DNA of 64,000 nucleotides from positions 2,480,001 through 2,544,000 of the forward strand of contig NZ_PEBF01000001.1 in assembly GCF_002742625.1 (NCBI RefSeq). The letters are read 5' to 3'. The stretch comes from Caulobacter sp. FWC2. Lineage in GTDB: Bacteria > Pseudomonadota > Alphaproteobacteria > Caulobacterales > Caulobacteraceae. Below are positions 1-64,000 of this stretch, one piece after another. A model generated the notes under the pieces. That model was not told where the DNA came from, ran no database searches, and saw only the letters and a program-made list of their open reading frames with translations. Numbering within the stretch: the first letter of the stretch is position 1; the number at the start of each line of letters is the position of its first letter. A program made the position numbers and the translations under genes.

Positions 1-1480
1 CATCGCCGGCGCCCGAGACGCACGGGCGCCCCATGCCGCGCGCCACGACCGCGGCGTGGCTGGTCATGCCGCCCCTGGCCGTGATGATGCCGCGTGCGGC
101 GTGCATGCCGTGAATGTCTTCCGGCGAGGTCTCCTCGCGCACGAGGATGACGCTTTCGCCGGCGGCCGAGGCCTTCTCGGCGGCGTCGCTGTCGAAGACG
201 ATCTTGCCGGTCGCCGCGCCGGGCGAGGCGGGCAGACCGGTGGTGATCACGTCGCGATGGGCGGTCGGGTCGATGGTCGGGTGCAGCAGTTGGTCCAGCG
301 AGGCCGGCTCGACGCGGCCGATCGCCTCTTCCTTGCTGATCACGCCCTCGGCGGCCATGTCGACGGCCGTCTTCAGCGCGGCCTTGGCGGTGCGCTTGCC
401 GTTGCGGGTCTGCAGCATGTAGAGCACGCCGCGCTCGACGGTGAACTCGATGTCCTGCATGTCGCGATAGTGACGCTCCAGCGTCTCGACCACCGACTTG
501 AACTGGGCGAACACCTCGGGCATCGCCTCTTCCATCGAGGGGGCGACGTCGCCCATTTCCTCGCGGGCGGCCTTGGTCAGGGACTGCGGCGTGCGGATGC
601 CGGCCACCACGTCCTCGCCCTGGGCGTTGATCAGGAACTCGCCGTACAGACGGTTGTCGCCGTTCGACGGGTTGCGGGTGAAGGCCACGCCTGTCGCGGA
701 GGTGTCGCCCATGTTGCCGAACACCATCGACTGGATGTTCACGGCCGTGCCCCAGCTCTCGGGGATGTCGTGCATGCGGCGATAGAACTTGGCGCGGTCG
801 TTCATCCAGCTGGCGAACACGGCGCCGACAGCGCCCCACAGCTGCTCCTGGGCGTCCTGCGGGAACGGCTTGCCCAGGTGATCCTGAACAGCGGCCTTGT
901 AGTCCTTGATCACGGCGGCCCAGTCGTCGGCGGTCAGGCCGGTGTCGACATGAACGTCCAGGCGATCCTTATGGTCGTCCAGGATCTCCTCGAACATGTG
1001 GTGCTCCAGATTGAGCACGACGTTCGAGTACATCTGGATGAAGCGGCGGTAGCTGTCATAGGCGAAGCGGCGGTCGCCCGACAGCTTGGCCAGGCCCTCG
1101 ACCGTCTCGTCGTTCAGGCCCAGGTTCAGCACGGTGTCCATCATGCCCGGCATGGAAGCCCGGGCGCCCGAGCGCACAGAGACCAGCAGCGGGTTGGCGA
1201 CGTCGCCAAACGCCTTGCCGGTCAGCTCCTCGACCTTGGCCAGCCCGACGGCGACCTGCTCGGTCAGCTCGGCCGGGTACTGCTTGCCGTTCGAATAGTA
1301 GTGGACACAGGCTTCCGTGGTGATGGTGAAGCCTGGCGGAACCGGCAGGCCCAGGGACGACATCTCCGCGAGATTAGCCCCCTTCCCACCCAGCAGGTTC
1401 TTCATCGAGGCGTCGCCGTCAGCGCCGCCTCCGCCGAATGCATAAACCCAACGGGTCTTGGTCAACGTCTCAACCGGCAT
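1..1480 (-). CDS. ppdK: pyruvate phosphate dikinase, N-terminal part (cut by window edge)
   Basis: Interconverts pyruvate, ATP and phosphate with phosphoenolpyruvate, AMP and pyrophosphate in the cytoplasm. The 493 codons in the window begin MPVETLTKTRWVYAFGGG and cover the ATP-grasp domain, with the glycine-rich GGKGANLAEM nucleotide-binding stretch near residue 30. They run into the swivelling phosphohistidine domain: GGMTSHAAVVARGMG lies about 15-30 codons before the edge and carries the phosphorylated histidine. The C-terminal PEP/pyruvate barrel lies outside the window. The start is the ATG that gives the usual PPDK N-terminus. Family assignment is certain; direction of flux cannot be told from sequence. 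Confidence 0.96.
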   Translation of the reverse strand, partial: MPVETLTKTRWVYAFGGGGADGDASMKNLLGGKGANLAEMSSLGLPVPPGFTITTEACVHYYSNGKQYPAELTEQVAVGLAKVEELTGKAFGDVANPLLVSVRSGARASMPGMMDTVLNLGLNDETVEGLAKLSGDRRFAYDSYRRFIQMYSNVVLNLEHHMFEEILDDHKDRLDVHVDTGLTADDWAAVIKDYKAAVQDHLGKPFPQDAQEQLWGAVGAVFASWMNDRAKFYRRMHDIPESWGTAVNIQSMVFGNMGDTSATGVAFTRNPSNGDNRLYGEFLINAQGEDVVAGIRTPQSLTKAAREEMGDVAPSMEEAMPEVFAQFKSVVETLERHYRDMQDIEFTVERGVLYMLQTRNGKRTAKAALKTAVDMAAEGVISKEEAIGRVEPASLDQLLHPTIDPTAHRDVITTGLPASPGAATGKIVFDSDAAEKASAAGESVILVREETSPEDIHGMHAARGIITARGGMTSHAAVVARGMGRPCVSGAGD

Positions 1481-1799
1481 ATGCTCTCACCCTGCGATCA
1501 GTGAAGATGGCCGCGCCTCTCTTTGGAGGTCGTCTCGCCCTGGAACAGCGCTGCTTTGTCGTGATCCCGCAGTGCAATATCCGGGCGTCTCAGTAGCACT
1601 TCGCTCAAGAACGCGTCCACTGGCGCTTAGCGTTCCACGGCTCGACACGAGAATTCGGCAAATAATTCCAATGACAACGTTGTCCGACCGAGCCCGCTGG
1701 CGGGGTTTCGAGCAATCTTACGCCAAATTCGCGATGTGAGCCGAAACCGGACGATCACAGCCGCTTGTTTTCGCAGCGCGCAACGCTTCCATTCCGTGC
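1481..1799. other. intergenic region between ppdK and a broken GNAT gene
   Basis: About 320 bases without a convincing gene. Open frames here are short and lack a ribosome-binding site or recognisable protein. The region must hold the ppdK promoter (minus strand) and whatever promoter the downstream plus-strand GNAT remnant once used, but no clear sigma-70, sigma-54 or CtrA motif could be picked out. No tRNA-like cloverleaf was seen. Confidence 0.5.
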
Positions 1800-2336
1800 A
1801 TGGAACCGCACATTGTCCGACTCGGCACGTCTCGGAATGGGGCGGACGCCATCGCCGACCTGCACACCCGCAGTCGCCAGGTCGCCTATCGCGGTCTCTA
1901 TGGCGACGCCCATCTGGACCACGCGCTGCCGGAGATCTCGCGGACCGTCTGGCGCAAGCGGTTCGAGACCTTCGACCCGGCGACCGACCTGATCCTGGCG
2001 GCGATGGAGGGCGGCGAGCCGGTCGGCCTGGCCTACGCCTCGTTCAAGCTGAATCCATCCGTGGGCGCCTTACTCGACAATCTGCACGTCGCGCCCGAGC
2101 GCTAGGGCGGCGGGCTTGGCACGGCCCTGCTGGCCGAGGTGGCGCGGTGGCTGATCGAGGACCACGGCGGCGCGCCGCTGCACCTGGAGGTCTACGCGCC
2201 CAACCAAGACGCGCTCGGGTTCTACATCCGCAAGGGCGGCGTGGAGACGGCGCGCTATCGCGAGACCGCCCCCGGCGGTAGGGACGTCGATGTCGTGCGC
2301 TATCGCTGGGCGCGGCCTGACGATCTGCTGGCTTAG
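1800..2336 (+). pseudogene. GNAT-family N-acetyltransferase interrupted by an in-frame TAG
   Basis: Reading one frame from ATG 1800 to TAG 2334-2336 gives a full-length GNAT fold of about 178 codons, except for an amber codon at 2103-2105. The stop falls inside motif A, the acetyl-CoA pyrophosphate loop: VAPER, stop, GGGLGTALL. In intact relatives that position is usually Arg, Gln or His. The second half keeps normal GNAT features (YAPNQDALGFYIRKGG near the end), and codon choice stays gene-like on both sides, so decay looks recent, or the base is a sequencing error. As given, the 101-residue product lacks the cofactor site and should be inactive. The 3' end overlaps the convergent neighbour by 4 bases. 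Confidence 0.8.
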
Positions 2337-3166
2337 CGCTCCAGCTCGGTGGCCATGGCCGAGGTCAGGGCGCCTAGTTGATCCGGCCCGATGCGATCGG
2401 TCTTCAATTTGTAGAGGCCGCGCAGATAGGCCTTGTCGGAAGCCGTCATCCGCTTGGGGCCGCCCGGCTCGACAAACAGGTTCAGGATCGAGGCCTGGTC
2501 GGGCTGGGTGGCGTCGGGGCGGATGTCCGCCAGGGCGACCAGACTGACATAGTCGGCCAGGGCGCCGATCTCGACCCCGTCAGTCTTGCGCGCGTCCACG
2601 ACCACCAGGCTGTAGTGCAAACGGCTGGCGACCGGCTGGAGGATATGGCTGTCCGGGGCCCGCATGGCGCGGATATCGGTGTCACCGGACGAGATGTCGC
2701 CATAGGCCGGAACCTCGCCGGTGTAGCTGAGCCAGCGCACGGGATTGGTATTGGCCTTGAACCGGTCGATGCGTGGAAGCGAGATGGTGTCGTAGCGAAT
2801 CTTCCCGCGCCTGCGCGCCTGATCCAGCATGAGCTCTGGCTCCCGCGAGAACAGGATCATCAGGTTCGGATAGCACTTCTGGGTCTCGAACCGCAGGCCG
2901 ACATCGCCCGCGATCTGGCGCAGCCGTGACCGCACATAGTCGTCAACGATCTTGCCCGCGCCAGCCACCACCGGGCAGAGCTGCGGCGAACGGCGGCTGA
3001 CCATACCGTTCGATAGCTCGGTCGCCGCGCGGACGTAGTTCATGGTGCGGGCGCGGTTGGCGGACTTGACCACCAGAGTGTCAGAAACCAACGGCGGCGC
3101 ATCCTGCGCCACCGCCGCCATCGGAACCATCGCGGCCAGGACCAGGCCGACAGCCCAGGACCGCAT
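2333..3166 (-). CDS. secreted protein of unknown function, paralogue of the next gene
   Basis: 277 residues starting MRSWAVGLVLAAMVPMAAVAQ, a clear Sec signal peptide with likely cleavage after AVAQ, so the product should be periplasmic or exported. No enzyme motif was recognised. The C-terminal half (VVVDARKTDGVEIGALADYV, then ILNLFVEP and AYLRGLYKLK) aligns with the upstream gene, including the conserved ALADYV..V.LAD block, so the two arose by tandem duplication. One cysteine each sits near the CPVVAGAG and KCYPN segments and is also present in the paralogue, so a disulfide is possible. Only 11 bases separate the genes, suggesting one operon. Confidence 0.85.
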   Translation of the reverse strand: MRSWAVGLVLAAMVPMAAVAQDAPPLVSDTLVVKSANRARTMNYVRAATELSNGMVSRRSPQLCPVVAGAGKIVDDYVRSRLRQIAGDVGLRFETQKCYPNLMILFSREPELMLDQARRRGKIRYDTISLPRIDRFKANTNPVRWLSYTGEVPAYGDISSGDTDIRAMRAPDSHILQPVASRLHYSLVVVDARKTDGVEIGALADYVSLVALADIRPDATQPDQASILNLFVEPGGPKRMTASDKAYLRGLYKLKTDRIGPDQLGALTSAMATELER

Positions 3167-3177
3167 CGCGCCCTCAC

Positions 3178-3861
3178 CTATCGCGTGCGGTAGACCGCGC
3201 GGAGATAAGCCCGGTCCGCCTCGGTCATGGCCTCGGCCTTGCCGTTGTCGAACAGGTTCAGGATCGTGCCGTCGGCCGGCGCCGCGCGAGCTTGAACATC
3301 GGCCAGCGAGACCATGGTCACATAGTCCGCCAGGGCCGAGACCTTGACGTCCGCGGCCTTGTTGGCGTCGACCACGACCAGCGAGTTGTAGGGGCGCGCG
3401 TCCCGCGTCTTCATCCCTGGGGTCGCACTGCCGTGCATCCAGCGGACCGGCTGAGTGCTGGTCTTGAACTGCTGGGCGCGCTGGGCGGTGACGCCGCTAT
3501 AGTTGAACCGCTTGTCGCGCGAAGCCGCATTCAACAGTTGGTCAGGCTCCGATGAGAACAAGACCACCACATTGGGCTCGCAATCCCAGCGCGCGTACTC
3601 GGCGCCGACATCCTTGGCCACCTGGCGCATGCGCGCGGCGACGTAGTCGTTCACCTCGGCCGAGGCGCCCCGGACCAGCGGGCAAACGCCTTGGCGGGCG
3701 CCGCCCGTCGGGCCATTGCCGCTCCGCAGCCGCGCCATCTCCACAGCGAGGCCGTTCTCCCGCCGCGCATCGCCCATCATGGTATCGCTCTGACGCGCCG
3801 AGACAGCAGAACCGGACGCCAGCAGCGTCATCACACCGATACCCAGAAGCACTCGTCGCAT
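3178..3861 (-). CDS. secreted protein of unknown function, first of a tandem pair
   Basis: 227 residues from ATG 3861 (MRRVLLGIGVMTLLASGS), chosen over a longer frame because GGAGG sits just upstream and a signal peptide begins exactly there. The mature part shares with the downstream paralogue the CPLVRGASAEVNDYV segment, a WDCEPNVVVLFSSEPDQLL block, VVVDANK followed by ALADYV, and a C-terminal AYLRAVYRTR. No known domain was recognised. Shared signal peptides and two conserved cysteines suggest a soluble periplasmic pair. A promoter should lie in the bases just above 3861. Confidence 0.84.
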   Translation of the reverse strand: MRRVLLGIGVMTLLASGSAVSARQSDTMMGDARRENGLAVEMARLRSGNGPTGGARQGVCPLVRGASAEVNDYVAARMRQVAKDVGAEYARWDCEPNVVVLFSSEPDQLLNAASRDKRFNYSGVTAQRAQQFKTSTQPVRWMHGSATPGMKTRDARPYNSLVVVDANKAADVKVSALADYVTMVSLADVQARAAPADGTILNLFDNGKAEAMTEADRAYLRAVYRTR

Positions 3862-4133
3862 CGTGTATCCTCCAAAGGTGAGCGAAGGAGAACACAACCT
3901 CTGACTGAGAACAAGCGTATCGCGCAGCTAAAACGTAAGCGGCGGGCGATCGCTTTCCGGACGGTCGATCTCCTGCGACGGCGCGGTCATCCTGACAAAC
4001 GGCGACCAGGGGCCGGGTCGCGGGCCTTGTGGGTCGGGTTCACCTCGACGTAAGGCTCAGCCGGTGCTCGTCTAGACTTGGCGCCCCGGTTGTTTGGCGC
4101 GCCTTCCCGCCGATGTAGGATTTTTGTCCGACC
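3862..4133. other. divergent intergenic region upstream of a two-component system
   Basis: About 270 bases between the secreted-protein pair (minus strand) and the regulator operon (plus strand). It must contain both promoters. Nothing firm is visible: no sigma-54 element, no strong dyad, no RNA gene. A short leader frame begins just after it, at 4134. Confidence 0.4.
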
Positions 4134-4208
4134 ATGACCGACACGGCCTCGCCCAAGCCAGACCGCCACCGGAACAGCGAAAGTCAGCCGCGCATGGCCG
4201 CGGCGTGA
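4134..4208 (+). CDS. possible 24-residue leader peptide overlapping the response regulator start
   Basis: ATG 4134 opens a short frame (MTDTASPKPDRHRNSES, ending RMAAA) whose TGA at 4206-4208 overlaps the GTG start of the response regulator in a GTGA overlap. Such overlaps are typical of translational coupling in this genome. The peptide is hydrophilic and resembles nothing known. It may be a real small coding region that couples translation of the regulator, or chance. Confidence 0.35.
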   Translation: MTDTASPKPDRHRNSESQPRMAAA

Positions 4209-4861
4209 AACTCTTGCTCGTCGAGGACGACGCCATGCTGGGCGCGGCGATGAAGCGGGGCCTGGAGAAGGCCGGCTATGTCGTCGACTGGGCCCAGGAT
4301 GGCGACGAGGCGCTGGGAGGGCTCAGCGCTCAAGCCTATGAGACCGTGATCCTGGACCTGTCGCTGCCGCAGGTGGATGGCATCGAGGTGCTCAAGCGGA
4401 TGCGCGCCCGCCGCGACACCACGCCGGTCATCATCGTCACGGCGCGGGGACGTGGCGATCAGAAGATCGACGGGCTGGACGCGGGCGCCGACGACTATCT
4501 GGTCAAGCCCTTCGACCTCGACGAACTGCTGGCGCGCATCCGGGCACAGATCCGCCGCGCGGAGGGGCGGGTCAACGACGTGCTGCGGGTCAAGGACGTG
4601 GCCCTGGACATCGGCGCGCGTCTGGTGCGGCGTGGCGATGCGGCCGTGCAGCTGACCGCCAAGGAGCTGCGGGTGCTCGATGTCCTGATGCGCAGGGCCG
4701 GCCGCTTCGTCAGCAAGGACGACCTGGAGAACGCGCTCTATGACGCCGCCGGCGGGGTCGAGAGCAACACTATCGAGGTGACCATCTACGCGCTGCGCAA
4801 GAAGCTCGGGACCGACTTCATCCTGACGGCCCGCGGGCTGGGCTACATGGTGGGCAAATGA
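4205..4861 (+). CDS. OmpR/PhoB-family response regulator
   Basis: 218 residues from a GTG start, chosen because the receiver domain begins immediately (KLLLVEDDAMLG). Receiver residues D8-D9, phospho-acceptor D51 (VILDLSLPQVDG), T79 and K101 (YLVKPFD) are all present. Residues about 125-218 form a winged-helix DNA-binding domain (LTAKELRVLDVLMRRAGRF, later NTIEVTIYALRKKLG). Best family match is the QseB/PmrA/TctD type that pairs with envelope-sensing kinases. The 3' end overlaps the kinase start by ATGA. The eight-gene operon starting 103 bases after the kinase is a plausible target, by position only. Confidence 0.93.
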   Translation: MKLLLVEDDAMLGAAMKRGLEKAGYVVDWAQDGDEALGGLSAQAYETVILDLSLPQVDGIEVLKRMRARRDTTPVIIVTARGRGDQKIDGLDAGADDYLVKPFDLDELLARIRAQIRRAEGRVNDVLRVKDVALDIGARLVRRGDAAVQLTAKELRVLDVLMRRAGRFVSKDDLENALYDAAGGVESNTIEVTIYALRKKLGTDFILTARGLGYMVGK

Positions 4862-6273
4862 AGTCGCCCCGCCCTCTTGCTCCCCGCACCTTCGATCCAC
4901 GGGCCTCGGTCACCGGTCAGCTCTTCCGCCGGGTGACCGCCCTGCTGATCGCCATCATGATCACCGTCTTCGGGATGATGTACTGGACCGCCCGCAACGA
5001 GATCGACAAGGTCTATGACGGCCAGCTGATCACCGGCGCCAACGTGCTGCGCGCCCTGATGAGCGAAGAGATCAAGGAGCGCGGTCAGAACCGGTCTGGC
5101 GTCTCGCTGGAGATCGGCGACGAGTGGCTGAGCGACGAGGACCGCAAGGCCTTCGACGCCTATGCCGACTGGCGGATGTTCAGGATCTGGAAGGACGGGC
5201 GCCTGGTCCTGGGCTCCGACACCGGCCCCAGCCTGGCCCCGCCGCGCGGCCAGAAGGGGTTCGAGACCGCCAAGGTCGCAGGCAAGCATTGGCGGATCTT
5301 CAACCTGCCGGTGGGCGAAGCCGGCGTCACCATTCAGGTGGGCGAGCGCACCAGTATCCGGTCGGTGCTGGTCAAACAGATCCTGGTCGAGCTGGCCATC
5401 CCGCTGATGCTGGTGCTGCCAGCCAGCCTGGCGCTGATCTGGCTGGCGCTGAAGGACGGCCTGCGGGCGGTGCGCGCCCTGGTCGCGGCGATCGGCGATC
5501 GCGGCTCCCGCGACCTCAGCCCGCTCGACACCCGGACCTGGCCGCTCGACCTGCAGCCGATGGTGCGGTCGGTCAACGACCTGCTGACCCGTCTGCAGCG
5601 CAGCTACGAACACGAGCGGCAGTTCATCGACAGCGCCGCCCACCAGCTGCGCACGCCCCTGGCGGCGCTGAGCCTTCAGGCCCAGCTGATCGCGCAGGAG
5701 GACGATCCGGTCGAGCGCGCGACTCAGGTCCAGCAACTGCGCGAGGGCGTGGCCCGGGCCAGCGAACTGACCGAACAGTTGCTGACCCTGGCGCAGTTGG
5801 GACCGCGGATCGACCGGGACCTGACCGCCGATCCGCGCGCCGAGGCCACCGCCGCCCTGGCCGAGATCGCCGTCATCGCCGCCGCCAAGGGCGTGGCTCT
5901 GGCGCTGGAGGGCCAGACGCCGCGGGTCCAGGGCGACCCGGCCCTGGTCCGCCTGATCCTGGCCAATCTGATCGAGAACGCCGTCTGCCACGCCCCGCCT
6001 GACTCGGAGGTTCAGGTCCTGCTCTCCAGCGATCGCAACCTGGGCTGGGTGACCGTTTCCGACCACGGTCCGGGGATACCTACCGACGAGCGCGAGCGCG
6101 TCTTCCAGCGCTTCTTCCGCGGCGCCAACGCCCGTGGATCGGGCTCAGGACTAGGCCTGGCGATCGTCGAGGAGGCCTCCCGCGTCCTGGGCGGGCGGGT
6201 TATTCTTGCGGATCGCGCGGACGGCGCCCCGGGTCTGGAGGCTCGCTTCGGCCTGCCAAAGGCCGCTTCCTAG
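4858..6273 (+). CDS. sensor histidine kinase (QseC/TctE type)
   Basis: 471 residues. An N-terminal membrane segment (about residues 26-44, LLIAIMITVFGMMYW) is followed by a periplasmic sensor of about 130 residues and a second membrane segment near residues 180-200. The HisKA helix has H262 in FIDSAAHQLRTPL, and the HATPase domain has N-box LANLIENAVCHA, G1 DHGPGIP and G2 GSGLGLAIV. It should autophosphorylate H262 and pass phosphate to D51 of the regulator encoded just upstream, with which it is translationally coupled. The signal is unknown. Confidence 0.93.
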   Translation: MKSPRPLAPRTFDPRASVTGQLFRRVTALLIAIMITVFGMMYWTARNEIDKVYDGQLITGANVLRALMSEEIKERGQNRSGVSLEIGDEWLSDEDRKAFDAYADWRMFRIWKDGRLVLGSDTGPSLAPPRGQKGFETAKVAGKHWRIFNLPVGEAGVTIQVGERTSIRSVLVKQILVELAIPLMLVLPASLALIWLALKDGLRAVRALVAAIGDRGSRDLSPLDTRTWPLDLQPMVRSVNDLLTRLQRSYEHERQFIDSAAHQLRTPLAALSLQAQLIAQEDDPVERATQVQQLREGVARASELTEQLLTLAQLGPRIDRDLTADPRAEATAALAEIAVIAAAKGVALALEGQTPRVQGDPALVRLILANLIENAVCHAPPDSEVQVLLSSDRNLGWVTVSDHGPGIPTDERERVFQRFFRGANARGSGSGLGLAIVEEASRVLGGRVILADRADGAPGLEARFGLPKAAS

Positions 6274-6376
6274 ACGGTCCCTCCGACAGCGACCGAAATC
6301 GCCTCATCATTGCCCGCTTCTCTTCAGCTTCGCATCAGGTTCGTCGCCCACACCTCGCGCCGAACCGGAGCGGCGC

Positions 6377-7042
6377 ATGCAAGTTTTCTGTGATTTCGAC
6401 GGTACGATCGCCAAGGTCGACACGACCGATCTGGTCCTGACCCGTCTGGCCGACCCGGCCTGGGAGGACCTCGAGGACCAGTGGAAGCGCGGCGAGATCA
6501 CCGCTGCGGCGTGCATGCGCGGCCAGGTCGCCCTGATCGGCGGCGACGACGCCGCGCTCGACGCCGTGCTCGACAGCGTCGAATTGGTCAACGGCTTCGC
6601 GGATTTCGTCGCCTGGTGCCAGGCCAGCGCCGTGCCGCTGACCGTGGTCAGCGACGGCGTCGACTATTTCATCGCCCGGATCCTGAGCCGCCACGGCCTG
6701 GGATATCTGCCCGTCGTCGCCAACCGCCTGGTCGGTGACGCGGTCGCTGGACGCCGGCTGGAGCAGCCCTGGTCGCGCGCCGGCTGCGCGGCCGGGTCGG
6801 GGGTCTGCAAGTGCCAGGTCGCCTCGACCGACGCCCAGACCGACAACCTCATGGTCTTCATCGGCGACGGGCGCTCTGACTTCTGTGTCTCGGGTCGCGC
6901 CGACCTGCTGTTCGCGCGCGACAAGCTGGCCGCCTACGCCCGCTCACGCGCCATGCCGCACCACGAATTCTCGGACTTCCACAGCATCACCACGACGCTC
7001 GCCGCGGTCCACGGCCGCCTGGCCCGTCGCGCCGCCATCTGA
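6377..7042 (+). CDS. HAD-family phosphatase (MtnX/phosphoserine-phosphatase-like)
   Basis: 221 residues from ATG 6377, preceded by CGGAG. Motif I is CDFDGTIAKVD with nucleophile D6 and acid/base D8. Motif II is the VVSDG serine region near residue 95. Motif IV is the FIGDGRSDFCVSGRAD acidic loop near residue 160. The alpha-helical cap of about 80 residues fits the HAD-IB/MtnX and phosphoserine phosphatase class, so a small phosphorylated metabolite is likely. It is the first gene of an eight-gene run and sits 13 bases before the aminotransferase, suggesting that phosphate removal and amination act on one pathway. The substrate is not predictable. Confidence 0.85.
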   Translation: MQVFCDFDGTIAKVDTTDLVLTRLADPAWEDLEDQWKRGEITAAACMRGQVALIGGDDAALDAVLDSVELVNGFADFVAWCQASAVPLTVVSDGVDYFIARILSRHGLGYLPVVANRLVGDAVAGRRLEQPWSRAGCAAGSGVCKCQVASTDAQTDNLMVFIGDGRSDFCVSGRADLLFARDKLAAYARSRAMPHHEFSDFHSITTTLAAVHGRLARRAAI

Positions 7043-7055
7043 TCGGAGTTTCCCC

Positions 7056-8447
7056 ATGTACGACGCCGAACACCCCGTCCTCGACGAAGCCGCCCTGCGC
7101 GACCTCGAGGCCCAGTACTGCTCCTACGGCGATACGGTCCACTATCTGCCCGACCCGAAGTTCTTCACGGGCTGCGAGGGCTCGTTCATGTACGACGCGC
7201 AGGGCCGCGAGTATCTGGACCTGCAGATGTGGTACTCGGCCGTCAATTTCGGCTACCGCAATCCGCGCCTGACCGCCGTCGCCCACCGCCAGCTCGACAC
7301 CCTGCCGCAGGTCGCCAGCCAGTACCTGCACCGCGAGAAGGTTGAGCTCGCCGCGATGATCGCCCAGGACGCCGAGAAGAAGTTCGGCCGCAAGGGCCGG
7401 GTCCATTTCAATGTCGGCGGCGCCCAGGCCGTCGAGGATTCGCTGAAGCTGGTCCGCAACGCCACCGGCGGCAAGCAGCTGATGTTCGCGTTCGAGGGCG
7501 GCTATCACGGCCGCACCCTGGGCGCTTCGGCGATCACCTCGTCGTACCGCTATCGCCGCCGCTACGGCCACTTCGGCGACCGCGCCCAGTTCATCGAGTT
7601 CCCGTACCACTTCCGCGGCCCCAAGGGCATGAGCAAGGAAGAGTACGGTCACCACTGCGTCCAGAAGTTCGCCCGCCTGTTCGAGACCGAATATAACGGC
7701 GTGCTCGACACCAAGACCGGCCAGGCGGAATACGCCGCCTTCTTCATCGAGCCCATCCAAGGCACCGGCGGCTACGTCATCCCGCCGATGAACTTCTTCT
7801 CCGAACTGAAGAAGGTCCTCGACCAGTACGGCATTCTGCTGGTGGTTGATGAGATCCAGATGGGCATGTGGCGGACCGGCAAGCTGTGGTCGATCGAACA
7901 CTTTGGCGTGCAGCCGGACGTACTGGTGTTCGGCAAGGCCCTGACCAATGGCCTGAACCCCCTGTCGGGCGTCTGGGCCCGCGAAGAGCTGATCAATCCG
8001 GAGATCTTCCCGCCCGGTTCGACCCACTCGACCTTCAACGCCAACCCGATGGGCACCTCGGTGGCGCTGGAGACCCTGCGCATGACCCACGAGGTCGACT
8101 ACGGCGCCCAGGTGATGGCGAAGGGCGCCTACTTCCTGGAAGGCCTGAAGGAGTTGCAGAAGCGCTGGCCGCAGATCGGCGACGTCGACGGCCTGGGTTT
8201 GGCCCTGCGCGCCGAGATCTGCGAGGCGGACGGCTTCACGCCCAACAAGGTCCTGCTGAACAAGATGGAAGAGGTCGCCATGTCGGGCGAGCTCGAGGTC
8301 GACGGCAAGACCATGGGCCTGATCCTCGACGTCGGCGGCTACCACAAGAACGTCATCACGCTCGCGCCCTCGCTGGAGATCAGCAAGGACGAGATCGACC
8401 TGGCCCTGAAGCTTCTGGATGCGGTGCTGCGCCGGTGCGTCGACTGA
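7056..8447 (+). CDS. PLP-dependent class-III aminotransferase
   Basis: 463 residues. The PLP-binding lysine is K294 in VFGKALTNGLNPLSG, the ring-nitrogen aspartate lies in VVDEIQMGMWRTG, and the phosphate-binding segment is FNVGGAQAVEDSLKL. Overall it follows the GABA/ornithine/diaminobutyrate/omega-amino-acid aminotransferase family (fold type I). It should move an amino group between an omega-amine or amino acid and a keto acid. GGAG precedes the ATG, and the last 13 bases overlap the arginase-like gene. Specificity is unknown; the neighbouring arginase-fold enzyme suggests a diamine or guanidino compound. Confidence 0.9.
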   Translation: MYDAEHPVLDEAALRDLEAQYCSYGDTVHYLPDPKFFTGCEGSFMYDAQGREYLDLQMWYSAVNFGYRNPRLTAVAHRQLDTLPQVASQYLHREKVELAAMIAQDAEKKFGRKGRVHFNVGGAQAVEDSLKLVRNATGGKQLMFAFEGGYHGRTLGASAITSSYRYRRRYGHFGDRAQFIEFPYHFRGPKGMSKEEYGHHCVQKFARLFETEYNGVLDTKTGQAEYAAFFIEPIQGTGGYVIPPMNFFSELKKVLDQYGILLVVDEIQMGMWRTGKLWSIEHFGVQPDVLVFGKALTNGLNPLSGVWAREELINPEIFPPGSTHSTFNANPMGTSVALETLRMTHEVDYGAQVMAKGAYFLEGLKELQKRWPQIGDVDGLGLALRAEICEADGFTPNKVLLNKMEEVAMSGELEVDGKTMGLILDVGGYHKNVITLAPSLEISKDEIDLALKLLDAVLRRCVD

Positions 8448-9370
8448 GTGATCGCCTGACCCCGGTGCTCCTGGACCTCGACGGCGCGTTCGAGGACCAG
8501 ACGCTGCTGGCCGCTGAAACCCTGGCCGCGGGCGGTCACCAAGTGACCGCCCGCGACCTTGGTCCGGCCCTGCGCCTGTGGAGCCGCCCGCCCGCGCTGG
8601 AAGCCCTGCGCGAGCGCCTGCGGGCGGGTGTCCAGACCAGCCCCAGCCTGGTGTTCACCGGCTCGGGCGACTTTCACCACGTCTCGCCGCTGCTGATCGA
8701 GCGGGCGATCGAGGCGTCGTGGAGCGAAAGCGTGACGGTGCTGCATTTCGACAACCACCCCGACTGGGTGCGGTTCGAGGACGGCATGCACTGCGGTTCG
8801 TGGGTCGGGACGGCCGCGCGCCTGCCCGGCGTGGCCAAGGTGGTCACGGTCGGTGTGTGCAGCGACGACATCGCCCATCCGACCGCCAAGGGCGCGCATC
8901 TGGACCTGGCCGACGACGGTCGGCTGGAGCTGTACGCCTATCGCGCGCCGGACGGCGGCGCGGCCGTCCGCGTGGGCGCCGCCGCGTGGCCGACGGTCGA
9001 GAGCCTGGGCGAGGAAGCCTTTGTCGACTTCCTGGCTTCGCGCATCGAGACCGACGCCGTCTATGTCACGATCGACAAGGACGTCCTGCGACCGGAAGAC
9101 GCCGCCACCAACTGGGACCAGGGGCGCACCAGCCTGCGGTTCCTGGAGGCGATGCTCGACCGCATCCTGGCCGAACGCCGCCTGATCGGGGCCGACATCG
9201 TCGGCGACTGGAGCCGTCCGCGCTATGGCGGCGGCGCCGTCGCGGCCCTGCTCAAGCAAGGCGAGGCGTTGCTGGACCAGCCCTGGTCGCCGCCTGCGCC
9301 CCAGGCCCGCCAGGTCAATGAGGGCGTCAACCGGCGCCTGTTGCGCCTGTTCGTGCAGGTCGCCGCATGA
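8435..9370 (+). CDS. arginase/agmatinase-family (ureohydrolase-fold) enzyme
   Basis: 311 residues from GTG 8435; GTG 8465 is an alternative. All three metal-ligand clusters of the binuclear manganese ureohydrolase fold are visible: GDFHH (residues 78-82), DNHPD (106-110) and IDKD with D214/D216. Family members hydrolyse arginine, agmatine, guanidinobutyrate, formiminoglutamate or related amidines. It differs enough from true arginase in the surrounding motifs (DNHPD in place of the common DAHxD) that a different amidine or amide substrate is likely. Overlaps both neighbours, so it is tightly coupled in the operon. Confidence 0.85.
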   Translation: MRRLSDRLTPVLLDLDGAFEDQTLLAAETLAAGGHQVTARDLGPALRLWSRPPALEALRERLRAGVQTSPSLVFTGSGDFHHVSPLLIERAIEASWSESVTVLHFDNHPDWVRFEDGMHCGSWVGTAARLPGVAKVVTVGVCSDDIAHPTAKGAHLDLADDGRLELYAYRAPDGGAAVRVGAAAWPTVESLGEEAFVDFLASRIETDAVYVTIDKDVLRPEDAATNWDQGRTSLRFLEAMLDRILAERRLIGADIVGDWSRPRYGGGAVAALLKQGEALLDQPWSPPAPQARQVNEGVNRRLLRLFVQVAA

Positions 9371-9732
9371 GCCGTATCCTGTCCTCGGCCGCCTTGGGTC
9401 TGGCCTTTTGCGTCGTGACCGAGATCACCCGCGAGCTGTGCTTCAAGGCCGCCGCCAACCGGGCTCAGGACGGTTCGAACTACGTTCTCGACCTGGCGCG
9501 CCAGCCGGTCCTGTGGCTCGGGCTGGCGTTCTGGATCAGCGAGACCATCGCCCTGGTCCGCGTCCTGGAGATCGCGCCGCTGTCGGTGGCCTATCAGATC
9601 ACCACCTTGCCCTATGCCGGCATCCCGATCGCCGGCGCCCTGGTGTTCCGCGAGCGCCTGACCCGAGGTCAGGTCGCGGGCGCGGTGCTGATCGGGCTGG
9701 GCGTGATCCTGGTCGGAGCCTCCGGCCTATGA
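9367..9732 (+). CDS. half-size DMT-superfamily (EamA/SMR-like) membrane protein A
   Basis: 121 residues with four predicted membrane helices: residues about 5-25, 48-66 (VLWLGLAFWI), 75-95 (SVAYQITTLPYAGIPIAGAL) and 100-119 (GAVLIGLGVILVGASG). The last two match the EamA/SMR pattern, including the FRERLTRGQ loop between helices. Half-size members work as dimers; examples are SMR drug exporters and the ArnE/ArnF lipid-sugar flippase. A second half-size protein five genes on in the operon makes a heterodimer plausible. ATGA overlaps at both ends. Confidence 0.8.
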   Translation: MSRILSSAALGLAFCVVTEITRELCFKAAANRAQDGSNYVLDLARQPVLWLGLAFWISETIALVRVLEIAPLSVAYQITTLPYAGIPIAGALVFRERLTRGQVAGAVLIGLGVILVGASGL

Positions 9733-10571
9733 CCGTTCAAGACCGCAGCTTCCGGCTGAAGGCCGAGGGCCGTCGCGGCGTATTGCTGATCCACGGCCTG
9801 ACTGGCGCCCCCGACGAGATGAAGTTCCTGGCCAGGCGGCTGCACCGCCAGGGCTTCGACGTCATGGTCCCGCAGCTGGCCGGACACGGCGCCGACATGG
9901 CCACGCTGCTGCGCAGCACCTGGCGCGACTGGCTGGACTCCGTGGTCGCCGCCTACGACGCCTACGCCCGCGAGGTCGACGAGATCTTCGTTGCTGGCGT
10001 CTGCGTCGGCGGCGCTCTGGGTCTGGAGCTGGCCGCCCAGCGCCCCGAGATAGCCGCCGCCGTCGTCTATTCGATGACCTTCGAATACGACGGCTGGAAC
10101 ATGAAAGGCTGGATGAAGGGCGCCTACCTGATCCAGGCGATCGCCAACCTGCCGCTGGTGCGCCGGATCAGCTTCGCCGAGCCGTATCCTTTCGGCCTCA
10201 AGGACGAGCGCCTGCGCGAACGCGTGGCGCGCGCGCCGGAAGCCTTCATCGAGGGCTCTCTGGACCGTCTGCCGTTCGGAGCCCTATTCCAGATGTATCG
10301 CCTGGGCCGGCGCCTAGAGCACGACGCCAGCGCCATCGACATCCCCTGCCTGATCATGCATGCGCGCGAAGACGACATGAGCGATCCGCGCAACGCCTGG
10401 CGCTTGAAGCGCGCCCTGGGGCCAAAGGCCGAAGTGCGGCTGTTCGAGGACAGCTACCACATGCTGCACGTCGACAAGGAGCGCGCCCTGGTCGCCGACG
10501 AGACCGCCGCCTTCTTCCTGCGCCACGCCGCCAGCGCCCCGGCCTTCGCGGCCGAGCCCGTACATGCTTGA
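9729..10571 (+). CDS. alpha/beta hydrolase of carboxylesterase type with cysteine nucleophile
   Basis: 280 residues. The fold is clear: oxyanion-loop LLIHGLTGAPDEM near residues 19-31, nucleophile elbow GVCVGG with C92 in place of the usual serine, acid around D215-D219 (REDDMSDP), and histidine H244 or H247 (SYHMLHVDKE). The closest general shape is the Est30-like short carboxylesterase group. A Cys-Asp-His triad is normal in dienelactone hydrolases and PHA synthases but unusual here, and may mean acyl transfer or a thioester step. It sits between a transporter half and an acyltransferase in the operon, so it may act on an acylated product. Confidence 0.83.
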   Translation: MTVQDRSFRLKAEGRRGVLLIHGLTGAPDEMKFLARRLHRQGFDVMVPQLAGHGADMATLLRSTWRDWLDSVVAAYDAYAREVDEIFVAGVCVGGALGLELAAQRPEIAAAVVYSMTFEYDGWNMKGWMKGAYLIQAIANLPLVRRISFAEPYPFGLKDERLRERVARAPEAFIEGSLDRLPFGALFQMYRLGRRLEHDASAIDIPCLIMHAREDDMSDPRNAWRLKRALGPKAEVRLFEDSYHMLHVDKERALVADETAAFFLRHAASAPAFAAEPVHA

Positions 10572-11652
10572 AGCCCGTGTCGTCGACACCCTGGCCGCCG
10601 TCGACCCCGCCGCCTGGGACGCCCTCTTCCCCGGCGAGGTCGAGCGCTATGACTATCTGGCCGCAGTCGAGGCCGCCGGCCTGGAAGGCTTCGCCTGGCG
10701 CTATGTCCTGGTCGAGGAGGATGGGCGGCTGCTGGCAGCCGCGCCGGCCTTTCTCACCCGGTACGCCCTGGAAACCACCGTCGACGGCGCCGCCAGGACT
10801 ATCCTGCGCGCGATCGGCCGGGTCGCGCCGGGACTGACCACGCTGCGCCTGGCCTGCCTTGGCTCACCGTGCACGGAGACCGCCCAGCTCGGACTGTCGC
10901 CCGACGCCGACCCGGTCGTTCTACTTGGCCTGATGATGAAGACCTTCGAAGACGCTGCGCGACATGAGCGCTGCGGCCTGATGGCGGTCAAGGACGTGCC
11001 GGCCCCGCATGCCGCCCTGTGGGCCAATGCCCTAGGTCCGGCCGACTACCAGCCGATGACCGGCCTGCCGCTGGCCAGCCTGGAGGTCGATTTTCCCGAC
11101 CAGGAAACCTATCTGGCGCGGCTGTCTCCGGCGACCCGCAAGGACATGCGCCGCAAGCTGCGCGCCGCCCAGGTCGTGAGGGTCGAGGTTCGCCGCGACC
11201 TGACAGGCCTCGAGTCCGAGGTCATGGCCCTCTATGCCGAGACGAGGGCGCGCGGCGACCTGCAATTCGAGACCCTTACGGCGGACTATTTCACCGGCGT
11301 GCTGGACCGCATGGGCGAGCGCGCTGCCTGCGTGCTCTATTTCGTCGACGACGTGCTGTTGGCCGCCAACCTAGTCCTGATCGACGCCGGAACCCTCGTC
11401 GACAAGTTCTTCTGCATGCGGGCCGAGGGCCGCGACCACAACCTCTACTTCCTGAGCTGGTTCACCAACATCCGGCTTTGCCTCGACCTGGGCCTGACCC
11501 GCTATCAGAGCGGCCAGGCCGCCTATGCCAACAAGCTGCGACTAGGCAGCGGCCTGATCCCCACGGCCATGTATTTTCGCCACCGCAACCCGTTGCTCAA
11601 CCGCGCCCTGCGCTGGCTCGCGCCGCTGCTGGCGCCGGACGTCCCCCATTGA
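10564..11652 (+). CDS. FemAB/BioF2-type GNAT acyltransferase
   Basis: 362 residues arranged as two GNAT-like halves. The C-terminal half has SPATRKDMRRKLRAAQ, a long helix, and the YFLSWFTNIRLCLDLG and YQSGQAAYANKLRLGS segments seen in COG3146/BioF2-domain proteins (peptidoglycan- or amino-acid-conjugating FemAB relatives). Such enzymes join an amino acid or acyl group to an amine. The start overlaps the hydrolase by 8 bases. The likely role is conjugation of the aminated compound made by the upstream enzymes; this is inference from context. Confidence 0.75.
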   Translation: MLEARVVDTLAAVDPAAWDALFPGEVERYDYLAAVEAAGLEGFAWRYVLVEEDGRLLAAAPAFLTRYALETTVDGAARTILRAIGRVAPGLTTLRLACLGSPCTETAQLGLSPDADPVVLLGLMMKTFEDAARHERCGLMAVKDVPAPHAALWANALGPADYQPMTGLPLASLEVDFPDQETYLARLSPATRKDMRRKLRAAQVVRVEVRRDLTGLESEVMALYAETRARGDLQFETLTADYFTGVLDRMGERAACVLYFVDDVLLAANLVLIDAGTLVDKFFCMRAEGRDHNLYFLSWFTNIRLCLDLGLTRYQSGQAAYANKLRLGSGLIPTAMYFRHRNPLLNRALRWLAPLLAPDVPH

Positions 11653-12074
11653 CCCCACCTGAACCGGTCGTCGATCCGGCGCCCCCGACCACCTTCCGCG
11701 CGCGATGGGCCAAACGCTTGCTGTTCCTGGCCCTGCCCCTGCTGGGCCTGGCCTATCAGGTGACCGCCAAGGAGACCGCCCAGGTCATGTCCGGCGTCCC
11801 GTTCGGCAGGCTATGGCTTTCGAAGGTGCTGACCGTGCCGTGGGCCGAGGCGCTGATCGCGCTGGAGATCATCAGCTTCTGCGCCTGGATGGTGGTGCTG
11901 TCCGAGATCAAGCTCAGCGAAGCCTTCCCGCTGTCGGCGCTCAGCTACGTGCTGGTCGTGGCGGCCAGCTGGACCGTCTTCCACGAGCCCGCCAGCCTGC
12001 TGCAGATCCTCGGCGGCGTCGCCATCCTCGCCGGGGTCTGGCTGATGGGCCGCTCCGGCGAACCGGCGCAATGA
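11649..12074 (+). CDS. half-size DMT-superfamily membrane protein B
   Basis: 141 residues from a TTG start (MTPPEPVVDPAPP) that overlaps the preceding stop; no ATG gives a complete first helix. Four predicted helices: about residues 23-40 (LLFLALPLLGLAYQV), 58-80 (ALIALEIISFCAWMVVL), 88-106 (FPLSALSYVLVVAASW) and 115-133 (ILGGVAILAGVWLMG). It is similar in plan to protein A but with an extra N-terminal tail and little sequence identity, so the pair may form an asymmetric, heterodimeric exporter or flippase, like ArnE/ArnF. ATGA overlap with the next gene. Confidence 0.75.
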   Translation: MTPPEPVVDPAPPTTFRARWAKRLLFLALPLLGLAYQVTAKETAQVMSGVPFGRLWLSKVLTVPWAEALIALEIISFCAWMVVLSEIKLSEAFPLSALSYVLVVAASWTVFHEPASLLQILGGVAILAGVWLMGRSGEPAQ

Positions 12075-12832
12075 GACCCAGCGCGATCGTCCTGGCCGCC
12101 TTCGTCGTCGTGAGCATGGCCAGCGCGGCCAAGGCTGAAGCGGGCTCGCCCGACTATGGTCCTTGGACGGTGGATGTCGGATTGATCTCCCGCACGCGCC
12201 CCGTCCATCTGGGATCGTCTCGCTACACGACCGATCTGCTGCCGATCGTCTCGGCCAGCTACGGCGACCTTGTGGAGTTCAGCCTCGACGATGGCCTGAC
12301 CGCCAGCCTGTGGCGCGGCGGCGGCTGGTCGGCTGGTCCTGTGGTGGAATACCGCCAGTCCTATAACGACCGCGTGCCCCGGCGGGCCTTCGTCATGGAA
12401 GACGCGGTCGAGGTCGGCGGCTTCGTGAAGCGCCTCACGCCCATCGGCGATGTCAGCCTGCGGGTGCGCAAGGCGGTCGACGGCTATGGCGGCTGGTCCG
12501 GCGACCTGGCGTTCGATACCGGCGCCCAGGTCTCGCCGCGCTGGAAGGTCGGCGCGCAGGCCCGTCTCTCGTGGGCCGACAGCAGCTTCTCGCGCGAGTA
12601 TTTCGGCCTGCGACGGAAAGCCGACCGGCCCCAGCAGCTGCCGCGCTTTGCCGAAAACGACTTCTACAGCGCCGGTCTGGAACTGGACGCCGCCCGGGCT
12701 ATTGGTCCGCGCACGGCCATCGTCGCCACGTTCAGCGAGGACCGCATCCTGGGCGAGGAGTGGCGCAGTCCGCTGCTGCGCACCCGCGACATGGTGACGT
12801 TCGGCTTGGGCCTGACCTACCGGTTTGGCTGA
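12071..12832 (+). CDS. MipA/OmpV-family outer-membrane protein
   Basis: 253 residues with a signal peptide (MRPSAIVLAAFVVVSMASAAKA) and alternating beta-strand patterns to the C-terminus, which ends FGLGLTYRFG with the terminal-aromatic-type strand used for BAM assembly (final residue Gly after Phe). The length and the early DLLPIVSASYGDLVEFSLDDG segment match MipA/OmpV. These proteins are outer-membrane scaffolds or small barrels. As the last gene of the eight-gene run, it may supply the outer-membrane step for a product exported by the two DMT proteins. Confidence 0.82.
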   Translation: MRPSAIVLAAFVVVSMASAAKAEAGSPDYGPWTVDVGLISRTRPVHLGSSRYTTDLLPIVSASYGDLVEFSLDDGLTASLWRGGGWSAGPVVEYRQSYNDRVPRRAFVMEDAVEVGGFVKRLTPIGDVSLRVRKAVDGYGGWSGDLAFDTGAQVSPRWKVGAQARLSWADSSFSREYFGLRRKADRPQQLPRFAENDFYSAGLELDAARAIGPRTAIVATFSEDRILGEEWRSPLLRTRDMVTFGLGLTYRFG

Positions 12833-12890
12833 TAACGGTGAACTCTGGTTGGCTTTACCCACCCTAGCGCGACCAGCCCGAATTGTGAGA

Positions 12891-12928
12891 TGCAATAAAG
12901 ACGGCCGGCTCCCAGGAGAACCGGCCGC
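12891..12928 (-). terminator. rho-independent terminator after ssb
   Basis: A 7-bp GC stem (12902-12908 pairing with 12921-12927) with a 12-base loop, followed on the minus strand by a T-rich run (TCTTTATT). It lies about 30 bases past the ssb stop codon. On the plus strand it could also stop readthrough from the MipA gene. Confidence 0.7.
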
Positions 12929-12955
12929 TGTTTACAGTTCGAGTGTTCTTCCGCT

Positions 12956-13477
12956 CTAGAACGGAATCTCGTCGTCCAGGTCGGCCGAGAAGCTCTCGCG
13001 CGGGCCGCTGGGCTGGCTGCGCTGGCCGCCGCCGCCGCCAAAGCTGGAGCCGCCGCCACCGCCCGAATAGCCGCCACCGTACTCGTCACCGCCGCCCGAC
13101 GAGGCGCCAGCGCCCGCGCCGTCGCCGCGACCGCCCAGCATGGTCAACTCGCCGCGGAACTTCTGCAGCACGATCTCGGTCGAGTACTTCTCAGCGCCCG
13201 TGTTGTCGGTCCACTTTCGGGTCTGGATCGCGCCCTCGATATAGACCGTCGAGCCCTTGCGCAGATACTGCTCGGCGACCTTCACCAGGTTGTCGTTGAA
13301 GATCACGACGCGGTGCCACTCCGTCTTTTCCTTGCGCTCGCCGCTGGTGCGGTCGCGCCAGGTCTCGGAGGTGGCGATGCGAAGATTGGCGACGCGGTCG
13401 CCCGAACCGAGGCTGCGGATCTCGGGATCAGCCCCGAGATTGCCCACCAGAATGACCTTGTTGACGCTGCCAGCCAT
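12956..13477 (-). CDS. ssb: single-stranded DNA-binding protein
   Basis: 173 residues. The OB fold is at residues 1-110 ([19 protein letters not shown], later [18 protein letters not shown] and [16 protein letters not shown]), followed by a glycine-rich linker ([18 protein letters not shown]) and the acidic DLDDEIPF tail that recruits repair and replication partners. It coats single-stranded DNA as a tetramer. Length is typical of alphaproteobacterial SSB. A monocistronic unit with its own terminator. Confidence 0.97.
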
Positions 13478-13637
13478 CGCTCGCCCTTGTTCTCGCCCGG
13501 CGACCTTCGCGCCGGAATCTGGAGCGAGACGTTAACGAGAGCTTGCGGCTCGCGCAAGTTTTGTTCTCATAACGTTCTTGTGGACGGGAAAGACGGCTGT
13601 GGACGGACGAGCCATCCACTCGCTGCTGCGCAGAACG

Positions 13638-14039
13638 CTACTGGCTGGGTTCGCGGCGGATGGCGCCCGGCACGGCCAAGCGTCCGTCACCGGTGCGGAC
13701 CAGCGACATGAAGCGCGGACCTTCATAGGTCTGGCCGACGTAGATGCCCTCCTTCTCAAGGAAGATGAACGAGCCCTGGTAGGCGCCAACCATGCCCACG
13801 CTGTTGGACTGGCCCAGGCGCACGAAGCGCTGACGCGCGCCTTCAAGCGCCGCCGCGCACAGCTCCATCTGCGGCACGTTACGCTCCACCGGATTATAGC
13901 GCAGCGTGCCGTCCTTGTTGGTCGCCACCTGGAAGCACACGCCCTGTTCGAACGGGGCCTTGGTCTGCTTCTCGCAACCGGCGAGCGCGAGACTGGAAAC
14001 GGCCAGAACGGCGGCGACGGCGAGGACGGTCTTGCTCAT
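13638..14039 (-). CDS. small lipoprotein of unknown function
   Basis: 133 residues. Lipobox LALAGC at residues 16-21 predicts lipid attachment at C21 and outer-membrane placement (residue after Cys is Glu, not Asp). Mature part has three further cysteines and a YNPVERNVPQMELCAAALEG segment. No family was recognised. It lies 20 bases after the next upstream gene and is probably co-transcribed with it. Confidence 0.8.
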   Translation of the reverse strand: MSKTVLAVAAVLAVSSLALAGCEKQTKAPFEQGVCFQVATNKDGTLRYNPVERNVPQMELCAAALEGARQRFVRLGQSNSVGMVGAYQGSFIFLEKEGIYVGQTYEGPRFMSLVRTGDGRLAVPGAIRREPSQ

Positions 14040-14059
14040 GGATTACACTTATAAACCTA

Positions 14060-14749
14060 TCAGCCGTTGGGGATAGAGCAGTTTGGGCCCTGGTCGAACG
14101 CGGTGTGGAAGCTGCGGTTGTCGGACGAAATCTCGACGCGGCCAGGCACCAGCCGCAGCGTTTCCTCGCCCCAGCGGCCATAGGTGGCGCCGCCGGTCTT
14201 CTCGCAGCGCCCGCCGAACAGCTGCTGGGCGCAGGCGTTCAGGGTGATCTCGCCGGGCAGCCGCCGCCACTCGTTGCCCGCGTAGCGCCAGCAGGCGCCG
14301 AGCGGGGTGTTGGCCGCGGTATTGGCCGACGAGGCTGGCGTCGCCGCAGGCGTCGCCGGGGCCGCGGCGGGCGCGGAGACAGTCGGGGTCGGCGGCAGCG
14401 GAGTCAGGACCGTGCCCGCCTGGTCGGCGGCGGCCAGGGCGCCCGTCTCGTCGACGCCGACATCCAGGGCGCCGGTGGCCACCCCGTTTTTCTTGGCGCA
14501 TTCGGCCAGGGTGATCTCGCCGACGAAGGCGCCGCCCACGAAGCAGCGCAGCGGTCGCGCGGGATCCAGCTTGCTGTCGTCGTCACGGCCCGTCTCGACG
14601 ATCAGACCGCCCCGAGAGGCCGGCGGAGCCTCGTCCGGCTTCTTGTCATGGCCCGACATCAGGGCCACGGCGATGCCCAGGCCCGCCAGCAGCGCGAGTG
14701 CGCCACCGCCGGCGAAGATGAGGGTTCGGCGATCTTTCAGAAAGTCCAT
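14060..14749 (-). CDS. single-pass membrane protein with an internally repeated Cys motif
   Basis: 229 residues. One N-terminal membrane anchor (about residues 10-31, LIFAGGGALALLAGLGIAVAL), an extracytoplasmic body, and an Ala/Pro-rich linker near residues 115-145. The two flanking modules share the pattern C...GEITLxxCA: one around LRCFVGGAFVGEITLAEC and one around ACWRYAG followed by GEITLNACAQ, so the protein contains an internal duplication. No known domain was recognised. It starts 59 bases after the flaEY stop, so a flagellar link is possible but unproven. Confidence 0.78.
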   Translation of the reverse strand: MDFLKDRRTLIFAGGGALALLAGLGIAVALMSGHDKKPDEAPPASRGGLIVETGRDDDSKLDPARPLRCFVGGAFVGEITLAECAKKNGVATGALDVGVDETGALAAADQAGTVLTPLPPTPTVSAPAAAPATPAATPASSANTAANTPLGACWRYAGNEWRRLPGEITLNACAQQLFGGRCEKTGGATYGRWGEETLRLVPGRVEISSDNRSFHTAFDQGPNCSIPNG

Positions 14750-14808
14750 GGCCCCTGGCTACGACGCGTCGATGACGCTTTCAAGCTCGACGGGCCAGAA
14801 TATGAGGC

Positions 14809-17676
14809 CTAGCCGCCGCCCGTCAGGCGGTTCAGCGCCGCCTGGTAGTTGGCCAGCTGGCTGGTCAGATAGGCCGGAACCTTGCCATCGGTCTTTCCCG
14901 CGCTTTTCGAGCTGTCGCTCTTCACGCCCATGGCCGTGTCGGCGATCTCGCGATAGGCGCTGCGGACCGACGACATCGCTCGTTGGATGACCATGGTGGC
15001 GTTCTTGCGTCCCGCATCCGAGGTCAGGTCCAGCTCGGGCGGCAGGCTAAGACCATAGACCGGACCGCTGCCGTCGGCCGAGACGGTCTTACCGTCGTCG
15101 GTCTTGGTGGCGCGCACGACGCCGCCGGCCAGGCCCAGGGCCGTCAGCACATCGGCGCCGCCCTTGCCCGCCACGATCTCGATCGTCGAGGTGTTGGAGG
15201 CGGGGCTGATCTTCAGGACGCGGCTGTTGCCGCTGGTAGCGGTCTCGACCTTGGCGCGGTAGCCAGAGGCGCGCTTGATCTTGTCCGCCAGGGTCTCGAG
15301 CGTGTCCTTGGCCTCGATGGTGATCGTGGCCAGGTTGCCGCGCTCGCGGGTGCGGATCTGGAAGGTGTCGCCGGCCCGCGCCGCGGTCGCCGAGACGATG
15401 CGGTCGGACTGGGCGTAGTTCACAGCGCCGGTCGGCAGGCCAAGGGCGTCCAGCGAAGAGGCGCCGGTCTTGGCCACCGCCACAGAGGTCGGCGTCGCAT
15501 AGCCGTCCTTGCCGGTCAGGCGCTGGCTCCAGTCGACATTGCCCGTGCCGACATTGACCTGGGCGACGTAGCCGTCCTTGGTCCCGACCGTCGCCTGCCC
15601 ATCCAGGTTGGCGCCGGCCGAGCCGACCAGCCAGGCCGTACCGTTCGAGACGTCGAAGCCGGTGACCGTATCGTCGCCGGTGCCGCCGTAATAGGTCAGC
15701 GCATCGCTGCCGTTGTTGGAAAGGTCCAGCGACATCCGGCCGACGAAAGCGTCCATGCCGCCCGACGGCGCCGTCGTGGCGCCATTGATCGACATCAGGG
15801 TGTTGGCCGTGGAGCCGCCGACATAAAGCTGGCCGCCGTCGATCTTCAGTCCCACCAGATCGCCGCCCTTCAGCGAGCCCAGGTCGCGCTTGGCGCCGGC
15901 CGCGACCGTGGCGGTCTTGGTGTAGGTGACTGGCACGGTCTGATAGGCGCCGTACTGATCGAGCTTGCTGACGTTCTCGGTCACGACATTGGCCGAGACA
16001 TCAAAGCTGCGCAGGGTCGCCGAACCGTTCTCCTTGGATCCGACGATGACCTGCGAACCGTTGACGATGATGTCGGAGACGCTGTCGTTCTCGGTCGTGC
16101 CGAATTTCTGGGTGAACAGCGCCTGCGGCTTGCCGGCGCTGTCGGTGGCGAAGGCCGTCAGATAGGCGTCATAGCCGCCGCTGGGGTCCGAGCCGACCGC
16201 GCCGGGCAGGTCCGACTTGCTGCGGCCGCCGACATAGAGAACGCCATCCGAGCCGAACGCCAGGGCCGTGGCCTCGTCGTCCTGCAGGCCGCCGCGGCGC
16301 ACCGTCCACTGCTCGTCGCCCTTGGAGTCGTAGCGGGTGACGAAGCTGTCGCTGGTCTTTCCGGTGTCGCCACTGTTGATCGGACCGTTGACCGCGCCGT
16401 TCAGGCGGCCCGTGACGGAACCCGCCACGGCCACGCTGCCGTCGTCGCCAACGGCCAGGGAGAGGCCATTGGCCTCGTCAGTCGCGCCGAGGGTTCTGGC
16501 GTAAAGCAGATGGCCGGCGCTGTCGTATTTGAGCAGAGCGACGTCGCTGTCGCCCTTGATCGGCTGGCCGTTGAGGTCGAGCTTGCCGTCCACCGAGGTG
16601 TCGACGTCGGCCAGCATGTAAACCGAGCCGTCCGCGCCCGTCACCGACTTGCGGACGCTGTTGATCGTGCCCTGCAGAGTCTCGGTGAACACCTTGCCGC
16701 CCGGCGCGCCTGCGTTGGGGCCGCTTCCGGTCCCGGCCGCGCTGTACTTGGTCAGGGTGTTTTCATAGACGGCGTCGTTGGTCTTCGAATCCTTGTCGGG
16801 ATCCGGATTGCCGGCCTTGGTGGTGACATAGACCGCTGGCGCCGTCGTCGGGGCGCTGAAGCTCACCTGCTCGGCGATGTCGCCGTTGATCTTCAGGGCG
16901 AAGTCGTCGCCGGTGGCGGGAAGGGTGACAGGCTTACCGCTGACCTGGACCGTGCGCTCCTGGCCCGCCGTGCGCTGCACCGAGAAGCTGGTGTTGAACC
17001 CGGCCGCCTTCAGCTTGCCGTTCATGTAGCTGACGACGTTGGACATGGTCCGGGGCGTCGAGCCCATCTCGGACAGATCCATGGCGACATTGGAGGTCAC
17101 GCCGAAGCTCTTGACCGAGACCCCGAACGAGACATCGCCCTTGAACCGCGGCACCTCGTCGTCGACCTGGCCGCTATAGAGCGTGTCTGTCGTGTAGGTC
17201 GTGCTGTTCTTGGGGACCCCGACCGTGGCCTTGTCGCTGGTCATCACCGCGCCGGTCGTCAGGCGCATCTGATCCAGCGACAGTCCCTGGACGTAGCTGG
17301 TGACCTCACCCAGGCCACGCCCCAGCGCTGTCTGCAGGCGCTTGATCTCGCCGTCGGTCTGGCCCTTCTGCCCCGCCTGGGTGACGAGGGCGGCCATCGT
17401 GCTGAGCGCCTGGTACGATGCGAACAGCTTCTTGTAGTCGGGACTGACGCCCTTGAGACTGGAGGCGTTGGCGCCTTCGTCGACGAACTTGCGGCCGTTC
17501 AGGGCCGAACGGACCTGCTCGCTGGCCGCGGGCGCGTTGCCCAGCCAGGGCGCGTTCGGCACGACGGCCTTCTTGCCGCCCGACGCCGTCGTCGCCGTTC
17601 CCGACGCAGCCGCTCCCGTCACGCCCGCGCGGGCCTGATAGTAGTTGAGCAGGAGGCTGGAGTCGAAGCTGATCAC
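14809..17676 (-). CDS. flaEY: FlaEY-type flagellar regulatory/assembly protein
   Basis: About 955 residues from GTG 17676; TTG 17688 is an alternative. It matches the Caulobacter flaEY gene in position (beside the flagellin cluster), size and content. In C. crescentus, flaEY mutants have altered flagellin expression and flagella. Visible architecture: an N-terminal helical part to about residue 170, a middle made of beta-propeller-like SBBP repeats (for example ATALAFGSDGVLYVGGRSKS and GGTGDDTVTGFDVSNGTAWL), a flagellin-like insertion near residues 790-860 (LADKIKRASGYRAKVETA, ending VLTALGLAGG) and a helical C-terminus ending ALNRLTGGG. No signal peptide, so secretion through the flagellar channel is possible. 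The symbol rests on synteny. Confidence 0.75.
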   Translation of the reverse strand: MISFDSSLLLNYYQARAGVTGAAASGTATTASGGKKAVVPNAPWLGNAPAASEQVRSALNGRKFVDEGANASSLKGVSPDYKKLFASYQALSTMAALVTQAGQKGQTDGEIKRLQTALGRGLGEVTSYVQGLSLDQMRLTTGAVMTSDKATVGVPKNSTTYTTDTLYSGQVDDEVPRFKGDVSFGVSVKSFGVTSNVAMDLSEMGSTPRTMSNVVSYMNGKLKAAGFNTSFSVQRTAGQERTVQVSGKPVTLPATGDDFALKINGDIAEQVSFSAPTTAPAVYVTTKAGNPDPDKDSKTNDAVYENTLTKYSAAGTGSGPNAGAPGGKVFTETLQGTINSVRKSVTGADGSVYMLADVDTSVDGKLDLNGQPIKGDSDVALLKYDSAGHLLYARTLGATDEANGLSLAVGDDGSVAVAGSVTGRLNGAVNGPINSGDTGKTSDSFVTRYDSKGDEQWTVRRGGLQDDEATALAFGSDGVLYVGGRSKSDLPGAVGSDPSGGYDAYLTAFATDSAGKPQALFTQKFGTTENDSVSDIIVNGSQVIVGSKENGSATLRSFDVSANVVTENVSKLDQYGAYQTVPVTYTKTATVAAGAKRDLGSLKGGDLVGLKIDGGQLYVGGSTANTLMSINGATTAPSGGMDAFVGRMSLDLSNNGSDALTYYGGTGDDTVTGFDVSNGTAWLVGSAGANLDGQATVGTKDGYVAQVNVGTGNVDWSQRLTGKDGYATPTSVAVAKTGASSLDALGLPTGAVNYAQSDRIVSATAARAGDTFQIRTRERGNLATITIEAKDTLETLADKIKRASGYRAKVETATSGNSRVLKISPASNTSTIEIVAGKGGADVLTALGLAGGVVRATKTDDGKTVSADGSGPVYGLSLPPELDLTSDAGRKNATMVIQRAMSSVRSAYREIADTAMGVKSDSSKSAGKTDGKVPAYLTSQLANYQAALNRLTGGG

Positions 17677-17755
17677 GACCTGTTCCAATCAGGGCGCAAA
17701 GCGCCCCTGGGTTACCCTTGTCAGACCTTCGCTGACGACTCCTTAACGATTAGCC

Positions 17756-18310
17756 TTAAGCGGCGATAAGGTTGGCGTCCGACAGCGCCCGGCGAGCGCC
17801 CTCGCGCAGCCCCGCCCACTCCGAGGCCAGGATTCCCAGCAGCACGACGTCGCGCGGCTCGCCGCCCTTCAGCACGTGGCCGCGCAGATAACCTTCGCGG
17901 CGGAATCCGGCCGAGGATTGAGCCTTCAAGGCCGCGTCGTTATCGGCCATGACCTCGGCGAACACCTTGTGCAGGCCGAGCTCGCCGAAGGCGAGGTCCA
18001 GACCCAGAACCTGGGCCGCGCGCCCCACGCCCCTGCCCCGCGCCTCGGCCGAACCGAGGAACCAATGCAGGCTGGCGCGGCGATGGTGGCTGCCAAGGCC
18101 GGTCAGGGTGATCAGGCCCATGGGCGCGTCAGAACGGGTGATCATCCAGCCGCGCATGTCGGGATCGGTCCGCAGAGCGTCGAACCAGGCCGCGTGAGCC
18201 GCCCGGCTCGGCAGTTCTGCGTCGGACATCCAGCGGTCTACCTCCGGTTCGGAGCGCCACTGAAAGAGGATCGTCTCGTCCTCGTCTCGCAAGTCGCGAA
18301 GTTCGATCAT
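17756..18310 (-). CDS. GNAT acetyltransferase, PseH/FlmH-like
   Basis: 184 residues with a complete GNAT fold: acetyl-CoA loop ARGRGVGRAAQVLG near residues 90-103, and the family's conserved end KVFAEVMADNDAALKAQSSA followed by GFRREGYLRGHV. It is clearly paralogous to the FlmH-like protein at 25507. Relatives acetylate the 4-amino sugar of UDP-linked pseudaminic-acid precursors. Lying between flaEY and fljO, it probably acts in flagellin sugar synthesis, though an RimJ-like protein acetylase cannot be excluded. Confidence 0.82.
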   Translation of the reverse strand: MIELRDLRDEDETILFQWRSEPEVDRWMSDAELPSRAAHAAWFDALRTDPDMRGWMITRSDAPMGLITLTGLGSHHRRASLHWFLGSAEARGRGVGRAAQVLGLDLAFGELGLHKVFAEVMADNDAALKAQSSAGFRREGYLRGHVLKGGEPRDVVLLGILASEWAGLREGARRALSDANLIAA

Positions 18311-18396
18311 GCCCGTCGCCGAATCCCCGGTTCGCCTTGCGGAACCTTAGCCCGCGGATGCGACAGGACCTAGGCTCCCCTTGGCCTATCTTGGCC

Positions 18397-19233
18397 CTAG
18401 CCGCCCTTGAACAGCGACAGGATGATCTGCGGCGCGCTGTTGGCGATCGAAAGCGCCTGAGCGCCCAGCTGCTGCTTCACCTGCAAGGCCTGCAGGCGAG
18501 CGCTCTCCTTGGCCAGGTCGGCGTCCACCAGGTTGCCGACGCCCGTCTCCAGCACGTCGCTCAGCTTGCTCACGAAGCTGTTGTGAGCCTCGATCTGCTT
18601 GGCTTGCGTGCCGATGTTGCCGACGGCTTGGTTGACGGCGGTCATGCTCGCGTCGAGGCGCTGCAGCACGGCGTCGGCATTGGTCGGCGTCAGGATGTCG
18701 TCGGTCGTCGTCAGGGTGTTGATCGTGCCGCCTAGCGACAGGTCCTGCGCGGTCAGGGTGATGGCCTGGGTCGCATCGGCGTCGGCCAGGAAGGTCATGC
18801 CGACCGTCTGGCTGCCATTTAGCAGGTTCGCGCCGTCGAAGACCGCGCTCTTGACGACCTGGTCGAGGTTCTTGATCAGCCCCTGGAAGTCGGCATTCAG
18901 AGAAGTGCGCGACGAAGTGGTCAGCGAGGTGTCCTTGGCGGCCACCACCTTCTCGCGCAACAGCTTCAGCAGATCGGACACCGACTCGCCGCCGGCCAGA
19001 GCCACGTCGGCGATAGAGGTCGCGCGGTCCAGGCTCATCTTGACGGCGCTGAGCGCGCTCATGTCGGAGCGCTGCTCCTGAGCGATCGACCAGACGGCCG
19101 CGTTGTCTTTCGCGGTCGAGATCGACAGGCCCGTGTTGATGCGCGTCTGCACCGACTGCATGTCGTCGTTGGTGCGGTTCAGATTCTGCAGCGCGATCAG
19201 CGCGGGCTGGTTCGTGTTGACGCTCAACGTCAT
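18397..19233 (-). CDS. fljO: divergent flagellin (third flagellin of the cluster)
   Basis: 278 residues. The N-terminal D0/D1 coiled coil ([35 protein letters not shown]) and C-terminal D0 ([20 protein letters not shown], ending IILSLFKGG) are present. It differs from FljM/FljN throughout the middle and even in D1 (QEQRSDMSALSAVKMSLDRA instead of the [18 protein letters not shown] type). Strong GGAGG ribosome site before ATG 19233. Exported by the flagellar type III system and polymerised into the filament, probably as a minor or spatially restricted subunit. No sigma-54 element was found directly upstream. Confidence 0.88.
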   Translation of the reverse strand: MTLSVNTNQPALIALQNLNRTNDDMQSVQTRINTGLSISTAKDNAAVWSIAQEQRSDMSALSAVKMSLDRATSIADVALAGGESVSDLLKLLREKVVAAKDTSLTTSSRTSLNADFQGLIKNLDQVVKSAVFDGANLLNGSQTVGMTFLADADATQAITLTAQDLSLGGTINTLTTTDDILTPTNADAVLQRLDASMTAVNQAVGNIGTQAKQIEAHNSFVSKLSDVLETGVGNLVDADLAKESARLQALQVKQQLGAQALSIANSAPQIILSLFKGG

Positions 19234-19332
19234 GCGCGGCCTCCGATCGGCGATTTTGCCGTTGGTTGCGATCGCGCGCGATTCGGCGAGCGATCTTGTC
19301 GCTGCCGAATTTGGGGTCAGAAGGTAAGATTA

Positions 19333-19340
19333 TGGTTAAC
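19333..19340 (-). promoter_or_regulatory. possible CtrA half-site before fljO
   Basis: Minus strand reads TTAACCAT, the 8-base CtrA-type half-site described for Caulobacter. It lies about 100 bases before fljO and is part of a wider dyad (19331-19337 TATGGTT with 19348-19354 AACCATA). CtrA drives early flagellar genes, so direct control of a late flagellin would be unusual. Prediction only. Confidence 0.35.
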
Positions 19341-19408
19341 GCTTATAAACCATATCCATTTACGACTGCGGCCAGCCGTCGCACCCGTTCGGGAAACCTA
19401 GCGCCCGC

Positions 19409-19771
19409 TCAGGCTTGGCCGTCGTAGACGTCGCCGGAAGCGTAGTTGGTCGCCTCGCGCAGCTTCAGGATCTGCTCGCGCGGAAACTGCTGCAGCGTTT
19501 CGCCCGTTCGGCGGTCAACGGTCTTGTAGACATATTCGCCAGAGTCATTGTCCTGCTCGATCACCAGGCGCAGGTCGCCAGGTTGCGGGCCGACGTCGAC
19601 AGGCGCGGGCGGCTCGTGCTCAGCCGCCTGGGTCTTTGGAGCCGCTGGCGCCGTTTGGGCCGCTGGAGCCAAAACGACTTTCGCGCCCTCGGACAGGTCC
19701 GGGGCGTTCGTAGCGGGAGCGGTTGAGGCGACGAAATCTCTGATCGCCGACAAAGCGGCCTTGGGTTCCAT
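19409..19771 (-). CDS. flaG: FlaG-family flagellar protein
   Basis: 120 residues. A Pro/Ala-rich N-terminal half is followed by the FlaG domain (LRLVIEQDNDSGEYVYKTVD, then RTGETLQQFPREQILKLRE). FlaG proteins influence filament length or assembly and are commonly encoded beside flagellin or fliD. It sits between fljN and fljO on the same strand. Note that the name flaG has also been used historically for a flagellin in Caulobacter; here it denotes the FlaG domain. Confidence 0.8.
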   Translation of the reverse strand: MEPKAALSAIRDFVASTAPATNAPDLSEGAKVVLAPAAQTAPAAPKTQAAEHEPPAPVDVGPQPGDLRLVIEQDNDSGEYVYKTVDRRTGETLQQFPREQILKLREATNYASGDVYDGQA

Positions 19772-19839
19772 TTTCTGACTGCCGGCCCTGCGGACCGGCC
19801 CTCCTCTCTCTTGCTTTTACTCTCCCTTCGTCGATCACC

Positions 19840-19876
19840 GGAAAAGGCGGAGGCGGGCCACGCGGACCCGCCTCCT
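19840..19876 (-). terminator. terminator after fljN
   Basis: Perfect 9-bp GC stem (19849-19857 with 19867-19875), 9-base loop, then GCCTTTTCC on the minus strand. It starts 10 bases past the fljN stop, separating the fljN transcript from flaG. Confidence 0.8.
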
Positions 19877-19885
19877 CCCTGTCCC

Positions 19886-20707
19886 TTAACGGAACAGGCT
19901 CAGGATCGACGACGAGGACTGGTTGGCGATCGACAGCGCCTGCACACCCAGCTGCTGCTTGGTTTGCAGCGACTGCAGCTTGGCGCTTTCCTTGGCCAGG
20001 TCGGCGTCCACCAGGTTGCCGACGCCGGCGTCCAGGCTGTCTTGCAGCTTGCCGACGAAGGTCAGGTGGGTGTCCAAACCGGTCGAGCTCGTGCCCAGCG
20101 AGGCCAGCTTGTTGGTCGCGGTGCCGATGGCGTTGTCGATCTGGGTCAGGACCGCCTTGGCCAGAGTGGCCGTGGTGAAGGTCGAACCAGCCGACAGACC
20201 GATACCGGCCAGGCCGAGGGTCTTGGCGTTGACGGTGAAGCCCGAGCCATCGGTGTTGGCCAGGAAGGTCATCTTGGTGGTCTTGCCGTCGGCCAGGCTG
20301 ACGCCGTTGAACTTGGCGTTGTCAGCGGCCTTCGTGATTTGGTCGCGCAGAGAGGTGAAGTCGGCCTTCAGCGCGTTGAACGAGGCGGTGTTCAGCGAGG
20401 TGTCGGAAGCGGCCAGGGCCTTTTCCTTCATCTTGCCGAGCAGGTCGGTGATGGTGTCGCCGGCGGCCAGGGCCACGTCGATGGTCGACTGGCCGCGTTG
20501 CAGCGAGTCCTTCACCGAATTCAAGGCTTGCGAATTGGCCGATTGGTTCTTGGACATGGCCCAGATGGCGCCGTTGTCCTTGGCGTTACCGACCTTCTTG
20601 CCGGTGTTGATGCGTTGCTGAACCATCCCCAGCTCGGTGTTCGTGCTGTTGAGGTTCTGCAGGGCGATCAGGGCGCCAGAGTTCGTATTGATGCTATTCA
20701 GCGGCAT
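19886..20707 (-). CDS. fljN: flagellin
   Basis: 273 residues from ATG 20707 ([20 protein letters not shown]), with AAGGA upstream. Full flagellin layout: D0/D1 N-terminus with [20 protein letters not shown], a short central domain (residues about 140-200), and a C-terminal D1/D0 ([20 protein letters not shown], ending SSSILSLFR). It is nearly identical to FljM over both ends, so gene conversion or recent duplication is likely. Transcribed from the sigma-54 element at 20780-20795, with a leader of about 60 bases. Secreted and polymerised into the filament, and a likely substrate of FlmG glycosylation on Ser/Thr of the central region. Confidence 0.93.
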
Positions 20708-20779
20708 ACGAGTAGTTTCCTTTTCAAGGTAGCCGACGCCATTTTGGCTGCCGGGAGCATTTTGCTCGAAAAGGTCTGT

Positions 20780-20795
20780 AGCAATTGCCGGGCCA
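20780..20795 (-). promoter_or_regulatory. sigma-54 promoter of fljN
   Basis: Minus strand reads TGGCCCGGCAATTGCT, an exact fit to the TGGC(A/C)CG-N4-TTGC(A/T) -24/-12 consensus with correct spacing. Start of transcription should be near 20769, giving a leader of about 60 bases. Sigma-54 with FlbD control is the established mode for Caulobacter late flagellin genes. Confidence 0.85.
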
Positions 20796-20860
20796 TTCTT
20801 GCCCAGCAGCAACGCCTCGCTAAATTGCTGAAATCATTGCGTTATACATCCATTAACGAC

Positions 20861-20893
20861 GAAGGCTCCCGGCAATTTCTGCCGGGAGCCTTT
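20861..20893 (-). terminator. second hairpin between fljM and fljN
   Basis: Perfect 11-bp inverted repeat (20864-20874 with 20880-20890) around a 5-base loop. On the plus strand it is followed by TTT, on the minus strand by TTCGTCGTT. It is distal to the first fljM hairpin and upstream of the fljN promoter, so it may act as a backup terminator or a bidirectional block. Confidence 0.6.
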
Positions 20894-20939
20894 CGCCATA
20901 GGCAATTGTTGCCGGGCACAATATGCGCACCCGGCGGAA

Positions 20940-20974
20940 AGAGGCGCCGGGCGGCTTTTGATGGCCGCCCGGCG
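20940..20974 (-). terminator. terminator after fljM
   Basis: Perfect 11-bp GC-rich stem (20945-20955 with 20964-20974) and an 8-base loop, starting 9 bases past the fljM stop. The T-tract on the minus strand is weak (CCTCTTTCC), so it may also protect the mRNA 3' end. Confidence 0.7.
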
Positions 20975-20982
20975 TATCGGGC

Positions 20983-21804
20983 TCACCCCTTGAACAGCGA
21001 CAGGATCGTCTGCGGGCTCTGATTGGCGATCGAGAGCGCTTGGACGCCCAGTTGCTGCTTGGTTTGCAGCGACTGCAGCTTGGCGCTTTCCTTCGCCAGG
21101 TCCGCGTCGACGAGGTTGCCCACGCCGGCGTCCAGGCTGTCCTGCAGCTTGCCCACGAAGGTCAGGTGAGTATCCAGACCGGTCGAGGACGTACCCAGGG
21201 AAGACAGTTTGTTCGTGGCCGTCTGCAACGCGTTGGTCATGATCGCGATCATGGCTTTCGCGTCCGTAGCGGTTGAAAAGCTGGTGCCGACCGACAAGCT
21301 CAGGCCGTCCAGGGACAGCGTCTGAGACTTGATCGTGAAGTTGCCGCCATCCTGGTTGGCCAGGAACGACAACTTCGTGGTCTTACCGTCGGCGAGACTC
21401 ACGCCATTGAACTTCGCGTTATCCGTGGCCTTGGTGATCTGGTCACGGAGAGAGGTGAAGTCAGACTTGAGCGCGTTGAACGAGGCGGTGTTCAGCGAGG
21501 TGTCGGAAGCGGCCAGGGCCTTTTCCTTCATCTTCGTGAGCAGATCGGTGATGGTGTCGCCTGCCGCGAGAGCAACATCGATCGTCGACTGACCGCGCTG
21601 GAGCGAATCCTTCACGGCGTTCAACGAGCTCGAGCTCGCGCTTTGCATCTTGGCCATCGACCAGATCGCGCCATTGTCCTTGGCAGATCCAACCTTCTTG
21701 CCGGTGTTAATACGGCCTTGGGTGGCGGCGAGCTCCGTGTTGGTTGCGTTCAGGTTTTGGAGCGCGATGAGGGCGCTCGGATTCGTGTTGATCGAGTTCA
21801 GCAT
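20983..21804 (-). CDS. fljM: flagellin
   Basis: 273 residues beginning [19 protein letters not shown]. Same plan and length as FljN, with the conserved ends [20 protein letters not shown] and [20 protein letters not shown], and a slightly different central domain (residues about 150-195). ATG is preceded by a GGTAGGT ribosome site. Expression should come from the sigma-54 element at 21876-21891; translation is probably subject to FlbT, encoded just upstream. Product is secreted and built into the filament. Confidence 0.93.
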
Positions 21805-21875
21805 TTGATACCTACCGTTTTGGTGGGATTTGCCCGGCGTATTGCCGGTCGGGCGTTTTGCCCCGCGCGAACCAT

Positions 21876-21891
21876 CGCAAGCGGCGGGCCA
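21876..21891 (-). promoter_or_regulatory. sigma-54 promoter of fljM
   Basis: Minus strand reads TGGCCCGCCGCTTGCG, matching the -24/-12 consensus with exact spacing. Start site expected near 21864, so the leader is about 60 bases and contains a GCCCG/CGGGC stem (21832-21836 with 21850-21854). Confidence 0.85.
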
Positions 21892-21967
21892 ACCGAACCG
21901 AGATCGGCGCCAAAACCTAAGTCACTGATTTTGATGAGATAATTTTGAGACTACGACAAAAACGAAA

Positions 21968-21998
21968 CCGCCCGGCGAATGCAGGATTCGCCGGGCGG
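21968..21998 (-). terminator. terminator after flbT-flaF (bidirectional)
   Basis: Perfect 13-bp stem (21968-21980 with 21986-21998) and a 5-base loop. The minus strand continues TTTCGTTTTTGT, a good T-tract, and the plus strand continues CAGGTTTTTCC. It ends the flbT-flaF transcript and isolates it from the fljM promoter. Confidence 0.85.
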
Positions 21999-22052
21999 CA
22001 GGTTTTTCCGGAGCAGGTAGGCAAGACGTTCAGTCTTGCGGTAGTCGAAGAA

Positions 22053-22415
22053 TCAGGCGGCGTCGGCGCGCGCGGACAGCCCTTGCATCATCATGCGGTT
22101 GATCTCGATCAGGGGCTCGAAATCCTCCTCCTTGCGCATCACGGCGCTGGAGTGACGACCGACCCAAAGGCTCAGCGAGATGATGCTGGCCCGAAGCTCT
22201 TTCGGCAGTTGGTTTTCAGGCAAGGAACAGTCTGTCGCCAAGGCCGACCAGACCTTGCGATTCCAATCCAATGCGTCGATCCGCGTGGCAATGTCGTCCG
22301 CCGGGGCCTGGGACGCGTCCATGAGGGCGCGCGTCACCTGACCGAACAGGCGGTACTCCATTTCACGGGGGTTCTCAGCCCGCGTCGCCGCCTGCTGATA
22401 AGCCCGAAGAGACAT
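22053..22415 (-). CDS. flaF: flagellar biosynthesis regulator FlaF
   Basis: 120 residues from ATG 22415 ([20 protein letters not shown]), the family N-terminus; a longer frame to 22442 lacks support. AGAGG lies upstream. FlaF promotes flagellin synthesis and secretion and works opposite to FlbT in Caulobacter and rhizobia. Length and the [13 protein letters not shown] and [19 protein letters not shown] blocks match the family. Its start lies within the end of flbT (41-base overlap), so the pair is co-transcribed and probably translationally coupled. Confidence 0.92.
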
Positions 22416-22800
22416 GCCCCAACCTCTCGTCTTCGTATTCAATCAACCTACGGCTCAACATCAGAGCCTTGTAGTACTCGCGCGCCATCACGTGCTTCGA
22501 AATGGCGATGCAGTCCTGCAGAACCACAGGATTGCGGACAACTCCCACGAATTCGTTAAGGCGACCCGCGAAGTCCTCGAAGAACTTCTCGGCTGCGGCC
22601 TCGTCGAGGTACATCATCATCACCGGGAAATAGATCCGACGCGCGGGCGTCGTGACCTGGTCCGGCTGCATGATGTCCTTCTCGCGGAGGACGGAGGCCT
22701 TGTTCTGGAGCACCAGAACTCCGCGCCGATCCCCATTCTGGACCACGGCGCCGTTGAGAACGAACTTTTCGCCGGGCTTCAGCGACAGCTTCAAAGGCAC
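22375..22800 (-). CDS. flbT: flagellin translational repressor FlbT
   Basis: 141 residues ([20 protein letters not shown]), the full family length. FlbT associates with the 5' leader of flagellin mRNA and lowers its stability and translation until the hook is complete. Conserved features include [20 protein letters not shown] and [11 protein letters not shown]. It overlaps flaF and lies directly before fljM, the usual Caulobacter order. Divergent from flbA/flmG; the promoter must be in 22801-22997. Confidence 0.94.
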
Positions 22801-22963
22801 TTAAGGCCGCTCCTTCGTTGACGCCGCTTCGCCCGGTTCCGTCGACATGACGGGTTGGGTGGAAGCTAGGCGAACACGTGTTAACGCCGTCTTGCCGCAA
22901 TTCACTCGGTCTTGCGACCGTAAGACGCGGCTTAGGACTCAATTAAGCATAGCCCCTCAAAAC

Positions 22964-22971
22964 ATGGTTAA
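22964..22971 (-). promoter_or_regulatory. possible CtrA half-site in the flbT/flmG divergent region
   Basis: Minus strand reads TTAACCAT about 30 bases before the flmG start and 165 bases before flbT. An additional TTAA lies at 22942-22945. The 197-base gap serves both operons. No sigma-54 element was found in it, so a CtrA/sigma-73 promoter is plausible. Prediction only. Confidence 0.35.
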
Positions 22972-22997
22972 TAACAGAGTCCGAAGGTCGGTTCGCC

Positions 22998-24791
22998 ATG
23001 TCCCGTAAAAGCGCCCTCGAAGCGTCCGTCAGCGCCATGGCTCAGGCCGATGTCATGGGCGCCGTGCCCATCCAGCCCGGACAGATCGTGACGGCGATGG
23101 GCGATTCGGCGTCCGCCGACGCCCTCGAGCGTCTCAAACGCTCGGCGCAGGAGATCAAGACCGCCGAGAACGGCAAGATCGTCGGCCAGGCGATCGAGGC
23201 TGTGCACAAGCAGGATTTCGCCAAGGCCGAGAAGCTGGCCATGAAGCTGCTGAAGAAGGACGAACAGCTGGGCCTGGGCTGGCATATCCTGGCCATCGCG
23301 CGCGAGAAACAGGGCGACTTCGCCTCCTCCCTCAAATGCTACGAGGCGGCGCTGACGCTGCTGACCGACCACAGCTCGGTCGCCGGCGACCTGGGACGCC
23401 TGGCCTTCCGCATGAACATGTTCGAGTTCGCGGCCAAGTTCTTCGCCCACTTCCGCCTGGCCCGGCCCGACGACGTCGAAGCCGCCAACAACCTGGCCTG
23501 CGCCCTTCGCGAACTGAACCGGGAGAACGAGGCGATCGAGGTGCTGAAGGCCGTCTTGCGGATCCATCCCGAAGCCCCGGGCCTCTGGAACACCCTGGGC
23601 ACCATCCTCTGCAATGTCGGCGACCCCGGCGGCTCGCTCGTCTTCTTCGACGAAGCCCTGCGCCTGGCGCCCAGGCACAGCAAGACGCTCCACAACCGGG
23701 CCTATGCCAAGGCGGACCTTGGCGACATCGCCGGCGCGCTGATCGATGGCGAAGCGGCGATGAAAGAATCCAAGGATCCCGCCGACCTGGTGGTGATGGA
23801 GTTCGCCCGCGCTACGCTGCTGCTGGCGCTGGGCCGTATCGCCGAGGGCTGGCAGGCCTATGAGGCCCGCTTCTCCCCCGAAATCGCCGACGCTCCCCTC
23901 TTCCATATCCCCGCGGCCCGTTGGTCGGGCGAGGACCTCAAGGGCAAGACCCTGCTCATCGTCGCCGAGCAGGGTCTGGGCGACGAGGTCATGTTCTCCA
24001 ACATGTTGCCCGACATCCTCGACTGGCTGGGCCCCGACGGCAGGCTGACCCTGGTGGTTGAACATCGCCTCAAGCCGCTCCTTGAGCGCTCGTTCCCCGG
24101 CGTTGAGGTCAGTTCGCACCGGACCATGAAGTACGAGGGCCGCGTCTATCGCACCGCGCCCTATATCGAGGACTGGGAACGTTTCGACTGTTGGGCCGCC
24201 CTCGGCGACTTCCTTCGACCCCTGCGCAACACGGTCGAGGCCTTCCCCCACCGGAAATCGTTCCTGTCGCCCGATCCGGAGCGCGTGGCCTACTGGAAGG
24301 CCGAGCTCGACAAGCTGGGCCCATCGCCCAAGATCGGCCTGCTGTGGAAGAGCCTGAGCCTGAAGGGCGACCGAGCGCGTCAGTTCTCGCCGTTCCAGCT
24401 TTGGGAACCCGTGCTGAAGACGCCCGGCGTCACGCTCATCAACCTGCAGTACGGCGATTGCGAGGAAGAGATCGCCCTGGCCAAGGAACAGTTCGGGGTC
24501 GAGATCTGGCAGCCGCCCGGCATCGACCTGAAGCAGGACCTGGACGAGCTGACCGCCCTGTGTTGCGCGGTCGACCTGATCATCGGCTTCTCCAACGCCA
24601 CCACCAACCTGGCGGGCGCGGCGGGCGCGCCGATCTGGATGCTCACCGCCCCGGCGGTGTGGACCAAGCTCGGGACCGACGCCTATCCCTGGTATCCGCA
24701 AGCGCGGGTTTTCTCGCCGCCAGAGCTTGGCCAATGGGCTCCCGTGATGGCCGAGGTCGCCCAGGCCTTGCGCGAAAAAGTCGCGGGCTAG
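22998..24791 (+). CDS. flmG: TPR-containing flagellin glycosyltransferase FlmG (FlbA)
   Basis: 597 residues. Residues about 50-290 are TPR repeats (for example LGLGWHILAIAREKQGDFAS and APGLWNTLGTILCNVGDPGG). The C-terminal 300 residues are a glycosyltransferase domain of the TPR-GT type (LLIVAEQGLGDEVMFSNMLP, later IGFSNATTNLAGAAGAPIWM). In C. crescentus this gene, formerly flbA, transfers pseudaminic acid to flagellins, with the TPR part binding flagellin. Cytoplasmic. First gene of a three-gene unit with flmC and flmH. Confidence 0.9.
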   Translation: MSRKSALEASVSAMAQADVMGAVPIQPGQIVTAMGDSASADALERLKRSAQEIKTAENGKIVGQAIEAVHKQDFAKAEKLAMKLLKKDEQLGLGWHILAIAREKQGDFASSLKCYEAALTLLTDHSSVAGDLGRLAFRMNMFEFAAKFFAHFRLARPDDVEAANNLACALRELNRENEAIEVLKAVLRIHPEAPGLWNTLGTILCNVGDPGGSLVFFDEALRLAPRHSKTLHNRAYAKADLGDIAGALIDGEAAMKESKDPADLVVMEFARATLLLALGRIAEGWQAYEARFSPEIADAPLFHIPAARWSGEDLKGKTLLIVAEQGLGDEVMFSNMLPDILDWLGPDGRLTLVVEHRLKPLLERSFPGVEVSSHRTMKYEGRVYRTAPYIEDWERFDCWAALGDFLRPLRNTVEAFPHRKSFLSPDPERVAYWKAELDKLGPSPKIGLLWKSLSLKGDRARQFSPFQLWEPVLKTPGVTLINLQYGDCEEEIALAKEQFGVEIWQPPGIDLKQDLDELTALCCAVDLIIGFSNATTNLAGAAGAPIWMLTAPAVWTKLGTDAYPWYPQARVFSPPELGQWAPVMAEVAQALREKVAG

Positions 24792-24794
24792 GCC

Positions 24795-25514
24795 GTGGTG
24801 CTCGCCATCCTGCAAGCGCGCATGTCGTCGACCCGCCTGCCCGGCAAGGTGCTGGCGCCGGTGGCCGGAGCGCCGATGATCCTGCGCCAGATCGAGCGCC
24901 TGCGCCGCGCCCGAAAGCTGCGGCGCATCGTGGTCGCCACCTCGATCCGGGCCGACGACGACCCGCTGGCCGAGGTTCTGGAGACAGCGGGCGTCCCCGT
25001 ATATCGCGGCGACCTCGACGACGTGCTGGGGCGCTTCATCGGCGCCCTTGACGCCTTCGGCCCGGCGCGGACCGTGGTTCGCCTCACCGCGGACTGTCCG
25101 CTGGCTGATCCAGAGGTGATCGACGCCACCATCGCGCGGTTCGAGGACACCGGCGCGGACTACGCCTCCAACGTCGTCGAGCCCCGCACCTTCCCCAAAG
25201 GCCTGGATGTCGAGGTGATGACCGCCGCCGCCCTGCGCCGCGCCGCTGTCGAGACCAGCGACCCTCACGACCGCGAGCATGTGACGCCCTATCTCTACGG
25301 GCATCCGGACCGCTTCCGTCTGGCCGGCTACGCCCAGGCCGCCGACGAGGGCGCGGTGCGCTGGACCGTGGATCGGCCCGACGACCTTGAGTTCGTCCGC
25401 GCGGTCTATGACGCGCTCTACGCCGGCGATCCGGACTTCACGTCCGATGCCGTCCGCGCCTTCGTTCGAGGCCGACCGGACCTGGCCATGCTGGGAGGCG
25501 ATCGTCGTGCCTGA
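24795..25514 (+). CDS. SpsF/PseF-type nucleotidyltransferase for flagellin sugar
   Basis: 239 residues from GTG 24795 (an adjacent GTG at 24798 is equally possible). Nucleotide-binding N-terminus LAILQARMSSTRLPGKVLAP, then RIVVATSIRADDDPL, DLDDVLGRF and the metal site LTADCPLADPEV. This is the cytidylyltransferase fold that activates pseudaminic or related nonulosonic acids as CMP-sugars (PseF; FlmC in older Caulobacter naming). It lies 3 bases after flmG and overlaps the acetyltransferase by 8 bases, so donor synthesis and transfer are co-expressed. Confidence 0.85.
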   Translation: MVLAILQARMSSTRLPGKVLAPVAGAPMILRQIERLRRARKLRRIVVATSIRADDDPLAEVLETAGVPVYRGDLDDVLGRFIGALDAFGPARTVVRLTADCPLADPEVIDATIARFEDTGADYASNVVEPRTFPKGLDVEVMTAAALRRAAVETSDPHDREHVTPYLYGHPDRFRLAGYAQAADEGAVRWTVDRPDDLEFVRAVYDALYAGDPDFTSDAVRAFVRGRPDLAMLGGDRRA

Positions 25515-26085
25515 TGTCGGTCTGCGTCCCGTCGACGAAAGCGATCGCGACCGGCTGCTGGCGTGGCGAAACAGCCCCCAGGTCGCAGCCTTCATGTATT
25601 CCGACCACCTGATCGGCCGCGAGGAACACGATCGATGGTTCGACGGCCTGGTCGGCCATCCGCGTCGCCGTGACTGGGTTGTTCTGCTGGACGGCGCGCC
25701 CGTCGGCCTGACCAGCCTGGTCGATATCGACAGCGGCCAAGGCCGCGCCGCCATAGCCCGCTACCTCGCCGAGGAAAGCGCGCGGGGCCTGGGCGTCGGC
25801 GGCTTCACCGAGTTCAAGGTCGCCGACCACGCCTTCCAGGTTCTGGACCTGCGCAAGCTTTGGTCCGAAGTGTTGGCCACCAACGAGGCCGCCCTCGCCT
25901 CCCACCTTTCGAGCGGCTTCCAGCGCGAGGCCCTGTTCCGCGCCCACGTCGTCAAGCGGGGCCAGCCAACCGACGTCATAGGCCTCGGCCTGTTGGCCCA
26001 GGACTGGCGGGAGCATCGGCCGCGCCTCCGCGCCCGTCTGGTCGCCAAAGGCTTCACCGAGACCGCGCTTGACGCGCCGCTGTGA
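25507..26085 (+). CDS. flmH: PseH-like GNAT acetyltransferase of flagellin glycosylation
   Basis: 192 residues from GTG 25507, which overlaps the previous stop and starts the GNAT domain (VPDVGLRPVDESDRDRLLAW). Acetyl-CoA loop is ARGLGVGGFTEFK near residue 92, and the typical PseH end is LWSEVLATNEAALASHLSSG followed by FQREALFRAHV. In the pseudaminic-acid pathway PseH acetylates the 4-amino group of UDP-4-amino-4,6-dideoxy-N-acetyl-altrosamine. A longer upstream frame has no ribosome site and is rejected. Confidence 0.86.
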   Translation: MPDVGLRPVDESDRDRLLAWRNSPQVAAFMYSDHLIGREEHDRWFDGLVGHPRRRDWVVLLDGAPVGLTSLVDIDSGQGRAAIARYLAEESARGLGVGGFTEFKVADHAFQVLDLRKLWSEVLATNEAALASHLSSGFQREALFRAHVVKRGQPTDVIGLGLLAQDWREHRPRLRARLVAKGFTETALDAPL

Positions 26086-26189
26086 CCGGCTTCCGCCACG
26101 GGCACTTGCCAAGCGCGTAAGCGCCGGTAGTTTGATCCATTCGTTTTGAACAACTGTTCGAACCGGACTTGATTCCGGCGGAGATGGGC

Positions 26190-27058
26190 ATGAGCCAGCG
26201 CTTCGAAGGCACTTCAGACTATGTGGCGACCGACGACCTTAAGGTCGCGGTGAACGCCGCGGTCGCTCTGGAGCGCCCACTTCTGATCAAGGGCGAACCC
26301 GGCACGGGCAAGACCGTGCTGGCCTACGAGGTCGCCAAGGCGATGGGCGCGCCGCTGATCACCTGGCACATCAAGTCGACGACCAAGGCCCAGCAGGGCC
26401 TCTACGAATACGACGCCGTCACCCGCCTGCGCGACAGCCAGCTGGGCGACGAGCGGGTCAAGGACGTCAAGAACTACATCAAGAAGGGCAAGCTCTGGGA
26501 GGCGTTCGAGAGCCAGCAGCGCCCGGTGCTGCTGATCGACGAGATCGACAAGGCCGACATCGAGTTCCCGAACGACCTGCTGCAGGAGCTCGATCGAAAC
26601 GAGTTCTACGTCTACGAGACCAATGAGACGATCAAGGCCAAGGTCCGGCCGATCATCATCATCACCTCGAACAACGAGAAGGAACTGCCGGACGCGTTCC
26701 TGCGCCGCTGCTTCTTCCACTACATCCGCTTCCCCGAGGAGGCGACGATGCAGGCGATCGTCGACGTCCACTTCCCGGGCATCAAGCAGAAGCTCGTGTC
26801 GGAAGCGCTGCGCATCTTCTACGACATGCGCAAGGTGCCGGGCCTGAAGAAGAAGCCGTCGACGTCCGAGCTGCTGGACTGGCTGAAGCTGCTGCTGGTC
26901 GAGGACATCGATGACAAGGTTCTGCGCGAGAAGGACCCCACCAAGCTGATCCCCCCCTGCACGGCGCCCTGCTCAAGAACGAACAGGACGTGCATCTTTT
27001 CGAACGCCTGGCCTTCCTGGCGCGTCGCGAGGGTTCGGGGTCTCGTCCGGGCCAATAG
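26190..27058 (+). pseudogene. MoxR-family AAA+ ATPase with a one-base frameshift near the 3' end
   Basis: From ATG 26190 (MSQRFEGTSDYVATDD; GGAG upstream) the frame encodes Walker A GEPGTGKT (residues about 33-40), Walker B VLLIDEIDKAD, sensor 1 ITSNNEKELP and arginine finger FLRRCFF. At 26951-26957 a run of seven C shifts the frame: relatives read IPPLHGALL, which needs eight. Restoring one C gives LHGALLKNEQDVHLFERL and a stop at 27056-27058, for 289 residues. As written, translation runs on out of frame to 27545. The ATPase core is intact, so only the C-terminal helices would be lost. MoxR proteins are chaperone-like ATPases, often paired with VWA-domain genes, none of which is adjacent here. 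A homopolymer sequencing error is quite possible. Confidence 0.85.
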
Positions 27059-27063
27059 GCCCG

Positions 27064-27077
27064 CGACCAATTGGTCG
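27064..27077. repeat. 14-bp perfect palindrome between moxR and the lipoprotein gene
   Basis: CGACCAATTGGTCG reads the same on both strands and lies 6 bases after the MoxR stop and 73 before the lipoprotein start. Size and symmetry fit a dimeric repressor operator; no factor is known. Confidence 0.45.
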
Positions 27078-27150
27078 TTACTTGGATTTCACTGGACGCG
27101 CGCCCAGCGCGCGCCCAACTTCCCGCCAAATCAGGGAAGACCGACAACCC

Positions 27151-27981
27151 ATGCGTTATTCCAAATCGCGGGCGAAATGGCTGGCCACGGCGCTGATGAT
27201 CGGCGTCGGCGCGACCGCCCTCACCGCCTGCCAGCGCACCGAGACCACCAAGACCGAGCACGCCGAGCGCAAGCTGGGCCGACGCGAGCCCATCCGGGTC
27301 ATCGAGCGCCTCGACTGTCCCGACCAGCAGGGCGAGCTGAAGCTGGTCTCCAAGGCCGACGACGGCCAGTCCTGCGCCTATGCCTCGGCCGAGGCCACGG
27401 TCGATCTGCGCCTGGTCAAGCTGAACGGCGGCGACGCCGAGGCCGCCCTGGCGCCGATCGAGACCGAGCTGAAGGGCATCATGCCCCTGCCACCGGCCGC
27501 GCCGAAACCGCCCGAGCACAAGGGCGCGGGCAAGAACCACACTAGCATCAACCTGCCGGGCGTGAAGATCGACGCCAGCGACAACGGCGCCGACATCCGC
27601 ATCGGCCATCTGACCATCAATAGCGACGGCGGCGCCGCCGAGGTGAAGGTCAACAAGAACGTCAACTTCAAGGGCGACGATGGCCACGGCTCGGTCAATG
27701 TCCAGGCCGAGGACGAGCACGAGGGCGACGTCACTATCAAGGCCAATGACCACGGAGCGGAAATCCGCGCGAAGAAGGGCGGCAACGACTCGGTGCGCTC
27801 CACCTTGATCCTGGCGAACGACAAGGCCCCGAAAGGCTATCGCCTGGCCGGCTACGAGGCCCGCGGCCCCAAGGGCGGACCGCTGGCCGTCGCCGTCGTC
27901 AAGGCCAAGACCCGCGACACCGACGACCACGACCTGTTCAAGGACATGAAGGCGCTGGTGCGCCACAATGTGGGCGGCTGA
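27151..27981 (+). CDS. lipoprotein of unknown function with a Gly/Asp/Asn-rich core
   Basis: 276 residues from ATG 27151. Signal peptide with lipobox LTAC (C26), then a charged spacer and an Asn/Asp/Gly/His-rich region, residues about 130-215 (SINLPGVKIDASDNGADIRI, VKVNKNVNFKGDDG, VTIKANDHGAEIRAKKGG), that looks like short repeating beta strands, perhaps a beta-helix or a metal-rich surface. No family recognised. Likely anchored in the outer membrane. Separate from MoxR by 92 bases. Confidence 0.78.
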   Translation: MRYSKSRAKWLATALMIGVGATALTACQRTETTKTEHAERKLGRREPIRVIERLDCPDQQGELKLVSKADDGQSCAYASAEATVDLRLVKLNGGDAEAALAPIETELKGIMPLPPAAPKPPEHKGAGKNHTSINLPGVKIDASDNGADIRIGHLTINSDGGAAEVKVNKNVNFKGDDGHGSVNVQAEDEHEGDVTIKANDHGAEIRAKKGGNDSVRSTLILANDKAPKGYRLAGYEARGPKGGPLAVAVVKAKTRDTDDHDLFKDMKALVRHNVGG

Positions 27982-27987
27982 CGCCGT

Positions 27988-28365
27988 CTACTGCGGAATC
28001 GGCTCGACCTGCATCACCTTGTAGGTCAGCAGCCGGCCGTCCTCGTCGGTGACGGTGACGTATTCGCCCAGGGCGAACCGGTGCTCGCCCAGGCGGTGCA
28101 GCGGTTCGTCGTCGGCGACATCATCGCTGTCGTAGTCGAAGAACCAGCGCGCGCCGCGCTTGTTCAGGCGGCCGTCCACGGCCTCCTCGTCGGGCGCGAA
28201 CCGGCGCACGCTGCACGCGCCCTTGACCTTGGCGTAGGCCCCCTCGTCGATATGGCCGTCCTCGGTCAGGGGGGCCGTCAGGGCATAGCCGCGGTGGTCG
28301 TCGCCGCCGGCGAACTCGGTGCCAGGATTGCGCGCAAGGCGCATCACGATGCGAGACAGAGACAT
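27988..28365 (-). CDS. conserved hypothetical protein
   Basis: 125 residues, soluble, with a good GGGAGG ribosome site. Features: MSLSRIVMRLARNPGTEF start, a KGACSVRRFAPDEEAVDGRL block and a C-terminal beta-rich HRFALGEYVTVTDEDGRLLT part. No catalytic motif seen. It is convergent with the lipoprotein (6 bases apart) and 34 bases downstream of the stress-protein gene on the same strand, with which it may be co-transcribed. Confidence 0.78.
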   Translation of the reverse strand: MSLSRIVMRLARNPGTEFAGGDDHRGYALTAPLTEDGHIDEGAYAKVKGACSVRRFAPDEEAVDGRLNKRGARWFFDYDSDDVADDEPLHRLGEHRFALGEYVTVTDEDGRLLTYKVMQVEPIPQ

Positions 28366-28399
28366 TCCAGACCTCCCCTTATTTTGAGATTTCAGCGCC

Positions 28400-29212
28400 T
28401 TAGTGCGACAGGAACAGGGACGGGCCTTCGCTGCTCAGCAGCGTGCGGGTCGTGCCGCCGAAAATGAACTCCTGCAGCCGAGGATGACCGAATGCGCCGG
28501 CGACCAGGAGGTTCGCCCCGACGTCCTTGGCCGCGCCCAGCAGTAGGCTGGCGGCGTCGTTGCCGCCCTCCAGCAGTTTGACGCTCGCCGTGACGCCGCG
28601 CGCGGCCAGGAACTCGACCAGCCGATCCGGCTCGAACGCCCTTGATGAGGCGCCATGCGCTCCCGCCACGATCACCGAACTGGCTTTCTGCAGCAGCGGC
28701 AGCGCCGTGCGCATGGCCCGGCTGGCCTCCTTGCCGCCATCCCAGGCGACCAGGGCCACGCCGTCGACCCGGAAACCGGGACGCGCGACCAGGGTCGGGC
28801 GCTGCTCGTCGGCGACCAATTGCTGAAACGACTCCGCCAACGGCCCTTTGCCCCGCGCCGAGGCGTCGTCAAAGACGATGAGGTCCGACAGGCGACCTTC
28901 CATGGCCAGACCCGCCCAGACCGGCGACTCCAGGCTGATCACCCGCGTGCGCGGATAGCCGGTCTCGGCCGCCAGCTTGCCGCAGGCGCGCGCCCCTTCC
29001 TGGGCGGCTTCCTTCAGGCTTTCCAGCGCGGTGACCTGGACGCCGCCCATGAAACCTTCGCCCATCCAGGGCATCAGGTCGGCCATGTCAGCGGGTGCGT
29101 GAACACAGGCCAACTCGGCCTGGAACGCGCCCGCGAGCGCCGCAGCGGTGGTCAGGACGCCCTTGTCGTTCGAAGTCCCGGCCAGCGGAACCATAATTCT
29201 CGCCCAACTCAT
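28400..29212 (-). CDS. universal stress protein with two Usp domains
   Basis: 270 residues from ATG 29212 (MSWARIMVPLAGTSNDKGV), supported by GGGAG; an in-frame extension to 29275 is not. First Usp domain residues 1-140, second 150-270. The second ends with the ATP-binding type signature GANLLVAGAFGHPRLQEFIFGG followed by TRTLL. Such proteins bind ATP or AMP and respond to stress. Soluble and cytoplasmic. Confidence 0.88.
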   Translation of the reverse strand: MSWARIMVPLAGTSNDKGVLTTAAALAGAFQAELACVHAPADMADLMPWMGEGFMGGVQVTALESLKEAAQEGARACGKLAAETGYPRTRVISLESPVWAGLAMEGRLSDLIVFDDASARGKGPLAESFQQLVADEQRPTLVARPGFRVDGVALVAWDGGKEASRAMRTALPLLQKASSVIVAGAHGASSRAFEPDRLVEFLAARGVTASVKLLEGGNDAASLLLGAAKDVGANLLVAGAFGHPRLQEFIFGGTTRTLLSSEGPSLFLSH

Positions 29213-29317
29213 GATCGAACTCCCTTTCAGGGTATTTCCACAGATGACGGCGACGGCCACATTGATCTTTCTCAATCGATAGGCCAGTCAACCACCTTCA
29301 CTGTGAGGAACGATCTC

Positions 29318-29962
29318 GTGGCCAAAGGGCTGCATAGGGGCGGACCGCCCCGTGCTTGGCAAAGAATGCTCTCCGGACGTCGGCTCGACTTGCTCGATCC
29401 GTCGCCGATGGACATCGAGATCGAGGACATCGCCCATGGCCTTGCCCGCGTCGCCCGCTGGAACGGCCAAACGGTCGGCGACCACGGCTTCTCGGTCGCC
29501 CAGCACAGCCTGGTGGTCGAGGAGATCGCCGCGCACATCAAGCCGGACCTGGAGCCGCGCTGGCGCTTGGCCGCGCTGCTGCACGACGCCAGCGAATATG
29601 TGATCGGCGACATGATCAGCCCGTTCAAGACGGCGCTGGGCGTCAGCTACAAAGACTTCGAGGCCCGACTGGAGGACGCGATCCACATCCGCTTCGGCCT
29701 GCCGGTGAAGACCCCCGCCCCGATCAAGAAGCTGATCAAGCAGGCCGACCGCGCCTGCGCCTTCTTCGAGGCCACCCAGTTGGCCGGCTTCGAACATTCG
29801 GAGTCCCTGGCGATCTTCGGCGCGCCGCCGACCGGCTATGACCTGAAAATCACGCCGCAGCCGCCGTTCGAGGCTCAGGCCCGCTACGTCCAGCGCTTCC
29901 ACGTGCTGTCGCGCGCCGCGGGCTTCGAGTCGGCCCCCGGCGCGGCGTTCGAAACGGAATGA
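29318..29962 (+). CDS. HD-domain phosphohydrolase (YfbR-like)
   Basis: 214 residues from GTG 29318, with GAGGA eight bases upstream. HD motif residues: H in QHSLVVEEI, HD in AALLHDASEYVIGDM, and D in KQADRACAFFEA, giving the H..HD..D metal set. The early RMLSGRRLDLLDPSP and the SPFKTAL after the HD motif match the 5'-deoxynucleotidase/HD_3 group. It is probably a nucleotide phosphatase. The ATGA overlap with the NrtR-like gene suggests shared control, possibly in NAD or nucleotide turnover. Confidence 0.84.
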   Translation: MAKGLHRGGPPRAWQRMLSGRRLDLLDPSPMDIEIEDIAHGLARVARWNGQTVGDHGFSVAQHSLVVEEIAAHIKPDLEPRWRLAALLHDASEYVIGDMISPFKTALGVSYKDFEARLEDAIHIRFGLPVKTPAPIKKLIKQADRACAFFEATQLAGFEHSESLAIFGAPPTGYDLKITPQPPFEAQARYVQRFHVLSRAAGFESAPGAAFETE

Positions 29963-30939
29963 ACACTGCGGTCGTCATCGGCCTGTCGGCGGTGGTCGTC
30001 GCGATCCGCGACGGCGAGGCCGTCGTCCTGACCGTGCGGCCGCACGATGCGATCACCGATGTCGCCTCGCCACTCTCGGGCCTGCCGTTCGGTCCGTTCG
30101 ATCCCGAGGCGCACCGCACTTTCGAGCTGGGCCTGCGGGCCTTCGTGACCGCACAGACCCGTTTCCAGCTGGGCTATGTCGAGCAGCTCTACACCTTTGG
30201 CGACAAGGGCCGCGACGCCCCGCGCGCCGAGGTCGGAGCCGGCGCGGCGCGGGTGGTCTCGGTCGGCTATCTGGGCCTGACGCCCAAGGCCGTCGACACC
30301 GACGCCCCCGACACCGCCTGGGCGCCGTGGACGCGGTTCTTCCCCTGGGAGGACTGGCGCATCGGCCGTCCCGCTCTGCTGGACGACGCCATCGCGCCGG
30401 CCCTGAAGCGCTGGGCTGGAGACGACGCGACCAAATGGTCCCGCGCCCGCCTGGCCTTCGCCCTGGACGGGGCGCCGTGGAACGAGGAACGCGTCCTGGA
30501 GCGCTACGAGCTGCTCTACGAGGCTGGGCTGGCTCCGGAAGCGGCCCGCGACGTGGCCCGCGCCGACGGTCATGATCCCGCCGAGCCCCAGGCCCTGTCG
30601 GCGGCCCTGGGCGAGCCAATGATCTCCGACCACCGGCGGATTCTGGCCACCGGCCTCTCGCGCCTGCGCGGCAAGATCAAGTACCGCCCGGTGGTGTTCG
30701 AGCTGACGCCGGAGGAGTTCACCCTATCGACCCTGCAGCGCACGGTCGAGGCCATCGCCGGCGTGCCGCTGCACAAGCAGAACTTCCGCCGCGTGGTCGA
30801 GCGCGAGGAACTGGTCGAAGGCCTGGGACGCCTCGACGCCGAGACCGGCGGCCGCCCCGCCGAGCTGTTCCGCTTCCGCCGCGAGATGCTGGCCGCTCGG
30901 CCGGCTACGGGACTTTCACTTCCGCTGCTGCGGGACTAG
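29959..30939 (+). CDS. NrtR-like regulator with a degenerate Nudix domain
   Basis: 326 residues. Residues 1-160 have the Nudix fold but the catalytic Nudix box (Gx5Ex7REUxEExGU) is missing: EAHRTFELGLRAFVTAQTRF stands in its place. The C-terminal 90 residues form the NrtR winged helix (EFTLSTLQRTVEAIAG, PLHKQNFRRVVEREELVEGL). NrtR proteins repress NAD biosynthesis genes and sense ADP-ribose. Without the box, it should bind the ligand but not hydrolyse it. No nad gene is in the window. Overlaps the HD gene by 4 bases and the convergent neighbour by 35. Confidence 0.83.
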   Translation: MNTAVVIGLSAVVVAIRDGEAVVLTVRPHDAITDVASPLSGLPFGPFDPEAHRTFELGLRAFVTAQTRFQLGYVEQLYTFGDKGRDAPRAEVGAGAARVVSVGYLGLTPKAVDTDAPDTAWAPWTRFFPWEDWRIGRPALLDDAIAPALKRWAGDDATKWSRARLAFALDGAPWNEERVLERYELLYEAGLAPEAARDVARADGHDPAEPQALSAALGEPMISDHRRILATGLSRLRGKIKYRPVVFELTPEEFTLSTLQRTVEAIAGVPLHKQNFRRVVEREELVEGLGRLDAETGGRPAELFRFRREMLAARPATGLSLPLLRD

Positions 30940-31846
30940 CGCCCTCGCCCGCTTCCATCCGCGCCCGCCACTTGGCCTTTAGCGTGTGGGAGGTGTCGCG
31001 CGAACCGTCGGGGCTCCAGCCGGGCGGGCCGAACACATAGCCGAGCGCCTCGCGGGGCGATTTCGAAGCCGCCACGTCCTTGCCGATGCCGATCCACTCG
31101 TGGAAGACGTTGTGGAAGAGGTTGAAGTTGCCCAGGTTCTTCACCGTGCCATAGCGGCAGGGCTCCTCGTCGACCTCGGGGACGAAGGTGCCGAACAGGC
31201 GATCCCAGATGATCAGGATGCCGGCGTAGTTGGCGTCCAGATAGCGGGCGTTGCGAGCGTGGTGCACGCGGTGATGCGACGGCGTGTTGAACACCGCCTC
31301 GAACCAGCGCGGCATGCGCTTGATCGCCTCGGTATGGATCCAGAACTGGTAGACGAGGCTGACGCCCTTCTGGATCGCCACCATGGCCGGCGGGAAGCCC
31401 AGGAACGACAGCGGCAGCCACAGCAGCCAGGTGCCGGCGACGCCGCCGGTCCAGGTCTGCCGCAGGGCTGTCGACAGGTTGTAGTGGGTCGAGGTGTGAT
31501 GGTTGACGTGGCTGGCCCACCAGACGCGCCGCTCGTGCGCCAATCGGTGGAACCAGTAGTAGGTCAGGTCCTCGAGCAGGAAGACAGCGACCCAGGCCCA
31601 GACGGCGGTCATCGGGATCGTGAAGATCCGATGATGCCAAACCCAGACGGTCGTGGCGAAGACCACTCCACCGAACAGCAGGCCAGCCACGGTGCTGCCC
31701 AAGCCCATGGTCAGCGACACGGCCGTGTCGCGCGCCTCGTAGTTGGCCTTGGCCTTGCCGAAGCGGCCGATCAGGATTTCCAGGATGATGGCCAGCACGA
31801 AGAACGGGATGGCCAGCTGGACGGGATCGAACGGGGCTTTCAGCAT
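30905..31846 (-). CDS. fatty acid hydroxylase / sterol desaturase family membrane protein
   Basis: 313 residues with four or five membrane helices and the eight-histidine di-iron set: HRLAHE, HVNHHTSTHYN and HRVHHARN. The family hydroxylates or desaturates lipids (carotenoids, sterols, ceramides, alkanes); the VYQFWIHTE segment before the last box is common in the bacterial branch. Translation couples to the small membrane protein upstream (TGATG overlap). Substrate unknown. Confidence 0.9.
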   Translation of the reverse strand: MLKAPFDPVQLAIPFFVLAIILEILIGRFGKAKANYEARDTAVSLTMGLGSTVAGLLFGGVVFATTVWVWHHRIFTIPMTAVWAWVAVFLLEDLTYYWFHRLAHERRVWWASHVNHHTSTHYNLSTALRQTWTGGVAGTWLLWLPLSFLGFPPAMVAIQKGVSLVYQFWIHTEAIKRMPRWFEAVFNTPSHHRVHHARNARYLDANYAGILIIWDRLFGTFVPEVDEEPCRYGTVKNLGNFNLFHNVFHEWIGIGKDVAASKSPREALGYVFGPPGWSPDGSRDTSHTLKAKWRARMEAGEGASPAAAEVKVP

Positions 31847-32229
31847 CAGGCGAGCTCCTTCGGCGGCCAGGCGTCGTCATTGACGGCGAACACGGGACGG
31901 GCGTCGCCCAGGCGCAGGGCCAGCCGGCCGCTCTCCGGCTTCAGGCCGGCGATCGCGCTCCACGGCAGGTCGCGCGCGACATAGCTGTCGCCGCGCCGGT
32001 AGAGCACCAACGCTAGATCTCCCTCGCGCCCAATGACCCCCGCGCCGTCGGCGGAGATCCAGACGGCGTCCGGCTTGTGATCGGGAAATTCCAGCGCGAC
32101 CAGCGCGCGGGCGGAATCGGGATCGAGCGGGGGCGTCGCTCTGGCCACCCCCATCCACGCCGCGAACGCCACCAGCAGAGCCACGGCGACTATCGAGCCG
32201 CCCAGCTGAATCAACAGCGCCTTGTCCAA
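31846..32229 (-). CDS. small membrane-anchored protein of unknown function
   Basis: 127 residues with one N-terminal helix (about residues 7-29, IQLGGSIVAVALLVAFAAWM) and a soluble domain of about 95 residues with no known motif. The stop overlaps the hydroxylase ATG by one base, so the two are co-translated; a subunit or assembly role is possible but not shown. Confidence 0.75.
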   Translation of the reverse strand: MDKALLIQLGGSIVAVALLVAFAAWMGVARATPPLDPDSARALVALEFPDHKPDAVWISADGAGVIGREGDLALVLYRRGDSYVARDLPWSAIAGLKPESGRLALRLGDARPVFAVNDDAWPPKELA

Positions 32230-32307
32230 GACCGACGCATCCCCCCCGTAACTTATTGCCGTTCAGATTGACGGCTCCGAGGGCGGCGTCAAGTCGCCAA
32301 AGCGCGA

Positions 32308-32336
32308 ACGGCGCGCCCCTACCGAGGGCGCGCCGT
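32308..32336 (-). terminator. hairpin after the beta-barrel gene
   Basis: Perfect 11-bp stem (32308-32318 with 32326-32336) and a 7-base loop, 27 bases past the stop of the barrel gene. No real T-tract follows on the minus strand (TCGCGCTTTGG), so termination strength is uncertain. Confidence 0.55.
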
Positions 32337-32362
32337 CCTGTCAGGCTACGAGGACCGTTCGG

Positions 32363-32896
32363 CTAGAACTTGCGGACGTAACCTACCGCCACCGTGTTCG
32401 AACTCAGATCGCTCTTGGTATATTCGGACTTGGTCCAATCTGCCCGAATGCCGTTCTTGTCGTCGAACTTGTATTCGGCGCCGACGCCATAGTTCCAGCT
32501 GTCGTGGCTGCCGTCGAAGTTCGTGGCGGCCGGATTGTTGGTCTTGAACTTGGTTGTCCCGTAGCCGGCGCGCGCCAGCAGATCGAGATTTGGGGTAACC
32601 GGCAGGTAGCCGACCGCGTAGCCCGCGACCTGATGCTCCATCTTCACGCTGGAAGGACCGCCGGGCGTGTAGACCGTGTCGCCGTCGACGCCGCCGGCCG
32701 CCTCGGCTTCGACACCGAAATTAGGCGTAAGCTTGGCGCCGACACGCCCTTGAATAGCACCGGTGTCAGCGCCGCGCGTCCGAGTTTGGCTATAGTTCAG
32801 CGAACCATAGACCTCGGTCGTATTCTGAGCCTGGGCGAACATTGGGATCGCGAGAACCGAACCGGCGATGAGGGTAGCAGTGATGAGAGACTTCAT
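32363..32896 (-). CDS. small outer-membrane beta-barrel protein
   Basis: 177 residues: signal peptide MKSLITATLIAGSVLAIPMFAQA, then eight alternating strand segments (EVYGSLNYSQTRT, VGAKLTPNFGVEAEAAGG, VAGYAVGYLPVT and so on) ending in VAVGYVRKF with a C-terminal Phe for BAM recognition. This is the OmpW/Opa-like 8-stranded barrel class (OMP_b-brl). Codon use is ordinary. It has its own hairpin terminator. Confidence 0.87.
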   Translation of the reverse strand: MKSLITATLIAGSVLAIPMFAQAQNTTEVYGSLNYSQTRTRGADTGAIQGRVGAKLTPNFGVEAEAAGGVDGDTVYTPGGPSSVKMEHQVAGYAVGYLPVTPNLDLLARAGYGTTKFKTNNPAATNFDGSHDSWNYGVGAEYKFDDKNGIRADWTKSEYTKSDLSSNTVAVGYVRKF

Positions 32897-33134
32897 TCTT
32901 GTACTCCAATTCTACTCGTAGTCTTCAGCGCCCTCAGCCAGCTTTTGCTAATCGGATAACGCGGCGAGCATGCGGCGGTTCACGGTCGCGTTCGAGGCCA
33001 TTCCGTGTCGTGACCGAAAAGCCGCAGTTGATGACGCCCGCGCCATCCGTGCTATCTACGAGTCAAACAAGCGTCAGAACGCGGACCCGCTCCCACCAGG
33101 GACGAGGCCCGCGCGCATCATCGGGACCGTCGTC

Positions 33135-34250
33135 TTGCCGCAAGCCGTCATCGCCGCCACGGGGCTGTACACCCCGCCGTTTTCCATTTCGAACGCCGAG
33201 TTGGTCGAGGCCTTCAACACCTTCGTCGAGCGATTCAACGCCGCCAACGCCGAGGCCATCGCGGCCGGCGAGGTGGTCGCCCTGGCCCCTTCCTCGCCCG
33301 AATTCATCGAGAAGGCCTCGGGCATCAAGTCACGTTTCGTGATGAACAAATCGGGCATCGTCGATCCCGAGATCATGCGCCCGATCATTCCAGAGCGCCC
33401 GAATGAGCAGCTGTCGATCCTGGCCGAAATGGCGGTCGAGGCGGCCAAGCAGGCGATCGCGCGCTGGGGCAAGCCGGTCAGCGAGATCGGCGCGGTGATC
33501 TGCGCCGCCTCGAACATGCAGCGCGCCTACCCCGCCATGGCCATCGAGGTGCAACAAGCCCTGGGCATCGAAGGCTTTGCCTTCGACATGAACGTGGCGT
33601 GCTCGTCGGCCACCTTCGGCATCAAGACCGCCGCCGACTTCGTCGCGACCGGCAGCGCCAAGGCCGTGCTGATGGTCAATCCGGAGATCTGCTCGGGCCA
33701 TCTGAACTTCAAGGACCGCGACAGCCACTTCATCTTCGGCGACGTGGCCACGGCCGTGATCGTCGAGGACGCTTCGCAGGCGACCGACGGCTGGGAGATC
33801 CTGGGCGCGCGACTGAAGACCCAGTTCTCCAACAACATTCGCAACAACTTCGGCTTCCTCAATCGCGCCGCGCCGGAAGGCGAAGGCGCGCGCGACAAGC
33901 TGTTCGTCCAGGAAGGCCGCAAGGTGTTCCGCGAGGTGGTGCCGATGGTCAGCGAGATGATCATCGAACACGCCGCCGACCTCGGCATCGACCCGACCGG
34001 CCTGAAGCGCCTCTGGCTCCACCAGGCTAATATCAACATGAACGAGATGATCGGCCGCAAGGTGCTGGGCCGCGATCCCGCGCCGGGCGAGAACGTCATC
34101 ATCCTGGATGAGTACGCCAACACCAGCTCGGCCGGCTCGATCATCGCCTTCCACCAGGCCAATGACGACTTCGCCCCGGGCGAGACCGGCCTGATCTGCA
34201 GCTTCGGGGCCGGCTACTCGGCCGGCACGGTGTTCGTCCGCAAGCGCTGA
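33135..34250 (+). CDS. beta-ketoacyl-ACP synthase III-like enzyme
   Basis: 371 residues from TTG 33135 (PQAVIAATGLYTPPFS), the usual family N-terminus; the frame stays open back to 32970 but the extra 55 residues look non-coding. Thiolase-fold triad: C156 in MNVACSSATFG, His in LWLHQANINMNEM, Asn in EYANTSSAGS. It is longer than housekeeping FabH (about 320) and lacks its typical sequence, so it resembles the accessory FabH-like synthases that condense longer acyl-CoA or make ketone/lactone-type products. Monocistronic, with a strong terminator. Confidence 0.85.
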   Translation: MPQAVIAATGLYTPPFSISNAELVEAFNTFVERFNAANAEAIAAGEVVALAPSSPEFIEKASGIKSRFVMNKSGIVDPEIMRPIIPERPNEQLSILAEMAVEAAKQAIARWGKPVSEIGAVICAASNMQRAYPAMAIEVQQALGIEGFAFDMNVACSSATFGIKTAADFVATGSAKAVLMVNPEICSGHLNFKDRDSHFIFGDVATAVIVEDASQATDGWEILGARLKTQFSNNIRNNFGFLNRAAPEGEGARDKLFVQEGRKVFREVVPMVSEMIIEHAADLGIDPTGLKRLWLHQANINMNEMIGRKVLGRDPAPGENVIILDEYANTSSAGSIIAFHQANDDFAPGETGLICSFGAGYSAGTVFVRKR

Positions 34251-34276
34251 ACCCAAACACGACCCGAACAGAATGA

Positions 34277-34307
34277 AGCCCCGCGCCCTAAGGCGCGGGG
34301 CTTTTTT
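34277..34307 (+). terminator. strong rho-independent terminator
   Basis: 11-bp perfect stem (34277-34287 with 34292-34302), 4-base loop CTAA, then TTTTTT. Ends the KAS-III-like transcript and faces the convergent protease gene. Confidence 0.93.
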
Positions 34308-34313
34308 CACGCC

Positions 34314-35492
34314 TCAAGACTTCGGATGCGTCGCCTTCCAGTACATGGCGCGGCGGACGCGGACGCTGACGGCCGGATGGTCGTAGAACAGCACCTCTTC
34401 CAGCTTCGAGGGCGTGGCGGCACGGTACTCGATGGTCTTCACCAGGGCCTTGGCCAGGCCGTCGGGCTCGTTGAAGTTCACCAGGCTGTAGCGGTCGGCA
34501 TCGCTCTCGACCTCGCGGATCAAGGTATTGGTGATCGGCCCCCCGACCAGGCCCAGCACGGCCATGATCACCGCCAGGACCGGAAGGCCAGCCGGATCGG
34601 CGATGCCGGTCACCCCCTTGGCGTTCAAGGCCTGTGCGAACCACGGGAACGTCCGGTCGACGATGAAGAAGGCGATGACCGCCAGTACGGCGAAGATGCC
34701 GGTGATCCACAGGCTGTGCTGGTGGGCATAGTGGCCCATCTCGTGGCCGACGACACCGCGCACCTCGGCGATGTCCGCACCCTTCTTGAACATCACGTCG
34801 CTCATCGCCACCCGGGCCGAACCGCCCAGGCCCGAGACATTGGCGGTATAGGCATTGGATTGCTTGGAGCCGTTGTAGACGAAGATCTTGTCGCTCGGGA
34901 TGCCGACCGACTTGGCCATGGCCACGACCTCATCGCGGACAGCTCCAGGCGGCGCGGGCGTGTACTTGTTGAACAGCGGCTCGATATAGATCGGGGCCAG
35001 CAGCATACCGAACACGATAAAGCCCGCCGTCAGGCCGCCGGCCCACAGCCACCACAGGCGGCGCGCGCGGCGGATCAGCACGTAAAGCAGCGCCAGGAAG
35101 ATCGCGGTGAACACGATCGAGATCGCCGTGCCCATCAGGTTTTCCGTCAGCCAGCCGCCGAAGGCCTGGCTGGTCAGGCCGTACTGCTTCTGCCGCCACC
35201 AGTTGGAATAGACCGACCAGGGCAGTTCCAGCAGCCAGCTGAAGGCGACGAAGACGGCGGCGACCGCGAAGCTGGCCAGGAACGGCCGCGCCTTCTTGCG
35301 CTCGACGCCCTGCCCGACCTTGGTCAGGACGCCGGTGCGGATGATGACCCAGGCGGCCAAAACCGAGATAATGAAGCCCCACAGCAGCAGCCAGTGGCCG
35401 CCTTGAGTGTAGTGCTGCGCCTTGACGTGCGCTTCGGGCGGAAGCTGCGCCAGATAGGCGGCCGTGGCGGCCGCCGGGTCGAATTGAGCCAT
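34314..35492 (-). CDS. M48-family zinc metalloprotease (Ste24/CAAX protease type)
   Basis: 392 residues with about seven membrane helices. Zinc site HEMGH (H250, E251, H254) in VVGHEMGHYAHQHS and the third ligand glutamate in LIREVESDADRYSL. Full-length Ste24-like layout with NAYTANVSGLGGSARVAMSD before the active site. In bacteria the family acts in membrane protein quality control or peptide processing. It is convergent with the KAS-III-like gene. Confidence 0.92.
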   Translation of the reverse strand: MAQFDPAAATAAYLAQLPPEAHVKAQHYTQGGHWLLLWGFIISVLAAWVIIRTGVLTKVGQGVERKKARPFLASFAVAAVFVAFSWLLELPWSVYSNWWRQKQYGLTSQAFGGWLTENLMGTAISIVFTAIFLALLYVLIRRARRLWWLWAGGLTAGFIVFGMLLAPIYIEPLFNKYTPAPPGAVRDEVVAMAKSVGIPSDKIFVYNGSKQSNAYTANVSGLGGSARVAMSDVMFKKGADIAEVRGVVGHEMGHYAHQHSLWITGIFAVLAVIAFFIVDRTFPWFAQALNAKGVTGIADPAGLPVLAVIMAVLGLVGGPITNTLIREVESDADRYSLVNFNEPDGLAKALVKTIEYRAATPSKLEEVLFYDHPAVSVRVRRAMYWKATHPKS

Positions 35493-35654
35493 GATCTTCC
35501 CCTCCCCGGGATGAACCTGGCAGCAAGCCCCGAGTCCGTGTCGACGTCAGCTTAATTCTCGGTCAGGTGGAGAGCGCTTCGCCATGTTCAGGCTGGCGAA
35601 GCGCGCTCGCCCGTATAGAACTGCGACAGATTGTTTCGCCCAAAGGTTCGTCCG

Positions 35655-36440
35655 ATGCGATTCCCTGCCCGCCGCGCCGTCCTGTCCGGCCTTGGCCTCG
35701 CCCTGCTCGCCGCGTGCGGCAAGACGCCGGACGTCGGCGCCAGCGCCTGGGACAGGATCAAGGCGTCGGGAACCCTGCGCATTGGCCTGGAGGGCACCTA
35801 TCCGCCCTTCAATTTCCAGGACAAGAACGGCCAGCTGGCCGGTTTCGAGGTCGACTTCGCCAAGGCTTTGGCCGCGCAGTTGGGCCTGAAGCCGGATTTC
35901 CGCCCTGCCCCGTTCGCCGGCCTTCTGGGCGCGCTGGAGTCGGGCCGGGTCGACGTGGTCATCAACCAGATAACCATCACGCCCGATCGCCAGGCCAAGT
36001 ACGACTTTTCAGAGCCCTACACCGTCTCGGGCATCCAGATCATCAAGCTCAGGGACAAGCCGGGCCTGGAAAAGCCCAAGGACCTGTCCGGCAAGAAGGT
36101 CGGCGTGGGCCTTGGCACCAACTACGAACAATGGGCGCGCGCCAATGTGCCCAAGGCCGACATCCGCACCTATGACGACGATCCCACCAAGTACCAGGAC
36201 CTCAAGGCCGGCCGCACCGACGCGGTGCTGAACGACCGTCTGGTGGCCGCCGACTTCGTCAAGACCTCGCCGGAATTCGTCGCCTCGGGCCCGCCCTTCG
36301 CCGCCCAAGGCGCTGGCGTGGCGATGAAGAAGGATCCGGCGCTGAAGGTGATCATCGACCAGGCCATCGAGGCCCTGCGCGCCAACGGCAAGCTGACGGC
36401 GATCTCGCAACAGTGGTTCGGCATGGACGTGACGCACTAG
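35655..36440 (+). CDS. polar amino-acid ABC transporter, substrate-binding lipoprotein
   Basis: 261 residues from ATG 35655 (MRFPARRAVLSGLG). Lipobox LLAACG predicts attachment at the Cys of AACG. SBP_bac_3 domain: GTLRIGLEGTYPPFNFQDKN near the start, GFEVDFAKALAAQLGL, then the ligand segment ALESGRVDVVINQITITPDR with the Arg that holds the amino-acid carboxylate. The segment DAVLNDRLVAADFV matches cystine/polar amino-acid binders. First gene of a three-gene ABC transporter. Confidence 0.9.
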   Translation: MRFPARRAVLSGLGLALLAACGKTPDVGASAWDRIKASGTLRIGLEGTYPPFNFQDKNGQLAGFEVDFAKALAAQLGLKPDFRPAPFAGLLGALESGRVDVVINQITITPDRQAKYDFSEPYTVSGIQIIKLRDKPGLEKPKDLSGKKVGVGLGTNYEQWARANVPKADIRTYDDDPTKYQDLKAGRTDAVLNDRLVAADFVKTSPEFVASGPPFAAQGAGVAMKKDPALKVIIDQAIEALRANGKLTAISQQWFGMDVTH

Positions 36441-36443
36441 GAC

Positions 36444-37103
36444 ATGGAAACCGGTCTGGACCTGCTGCGCCAGTCCGCGCCCCTGCTGCTGAAGGGCGCC
36501 GGCTACACCGTGCTGCTCAGCGTCATCGGCATGGGCGTCGGCGTCGTGCTGGGCTTCGGCCTGGCCCTGATGCGCCTGTCACGCTCGCCGCTGCTGCGCT
36601 GGCCGGCGGCGGTGTATGTTTCGGCCTTCCGGGGCACGCCGCTGCTGGTGCAGCTGTTCCTTATCTATTACGGCCTGCCGCAGTTCGGGATCGAGATGCC
36701 CGCGCTGGCGGCGGCGGGCATCGGCTTCTCGCTGAACGTCGCGGCCTATTCGTGCGAGATCCTGCGCAGCGCCATCGACGCTGTCGACAAGGGCCAGTGG
36801 GAAGCCGCCAGCGTGCTGGGCATGAGCCGTGGCCAGACCCTGCGCCGGGTGATCCTGCCCCAGGCCGCCCGCACCGCCGTGGCGCCGCTGTCGAACAGCT
36901 TTATCGGTCTGGTCAAGGACACCTCCCTGGCCGCCACCATCCAGGTGCCGGAGCTGTTCCGCCAGGCCCAGTTGATCACCGCCCGCACCTACGAGATCTT
37001 CACCATGTACCTGGCCGCGGCGGCCATCTACTGGATCCTCTCCGCCGTGCTCGCGGCCGTTCAGGGCCAGTTGGAACGCCGCGCTTCGGAGGGCCGCGGA
37101 TGA
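36444..37103 (+). CDS. polar amino-acid ABC transporter, permease
   Basis: 219 residues with about five membrane helices. HisM/GlnP-type inner-membrane signature, including the early FRGTPLLVQLFLIYYGLP and the EAA loop EAASVLGMSRGQTLRRVILP. Three bases after the binding-protein gene, ATGA overlap with the ATPase. It forms the transmembrane dimer of the importer. Confidence 0.93.
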   Translation: METGLDLLRQSAPLLLKGAGYTVLLSVIGMGVGVVLGFGLALMRLSRSPLLRWPAAVYVSAFRGTPLLVQLFLIYYGLPQFGIEMPALAAAGIGFSLNVAAYSCEILRSAIDAVDKGQWEAASVLGMSRGQTLRRVILPQAARTAVAPLSNSFIGLVKDTSLAATIQVPELFRQAQLITARTYEIFTMYLAAAAIYWILSAVLAAVQGQLERRASEGRG

Positions 37104-37840
37104 GCGCGATCGACGCCAGGGGCCTGAAGAAGAGCTTCGGCGACACCCCCGTCCTGGCGGGCGTCGACCTGACCGTCGACCCTGGCGAGGTCGTGGCCAT
37201 CATCGGCCCCAGCGGCTCGGGCAAGAGCACCCTGCTGCGCTGCCTGGCGGGCCTGGAGCTGCTGAACGGCGGCGACCTGACCATCGCGGGCGTCACGGCC
37301 GGCGGAAAGGTTCCGCTGGCCAAGGTCCTGAATGGCCGGGTCGGTTTCGTGTTCCAGAGCTTCAACCTGTTCCCGCACAAGACGGCGCTGGAGAACGTGA
37401 TAGAGGGTCCGGTTGTCGTCCGCAAGGAAGATCCCGCCAAGGCCCGCGCGCGCGGCCTGGCCCTGCTGGAGAAGGTCGGCCTGGGCGACCGGGCCGAAGC
37501 CTACCCCGCCGCCCTCTCCGGCGGCCAGCAGCAGCGCTGCGCCATCGCACGGGCCCTGGCCATGGACCCCGAGGTCATCCTTTTCGACGAGCCGACCTCG
37601 GCCCTTGACCCCGAGCTGGTCGGCGAGGTGCTCGCCGTGATCCGCGACCTGGCGGCCGAAAAACGGACCATGGTCATCGTCACCCACCAGATGGACTTCG
37701 CCAGAGATGTCGCTGACCGGACGATTTTCATGGACGGCGGCGTCATCGTAGAGCAAGGACCCTCCCGTCAGTTGCTTGCCTCCCCGCGCGAAGAACGTAC
37801 CCGCAAGTTCCTGGCCAGGTCGGGTGTCCTACAGCCATAA
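37100..37840 (+). CDS. polar amino-acid ABC transporter, ATP-binding protein
   Basis: 246 residues. Walker A GPSGSGKST (residues about 34-42), Q-loop FVFQSFNLFPH, signature LSGGQQQR, Walker B VILFDEPTSALD and the switch histidine in VIVTHQMDFA. Family PAAT (GlnQ/HisP/CysC-type). Completes the importer; the substrate is an amino acid, perhaps cystine, not determined. Confidence 0.94.
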   Translation: MSAIDARGLKKSFGDTPVLAGVDLTVDPGEVVAIIGPSGSGKSTLLRCLAGLELLNGGDLTIAGVTAGGKVPLAKVLNGRVGFVFQSFNLFPHKTALENVIEGPVVVRKEDPAKARARGLALLEKVGLGDRAEAYPAALSGGQQQRCAIARALAMDPEVILFDEPTSALDPELVGEVLAVIRDLAAEKRTMVIVTHQMDFARDVADRTIFMDGGVIVEQGPSRQLLASPREERTRKFLARSGVLQP

Positions 37841-37971
37841 TTTGGCCCACGGGACACTTCACGTCCTGCTAGCGCGTCAGGCGAATTGCGTAGGCGGCCT
37901 CGCTGCTCAGGCGCGCGATTAACGATCAAATCCAAAGCCCTACGCCGGGTGGCTTTTATGGCGAGGACAGC

Positions 37972-38271
37972 GTGAAGCCTTATATCGAACTCAAGGGCGC
38001 CTCGGGCGCCGTCTACCGCTACAAGCTGGCCGAGAACGGCGACCCTGCGACCACGATCGCCGGCAACTACGTCTATGTCGACGCCAAGGGCGCGGTGGTC
38101 TTCGCCGGTGAGGCCAACAACCTGATCGACGCCAAGACCCGCTGGTCAGAAGCCTATTCCCGCCATGGCGCGACCTGGCTGTACACGCGCCTCAACGTCT
38201 CGGGCGCGTCGCGGGCGGATGAATATTCCGACCTAGTGATCGCGCTTCAGCCTGTGATGAATCAGGACTAA
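37972..38271 (+). CDS. conserved small hypothetical protein
   Basis: 99 residues from GTG 37972, with GAGGA seven bases upstream. Soluble; the first 60 residues predict a small beta sheet (YIELKGASGAVYRYKLAENG, NYVYVDAKGAVVFAGEANNL). A vague likeness to a GIY-YIG-like edge is not strong enough to assign. Located between the ABC operon and recG. Confidence 0.7.
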   Translation: MKPYIELKGASGAVYRYKLAENGDPATTIAGNYVYVDAKGAVVFAGEANNLIDAKTRWSEAYSRHGATWLYTRLNVSGASRADEYSDLVIALQPVMNQD

Positions 38272-38312
38272 GGCCTGCTCCCCGGGCGCGGAGGCGGCTA
38301 AGCTCTCGCCAG

Positions 38313-40409
38313 ATGCGCCCGGAGATTCTCTTCCCCCTGTTCAGCTCGGTGTCCACGCTCAAGGGCGTGGGTCCGCGAGTCGCGCCGCTGGTCGAGAAAC
38401 TGGCCGGCCCGATCGTGCGCGACGTGCTGTTCACCGCGCCAACCGGCCTGATTCGCCGGTCGGTGACCACGGTCGACCAGGCCGTCGAGGGCCAGGTCCA
38501 GACCTTCATCGTCACCATTGACCAGCACCAGACGCCAGGCCGCCTGGGCCAGCCCTGGAAGATCCGCGCCTGGGACGGGACAGGCTTCCTGACCTTGGTC
38601 TGGTTCAAGGGCCACGGCCCGCACCTGGAACGTCAGCACCCCAAGGGCGCGCAACGCGCGGTCAGCGGCAAGGTCGAGCGGCCAGACGGCTATGCCTCCG
38701 AACTCCAGATCGCCCATCCTGACTACATCGTCGAAGCCGAGCGCGCCGGCGAGATTCCCGAGATCGAGCCCGTCTATCCGGCGACGCACGGCCTGCCCTC
38801 GCGCACCTTCCGGAAGTTCGCCCTCGAGGCCCTGAACCGCGCACCGGAACTCCCCGAGTGGCAAGACCCCGCCTGGCGCGAGCGCGAAAAGCTTCCCGGC
38901 TGGCGCGAGGCCCTGGCGGCCATGCACGCGCCCGCCAGCGAGGCGGACCTGTCGCCGCTGGCCAGGCCGCGCCGGCGTCTGGCCTATGACGAACTGCTGG
39001 CCCACCAGCTGGCTCTGGCCCAGCGCAAGGCCTCGCGCCGCGCGACGCCCGGCCCGCGCATTCCGTCCGGTCCCCTCTCGGAAGCCGCAGAGAAAGCCCT
39101 GCCCTTCAGGCTGACCGGCGCCCAGATTCGTTCGCTTTCGGAGATTCGCGGCGACCTCGCCTCCGGTGAGCGGATGAGCCGGCTACTGCAGGGCGATGTC
39201 GGCTCAGGCAAGACCGTGGTGGCGATGCTGGCCATGGCCGACGCGGCCGGCGCCGGCTTCCAATCGGCCCTGATGGCCCCGACCGAGATCCTGGCCCGCC
39301 AGCACTTCGAGACCATCGCCGCGCCCCTGCAGGCGCTGGGCCTGTCGGTGATCCTGCTGACCGGCCGCGACAAGGGCGCCAGCCGTTCGGCCAAGCTGCT
39401 GGGCCTGGCGGACGGGACCCACCACGTCGCCGTCGGCACCCACGCCCTGTTCCAGGACGACGTGGTCTTCGACCGCCTGGCCCTGACGATCATCGACGAA
39501 CAGCACCGCTTCGGCGTCAATGAGCGTCGCCGCCTGCAGGACAAGGGCCCTTCTAGTGAAGATTGGGGCGTCCACCTGCTCGCCATGTCGGCCACGCCGA
39601 TCCCGCGCACGCTGGAACTGACCGTCTTCGGCGATCTGGACGTCTCGCGCATCGACGAGAAGCCGCCGGGCCGCACGCCGGTCGCCACCCGCGCCGCGCC
39701 CACGCCCCGCGTGCCCGAGATCGTCGAGCGCCTGCGCGGCGCCATCGCCAGCGGCGCCCAGGCGTTCTGGGTCTGCCCACTGGTTTCCGAATCCGACAAG
39801 GTCGAGCTGCGCGCCGCCGAGGACCGCGCAGCGGACCTGGCCCGCCATCTGCCCGGCGTCGGCCTCGTCCACGGCCAGATGCCCGCCGCCGAGAAGGACG
39901 CGGTCATGCAGCGCTTCGCCGACGGCGAGGTCAGCGTGCTGGTCGCCACCACGGTGGTCGAGGTGGGGGTCAATGTCCCAAACGCCAGCATCATGGTCAT
40001 CGAGCACGCCGACCGCTTCGGCCTGGCCCAGCTTCACCAGCTGCGCGGCCGCGTCGGCCGGGGCGCGCGGGAGAGTTCGTGCGTGCTGCTGTACGATCCG
40101 CCATTGTCGGAAGTGGCCCAGCAGCGTCTGGACATCCTGCGTCGCAGCGACGACGGCTTCGAGATCGCCGAAAAGGACCTGGCGCTGCGCGGCGGCGGCG
40201 ACCCACTGGGCCTCAAGCAGAGCGGCTTCCCGGCCTATCGCCTGGCCGATCCCGTCGCGCACCGCGACCTGATCACCGTCGCCGCCGACGACGCCCGTCT
40301 GATCCTGGCCCGCGATCCGGACCTCACCTCGCCACGCGGCCAGGCGCTCCGGACGATGCAGGAACTGTTCGACTGGAAACCGGCCTCGCCGTTGAACGAG
40401 GCGGGGTAG
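38313..40409 (+). CDS. recG: ATP-dependent DNA helicase RecG
   Basis: 698 residues. N-terminal wedge/OB domain to about residue 240, then helicase domain with Walker A GDVGSGKT (K300), the DEQH box in IIDEQHRFG (D395), and motifs TEILARQH, SATPIPRTL, VATTVVEVGVNVPNAS and the final HQLRGRVGRG. It remodels stalled replication forks and branch-migrates Holliday junctions. Length is typical. Confidence 0.97.
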   Translation: MRPEILFPLFSSVSTLKGVGPRVAPLVEKLAGPIVRDVLFTAPTGLIRRSVTTVDQAVEGQVQTFIVTIDQHQTPGRLGQPWKIRAWDGTGFLTLVWFKGHGPHLERQHPKGAQRAVSGKVERPDGYASELQIAHPDYIVEAERAGEIPEIEPVYPATHGLPSRTFRKFALEALNRAPELPEWQDPAWREREKLPGWREALAAMHAPASEADLSPLARPRRRLAYDELLAHQLALAQRKASRRATPGPRIPSGPLSEAAEKALPFRLTGAQIRSLSEIRGDLASGERMSRLLQGDVGSGKTVVAMLAMADAAGAGFQSALMAPTEILARQHFETIAAPLQALGLSVILLTGRDKGASRSAKLLGLADGTHHVAVGTHALFQDDVVFDRLALTIIDEQHRFGVNERRRLQDKGPSSEDWGVHLLAMSATPIPRTLELTVFGDLDVSRIDEKPPGRTPVATRAAPTPRVPEIVERLRGAIASGAQAFWVCPLVSESDKVELRAAEDRAADLARHLPGVGLVHGQMPAAEKDAVMQRFADGEVSVLVATTVVEVGVNVPNASIMVIEHADRFGLAQLHQLRGRVGRGARESSCVLLYDPPLSEVAQQRLDILRRSDDGFEIAEKDLALRGGGDPLGLKQSGFPAYRLADPVAHRDLITVAADDARLILARDPDLTSPRGQALRTMQELFDWKPASPLNEAG

Positions 40410-40416
40410 CGGGCCG

Positions 40417-41364
40417 CTAGTGCGCGATGGTCGCGCCCTTGCGGTGATGCCAGAGGTGCATGACGCCGGCCAGGACGCCGCCGATCACGAGACCAACCAC
40501 GGCCGAGCCCAGCGCGAAGGCCAGCCAGCCGGTCACGGCGCCGATGCCCGGGACGCCATGCGCCCAGTGCGAGAAGCCCTCGACCCAGTGCGGGATCGGC
40601 GTCAGGTGGAACTTCTCAAGGCCGTGCACGATGATGCCGCCGCCGACCCACAGCATGGCCGCGGTGCCGATGACGGTCAGGGCCTCCATGGTCACCGGCA
40701 TGGCCTTGACTAGGCCACGGCCGAACTTCTGCACGCCCTTGGCCTCGCGGCGCGACAGGTGCAGACCCATGTCGTCCATCTTCACGATCAGCGCCACCGC
40801 GCCATAGACAATGATCGTCAGCAGTACGCCGACGATGGCCAACGCCGCCGCCTGCATCACGAGGCTCAGGTGAGCGACTTCAGCCAGGGCGATGGCCATG
40901 ATCTCGCCGGACAGGATCAGGTCGGTCCGGATCGCGCCGTCGACCTTCTGCTTCTCCAGCTCGGGCGCGCTGAGCGCTAGATCCTCTATCGCCTCGCCCT
41001 CCGCCCCTGCCGTGAACGCCTCCAGGATCTTCTCTGTGGCCTCGAAGGCCAGATAGGCGCCGCCGACCATCAGGATCGGCGTCACCGCCCACGGCGCGAA
41101 GGCCGACAGCAGCAGAGCGCCGGGCAGTAGAAACAGCAGCTTGTTGCGCAACGAACCGACGGCGATCTTCCAGACGATCGGCAGCTCGCGGTCGGGTGTG
41201 AAGCCCATGGCGTAGCCCGGCGTCACGGCCGCGTCGTCGACCACCACGCCCACGGCCTTGGTCCCCGCCTTCCCGGCGGCGGCCCCGACATCGTCCAGCG
41301 AGGCGGCGGCGAGCTTGGTGATGGCCGCGACGTCATCCAGCAGCGCGGCGAGACCGGAAGGCAT
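40417..41364 (-). CDS. DUF808/YedI-family inner-membrane protein
   Basis: 315 residues from ATG 41364 (MPSGLAALLDDVAAITKLAA), the family N-terminus. About six membrane helices, with the conserved DDVGAAAGKAGTKAVGVVVD and TPILMVGGAYLAFEATEKIL segments. Function is not established; family members are multi-pass proteins of unknown role. Converges with recG (7 bases between stops). Confidence 0.9.
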   Translation of the reverse strand: MPSGLAALLDDVAAITKLAAASLDDVGAAAGKAGTKAVGVVVDDAAVTPGYAMGFTPDRELPIVWKIAVGSLRNKLLFLLPGALLLSAFAPWAVTPILMVGGAYLAFEATEKILEAFTAGAEGEAIEDLALSAPELEKQKVDGAIRTDLILSGEIMAIALAEVAHLSLVMQAAALAIVGVLLTIIVYGAVALIVKMDDMGLHLSRREAKGVQKFGRGLVKAMPVTMEALTVIGTAAMLWVGGGIIVHGLEKFHLTPIPHWVEGFSHWAHGVPGIGAVTGWLAFALGSAVVGLVIGGVLAGVMHLWHHRKGATIAH

Positions 41365-41470
41365 GAGGGATCCTGAGCAGAGTTGAAGCTTGTTGCGTAA
41401 GGCGCGCCGGGCTCGCCGTAAAGTCGCGAGGCTCTTGCCTGACGTAAGGTGAAAGCTGGAAGCTTGTTCC

Positions 41471-42436
41471 ATGGACGTCGCCGCCTCTCTCGATCGCCTC
41501 GCCTCGCGCCTGTCGCCGACCGCGACCAGGGCCGCCAACGCCCGCCGCCTGTCGGGCGGCGCCAGCCTGGAAACCTGGGCTTTCGATCTCGACGACGGCA
41601 CGCCGCTGATCCTGCGCCGTCGCCCGGACGGCGCGGCCATACGCGAGACCGCCCTGGCCCTTGCCTCCGAAGCCGCTTTGATCCGCGCCGCCGATCAGGC
41701 CGGCGCGCCGGCGCCCAGCGTGGTTCATGTCTGCACGCCCGACGACGGCCTCGGCGAGGCCTATGTCATGCGCCGCCTGGAGGGCGAGACCCTCGGGCGC
41801 CGGATCGTCCGCGACGAGGCCTTCGCCGCTGTGCGCCCCGACCTTGCCCGCCGCTGCGGCGAGGTGCTGGCGCGGATTCACGCCGCGCCGACCGAGGACC
41901 TGCCGGACCTGGCCACTTCCGACGCAGGAGGCGAACTCGCGCGCTACGAGGAGATCTACCGCCAACTGGGCGTTCAACGACCAATCCTGGAGGCCGCCTT
42001 CCGCTGGCTGGAGACGATTGCCCCGCCGCCGCCCGAACGGCCGGTGCTGGTCCACGGCGATTTCCGGAATGGCAATCTGATGATCCATCCGACGGACGGC
42101 CTGGTCGGGGTGCTCGACTGGGAGCTGGCCCATCTGGGCGACCCGGCCGAGGACCTGGGCTGGATCTGCATCAATTCCTGGCGCTTCGGCGAATGGCGGA
42201 AGCCCGTGGGCGGCTTTGGCGACTATGCCGACCTGTTGGCCGGCTACGGCGGCAGGGTCTCGCTGGAGCGCGTGAAGTTCTGGCAGGCGCTCGGCTCACT
42301 GAAGTGGGGCGTCATGTGCCTGATGATGTATTCCAGCTTCGCCAGCGGCCAGGATCGCTCGATCGAGCGCGCCATGATCGGCCGGCGGACCAGCGAGACC
42401 GAGATCGACCTTGTGGCGCTGATGGAGCCGGCATGA
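41471..42436 (+). CDS. aminoglycoside-phosphotransferase-family kinase
   Basis: 321 residues. Kinase-like Brenner motif VLVHGDFRNGNLMI with the catalytic Asp and the metal motif GVLDWELAHLGDPAED. These match the ACAD10/11 and ACDH-associated APH group, not drug resistance enzymes: LGWICINSWRFGEW follows. In proteobacteria such kinases sit with acyl-CoA dehydrogenases and help degrade hydroxy-acyl compounds; no dehydrogenase is adjacent here. Overlaps the next gene by ATGA. Confidence 0.88.
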   Translation: MDVAASLDRLASRLSPTATRAANARRLSGGASLETWAFDLDDGTPLILRRRPDGAAIRETALALASEAALIRAADQAGAPAPSVVHVCTPDDGLGEAYVMRRLEGETLGRRIVRDEAFAAVRPDLARRCGEVLARIHAAPTEDLPDLATSDAGGELARYEEIYRQLGVQRPILEAAFRWLETIAPPPPERPVLVHGDFRNGNLMIHPTDGLVGVLDWELAHLGDPAEDLGWICINSWRFGEWRKPVGGFGDYADLLAGYGGRVSLERVKFWQALGSLKWGVMCLMMYSSFASGQDRSIERAMIGRRTSETEIDLVALMEPA

Positions 42437-42813
42437 TCAGTCACCCGACCGCCGTCGAACTGGCCCAAGCCGTCGCCGCCTTCGACGCGGAGACCGCCAT
42501 CCCCGGCGATGCGCGCCAGGCCTTCCTGTCCCGCGTCGCCGACAACGCCCGCGCCGCCCTGGCCCGCGAAGCCGAGCTCGGCGCGACCTTGGAGGCCGAG
42601 GCGGTCGAGCGGCTCGGGGCCTTGATGGCCGACACCGGCGACTTCGCCACGCTCAACGCCAAGCTCTGCGAGGCCTTGCGGACCGGCGCGATCGCCCCGC
42701 TCGATCCGGCGCTTTTGGCGCACCTGCGCGCCACGGCCATCGGCCAGATCGCCATCGACCAGCCAAGCTACGGCGGCCTAGCGGCGCTCCGGAACCGTGG
42801 AGACGGCGGTTAG
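42433..42813 (+). CDS. DUF6285-like protein coupled to the APH-family kinase
   Basis: 126 residues, helical and Ala-rich (VELAQAVAAFDAETAIPGDA, RVADNARAALAREAELGATL). It resembles small partners encoded after APH/ACAD-type kinases; the family number is a tentative match. Start overlaps the kinase stop. Its last 36 bases overlap the convergent DUF3089 gene. Confidence 0.75.
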   Translation: MISHPTAVELAQAVAAFDAETAIPGDARQAFLSRVADNARAALAREAELGATLEAEAVERLGALMADTGDFATLNAKLCEALRTGAIAPLDPALLAHLRATAIGQIAIDQPSYGGLAALRNRGDGG

Positions 42814-43920
42814 CGGGCGGCCGACCATAGTCGCCGACCGCGCCAGGGCGTCGGCCTCGATATCGGCATAGAACAGGTTGAAGGCGTCGACCTTTCGCCG
42901 ATCGGCCCACGAGCCGCTGTCGCGCAGCGCACTGGACTTGGGTTTGCTGGTCCGCAGCAGGCCGTTCTCGCAGCGCGCCGACACCTGCCTTTGCAAGAAG
43001 GGCGGCCGCGCGCCCCAATCCAGACCCGTGGCGTTGGCCGCGCCCAGGTTCAGCTTGGCCGGCGCGCGCTCCAGGCTGGTCCCGCCCAGCAGCGGGTTGA
43101 AACACAGCGGCGTACGGTGCTCGAGATTGACCAGTTGGTCGGTCGCGTCCCAGATCAGCGAGCGGCCCGTCAGTTCCTGCACGGCGCGGAAGTCGCCCTC
43201 CTGAGCCGAGGCCCAGGCCGCCACGCAGCCTGTCTCGCCCTTGTGCTCGCAGGCGGGGATCGGCGCATTCGGTCCGTATTCGTCGGCCGGCGCCACCGTC
43301 TCGATCAGATAGGCGGCGACAAGGCGGCGCTTCAGGTCCGGATCGGTGGCGATCTCCTCACGGAGCAGGCGAACGGCGAGGGAGCCGCCCTGCTCCACCC
43401 CAACGATGATGAACGGCCGCGCCTCGCCGTAGCGCGACAGATAGGTTCTGAAGGCCAGCTTGACGTCGCCATAGGCGAAGCGCCGCGCGTCGCGGGCGTC
43501 GTCGCGCAGGGTCAGGTAGGTATAGAGGCTGGCCTGGCGATAGCGCGGCGCGAACACCCGGCCCACACGGTCGAACGGTCCGGCGTAGTTCGGGATCACC
43601 ACCCGCGACAGGAACCGCTGGGCCTTCGGCTGGTCGATGCCGCCGTTCCAGTCGCGACCGCCGTCGAAGGTGGTCGGGTGGACGAAGAACACGTCGACCG
43701 GCTGGTTGGCCCGGGCGGGGCCCGGCAGCAAGGCCCAGGACGAGCGCTGGCCATAGTCCGGGGCCGGCGGCGGGCGGTAGGTCAGGAACGGGACCTTGGG
43801 GTCCAAAGCGTTGCTGAGGATATCATAGCGGAAGACGAAGGCGGCCGTCAGGAACAGCGCCAGGAACAGCGCCAGCCCCGCGCCGATCCAGAGCCTGAAG
43901 CTTTTGAACGAACCGCCCAT
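42778..43920 (-). CDS. DUF3089-type alpha/beta-hydrolase-like protein lacking its serine
   Basis: 380 residues from ATG 43920. One N-terminal membrane anchor (about residues 11-30, WIGAGLALFLALFLTAAFVF) and then a DUF3089 domain outside the membrane: VDVFFVHPTTFDGGRDWN and APRYRQASLYTYL are typical. The nucleophile elbow that is normally GHSQG reads GVEQG (residues 174-178), so the serine is replaced by E176. It may be a non-catalytic relative, or use another site. Possibly an anchored periplasmic esterase-like protein. Confidence 0.8.
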   Translation of the reverse strand: MGGSFKSFRLWIGAGLALFLALFLTAAFVFRYDILSNALDPKVPFLTYRPPPAPDYGQRSSWALLPGPARANQPVDVFFVHPTTFDGGRDWNGGIDQPKAQRFLSRVVIPNYAGPFDRVGRVFAPRYRQASLYTYLTLRDDARDARRFAYGDVKLAFRTYLSRYGEARPFIIVGVEQGGSLAVRLLREEIATDPDLKRRLVAAYLIETVAPADEYGPNAPIPACEHKGETGCVAAWASAQEGDFRAVQELTGRSLIWDATDQLVNLEHRTPLCFNPLLGGTSLERAPAKLNLGAANATGLDWGARPPFLQRQVSARCENGLLRTSKPKSSALRDSGSWADRRKVDAFNLFYADIEADALARSATMVGRPLTAVSTVPERR

Positions 43921-43979
43921 GCCTCTGGTTACACCATGGCCCCCTCGACTCAAAGGGACGGCTTTAAGCCTCTTTTCCG

Positions 43980-45182
43980 TCAAGCGCCTTCCTGGCCGAT
44001 GATCGCCACCGAGCAGACATTGCTGGCCGGCGCGCCGCCCAGATTGTGGGTCATTCCGAAGACGGGATTGGAGAGCTGCCGCTCGCCCGCGCGGCCTTGC
44101 AGCTGCAGGTACATCTCGTAGAGCATTCGCAGGCCCGAGGCGCCGATCGGATGGCCGAAGCACTTGAGGCCGCCGTCGATCTGGCACGGCATCTCCCCGT
44201 CGGCGTCATAGAAACCGTCCAGCACGTCACGCCAACCCTGGCCCTCCGGCGAGATGAACAGGTCCTCCATCGTCACCAGCTCGGTGATCGAAAAGCAGTC
44301 GTGCACCTCCATCATCGAGATCTGGTCGCGCGGCCGCTCGATACCGGCCTCCTTGTAGGCCTTACGCGCGGCGATGCGGGCGGTGTGGAAGTGGCTGCCG
44401 TCCCAGCCGTTGTACTGGCTCTCATAGCCGTTCGAGACCGACAGCTGCAGGGCCTTCACGGTGACCAGATCGTGCTTGCCGAGCGCCCGGGCGATCTCGG
44501 GCGTGGTGACGATCGCCGCCGCTGCGCCGTCCGACACGCCGCAGCAGTCGAACAGGCCCAGCGGCTCGGCGATCATCGGGGCGTTGAGGGCCTGTTCGGC
44601 GGTGATCGGCTTGCGCAGGTGCGCCTTGGGGTTCTTGGCGCCGTTGGCGTGGCTCTTGACCGAGACGTGAGCGATGGCGCGCTTCAGGTCGTCCTTGGAG
44701 ACCCCGTGCTTGGCGCGATAGGCGCTGGCCAGCTGCGCGAAGTTGCCGGGCGCGGAGCCGTTCGGCATCACCTGCGGATTGAGCGTGCCCGGATGGGCGA
44801 CCGGCAGGCCGCCATAGCCGGTGTCCTTCAGCTTCTCGACGCCGACGGCGAGCGCGATATCGGCCGCGCCGGCCGCCACGGCATAGACCGCGCCGCGGAA
44901 GGCCTCCGAGCCCGAGGCGCAGAAGTTCTCGACCCGGGTGACGGCGATGTTGGGCAGGCGCAGGGCGATCGACAGCGGCGTGCCGCCCTTACCCGAGCCG
45001 ATCTCGTCGATGTGCGTCGAGAACCACGCAGCGTCCAGCTGGGTCTGATCGATGCCAGCGTCCTGCATGGCCTCCAGATAGGCCTCGACCATGAGGTCGT
45101 CGGGGCCAGCGTCCCAGCGCTCGCCGAACTTGCTGCAGCCCATCCCGAGGATGGCGACCTTGTCCCGGATACCCTGCGGCAT
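43980..45182 (-). CDS. SCPx-like thiolase (acetyl-CoA acetyltransferase family)
   Basis: 400 residues. Active-site Cys C88 in VENFCASGSEAF, His in EVHDCFSITELV and the ending GHPIGASG and MTHNLGGAPASN are those of the SCP-x/non-specific lipid-transfer thiolase type, which degrades branched or sterol-like acyl-CoA in other organisms. It lies 11 bases after a KAS/HMGS-DUF35 gene, a usual pairing (thiolase plus DUF35 partner) for lipid or ketone metabolism. Confidence 0.9.
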   Translation of the reverse strand: MPQGIRDKVAILGMGCSKFGERWDAGPDDLMVEAYLEAMQDAGIDQTQLDAAWFSTHIDEIGSGKGGTPLSIALRLPNIAVTRVENFCASGSEAFRGAVYAVAAGAADIALAVGVEKLKDTGYGGLPVAHPGTLNPQVMPNGSAPGNFAQLASAYRAKHGVSKDDLKRAIAHVSVKSHANGAKNPKAHLRKPITAEQALNAPMIAEPLGLFDCCGVSDGAAAAIVTTPEIARALGKHDLVTVKALQLSVSNGYESQYNGWDGSHFHTARIAARKAYKEAGIERPRDQISMMEVHDCFSITELVTMEDLFISPEGQGWRDVLDGFYDADGEMPCQIDGGLKCFGHPIGASGLRMLYEMYLQLQGRAGERQLSNPVFGMTHNLGGAPASNVCSVAIIGQEGA

Positions 45183-45193
45183 GATCGGTCTCC

Positions 45194-46660
45194 CTATTCA
45201 GCGGCTTGAGAGGTTTGGGCGGCGATTGCGGCGCGATCCGGCGTGGCCTTCCAGAAGTAGCGGACGAAGCCGCGCTTTTCGTCGACCTCCTTGATGCGGA
45301 ACACCATCCGCACCGGCAGGCCGGTCTCGACATCACCCGGCGCGACGTCGGTGATGTCCATCATGATCCGGCCGCCGCCCTCGAAGACGATCATGCCGTA
45401 ATGGTTTGGCGGGGCCATGGAAAAGGTAAGGTAATCAGCCGAATAGCTGAGAACACTCGCGCGGCGCTCGGCGAAGCGATACGGCTCCTGGGTGTCGACG
45501 GCGGGGTTGTTCGGCGCGACCGAGATGCGGGTGCGTGGAAACTGCACGACGCCGGTCTCGCGGCAGCGGCCGCCAACCAGGCCAAGGATCATGTCCTCGT
45601 TGCGGTAGAGGGTGGTCAGGGCCGTCTTGTTGTCCTTCTCGGCCCGCATGCCCTTGTCCCATTCGACCAGGCCATTGAAGGTCAGGAATTTCAGGTAGTT
45701 GGTCTCAACTTCTCGATCAGCCAGCGACCCCGTGACGCCCCGCGCGGGACGCTGGCCTTGGCCGGTGGCGCGGAACACCATGGCCTCGGCGCCCTGGCCG
45801 AACTGGGCGACCAGGATCACCTCGCCCGCCTTGGCGTCCTCCAGCGCGTGGGCCAGCATAATGGGTCCGTGCGCGCAGCCGGCCTCGCCCATCACGGCGG
45901 CGAGGTTGTCGCGAACGGCCTCGGGCCTGATCCCCACGGCCTTGGCCAATGTCGCGGCCATGCCAGAAAAGGTCGATGGAAAGCAGAAATGATCGACTTC
46001 AGAAGCACTTAGGCCCGCAATCTCAAGCGCCTTTCGAACGGCCGGCGGCACGAGCTTGACGATGCCCTCATCGCGGATCCAGCGCTCCTCCCAGTAGTAG
46101 TCGAAGCCGCCGTCGTCGCCGCGGAAGTGGTCGACGAAGTCGTCGGTGACCGAACCCCGCCCCAGCATTTCGGCCGCCCCTGGGCCGTCGGTGACCACGA
46201 AGGCCGCCGCGCCGTCGCCGAAGTCCAGTTCCTGGGCCGAGACCGCCCGGGCCCTGCGGCGCTCGCCGACGGCGACCAGGGAGGTCCCGCCGCTCGCCAA
46301 GGCCTGTCCCAGCGCTGTCAGGCCGCAGCGCTGCGAACCGGTCACGTCACTGGCGGTGATCGACTTCTCAAGGGTCAGGGCCGCCGAGACGATCCCCGCG
46401 TTCAGCCGGTCGGCGAACGGCGCCGTCGTGGAGGCGAAGTAGAAGCTGTCGATGTGGCTGCGGTCGTCGTCGGGGCCGAGGGCGTCGCGGGCCGCCTCGA
46501 CCGCCATGGTCAAGGCGTCCTCGTCCCAGTTGGCCATGGAGCGCTCGCCCTTGCCCTTGGCCTTGAGGTTCGGCGCAACCCAGGCATTGGCCTCTGTCAC
46601 GGCCTTACGGCTAAGGCGCAGACGCGGCGCATAAGCGCCCCAGGCGGCGATGCCGGCCAT
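45194..46660 (-). CDS. HMG-CoA-synthase-like/DUF35 fusion
   Basis: 488 residues. N-terminal thiolase-fold half (residues 1-330) with a likely catalytic C112 in GSQRCGLTALGQ; C-terminal OB-fold DUF35 half. The usual four-Cys zinc ribbon of DUF35 is reduced to one Cys (GGRCRETGVVQFPR), so metal binding is doubtful. In archaea and actinobacteria such proteins pair with thiolases to channel acyl-CoA. It is the first gene of a two-gene unit with the SCPx-like thiolase. Confidence 0.84.
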   Translation of the reverse strand: MAGIAAWGAYAPRLRLSRKAVTEANAWVAPNLKAKGKGERSMANWDEDALTMAVEAARDALGPDDDRSHIDSFYFASTTAPFADRLNAGIVSAALTLEKSITASDVTGSQRCGLTALGQALASGGTSLVAVGERRRARAVSAQELDFGDGAAAFVVTDGPGAAEMLGRGSVTDDFVDHFRGDDGGFDYYWEERWIRDEGIVKLVPPAVRKALEIAGLSASEVDHFCFPSTFSGMAATLAKAVGIRPEAVRDNLAAVMGEAGCAHGPIMLAHALEDAKAGEVILVAQFGQGAEAMVFRATGQGQRPARGVTGSLADREVETNYLKFLTFNGLVEWDKGMRAEKDNKTALTTLYRNEDMILGLVGGRCRETGVVQFPRTRISVAPNNPAVDTQEPYRFAERRASVLSYSADYLTFSMAPPNHYGMIVFEGGGRIMMDITDVAPGDVETGLPVRMVFRIKEVDEKRGFVRYFWKATPDRAAIAAQTSQAAE

Positions 46661-46761
46661 GATGAACTCCCTGACGTCGAGGTTCGCGCCTCGATCTCGG
46701 GGTCAGCCTACGCCGGGACTTGGACCGGACAAGTGTTCCGTGGCGTCATATCCGACAGCGA

Positions 46762-47763
46762 CTATCGGTAGGGGTCGTCGGTATTCAGGTAGCCCGCCAC
46801 ATAGTCGGCGACGCCGTCTTCCAGCGTGGTCATCGGCGCATCATAGCCGGCGGCCCGCAGGCGGCTCATATCGGCCTGGGTGTAATACTGGTACTTGCCG
46901 CGCAGCACCTCGGGCATGTCGATATAGGTGATGTCGGGCGCGCGGTTCACGGCCTCGAAGGTGGCCACGGCGAGATCCCGGAACGAGCGCGCGTGGCCAG
47001 AACCCAGGTTGAAGACGCCATTCACCGCCGAATTCTGGGACAACCAGGCGATCACGTCGACCGCATCGCGGACATAGACGAAGTCGCGCAGCTGGCCGCC
47101 ATCCTCGTAGTCCGGGTGGTGTGACTTGAAGAGCTTGACCCCTTCGCCCGCGGCGACGCGCGGCCAGATCTGGGCCACCACCGACTTCATGCCGTCCTTG
47201 TGGTCCTCGTTGGGGCCGTAGACGTTGAAGAACTTCAGGCCCGCCCATTGGGCCGGGGCATGGCCGCGATGGGCCTCGCGCACGGCGTAGATATCGAACA
47301 ACGCCTTGGACCAGCCATAGGCGTTCAGCGGCCGCAGGGCCTGCAGCGAGGCCAGATCGTCCTTGCCCTCGAAGCCCAGCGAGCCGTCGCCATAGGTCGC
47401 CGCCGACGAGGCGTAGATCAGCCGCTTGCCGTGTTGCGCGCACCAGTCCCATAGGTCGCGCGACAGCACGAAGTTGGACTGCACGATCTTGTCGGCGTCC
47501 TGCTCGGTCGTCGACGACACCGCGCCCATGTGGATGATCAGCTCGACCTCGGCGCCGCGCCTGGCCAGCCAGTCGAACAACTGCTCGGGGGCCACGAAGT
47601 CGGCGATCGGATGCTTGGCGATATTGCGCCACTTGCCACTGGCGGCGTCACGAAGGCGGTCGCAGACCACGACGTCTAGCGCCGGATCCTCGCAGACACG
47701 CGCGACGATGTTCGAGCCGATGAAGCCCGCGCCGCCGGTGACGAGAACGATGCGCCGGTTCAT
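46762..47763 (-). CDS. hldD: ADP-L-glycero-D-manno-heptose 6-epimerase
   Basis: 333 residues from ATG 47763. Rossmann motif TGGAGFIGSNIV near the start, catalytic SSAATYGDG and YGWSKALFD (Tyr/Lys), then FFNVYGPNEDHKDGMKSVVA, typical of HldD/RfaD. It makes the heptose donor for the lipopolysaccharide inner core. Convergent or divergent partners are unrelated; divergent from the photolyase gene. Confidence 0.93.
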   Translation of the reverse strand: MNRRIVLVTGGAGFIGSNIVARVCEDPALDVVVCDRLRDAASGKWRNIAKHPIADFVAPEQLFDWLARRGAEVELIIHMGAVSSTTEQDADKIVQSNFVLSRDLWDWCAQHGKRLIYASSAATYGDGSLGFEGKDDLASLQALRPLNAYGWSKALFDIYAVREAHRGHAPAQWAGLKFFNVYGPNEDHKDGMKSVVAQIWPRVAAGEGVKLFKSHHPDYEDGGQLRDFVYVRDAVDVIAWLSQNSAVNGVFNLGSGHARSFRDLAVATFEAVNRAPDITYIDMPEVLRGKYQYYTQADMSRLRAAGYDAPMTTLEDGVADYVAGYLNTDDPYR

Positions 47764-47868
47764 AGAGCGACTCTGCGGGCGACGACTTGCGGATGATCCA
47801 AGGAAGCGGTTCCGACGTAATACGAGTGCAGGCGCCTGAGAGGTGGCCTTTCGGGCGAGGTGAAGCAA

Positions 47869-49299
47869 GTGCGGACGGACAAAGACCAGGAGCCGATCAT
47901 CGTCTGGTTCCGCAAGGACCTGCGCTTAGCCGACAATCCCGCCCTGCGCCATGCCGCCGACAGCGGCCGGCCGGTGATCCCCCTCTATATTCTTGATGAA
48001 ACCAAGGACATCCGGCCGATGGGTGGGGCCTCGCTGTGGTGGCTGGACAAGTCGCTGAAGAGCCTGGCCGAAAGCCTTGAGAAGCTTGGCAATAAGCTGG
48101 TCCTTCGCAAAGGCTCCGCCGCCGATGTGCTGGACGACGTGATCGCCCACAGCGGCGCGACCTGCGTGCTGTGGAACCGTCTCTACGACAAGGCCAGCAT
48201 CGACCGCGACACCGAGATCAAGGCGCGCCTGAAGGACGCGGGCGTCGACTGTCAGAGCTTCAACGCCAGCCTGCTGAACGAACCCTGGACCGTGCAGAAC
48301 GGCTCCAAGCAGCCCTACAAGGTCTTCACGCCGTACTGGCGGGCGGCGCGCGAACACCTTAGCCACGTCACTGTAGAGTCCGCGCCCCAGCGCCTGAAAT
48401 CACCTGAACATTTCCCTCGCAGCGAAAGTCTCGCCGGCTGGGGCCTGCATCCGACCAAGCCGGACTGGTCGAAAGGCTTCGACCTCTGGACACCCGGCGA
48501 GGCTGGCGCGCTGGATCGCCTCAACACCTTCCTGTCTGGCCCGGTCGACGGCTATGGCGAGAAGCGCGACCTGCCGGGGATCGAGGCGACCTCGCGCTTG
48601 TCTCCGCACCTGCACTTCGGCGAGATCGGACCGCGCCAAGTCTGGCTGGCCGCGCGCAACGCCGCCGACCATGGCGACGCTCCCACAGGCGAGATCGACA
48701 AGTTCCTGTCCGAACTCGGCTGGCGCGAGTTCAACCACGCCATCCTCTTCCATTGGCCGGACCTGCCGACCCAGAGCTTCCGGCCGGAGTTCGACGCCTT
48801 CCCGTGGAAGAGCAACTCCGCGTTCTTTGAGGCGTGGACCAAGGGCCAGACCGGCTATCCGATCGTCGACGCCGGCATGCGCGAGCTTTGGGCCACCGGC
48901 TTCATGCACAATCGCGTGCGCATGATCGTGGCCTCGTTCCTGATCAAGCATCTGCTGGTCGACTGGCGCGAGGGCGAGGCCTGGTTCTGGGACACGCTGC
49001 TCGACGCCGATCTGCCCAACAATGTCGGCAACTGGCAGTGGGTGGCCGGCAGCGGCGCCGACGCCGCGCCCTACTTCCGGATCTTCAACCCGATCGCCCA
49101 GGGCGAGAAGTTCGACCCGCGGGGCGTCTATGTCCGACGCTGGGTGCCCGAGCTCAAAAACGTTTCCGACGAGGTTATCCACAAGCCATGGACCCGCGCC
49201 TTGCATCTGCCGGCCGAAGCAAAACGTCTCTATTCGAGACCAATCGTCGACCATGCGCAGGCGCGCGAGAAGGCCATGGAGGCCTATCGCAGCCTCTAG
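47869..49299 (+). CDS. phrB: deoxyribodipyrimidine photolyase
   Basis: 476 residues from GTG 47869 (GAGG seven bases upstream; GTG 47860 also possible). Photolyase domain IVWFRKDLRLADNPAL, then FAD-binding core: TSRLSPHLHFGEIGPRQVW, SELGWREFNHAILF, GYPIVDAGMRELWATGFMHN, RVRMIVASFLIKHLLVDWRE and GNWQWVAGSGADAAPYFRIF. Class I CPD photolyase that repairs UV pyrimidine dimers using blue light. Confidence 0.95.
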   Translation: MRTDKDQEPIIVWFRKDLRLADNPALRHAADSGRPVIPLYILDETKDIRPMGGASLWWLDKSLKSLAESLEKLGNKLVLRKGSAADVLDDVIAHSGATCVLWNRLYDKASIDRDTEIKARLKDAGVDCQSFNASLLNEPWTVQNGSKQPYKVFTPYWRAAREHLSHVTVESAPQRLKSPEHFPRSESLAGWGLHPTKPDWSKGFDLWTPGEAGALDRLNTFLSGPVDGYGEKRDLPGIEATSRLSPHLHFGEIGPRQVWLAARNAADHGDAPTGEIDKFLSELGWREFNHAILFHWPDLPTQSFRPEFDAFPWKSNSAFFEAWTKGQTGYPIVDAGMRELWATGFMHNRVRMIVASFLIKHLLVDWREGEAWFWDTLLDADLPNNVGNWQWVAGSGADAAPYFRIFNPIAQGEKFDPRGVYVRRWVPELKNVSDEVIHKPWTRALHLPAEAKRLYSRPIVDHAQAREKAMEAYRSL

Positions 49300-49346
49300 A
49301 AGGTTTACGGGCCGGTCCTTAACAGCGTTAATGAACGCGTAACCGG

Positions 49347-50576
49347 ATGCGAGGCCCCGCCTTGGATACGACGCTTTTGAACCATCCCGACCTGAAGGCG
49401 GCCCCGACCGCCTTTCGAACCGCCTTGCGGGTGGCGGCGACGAACTGGGAGTTCGGCTCGGTCACGTTCGTCCTGCCGACCGGCAAGGCTGTGACGGTGA
49501 GCGGGCGCCAGCCAGGTCCAGAAGCGACGATCCGGATCCGCGACTACAACTTCGTCCGCCGCGCCTTTTCGTCCGGCGACATCGGTTTCGCCGAGGGCTT
49601 CATGGCCGGTGAATGGGAAACGCCTGACCTGTCGGCGGTGCTCGAGGCGTTCTCGCTGAACTTCGACAAGCTGTCGGCCCTGGTGGACGGCAACCCGGTC
49701 ATGCGAGTGATCAACGTCCTCTACCACCTGTTCCACCGCAACAGCCGCGATGGCTCACGCAAGAACATCCACGCCCACTACGACCTGGGCAATGCGTTCT
49801 ATTCTCGCTGGCTGGACCCAAGCATGACCTATTCCTCGGCCCTCTATGAGCGGCCGAACCAGTCCCTGCCCGAGGCCCAGACCGCCAAGTATGCGGCCCT
49901 GGCCCGGACCATCGACCTGGCTCCCGGCAAGCACGTGCTGGAGATCGGCTGCGGCTGGGGCGGCTTCGCCGAGTTCGCCGCCAAGGAGGTGGGCGCCAAG
50001 GTCACCGGCATCACCATCTCCCAGGCGCAGTACGACTTCGCTCGCAAGCGGCTGTTCGAGCAGGGGCTGGCGGAGAAGGCCGACATCCAGCTGATCGACT
50101 ATCGCGACGTCCGGGGCCAGTTCGACGCCGTGGCCTCGATCGAGATGTTCGAGGCGGTCGGCGAGGAGTACTGGCCCTCGTACTTCGGCAAGATCCGCGA
50201 CGTGTTGAAGCCCGGCGGTCGCGCCGGCCTGCAGATCATCACCATCCGCGACGAGCTGTTCGACGACTATCGTGGGCGCACCGACTTCATCCAGCGCTAC
50301 ATCTTCCCGGGCGGCATGCTGCCCAGCGAGGCGCGGCTTAAGGAAGAGACCGAGCGCGCGGGGCTGGAGTGGAGCGATCTCAAACGCTTCGGCCAGAACT
50401 ATGCCGACACCCTGGCCGAGTGGGCGCGACGCTTCGAAGCCGCCTGGAGCGACATCCGCAAGGACGGCTTCGACGAACGGTTCCGGCGCCTGTGGCGGTT
50501 CTATCTCAGCTACTGCGAGGCCGGCTTTCGCACCGAACGGACCAATGTCATCCAGCTAGGCCTCAGCCGCAGCTGA
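49347..50576 (+). CDS. cfa: cyclopropane-fatty-acyl-phospholipid synthase
   Basis: 409 residues. SAM-binding motif VLEIGCGWGGFAEFAAKEVG near residue 193 and the CFA signature HYDLGNAFYSRWLDPSMTYS, plus FFG-like YFGKIRDVLKPGG. It transfers a methylene from SAM across the double bond of membrane lipids in stationary phase or acid stress. Its stop lies inside a 14-bp inverted repeat. Confidence 0.94.
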   Translation: MRGPALDTTLLNHPDLKAAPTAFRTALRVAATNWEFGSVTFVLPTGKAVTVSGRQPGPEATIRIRDYNFVRRAFSSGDIGFAEGFMAGEWETPDLSAVLEAFSLNFDKLSALVDGNPVMRVINVLYHLFHRNSRDGSRKNIHAHYDLGNAFYSRWLDPSMTYSSALYERPNQSLPEAQTAKYAALARTIDLAPGKHVLEIGCGWGGFAEFAAKEVGAKVTGITISQAQYDFARKRLFEQGLAEKADIQLIDYRDVRGQFDAVASIEMFEAVGEEYWPSYFGKIRDVLKPGGRAGLQIITIRDELFDDYRGRTDFIQRYIFPGGMLPSEARLKEETERAGLEWSDLKRFGQNYADTLAEWARRFEAAWSDIRKDGFDERFRRLWRFYLSYCEAGFRTERTNVIQLGLSRS

Positions 50577-50601
50577 TATCCACAGTTTGTGGATATCAGC
50601 T
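50571..50601. repeat. 14-bp inverted repeat overlapping the cfa stop codon
   Basis: 50571-50584 pairs perfectly with 50588-50601 around the loop GTT. The stem begins with the last codon of cfa and includes the TGA at 50574-50576. It lacks a T-tract, so it is not a standard terminator; it could protect the mRNA 3' end or bind a dimeric protein. Confidence 0.6.
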
Positions 50602-50722
50602 CAAGCCATGGTCAAGCTTAAGGTTTGGCGGTCCGCGCTGAGGCTTTCAGGAAAACTGGGGTTGCGCCGGCCTTTCGCCGCACGATCTTTCAGCCAACCG
50701 AAGATCCTTTCCAAGGCTCCCC

Positions 50723-51721
50723 ATGACCGCCCTGCTAAGCGTTCTAGACGCGATCGGAAACACCCCGCTGATCCGCTTGAACCGCGCCAGCCAGGCCACG
50801 GGCTGCGAGATCCTGGGCAAGGCCGAGTTCATGAACCCTGGCCAGTCGGTCAAGGACCGCGCGGCGCTGGGCATCATCCGTGACGCGGAGGCCAAGGGCC
50901 TGCTGAAGCCTGGCGGTCGCATTGTGGAGGGCACCGCCGGCAACACCGGCATTGGCCTGGCCATGGTCGCCTCGGCGCTGGGCTACAAGACGACGATCAT
51001 CATCCCCCGCACCCAGAGCCCGGAGAAGAAGGACGCCATCCGCCTGCTGGGCGCGGAACTGGTCGAGGTCGACGCCGTCCCCTATTCCAACCCCGACAAC
51101 TATGTCCGCTATTCCGGGCGCTTGGCCGAGGAACTTGCCAAGACTGAAGCCAATGGCGTTGTCTGGGCCAACCAGTTCGACAATGTCGCCAACCGTGAGG
51201 CCCATTATCGCACGACCGGCCCGGAAATCTTCGAGCAGACGGGCGGTAAGGTCGACGGCTTCATCTGCGCGGTGGGCTCGGGCGGCACCCTGGCCGGCGT
51301 CGCAGCGGCCCTGCGCGAGCGCAAGCCCGGCGTGAAGATCGGCCTGGCCGACCCCTACGGCGCTTCGCTCTACAGCTGGTACAGGGACGGCGAGCTGAAG
51401 TCCGAAGGAACCTCGATCAGCGAGGGCATCGGCCAGGGCCGCGTCACCGCAAATCTAGAAGACCTGGTTGTCGACCATCCCTTCCGCGTCAGCGACGAGG
51501 AGATGCTGGACGTGGTCTTCGACCTTGTCCAGCACGAGGGGCTCTGCCTGGGCGGTTCGGCCGGCGTCAATGTCGCCGGCGCGGTCAAGCTGGCTCGCGA
51601 ACTGGGTCCTGGCCACACCATCGTGACCATCCTGTGCGACCACGGCTCGCGCTATCAGTCCAAGCTGTTCAATCCCGAATTCCTGAAGGAAAAGGGCTTG
51701 CCGACGCCGCCTTGGATGTAA
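50723..51721 (+). CDS. cysK: cysteine synthase A (O-acetylserine sulfhydrylase)
   Basis: 332 residues. PLP lysine K44 in NPGQSVKDRAA, the substrate loop EGTAGNTGIGLA and the GSGGTLAGVAAAL phosphate-binding loop. The EGTAGNTG variant (instead of PTSGNTG) is common in alphaproteobacterial CysK. It makes cysteine from O-acetylserine and sulfide. Followed 34 bases on by a sulfurtransferase. Confidence 0.95.
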   Translation: MTALLSVLDAIGNTPLIRLNRASQATGCEILGKAEFMNPGQSVKDRAALGIIRDAEAKGLLKPGGRIVEGTAGNTGIGLAMVASALGYKTTIIIPRTQSPEKKDAIRLLGAELVEVDAVPYSNPDNYVRYSGRLAEELAKTEANGVVWANQFDNVANREAHYRTTGPEIFEQTGGKVDGFICAVGSGGTLAGVAAALRERKPGVKIGLADPYGASLYSWYRDGELKSEGTSISEGIGQGRVTANLEDLVVDHPFRVSDEEMLDVVFDLVQHEGLCLGGSAGVNVAGAVKLARELGPGHTIVTILCDHGSRYQSKLFNPEFLKEKGLPTPPWM

Positions 51722-51755
51722 ACTCACCGCCGAGTCTGATCCCAAGAGGCGTCCC

Positions 51756-52613
51756 ATGGCCATTCCGTCCGATCCGCTGGTCTCCACCGCCTGGCTGGCT
51801 GAACACCTCGACGCGCCGGATGTGCGCGTGGTCGACGCGTCGTGGCACATGCCGGCCGCCCAGCGCGATCCGCGCAAGGAGTTCCTGGAGGCCCACATCC
51901 CCGGCGCGGTGTTCTTCGACATCGACGACATCTCCGACGAGACGTCGGACCTGCCGCATATGATCCCGACGGCGGTCAAGTTCGCCTCGCGCGTCAGGAA
52001 GCTGGGCCTGGGCGATGGCTCGCGGATCGTCGTCTACGACAGCAGCGGCATCCTGCCGGCCGCGCGCGCCTGGTGGCACTTCCGCGCCATGGGCCACGAG
52101 GACGTCGTGGTGCTGGACGGCGGCCTGCCCAAATGGATCGCCGAGGGTCGCCCGGTCGACGACGGCCCGGCCTCGCCGCAGGAACGCCACTTCACACCGC
52201 GTTACCAGGCCGACATCTACCGGTCGCTGGAGCAGGTGCGCGAGATCGTCGAAACCGGCCGCGAGCAGATCATCGACGCCCGCGCGGCAGGCCGCTTCGA
52301 GGGCCGAGATCCCGAGCCCCGCGCCGGCCTGCGCGGCGGCCACATGCCGGGCGCCCGCAACATCCCGCTGTCGGCCCTGCTGGCCGCCGACGGGACCATG
52401 CTGCCGGCTGAACACTTAAAGACGGTGTTCGAGGCCGCCGGCGTCGACATCAATAAGCCGATCACCTCGACCTGCGGCTCCGGTATCACGGCCTCGGTCG
52501 TGGCCCTGGCCCTGGCCCGTTTGGGCAAGCCCCGCTCGGCCGTTTATGACGGCTCGTGGACAGAATGGGGCGGCTTGGCCGACACGCCGATCGCGACCGG
52601 CCCCGCCGCCTAG
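51756..52613 (+). CDS. sseA: 3-mercaptopyruvate sulfurtransferase
   Basis: 285 residues with two rhodanese domains. C-terminal active loop has C240 in CGSGITAS, the CG(S/T)G(V/I)T signature of mercaptopyruvate sulfurtransferases as opposed to thiosulfate rhodanese. DASWHMPAAQRDPRKEFLEA near residue 30 is typical. It moves sulfur from mercaptopyruvate to cyanide or thiols, and adjoins cysK. Confidence 0.93.
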   Translation: MAIPSDPLVSTAWLAEHLDAPDVRVVDASWHMPAAQRDPRKEFLEAHIPGAVFFDIDDISDETSDLPHMIPTAVKFASRVRKLGLGDGSRIVVYDSSGILPAARAWWHFRAMGHEDVVVLDGGLPKWIAEGRPVDDGPASPQERHFTPRYQADIYRSLEQVREIVETGREQIIDARAAGRFEGRDPEPRAGLRGGHMPGARNIPLSALLAADGTMLPAEHLKTVFEAAGVDINKPITSTCGSGITASVVALALARLGKPRSAVYDGSWTEWGGLADTPIATGPAA

Positions 52614-52625
52614 CGCCCCGAAAGC

Positions 52626-53708
52626 CTAACGCATCGGCGGCGCGTAGAGCAGGCCGGGCTTGGGCGCGTTCCACAGCGCGTTCAGGCCTCGATCCAGCTT
52701 CAACGCCGAACCGCCGCCGATGTCCCGGTCGAAGATCTCGCCATAATTGCCGCCGGCTGCGATGGCGCGCGTGGCCCAGTCGGGATCTAGGCCCAGCATC
52801 GCGCCGAACCCGCCCTCGCCCAGCAGCCGTCGCGCCTCGGGATCGGCGCCGGCTTTCATGTCCTTGGCGTTAGCTTTCGTGACGCCGTGCTCCTCGGCGA
52901 GAACCAGGGCGTACAGGGTCCAACGGACGATATCGGTCCAGGCCGGATCGTCCTGGCGCACCAGCGGCCCGAGCGGCTCCTTGGATATGGCGTCGGGCAG
53001 GATCACGTGGGCGCCCGGATCGTCCAGCACCGACCGCGCCGCCGCCAAGGCGGAAATGTCGGCGGTGAAGGCGTCGCACTTGTCGGCCTGATAGGCCGCG
53101 CGGGCCTGCTCCTCGCTGTCGAAAACCATGGCCGTGTAGGCGATGCCGCGCGCCCGGAAGAAGTCCTCCAGGTTCTGTGCCGAGGTGGCGCCGGTCTGGA
53201 CGCAGATCTTGGCCGTGTTCAGCTCGACGGCGCTGGTCAGGTTCAGATTGCGGCGGACCAGGAACCCCTGGCCGTCGAAATAGGAGATCGCCGCCATATC
53301 CAGCTGGTCGCCGACATCGCGCGAGAAGGTCCACGAGGTATTGCGCCACAGGACATCGACCTTGCCCGTCCGCAAGGCGGTGATCCGCTCCTCGTTGCCC
53401 AGCGGCACGAAGGTCACCTTGTCGGGCATGCCCAGCACGGTCGCGGCCAGTGCCCGACAGAAGTCGACATTGAAGCCGCGCCAGCGCCCGCCATTGTCCT
53501 GAAAGGCGAAGCCCGGCAGCTCAGGATTGACCCCGCAGCGCAATTCGCCGCGCGCCTTAACGGCCTTCAGGGTCTTGCTGGGCGCGGCGGGCTTGATGGC
53601 CATGGGCGCGGCCGTCTCGGCCGGCTTGGGTTCAGGCGTGGCCGTGCGCTGGCCGCACGCCGCGAGCGCTAGCAAGGACAGAACCACTACGCCAAAACGC
53701 ACCGACAA
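52626..53708 (-). CDS. general L-amino-acid ABC transporter substrate-binding lipoprotein (AapJ-like)
   Basis: 360 residues. Signal with lipobox LAACG, a Pro/Ala spacer, then an AapJ/BztA type SBP_bac_3 domain: GELRCGVNPELPGFAFQDNG, WRGFNVDFCRALAATVLG, then VDVLWRNTSWTFSRDVG, and a C-terminal NYGEIFDRDIGGGSAL. These proteins bind a broad set of amino acids. No matching permease gene lies beside it, so it may work with a remote system. Convergent with the sulfurtransferase. Confidence 0.88.
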   Translation of the reverse strand: MSVRFGVVVLSLLALAACGQRTATPEPKPAETAAPMAIKPAAPSKTLKAVKARGELRCGVNPELPGFAFQDNGGRWRGFNVDFCRALAATVLGMPDKVTFVPLGNEERITALRTGKVDVLWRNTSWTFSRDVGDQLDMAAISYFDGQGFLVRRNLNLTSAVELNTAKICVQTGATSAQNLEDFFRARGIAYTAMVFDSEEQARAAYQADKCDAFTADISALAAARSVLDDPGAHVILPDAISKEPLGPLVRQDDPAWTDIVRWTLYALVLAEEHGVTKANAKDMKAGADPEARRLLGEGGFGAMLGLDPDWATRAIAAGGNYGEIFDRDIGGGSALKLDRGLNALWNAPKPGLLYAPPMR

Positions 53709-53783
53709 CCGATCGCTCCTTGAACCGTGCGCGCGGAGCCTTAAACCACAAGCGGTAAGCCGCGTCGCCGAGAGTCCCCCGCC

Positions 53784-54938
53784 ATGGATGAAGAAACCCG
53801 TCTGGTCCGTACAGGCTCCGAGCCGACCGCCATGGCGCGCACCGTAAATCCGCCGATCCAGCGCGCGTCGACGGTGCTGTTGCCCAATGCGGCGTCACTC
53901 TACGACGATGACCAGATCACCTACGGCATCACCGGCCTGTCCTCGCCCGCCGCCTTGCAGAAGGCGCTGGCCGAGCTGGAGGGCTCGCCGGACGTCACGC
54001 TCTATCCGTCGGGCCTGGCGGCGATCACCGGCGCCATGCTGGCGGTGCTCAAGGCTGGCGATGAGATCCTGGTGGTCGACAGCGCCTACAAGCCGACGCG
54101 CCGGTTCTGCGACCGGGTGCTGAGCCGCTTCGGCGTCGCCACCACCTACTACGATCCCGCGCTGGACGCCGACGGCCTGATGGCTCTGGTGACGCCCAGG
54201 ACCCGGATGATCCTGCTGGAAGCCCCCGGCTCTCTGACCTTCGAAATGCAGGATGTGCCGGCCATCGCCAAGGCCGCCAACGATCGCGGGATCATCACCC
54301 TGATCGACAACACATGGGCGGCCGGCCTCTATTTCAAGCCGCTGGCCCATGGGGTGACGATCAGCGTCCAGGCCCTGACCAAATATGTCGGCGGCCACTC
54401 GGACTGCTTCATGGGCTCGGCCACGACCATGGACGTCGACATCGGCAACGCGCTAGGCAACGCCATGTGGGACATCGGCTGGTCGGTGTCGCCCGATGAC
54501 GCCTACACCATGCTGCGGGGCCTGCGGACCCTGACCACCCGCCTGCCCCGCCATCACGAGAACGGTCTCGTCATCGCGCGCTGGCTGCAGGCGCGGCCCG
54601 AGGTCGCCCGCGTGCTGCATCCCGCCCTGTCCGACGATCCGGGCCACGCAATCTGGAAGCGTGACTTCACCGGCGCCTGCGGTCTGTTCGGCGTGGTGCT
54701 GAAGCCGTGCAGCCAGCGCGCCGTCCACGCCTTCCTCGATGAGCTCAAGCTGTTCGGCCTGGGCTTTTCCTGGGGCGGCTATGAGAGCCTGGCGATCCAC
54801 TGCGATCCGCAACTGAAGAACCGTTCGGTTCCGGTCAACCTGGAAGGCCCGCTGCTGCGCCTGCACATCGGCCTGGAGACGATCAACGACCTGACCGCGG
54901 ATCTAGACCGAGGTTTCGCGGCGCTGCGGTCGGCCTAG
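53784..54938 (+). CDS. metC: cystathionine beta-lyase
   Basis: 384 residues; the PLP lysine is K200 in SVQALTKYVGGHSD, and the ARTVNPPIQRASTVLLPNAA and YPSGLAAITGAMLAVLKAGD segments fit the Cys/Met-metabolism PLP family. The IQRAS...YDDDQITYGI start is typical of MetC. It cleaves cystathionine to homocysteine, pyruvate and ammonia. Divergent from the amino-acid binding lipoprotein. Confidence 0.92.
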   Translation: MDEETRLVRTGSEPTAMARTVNPPIQRASTVLLPNAASLYDDDQITYGITGLSSPAALQKALAELEGSPDVTLYPSGLAAITGAMLAVLKAGDEILVVDSAYKPTRRFCDRVLSRFGVATTYYDPALDADGLMALVTPRTRMILLEAPGSLTFEMQDVPAIAKAANDRGIITLIDNTWAAGLYFKPLAHGVTISVQALTKYVGGHSDCFMGSATTMDVDIGNALGNAMWDIGWSVSPDDAYTMLRGLRTLTTRLPRHHENGLVIARWLQARPEVARVLHPALSDDPGHAIWKRDFTGACGLFGVVLKPCSQRAVHAFLDELKLFGLGFSWGGYESLAIHCDPQLKNRSVPVNLEGPLLRLHIGLETINDLTADLDRGFAALRSA

Positions 54939-55017
54939 GCGCCGTCGCTTCGGGACGGTCAAGCTGGCCCCGAACTTGCGGCGGCGCCAGTCAGGGTTCC
55001 CATTGCGAGACACCGCC

Positions 55018-55968
55018 ATGACGTCGATGATCGATATTCCGGCCCACGACGCCGCGAAGATCAAGGACGAGATCGTCCTCTTCAATCACCGCTTGGCCGA
55101 AACCGGCCTGTTCACCGACGAAGCCCTGGCTCAGCTGCTGGACGAGTATCCGCGCGACCAGGTGACCATCTGCACCATGCGCGAGAACCCGCCGCCGGCC
55201 GAGCGCTGGATCGCGGGCGATGCGACTGATCTCTCGGGCGCCGAACTGGTGGAGGCCACGCGTCGCGGCCGCCTATGGATCAGCCCGCGCACGGCGATGA
55301 TCGACCATCCCAAGTACCGCCCGGTCTACGACAGGGTGATGGCCGAGTTCACCAGGCAGACGGGCGTCCAGGTGCTGCGCGGCAGCGCCGCCATCCTGAT
55401 GTCCAGCGCCCGGATGGGAGTCTTCCTGCACGTCGACGCCGCCGAAACCATGTTGTGGCACGTGCGCGGCGACAAGACGATGTACGTCTATCCGACCAGG
55501 GAAGAGCTCATCTCGGAACGCTCGCTGGAAGCCATCCTGCTGAAGGAAACCCTCAGCGACCTGCCCTATGAGCCGTGGATGGAAGCCGAGGCGGTCGCCG
55601 TGCCGCTGGCGCCGGGCGAGGCCGTCTCCTGGCCGATCCACGCGCCCCATCGCGTCGTCAATGGCGACAGCACCAATGTCTCGGTCTCAGTCGAATACAC
55701 CACACGCCGGTCGATGCTGAAGAACGGGGTCCATTGCCTGAATGGCCGCGTGCGCCGCGAACTGGGTCTAAACCCTAAGGCCGGGAACGTACCCGCGCTC
55801 CTGAAGCCGGCCTATTGGGCCGCGAACAAGGCCTGGCAGAAGCTTGCCCCGCCGAAGTCAAACGCCCTGGCCAGCCACGGTCGCCAGTTCGATGTCGACC
55901 TCTCCGCGCCCAATTGCGTGCGCTGGCGTCCAGGCTGTGATCCGGAAGCAATGAAGCTCGCCGCCTAG
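55018..55968 (+). CDS. cupin/JmjC-like protein
   Basis: 316 residues from ATG 55018. The C-terminal half has a cupin core with a likely metal set: H-x-D in VFLHVDAAETMLWHV, and a distal His in IHAPHRVVNGD followed by VSVSVEYTTRR. This is the cupin-8/JmjC-like 2-oxoglutarate dioxygenase pattern. The first 90 residues have no known domain. Target unknown; relatives hydroxylate proteins, tRNA or small molecules. Overlaps the GFA gene by 4 bases at its 3' end. Confidence 0.78.
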   Translation: MTSMIDIPAHDAAKIKDEIVLFNHRLAETGLFTDEALAQLLDEYPRDQVTICTMRENPPPAERWIAGDATDLSGAELVEATRRGRLWISPRTAMIDHPKYRPVYDRVMAEFTRQTGVQVLRGSAAILMSSARMGVFLHVDAAETMLWHVRGDKTMYVYPTREELISERSLEAILLKETLSDLPYEPWMEAEAVAVPLAPGEAVSWPIHAPHRVVNGDSTNVSVSVEYTTRRSMLKNGVHCLNGRVRRELGLNPKAGNVPALLKPAYWAANKAWQKLAPPKSNALASHGRQFDVDLSAPNCVRWRPGCDPEAMKLAA

Positions 55969-56375
55969 AGGTAGCGCATCTCGGCGGCGCTGGGCTTTTC
56001 CCACCACAGATTGTCACGGCCGTTGCCATAGTTGATGGGCACGACCGCCAGTTCGTCTGGCGTGACGTCGTCCAGGGTCGCGACCTGAATCGACACGACC
56101 TCTCCACCCAGCTCGGCGACATTGGCCTGCCCGAACACGCGCACGCCGCAGGTCATGCAGAAGCGATGATCGCCGCTCATCGTGCCAAATCGATAGGCGC
56201 CAAGACGATCTTCACCGGCCAACAGCCGGAAGGCGTCGGGCTTCACGATCACGCCCCAGCTACGGGTCTTGGCGCAGATCGAGCAATTGCAGCGGCCAGT
56301 ACCAGAAACCAAGTCGATCTCAGTTTCATAGCGTACGGCGCCGCAGTGGCAGCTGCCAGTGTGGGTCTTGAGCAT
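55965..56375 (-). CDS. GFA-family (glutathione-dependent formaldehyde-activating-like) protein
   Basis: 136 residues with the full zinc-cysteine set: SCHCGAVRYE (C9, C11), CNCSICAKT (C29, C31, C34) and CMTCG near residue 92. The family folds around two zinc ions; only some members are formaldehyde-activating, so function here is open. Own promoter lies in 56376-56556. Confidence 0.9.
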   Translation of the reverse strand: MLKTHTGSCHCGAVRYETEIDLVSGTGRCNCSICAKTRSWGVIVKPDAFRLLAGEDRLGAYRFGTMSGDHRFCMTCGVRVFGQANVAELGGEVVSIQVATLDDVTPDELAVVPINYGNGRDNLWWEKPSAAEMRYL

Positions 56376-56556
56376 CGGGCGTTCCTCTCGGTGTTTCGTT
56401 GCCCCCTTCTAGGAACACGCTGCTGCCAGCCTGCCGTCAGTATCGGCGTCGCGATCACGCCAAAAGCGATTGGAACATGCAATCGCCCCGTAGGCTCTTG
56501 CGGTCAGGTTGCAAGGCACGCCAGTGTCGGCGCCTCGATGTGAGGGGGAGTTTTCC

Positions 56557-57030
56557 ATGTTGCTCTACGTATTCGCGTTGCTGATCGGCGTGATCGCCGG
56601 CCTGCGCGCCATGACCGCGCCCGCCGCGGCCGCCTGGGCCGCCCGCCTGGGCTGGCTGCCGCTCGCCGGCTATCCCCTGGCCTGGCTAGGCGGGCTGATC
56701 CCGGTCCTAGTCCTCAGCGCCCTGGCCGCGCTGGAGCTGATCGCCGACCAGCATCCCAAGACGCCGAGCCGCAAGGTTCCGCATCAGTTCATCGTCCGCG
56801 TGCTCACCGGCGCCTTCGCCGGCGCGGCCCTGATGATGCCCGGCACCCACTGGCTGCGGGGCATGCTCCTCGGCGCGGTAGGCGCGGTAATCGGCACCTT
56901 CGTCGGCGCCGACGTCCGCGGTCGCCTGGCGGCCAGGTTCGGCAAGGACAAGCCGGCCGCGATCATCGAGGACGTCGTCGCTGTCGTGGGCGCCTTCGCG
57001 ATCTTCTTCCTGGCCAAGGCCGCGATCTGA
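56557..57030 (+). CDS. DUF4126 membrane protein
   Basis: 157 residues from ATG 56557, with GAGGGGGAG just upstream. Four or five membrane helices, starting LLYVFALLIGVIAGLRAMTA, with ELIADQHPKTPSRK between helices 2 and 3, the family signature. Role unknown. It is 2 bases before the flavoprotein gene, so the two are probably one unit. Confidence 0.86.
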   Translation: MLLYVFALLIGVIAGLRAMTAPAAAAWAARLGWLPLAGYPLAWLGGLIPVLVLSALAALELIADQHPKTPSRKVPHQFIVRVLTGAFAGAALMMPGTHWLRGMLLGAVGAVIGTFVGADVRGRLAARFGKDKPAAIIEDVVAVVGAFAIFFLAKAAI

Positions 57031-57032
57031 CC

Positions 57033-58415
57033 ATGGCCGCCGCCGAAACCTTCGACGCCATCATCATCGGGGCCGGTCAGGCCGGCCCCTCCCTGGCCGG
57101 TCGGCTCAGCGCCGCCGGCTGGACCGTGGCGATGGTCGAGCGCAAGGACTTCGGCGGCACCTGCGTCAACACGGGCTGCATGCCGACCAAGACCTTGGTC
57201 GCCAGCGCCTATGCCGCGCATCTGGCGCGCCGCGCGGGGGACTACGGCGTCGTCCTCCAAGGCGACGTCGGCGTCGACATGAAGCGGGTCAAGGATCGCC
57301 AGCAGACGGTGGTCCGCAACGCCCGCGGCAATGTCGAGAAATGGCTGCGGAGCATGAAGGGCGTCACGGTCATCGAGGGCCACGCCCGCTTCGAAAGCGC
57401 CGACACCGTCCGCGTCGGCGAGCGCCTGCTGACCGCGCCGAAGATCTTCCTGAATGTCGGCGGGCGGGCGAACGCCCCGGACATGCAGGGAATCAACGAC
57501 ATCGACTACCTGACCAATGTCGGGATTATGCAGCTGGATGCGCTGCCCGAGCATCTGGTCATCGTCGGCGGCAGCTATATCGGGCTGGAATTCGCCCAGA
57601 TGTTCCGCCGCTTCGGCAGCCAGGTGACCGTCGTCGAGATGGGCCCGCGCCTCATCGGCCGCGAGGACCCGGAGATTTCCGACACGGTCCGCGAGATCCT
57701 CGAAGCCGAGGGCGTCACCGTCCGCCTCAACGCCGAGTGCATCAGCTTCAGCAAATGCCCCGAAGGCTACTGCGTCCACGTCACCTGCGAGGCCGGCGCG
57801 CCACAGGTGACCGGCTCGCATGTGCTGCTGGCCGTGGGCCGCAAGCCCAACACCGACGAGCTTGGCCTGGAGGCGGCCGGGATCGCGACCGACAAGCGCG
57901 GCTATGTCGTGGTCGACGACCAGCTGAAGACCAATGTCCCCGGGATCTGGGCGATGGGCGACTGCAACGGCAAGGGCGCCTTCACCCACACCGCCTACAA
58001 TGACTTCGAGATCATCGCCGCCAACCTGCTGGACAATGATCCGCGCAAGGTCAGCGACCGCATCACCTGCTACGGGCTGTACATCGACCCGCCGCTGGGC
58101 CGCGTGGGCATGACCGAGGCGGAGGCCAAGGCCACTGGCCGCAAGCTGCTGGTCGGCCAGCGTCCGATGACCCGCGTCGGCCGCGCTGTCGAGAAGGGCG
58201 AGACGCAGGGCTTCATGAAGGTGGTGGTCGACGCCGAGACCAAAGAGATACTCGGCGCGGCGATCCTGGGCCTGAACGGCGACGAGGTCGTCCATGGCAT
58301 GCTGGACCTGATGTACGCCAAGGCGCCCTACACCGTGATCTCGCGGGCGGTGCACATCCATCCGACGGTTTCGGAACTGGTGCCGACCATGCTGCAAGAG
58401 CTCAAGTCACTTTAG
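57033..58415 (+). CDS. pyridine nucleotide-disulfide oxidoreductase (mercuric-reductase-like)
   Basis: 460 residues. FAD motif IIIGAGQAGPSLAG, redox-active CVNTGC (C44, C49), NAD motif VIVGGSYIGLEFAQMF and the C-terminal dimerisation domain with HIHPTVSELV (catalytic His). MerA-like in overall form but without the N-terminal HMA domain and the C-terminal CC pair of true mercuric reductases, so a general disulfide reductase is more likely. Confidence 0.9.
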   Translation: MAAAETFDAIIIGAGQAGPSLAGRLSAAGWTVAMVERKDFGGTCVNTGCMPTKTLVASAYAAHLARRAGDYGVVLQGDVGVDMKRVKDRQQTVVRNARGNVEKWLRSMKGVTVIEGHARFESADTVRVGERLLTAPKIFLNVGGRANAPDMQGINDIDYLTNVGIMQLDALPEHLVIVGGSYIGLEFAQMFRRFGSQVTVVEMGPRLIGREDPEISDTVREILEAEGVTVRLNAECISFSKCPEGYCVHVTCEAGAPQVTGSHVLLAVGRKPNTDELGLEAAGIATDKRGYVVVDDQLKTNVPGIWAMGDCNGKGAFTHTAYNDFEIIAANLLDNDPRKVSDRITCYGLYIDPPLGRVGMTEAEAKATGRKLLVGQRPMTRVGRAVEKGETQGFMKVVVDAETKEILGAAILGLNGDEVVHGMLDLMYAKAPYTVISRAVHIHPTVSELVPTMLQELKSL

Positions 58416-58545
58416 ATTTTCAAATTTCACCGCTTCGCTTTCAGACGAAATCGATCCTGTTGCGATTGCGATACGAAACCCCGTCCCCACCTAGCTTCGC
58501 AGACGCCGACGGATGGTCGGCGCCCCGTTCTAGGGACAAGTCTCC

Positions 58546-59625
58546 ATGCCTAACCTGTTCGACCCGCTGCGCGTCGGCGCTCTTGAACTGCCCAACCGCG
58601 TCGTCCTGGCGCCGCTAACCCGCCTGCGCGCCGGGCCGACCCGCATCCCCAACGCCTTGATGGCTGAGTACTACGCCCAGCGCGCCTCGGCCGGCCTGCT
58701 GATCACCGAAGGCGTGCCGGTTAGCCCGCAAGGCGTCGGCTATGCCGGCGTCCCGGGAATCTGGTCCCAGGAACAGGTCGAGGGTTGGAAGCTGGTGACT
58801 AAGGCCGTGCACGACAAGGGCGGCCGCATCTTCATGCAGATCTGGCACGTAGGCCGGATCTCCGATCCCGAGCACCTGAACGGCGACCTGCCGGTCGGTC
58901 CCAGCGCCATCGCCGCCAAGGGCCATGTCAGCCTGCTGCGTCCCGAGCGTCCCTACCCGACCCCGCGCGCCCTGACGACCGAGGAAGTCGGCGGCGTTGT
59001 CGAAGCCTTCCGCCAAGCCGCCCAGAACGCCAAGGACGCCGGCTTCGATGGCGTGCAGTTGCACGGCGCCAATGGCTACCTGCTCGACCAGTTCCTGCAG
59101 GACGGTTCCAATCAGCGCACCGACCAGTATGGCGGCCCGATCGAGAACCGCGCCCGCCTGCTGCTGGAAGCCACCGATGCGGCGATCTCGGTGTTCGGCG
59201 CAGATCGCGTGGGCGTCCACCTTGCCCCGCGCGCCGACAGCCACGGCATCAGCGACAGCAACCTGCCGGCCACCTTCGGCTATGTCGCCAAGGCCCTCGG
59301 CGAGCGCAAGATCGCCTTCATCTCGGCTCGCGAGCACGAAGCCGCCGACAGCCTGGGCCCAGCGCTGAAGGCCGCGTTCGGAGGCGTCTACATCGCCAAC
59401 GAGAAGTTCGACCTCGACAGCGCCAACACCGCGATCGCCGCCGGAACGGCCGACGCGATCATGTTCGGCAAGGCCTACATCGCCAACCCGGACCTGATGG
59501 AGCGCCTGCAAAAGCGTGCGCCGCTCAACGCGCCCGATCCGGCGACCTTCTACGGCTTCGCCAACGGGTCCAAGGGCTATACGGACTACCCCACGCTCGA
59601 GCAGGTCAGCGAGCCCGCCGAGTAG
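58546..59625 (+). CDS. Old Yellow Enzyme-family ene-reductase (NemA-like)
   Basis: 359 residues. FMN barrel with APLTRLRA near residue 24, WHVGRISDP, the substrate pair HGAN in FDGVQLHGANGYLLDQFL and the SNQRTDQYGGPIENRARL signature. It reduces activated alkenes such as maleimides using NADPH. A region of 130 bases upstream holds its promoter. Confidence 0.94.
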   Translation: MPNLFDPLRVGALELPNRVVLAPLTRLRAGPTRIPNALMAEYYAQRASAGLLITEGVPVSPQGVGYAGVPGIWSQEQVEGWKLVTKAVHDKGGRIFMQIWHVGRISDPEHLNGDLPVGPSAIAAKGHVSLLRPERPYPTPRALTTEEVGGVVEAFRQAAQNAKDAGFDGVQLHGANGYLLDQFLQDGSNQRTDQYGGPIENRARLLLEATDAAISVFGADRVGVHLAPRADSHGISDSNLPATFGYVAKALGERKIAFISAREHEAADSLGPALKAAFGGVYIANEKFDLDSANTAIAAGTADAIMFGKAYIANPDLMERLQKRAPLNAPDPATFYGFANGSKGYTDYPTLEQVSEPAE

Positions 59626-59647
59626 TCGATACGGTCCCCGCGATGGC

Positions 59648-61291
59648 TCAGGTCGTCGCGGGGATTAGCCCTTCGGCCAGGTAGGCCTGCGCCACGGCCT
59701 CGGCGACCTTGATGCCGTCGACCGCCGCCGAGAGGATGCCGCCGGCATAGCCCGCGCCCTCGCCGGCCGGGAACAGGCCGGCGGTGTTCAGGCTCTGGAA
59801 GTCCTTGCCCCGGGTGATCCGGATCGGCGAGGACGTCCGGGTCTCGACGCCGGTCAGCAACACGTCCGGATGGTCGTAGCCGGCGATCTGGCGGCCAAAG
59901 ACCGGCAGCGCCTCGCGCATCGCCTCGATCACGAAGTCCGGCAGGCAGGCCGACAGGTCCGTCAGCGTCACGCCCGGCTTGTAGGACGGCGCGACTTCGC
60001 CCAGATCCGTCGAGGCTCGACCGACCATGAAGTCACCGACCTTCTGGGCCGGAGCGGCATAGCTGGAGCCGCCAGCCACATAGGCCAGGCTCTCCCACTT
60101 GCGCTGGAACTCGATCCCGGCCAGCGGATGGCCCGGATAGTCGCGCTCCGGGTCGATGCCGACCACGAAGCCGGAGTTGGCGTTCCGCTCGTTGCGCGAA
60201 TACTGGCTCATGCCGTTGGTGACGACCCGGCCGGGCTCCGAGGTCGCCGCCACCACCGTGCCGCCCGGGCACATGCAGAAGCTGTAGACGGTGCGGCCAT
60301 TCTTGCAGTGGTGCGAAAGGCTGTAATCGGCCGCGCCCAGGTCGGGGTGGCCGGCGCAGGTCCCGAAGCGAGCCTTGTCCATCCAAGACTGCGGATGCTC
60401 GATGCGCACGCCGATCGAGAACGGCTTGGCCTCGATATGGACGCCGCGATCGTGCAGGACTTCGAAGGTGTCGCGCGCGCTGTGGCCCAGGGCCATGACC
60501 ACGTGCGTCGTCGCCATATAGCCGCCACCGGCGATGTGCAGGCCCTTCAGCCGGCGCGCGCCATCGGCGCCGACCGCGATGTCGAAGTCCTCGACCTTGT
60601 GTTGCCAGCGATATTCGCCGCCCAGGCTCTCGATCAGCGCGCGCATCTGCTCGACCATGTGCACGAGGCGGAAGGTGCCGATGTGAGGATGGGCCTCGGT
60701 CAGGATCTCTTCCGGCGCGCCCGCCTTGACGAACTCCTCCAGCACCTTGCGGCCCAGGAAGCGCGAGTCCTTGATCTGGCTGTAGAGCTTGCCGTCCGAG
60801 AAGGTCCCCGCCCCGCCCTCGCCGAACTGGACGTTGGATTCCGGGTTCAGCTCGCTCTTGCGCCACAGGCCCCAAGTGTCCTTGGTCCGCTCGCGCACGA
60901 CCTTACCCCGATCGATGATGATCGGCTTCAGGCCCATCTGCGCCAGGATCAGGCCGGCGAACAGGCCGCAGGGGCCCGCGCCGATCACCACCGGGCGCGG
61001 GCCGTCGAAGCCCTCCGGGGCCTTGGTCACGAACTTATAGTCGGTGTCGGGCGTAACGCGCACATGGTGGTCGCCCGCGAAACGCGCCAGCACAGCGGCC
61101 TCGTCGCGCAGGACCACGTCGACCGAATAGACCATCAGGATCGCGGCCTTGCGGCGCGCGTCATGGGCGCGGCGCGCGACCGCGAAGCTCACCAGATCGT
61201 CGGCCTCGATCCCGAGCCGTTCGACGATGGCGGGCTTCATCGCCTCCGGCGGGTGGCCGAGCGGCAGCTTCAGTTCCGAAATACGCAGCAT
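59648..61291 (-). CDS. NAD(P)/FAD-dependent dehydrogenase (COG2509)
   Basis: 547 residues from ATG 61291 (MLRISELKLPLGHPPEA). The first 90 residues are a ferredoxin-like N-terminal domain; FAD motif VVIGAGPCGLFAGLILAQMG at about residue 105, then GEGGAGTFSDGKLYSQIK and a Cys-containing segment YSFCMCPGGTVVAA. The C-terminal part ends AGEGAGYAGGILSAAVDG. The family is widespread and uncharacterised, with a likely redox role. Confidence 0.92.
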   Translation of the reverse strand: MLRISELKLPLGHPPEAMKPAIVERLGIEADDLVSFAVARRAHDARRKAAILMVYSVDVVLRDEAAVLARFAGDHHVRVTPDTDYKFVTKAPEGFDGPRPVVIGAGPCGLFAGLILAQMGLKPIIIDRGKVVRERTKDTWGLWRKSELNPESNVQFGEGGAGTFSDGKLYSQIKDSRFLGRKVLEEFVKAGAPEEILTEAHPHIGTFRLVHMVEQMRALIESLGGEYRWQHKVEDFDIAVGADGARRLKGLHIAGGGYMATTHVVMALGHSARDTFEVLHDRGVHIEAKPFSIGVRIEHPQSWMDKARFGTCAGHPDLGAADYSLSHHCKNGRTVYSFCMCPGGTVVAATSEPGRVVTNGMSQYSRNERNANSGFVVGIDPERDYPGHPLAGIEFQRKWESLAYVAGGSSYAAPAQKVGDFMVGRASTDLGEVAPSYKPGVTLTDLSACLPDFVIEAMREALPVFGRQIAGYDHPDVLLTGVETRTSSPIRITRGKDFQSLNTAGLFPAGEGAGYAGGILSAAVDGIKVAEAVAQAYLAEGLIPATT

Positions 61292-61528
61292 GGCGGGCGT
61301 CTTAGCCAAAAGCAGGGCCGCGCGCCATCGTGATGCGCATCCTTGGCGCCCCGTCCAAAGCCATCCGCACAAGGATGGATCACGATAACCGTCGCAAACA
61401 CTTCATAAAATTCCAGTCCCGAAAGCTGTCCCCGCACGGGCCTCAGCCGCCTCTCCCCGCGTGACGACCGACGGGGAAGCCTCCCCGTCCCGTCATCGCT
61501 CAAGCGGAAACCGCAAGGGATCGGGGCC

Positions 61529-64000
61529 ATGCTCAAAGTCACCAAGTTCAACCTTCTGACCACGACGGCGCTGACCGTCGCCGTGCTGGGCATCGCCGCT
61601 CAGGCGCAGGCCGCCGAGACGCCGGCTGCGGCCTCCGCGCCGGCTGCCAGCGACGCCTCGGAAGTCGACGCCATCGTCGTCACCGGCTTCCGCGACAGCC
61701 TGCTGCACGCCCGCGACCTGAAGCGTAAAGCCGTCGGCGCCGTCGATGTGATCGTCTCCGAAGACATCGCCGCCTTCCCCGACCTGAACCTGGCGGAATC
61801 GCTGCAACGCATCCCCGGCGTCGCCATCTCGCGCGACAGCGGCGAAGGCCGTCAGATCACCCTGCGGGGCCTCGGTCCCGACTTCACCCGCACCCAGCTG
61901 AACGGTATGGAAGTGCTGGGCAACACGGCTTCGGGCATGGACAATCGCGGTGGCGTCAGCCGCTCGCGCGCCTTCGACTTCAGCCTGTTCGCCTCGGAAC
62001 TGTTCAACCGCGTGACGGTGCAGAAGTCGTACGCCTCCGAACAGGACGAAGGCGGCATCGGCGGCACCGTTCAGCTTCAGACCGCCAAGCCGTTCGACTA
62101 TCCGGGTTTCAAGGCCGTGCTCTCGGCCAAGGGCCAGCGCAACAGCAACGCCAACGACAAGATCACGCCGCGCGTGGTCGGCCTGATCTCCAACCGCTGG
62201 GGCGACTTCGGCGCTTTGGCCTCGATCGCCTATGGCGAGACCGACTCCAACGAGTTCGGCTATCGCAGTTTTAACTGGGGTCCGATCCGCGCCAATGCCG
62301 GCAATATCGGTTCGGGCGTCAGCGCCGCCGACGCCGCCAAGCTGACGGCCGCTACGGCGACCATCTACGCCCCGCAGGCCAACACCTATTCGACCTGGTT
62401 CGACCACCGCAAGCGCCTGGGCGCGACCGTGGCCCTGCAGTACGAGCCGGGCGACAAGCTGAAGCTGGCCTTCGACGGCCTCTACAGCCAGCTGGAAAAC
62501 AGCCGCCGGAACTTCTCGCTGGCCACCTCGGGCGTCAACAGCCTGACCGGCAACATCATCGGCACGCAGGTGATGCAGAGCGCCGTGATCCAGGGCAACA
62601 CCCTGATGGCCGCCAGCTACACCGGCGTCGACATCCGCAGCGAGTTCAACCGTGAGGAAGACAAGACCAAGTTCTATCAGCTGGGTCTGAGCGGTTCGTA
62701 CCAGGCCACCGACAAGCTGCTGCTGTCGGGCCTGATCGGCTACTCGAAGTCGGACTACGCCCTGCCGGTCTTCGACAAGGTGTTCCTGGAATCCAAGAAC
62801 TACGCCTTCAGCTTCGACGACCGTCCGAGCATGCCGGTCAACACCTACGGCCCCGGCCTGACCGACCCGGCCAAGTGGGACCTGATGCGGATGGACACCC
62901 AGGAGAACAGGATCTCCTCGGAGTACACGAACGCCAAGTTCGACGTGGCCTTCGCCGCCAACGAGATTTCCACCCTCAAGGGCGGCGTCTCCTACAAGAA
63001 ATTCCAGAACTACGGCGCTCAGTGGGGCGACAAGCAGTTCCGCAACGTCCCGGCCAACACCAAAATCCCGGACAATCTCAAGCTGGTCGTGCCCTTCAAG
63101 TCTCTGGGCGCCTACATCGTCGGCGACGTCGATCCGGTCTACGCCCAGATTGGCCAGACGCGTGACCTGGAAGCCCAGGGCGCGAAGTACGCCACCCCCG
63201 GCACCGCCTTCACGGTGACCGAGGAGACCCGCGCGGCGTACCTGCAGTACGACCTGAGCACCGAGATCCTAGGCAAGGGCGTCCGCGCCAACGCCGGCGT
63301 TCGCTATTACTCCACCGACCTCAGCTCGGACGGCACGCTGAACACCGGGACCAGCCTTCAGCCGGTGTCGATCAAGCATAAGTGCAATGGCTGGCTGCCG
63401 GCCCTGAACGTGGCCGTCGACGTCAACGAAGGCCTGGTCGCCCGCTTCAGCGCCAACCGCGACATCAGCCGCCCGGCCCTGGGCGACCTTGCCGCTGCGG
63501 GTTCGCTGACCACCGCCCCGTTCGGCGGCACGATCAGCACCGGCAATCCGAACCTGACGCCGTTCACCTCGGACTCGATCGAAGGCTCGCTGGAGTTCTA
63601 CGACGGCAAGGTCGGGTCGTTCACGATCGGCGTCTTCTACAAGAAGCTGAAGTCGTTCATCACGTCGCAGACCAGCATCATGCCCTATTCGCAAACGGGC
63701 TTCCCGCTGTCGTTCCTGCTGCCCGGCCAAGACGGCACGATCCTGTACAATGTCAGCCGTCCGGTGAACGGCCCCGGCGCCGACATCCAGGGCCTGGAAG
63801 CCTCGTTCCAGCGTGACTTCGACTTCCTGCCGGCTCCGTTCAACCACCTGGGCGTCGTGGCCAACGGCACCTATGCCGACGGCTCCTCGCCGGTGATCAT
63901 CAGCGGCCAGTCGGTGACCCTGCCGCTGTTCCAGCTGTCGAAGTACTCGGCCAACGCTACCATTTATTACGAGACGGATGCCTGGGGCATGCGCCTGTCG
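61529..64000 (+). CDS. TonB-dependent receptor, partial at window edge
   Basis: 824 codons visible and open at the edge. Signal peptide MLKVTKFNLLTTTALTVAVL ending QAQA; TonB-box-like EVDAIVVTGFRDSL, plug domain (IAAFPDLNLAESLQRIPGVA, RDSGEGRQITLRGLGPDFTR), then a barrel start around residue 180. The ESLQRIPGVAISRDSGEG plug and the wide barrel fit the Caulobacter TonB group that imports plant-derived sugars or siderophores; the ligand cannot be read. No FecR or sigma-factor pair is visible. Confidence 0.93.
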   Translation, partial: MLKVTKFNLLTTTALTVAVLGIAAQAQAAETPAAASAPAASDASEVDAIVVTGFRDSLLHARDLKRKAVGAVDVIVSEDIAAFPDLNLAESLQRIPGVAISRDSGEGRQITLRGLGPDFTRTQLNGMEVLGNTASGMDNRGGVSRSRAFDFSLFASELFNRVTVQKSYASEQDEGGIGGTVQLQTAKPFDYPGFKAVLSAKGQRNSNANDKITPRVVGLISNRWGDFGALASIAYGETDSNEFGYRSFNWGPIRANAGNIGSGVSAADAAKLTAATATIYAPQANTYSTWFDHRKRLGATVALQYEPGDKLKLAFDGLYSQLENSRRNFSLATSGVNSLTGNIIGTQVMQSAVIQGNTLMAASYTGVDIRSEFNREEDKTKFYQLGLSGSYQATDKLLLSGLIGYSKSDYALPVFDKVFLESKNYAFSFDDRPSMPVNTYGPGLTDPAKWDLMRMDTQENRISSEYTNAKFDVAFAANEISTLKGGVSYKKFQNYGAQWGDKQFRNVPANTKIPDNLKLVVPFKSLGAYIVGDVDPVYAQIGQTRDLEAQGAKYATPGTAFTVTEETRAAYLQYDLSTEILGKGVRANAGVRYYSTDLSSDGTLNTGTSLQPVSIKHKCNGWLPALNVAVDVNEGLVARFSANRDISRPALGDLAAAGSLTTAPFGGTISTGNPNLTPFTSDSIEGSLEFYDGKVGSFTIGVFYKKLKSFITSQTSIMPYSQTGFPLSFLLPGQDGTILYNVSRPVNGPGADIQGLEASFQRDFDFLPAPFNHLGVVANGTYADGSSPVIISGQSVTLPLFQLSKYSANATIYYETDAWGMRLS

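Follow-up and report, generated by a model that had tools for sequence, protein, structure and literature searches.

A conserved operon of Caulobacter sp. FWC2 may encode an inducible, arn-like envelope-lipid pathway

An eight-gene operon of Caulobacter sp. FWC2 may encode an inducible envelope-lipid pathway that resembles arn (pmrHFIJKLM, which under PmrAB control modifies lipid A with aminoarabinose) in how it works but has none of the arn sugar enzymes. We rate this reading at roughly even odds (about 0.5). The operon is a conserved set with its own sensor and an upstream repeat, and it has no assigned product. If an inducible surface lipid is indeed made, the operon would provide a route to peptide tolerance that is independent of lipid A phosphates and would give a function to families known by fold alone, namely the arginase-fold enzyme, the aminotransferase subfamily and the half-size DMT pairs. 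The window (the whole stretch of DNA analyzed, 64,000 nt of contig NZ_PEBF01000001.1 from a 5.5-Mb genome) contains the following features.

4208..4861, + strand: OmpR-type response regulator, nearest curated family PmrA (Response_reg, Trans_reg_C; GTG start; a longer frame begins at 4094)
4858..6273, + strand: sensor histidine kinase, nearest curated families QseC and PmrB (2CSK_N, HisKA, HATPase; 4-base overlap with the regulator gene)
6323..6343, + strand: 11-bp direct repeat TTCAGCTTCGCATCAGGTTCG that starts 54 bases before the HAD gene, probably a response-regulator box
6377..7042, + strand: MtnX-like HAD-IB phosphatase, DKMTPPase superfamily (Pfam HAD 46.3 bits, cut-off 27)
7056..8447, + strand: class-III PLP aminotransferase (Pfam Aminotran_3 261.2 bits, cut-off 30.5)
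8435..9370, + strand: arginase-fold (ureohydrolase) enzyme (GTG start; Pfam Arginase 35.2 bits, cut-off 22)
9367..9732, + strand: DMT1, a half-size DMT/EamA protein (Pfam EamA 22.4 bits, under the cut-off of 28.2)
9729..10571, + strand: alpha/beta hydrolase with a Cys nucleophile, GVCVGG (Pfam Hydrolase_4 75.9 bits, cut-off 27)
10564..11652, + strand: FemAB-like/GNAT transferase, FEM (Pfam FemAB_like 45.5 bits, cut-off 27)
11649..12074, + strand: DMT2, a second half-size DMT/EamA protein (TTG start; Pfam EamA 30 bits, cut-off 28.2)
12071..12832, + strand: MipA/OmpV outer-membrane barrel (MipA PF06629 92.6 bits, cut-off 24.2; hydrophobic, signal-like N-terminus)

The eight genes from HAD to MipA lie on one strand, as originally predicted, and the open frames on the + strand confirm all of the junctions: the first (HAD/aminotransferase) is a 13-base gap, and the six others are overlaps of 13, 4, 4, 8, 4 and 4 bases. 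The two-component pair directly upstream and the repeat at 6323-6343 were both overlooked in the original prediction.

The grouping of these genes is more than chance, and they form one conserved unit. From 319 relatives we kept 80 loci, 66 of which have at least 4.5 kb of flank on each side; because the loci were picked by their arginase-fold gene, that gene is present in 66/66 by construction. The HAD phosphatase, class-III aminotransferase, alpha/beta hydrolase and FemAB/GNAT protein are each found in 66/66 loci and both half-size DMT proteins in 64/66, and all seven genes from HAD to DMT2 occur in identical order in 64/66, although these counts overstate independence because the loci are related and mostly from Rhizobiaceae. 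The original prediction, which had staked itself on the genes staying together in relatives, is left standing by this shared order. Its further statement that it knew of no described pathway with this set is supported by the literature search, which covered open-licence papers by word co-occurrence and yielded no description of the gene set. The set is distributed across Alphaproteobacteria and is also found in Xanthomonas, a gammaproteobacterium, and on plasmids, and its eighth gene, MipA, is facultative among relatives. All 34 plasmid records with the aminotransferase fall within the 47 that have the arginase, which favors a dedicated enzyme; among phage records, none has the aminotransferase at E<=1e-60. 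In 20 aminotransferase loci from other genomes, HAD, aminotransferase and hydrolase occur together in 18, the exceptions being L160, at a contig end, and L169, at 56% identity. Bartonella plasmids keep the aminotransferase, GNAT and arginase genes with no HAD or hydrolase match nearby, and these plasmids, L160 and L169 rule out the trio as a core of all loci.

The two-component pair adjoins the operon in 53/66 loci. The best curated model for the regulator is PmrA, at 209 bits against a cut-off of 330, and the regulator is therefore not a PmrA equivalog. The kinase scores 151 bits against 314 for PmrB and 203 against 475 for QseC, below both equivalogs. At 54-87 bp ahead of the HAD gene, 55/55 distinct upstream regions with the pair carry TCAK-N7-TCAK, a direct repeat of 11 bp (shuffled control, mean 1.26, maximum 6), counted on the same loci on which it was noticed and defined; it is present in 0/55 regions upstream of the regulator gene. 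Of the 19 scored regions without the pair, only those of L031 and L048 match, and in both of these loci kinase genes lie near the contig end. Among further loci of the genus, L184, with the pair, has the repeat, and L185 and L186, with no pair, are without it. The presence of a tandem direct repeat ahead of the putative target operon is a PmrA-like trait, and the repeat at 6323-6343 is probably a response-regulator box. PmrA-like control is not universal, since a kinase and a sigma-54-type regulator stand in place of the pair in Roseomonas and Aureimonas. A refined pattern, written from the repeats of the window and related loci, has one exact match in the whole genome, at the operon (by construction, because the pattern derives from these loci), and five matches with two mismatches; the reversed control gave 0. 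One two-mismatch copy (L171) precedes a glycosyltransferase-like frame, and another (L174) adjoins a small glycine-rich frame in the opposite orientation.

Active-site residues of the enzymes are conserved. In an alignment of relatives the HAD protein keeps DFDGT, Lys and GDGRSD; it scores below the curated MtnX models (103.3 against 292 and 89.3 against 303.2) and above the cut-off of the wider MtnX-like HAD-IB subfamily (94.1 against 81.55). The aminotransferase is the most conserved member of the operon (median identity to the window, 78%), and this PF00202 protein has the PLP lysine, with Lys294 and Asp265 in 82/82 sequences. Position 435 is Thr in 81/82 and Ser in 1, and racemases of the fold show Arg there, which we take to be a carboxylate-binding residue; the carboxylate-binding Arg that glutamate/2-oxoglutarate-type class-III transaminases have near the C-terminal end is absent. 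As a lead only, by analogy with RtxA (PMC3222319), the aminotransferase and the HAD phosphatase could produce serinol from dihydroxyacetone phosphate. The arginase-fold enzyme belongs to the ureohydrolase (arginase) family, with the PF00491 fold and the binuclear metal ligands. These residues, which we assume from arginase motifs to be the ligands, are kept at >=97% in 86 aligned sequences, in agreement with the earlier view that the enzyme is no relic. In the hydrolase, Asp and His are conserved along with the Cys nucleophile. The Cys that had been predicted is present in 79/84 sequences and is not universal, with Ser in 2/84 and 3/84 unscored; in more distant loci, 4/5 hydrolases shown have GLSMGA. 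These Ser forms make it less likely that the Cys hydrolase acts like PhaC.

The predicted model of FEM (pLDDT 90.5) has a tandem-GNAT fold, and the conjugation step of the original prediction fits this modeled FemX/MprF/aminoacyl-transferase fold. The genome encodes another FemAB_like protein (L097), which aligns only weakly with FEM and lies away from the operon, beside clpA- and glpQ-like frames. The predicted flipping step suits DMT1 and DMT2, whose best curated matches are ArnE (33 bits, under the cut-off of 92) and ArnF (40.7 bits, under the cut-off of 99), respectively; a simple hydropathy scan of DMT1 gave two clear segments only. MipA is found in 43/50 loci with the two-component pair and in 0/13 without it (63 loci tested). 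In Pseudomonas aeruginosa, MipA has been proposed as a polymyxin (co)sensor under ParRS (PMC10936184). Given this proposal and the way MipA tracks the pair, its role here may be sensing rather than the exposing that had been assigned to it.

We propose that the kinase of the pair would detect envelope stress such as cationic peptides, possibly together with MipA acting as an outer-membrane sensor, and that the phosphorylated PmrA-like regulator would bind the TCAK-N7-TCAK box and switch the operon on. The aminotransferase and the HAD phosphatase would convert a phosphorylated carbonyl precursor into a small amine-bearing head group, and FEM would couple this head group with a donor of acyl (or aminoacyl) groups. 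Acyl groups may be moved or trimmed by the alpha/beta hydrolase, the arginase-fold enzyme may remove an amidino group to leave a free amine, and the DMT1/DMT2 pair would flip the lipid over the inner membrane, altering surface charge. In some species, a desaturase, an ACP with a ketoacyl synthase, and a cyclopropane-synthase-like protein would tailor the chain. The earlier reading was right in part: the conserved unit, the intact arginase-fold enzyme, and the fit of conjugation and flipping stand. Its making steps, "dephosphorylate, aminate, trim an amidine," were borne out neither as reactions nor in their order. Roseomonas, Aureimonas, Azospirillum and G463 have a HemL-like class-III enzyme in place of the aminotransferase (of these proteins, the one from Roseomonas was scanned for its family), and an arginase match is missing, within the stretch read, from 9/20 aminotransferase loci from other genomes.

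The main rival to an envelope lipid is a small molecule (a surfactant, a metal ligand or a cationic lipid-like antibiotic) that is secreted through the DMT proteins or ABC-TolC; we regard this as rather unlikely. A second version of the locus has FecI/FecR and an ABC-TolC exporter in place of the two-component regulator and MipA, and a secreted product suits this version as well. An ABC permease is found in 12/13 loci without the pair and FecI with FecR in 9/13; TonB-receptor genes adjoin several loci, exporter genes also occur in Xanthomonas sacchari, pAspH13-3a and pDG3-1h, and the ACP and ketoacyl synthase of some loci would suit such a product too. However, the ABC permease is missing from 50/50 two-component loci tested, the regulator resembles PmrA/QseB, and no carrier-bound assembly line was seen among annotated or scanned genes. 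Lipid genes beside the operon also argue against secretion, as desaturase (53/66 loci) and cyclopropane-synthase-like genes (39/66) suit membrane lipids; ketoacyl synthase and ACP genes are found in 6/66 and 5/66. The operon of the window itself holds no acyl-chain gene, and no fatty-acid desaturase was found adjoining it or in a genome search run without a positive control.

A different question concerns the single step catalyzed by FEM. Its donor could be an aminoacyl-tRNA, as for FemX, streptothricin transferases and MprF, and the product would then be an aminoacylated amine or lipid rather than an N-acyl lipid; this option is compatible with the envelope-lipid pathway, and we think it improbable to a similar degree as secretion. 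The top Foldseek matches of the FEM model are Sbb17/Sba18 and FemX, with lysyl/alanyl-PG synthases (MprF) lower down, but the same list includes acyl-CoA GNATs (2wpw and others) with this fold, and ACP, ketoacyl synthase and desaturase genes stand alongside FEM in some species. Far less plausible is a polyamine or guanidine catabolic operon to which envelope genes became attached by accident. Such catabolism typically involves class-III aminotransferases and arginase-fold enzymes, and the arginase-fold model (pLDDT 88.1; the only model given a second look, VIA) matches guanidinase, guanidinopropionase and arginases. Against this origin stand the order held in 64/66 loci, the loci that have the aminotransferase with no arginase match, and the presence of a PmrA-like regulator with its repeat. 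The enzyme also falls far under curated agmatinase cut-offs (24.2 bits against 302 and 20.8 against 174.3), and with an unfitting gene set this led us to reject catabolism of agmatine, guanidinobutyrate or plain arginine.

The envelope-lipid pathway that we favor shares with arn a PLP enzyme for the amine, a half-size DMT pair whose best matches, under the cut-offs, are ArnE/ArnF, a PmrA-like regulator with an upstream direct repeat, and a plausible role against cationic peptides. In contrast, ArnA, ArnC, ArnD and ArnT have no counterpart among the eight proteins (Pfam, NCBIfam), the aminotransferase is of class III whereas that of arn is ArnB/DegT, and the operon goes beyond arn in its HAD, ureohydrolase, alpha/beta hydrolase and FemAB proteins and in the fatty-acid genes of relatives. 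MprF both charges and flips lipids. FEM is predicted to share the tandem-GNAT fold of MprF and FemX, but the operon has a separate transferase and a separate DMT pair with no fused membrane domain. NodF and NodE, a special ACP and a ketoacyl synthase, act with the N-acyltransferase NodA. The Phenylobacterium and Xanthomonas versions similarly place an ACP and a ketoacyl synthase by an N-acyltransferase-like gene, although the acyltransferase family differs from NodA and neither gene is in the operon of the window. As in the mipBA/ParRS system of P. aeruginosa, a MipA gene lies by a two-component system of the polymyxin-response type; unlike mipBA (PMC10936184), the operon is without a MipB gene, and its MipA gene ends a biosynthetic operon. 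The Caulobacter ceramide pathway (Spt, AcpR, AasR, CerR and CerS; PMC11324152) is similar in that it serves an envelope lipid of these same bacteria with an ACP and an N-acyltransferase of its own, but none of the eight genes is Spt-, CerR- or AasR-like. Membership of FEM in that pathway as a CerS relative gained no support: FEM gave no significant pairwise alignment with E. coli YghO, the single CerS counterpart used, which was chosen by position and has no Pfam match.

Lipid A of C. crescentus is without phosphates (PMC11324152), and arn- or EptA-type decoration would therefore miss its usual target there. We tentatively suggest, at odds clearly below even, that the HAD phosphatase, class-III aminotransferase, hydrolase, FemAB protein and ureohydrolase build an amine-bearing envelope lipid of a class not yet described, which would replace aminoarabinose and phosphoethanolamine as an inducible cationic-peptide defense in alphaproteobacteria with phosphate-free lipid A and would also occur in a gammaproteobacterium and on plasmids. 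No EptA was found in the genome of the window (search without a positive control), and EptA/DgkA genes lie near the operon in 1/112 loci searched, some of them short or duplicate. In Agrobacterium fabrum pAt2788a, EptA and DgkA genes follow beyond MipA, and a copy of the repeat stands 94 bp before EptA.

The reading frames of the window bear out the original prediction of an eight-gene operon (6377-12832, + strand) in all its genes and at every junction, and Pfam backs the gene families named there, except that DMT1, the first of the two half-size DMT proteins, scores under the EamA cut-off. When named genomes were scanned with the arginase-fold protein, 319 relatives turned up; the best 80 were retained (L014-L093), and conservation was counted in the 66 of these 80 loci with at least 4.5 kb on each side of the arginase gene, the other 14 being excluded. 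The prediction had treated the genes as one set, and they are indeed conserved together in relatives: the order HAD phosphatase, class-III aminotransferase, arginase-fold protein, DMT1, alpha/beta hydrolase, FemAB protein and DMT2 was found in 64 of the 66 loci, the two exceptions (L015 and L032) missing the DMT genes at that place. The HAD, aminotransferase, hydrolase and FemAB proteins are each present in 66/66 loci and DMT1 and DMT2 in 64/66; the arginase count of 66/66 holds by construction, because loci were selected on it. Hosts include Caulobacter, Phenylobacterium, Brevundimonas, Asticcacaulis, Pleomorphomonas, Phyllobacterium and Rhizobium. Judged on the arginase-fold protein, the closest named relative among the best 80 of 319 is a Caulobacter MAG (83%, L014).

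By aminotransferase counts, the distribution of the operon is patchy. With the window's own genome (5.5 Mb, two contigs) counted in each case, 9 of 41 genomes within the genus have the aminotransferase (E<=1e-150), and within the phylum 26 of 398 do (E<=1e-100). A class-wide profile search matched 11 of 385 genomes, with whole-length matches in three (G000, the window's own, G510 and G463). A whole-genome search of 200 members of the order located the arginase-fold protein in 4, counting the window's own; the other three retain the same block, L012 lacking MipA. Among 72,556 plasmid records, 47 carry the arginase, and all 34 with the aminotransferase (E<=1e-120) lie within these 47; the 13 arginase records without it are from Roseomonas (11), Aureimonas and Azospirillum.

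Directly upstream of the operon, at 4208-6273 in the window, lie a response regulator and a histidine kinase; 53 of the 66 loci have such a pair in this place. The regulator is closest to PmrA and the kinase to QseC and PmrB, all under equivalog cut-offs. Upstream of the regulator gene, two adjoining related frames (2333-3897, - strand) appear, by reading, to encode exported proteins. An 11-bp direct repeat precedes the first operon gene in the window, and its simple form, TCA[GT]-N7-TCA[GT], defined after repeats had been noticed in these same loci, is present in 55/55 distinct regions of 140 bp taken upstream of the operon in loci that have the pair, the window among them. In 100 shuffles of those regions, dinucleotide-preserving where the routine managed and otherwise single-base, the mean was 1.26 and the maximum 6. 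The repeat was found upstream of the regulator gene itself in 0/55, and in 2 of 19 regions scored without the pair (L031 and L048, both with kinase genes near a contig end). Loci fetched later are consistent: L184, with the pair, has the repeat, and the FecI/FecR loci L185, L186 and L187 (the last probably the same genome as L023) lack it. Across the whole genome, a refined pattern has a single exact match, at the operon, which is by construction since the pattern was derived from these repeats; five more matches have two mismatches, and the reversed control gave none. One two-mismatch copy (L171, G000:C1:1794656-1794676, - strand) precedes a glycosyltransferase-like frame, and another (L174, G000:C1:4197467-4197487) lies beside a small glycine-rich, exported-looking frame in opposite orientation; both are possible further members of the regulon.

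We read these parts as an inducible, membrane-directed pathway, in which an amine-forming step, a transferase and an ArnE/ArnF-like pair would be placed under a PmrA-like switch. The operon would work like arn, yet it is not arn; its product and the order of reactions are what we infer from the parts. The main rival explanation is that the product is secreted. For P. aeruginosa, one paper proposes that MipA, under ParRS, is a (co)sensor of polymyxin (PMC10936184), and another describes lipid A without phosphates in C. crescentus (PMC11324152). A word co-occurrence search of open-licence PMC papers, which other wording would escape, found no description of the gene set.

Two modular versions were compared in those of the 80 loci that have 4.5 kb of sequence preceding the arginase gene and 6 kb following it, 63 in all. 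Of these, 50 carry the two-component pair: 43 of the 50 have MipA, and none has an ABC permease or FecI plus FecR. Among the 13 that lack the pair, 12 have an ABC permease, 9 have FecI plus FecR and none has MipA. The window's genus contains both versions. The split is not universal, however, as pAspH13-3a, pDG3-1h and Xanthomonas combine two-component genes with an ABC exporter. FecI-FecR genes take the place of the pair in L012 (2963-7057), L017, L019-L021, L023 and L185-L187, accompanied in several of these by a TonB-receptor gene; the L012 receptor has, by reading, an N-terminal signalling region.

At a distance of up to 6.5 kb from the arginase gene, 53 of the 66 loci have a desaturase, 39 a cyclopropane-synthase-like protein, 6 a ketoacyl synthase and 5 an ACP. 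The window's operon has none of these four genes; in L014 and L184, both close relatives of the window, a desaturase follows MipA, and a search of the window's genome, run without a positive control, found no desaturase elsewhere. On the Agrobacterium fabrum plasmid pAt2788a, the operon is followed by a cyclopropane-synthase-like gene, MipA, EptA and DgkA (L113:16444-20912). Six repeat copies occur over both strands of the 24.9-kb pAt2788a stretch, three of them a cluster before HAD and one 94 bp before EptA, a gene found near the operon in 1 of 112 loci.

More distant versions were called in 20 of the 25 other phylum genomes with an aminotransferase match; the queries were few, matches were taken at E<=1e-4, and some stretches stop at contig ends. 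Under these limits, HAD and the alpha/beta hydrolase lie beside the aminotransferase in 18/20, an arginase match was found in 11/20, and an ACP with a ketoacyl synthase in 5/20. One Xanthomonas sacchari region holds HAD, aminotransferase, ketoacyl synthase, ACP, GNAT, arginase, a DegT aminotransferase, two EamA proteins, hydrolase, HlyD, ABC ATPase, TolC and a two-component pair. Bartonella retains solely the aminotransferase, GNAT and arginase. In Roseomonas, Aureimonas, Azospirillum and G463, the aminotransferase is replaced by a HemL-like class-III enzyme (family scan of the Roseomonas protein):

L112:7132-10623, HemL-like class-III enzyme in the aminotransferase's place
L114:9448-10785, the same
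L122:7507-8847, the same
L116:12893-14215, the same

A DegT aminotransferase also stands beside the DMT pair in Roseomonas (L112) and in Xanthomonas (L118). In Roseomonas and Aureimonas, a kinase is found together with a regulator of the sigma-54 type. Near the aminotransferase block of G582 (L163:5867-6918), reading of the sequence suggests a small cupredoxin-like frame adjoining an outer-membrane-like frame.
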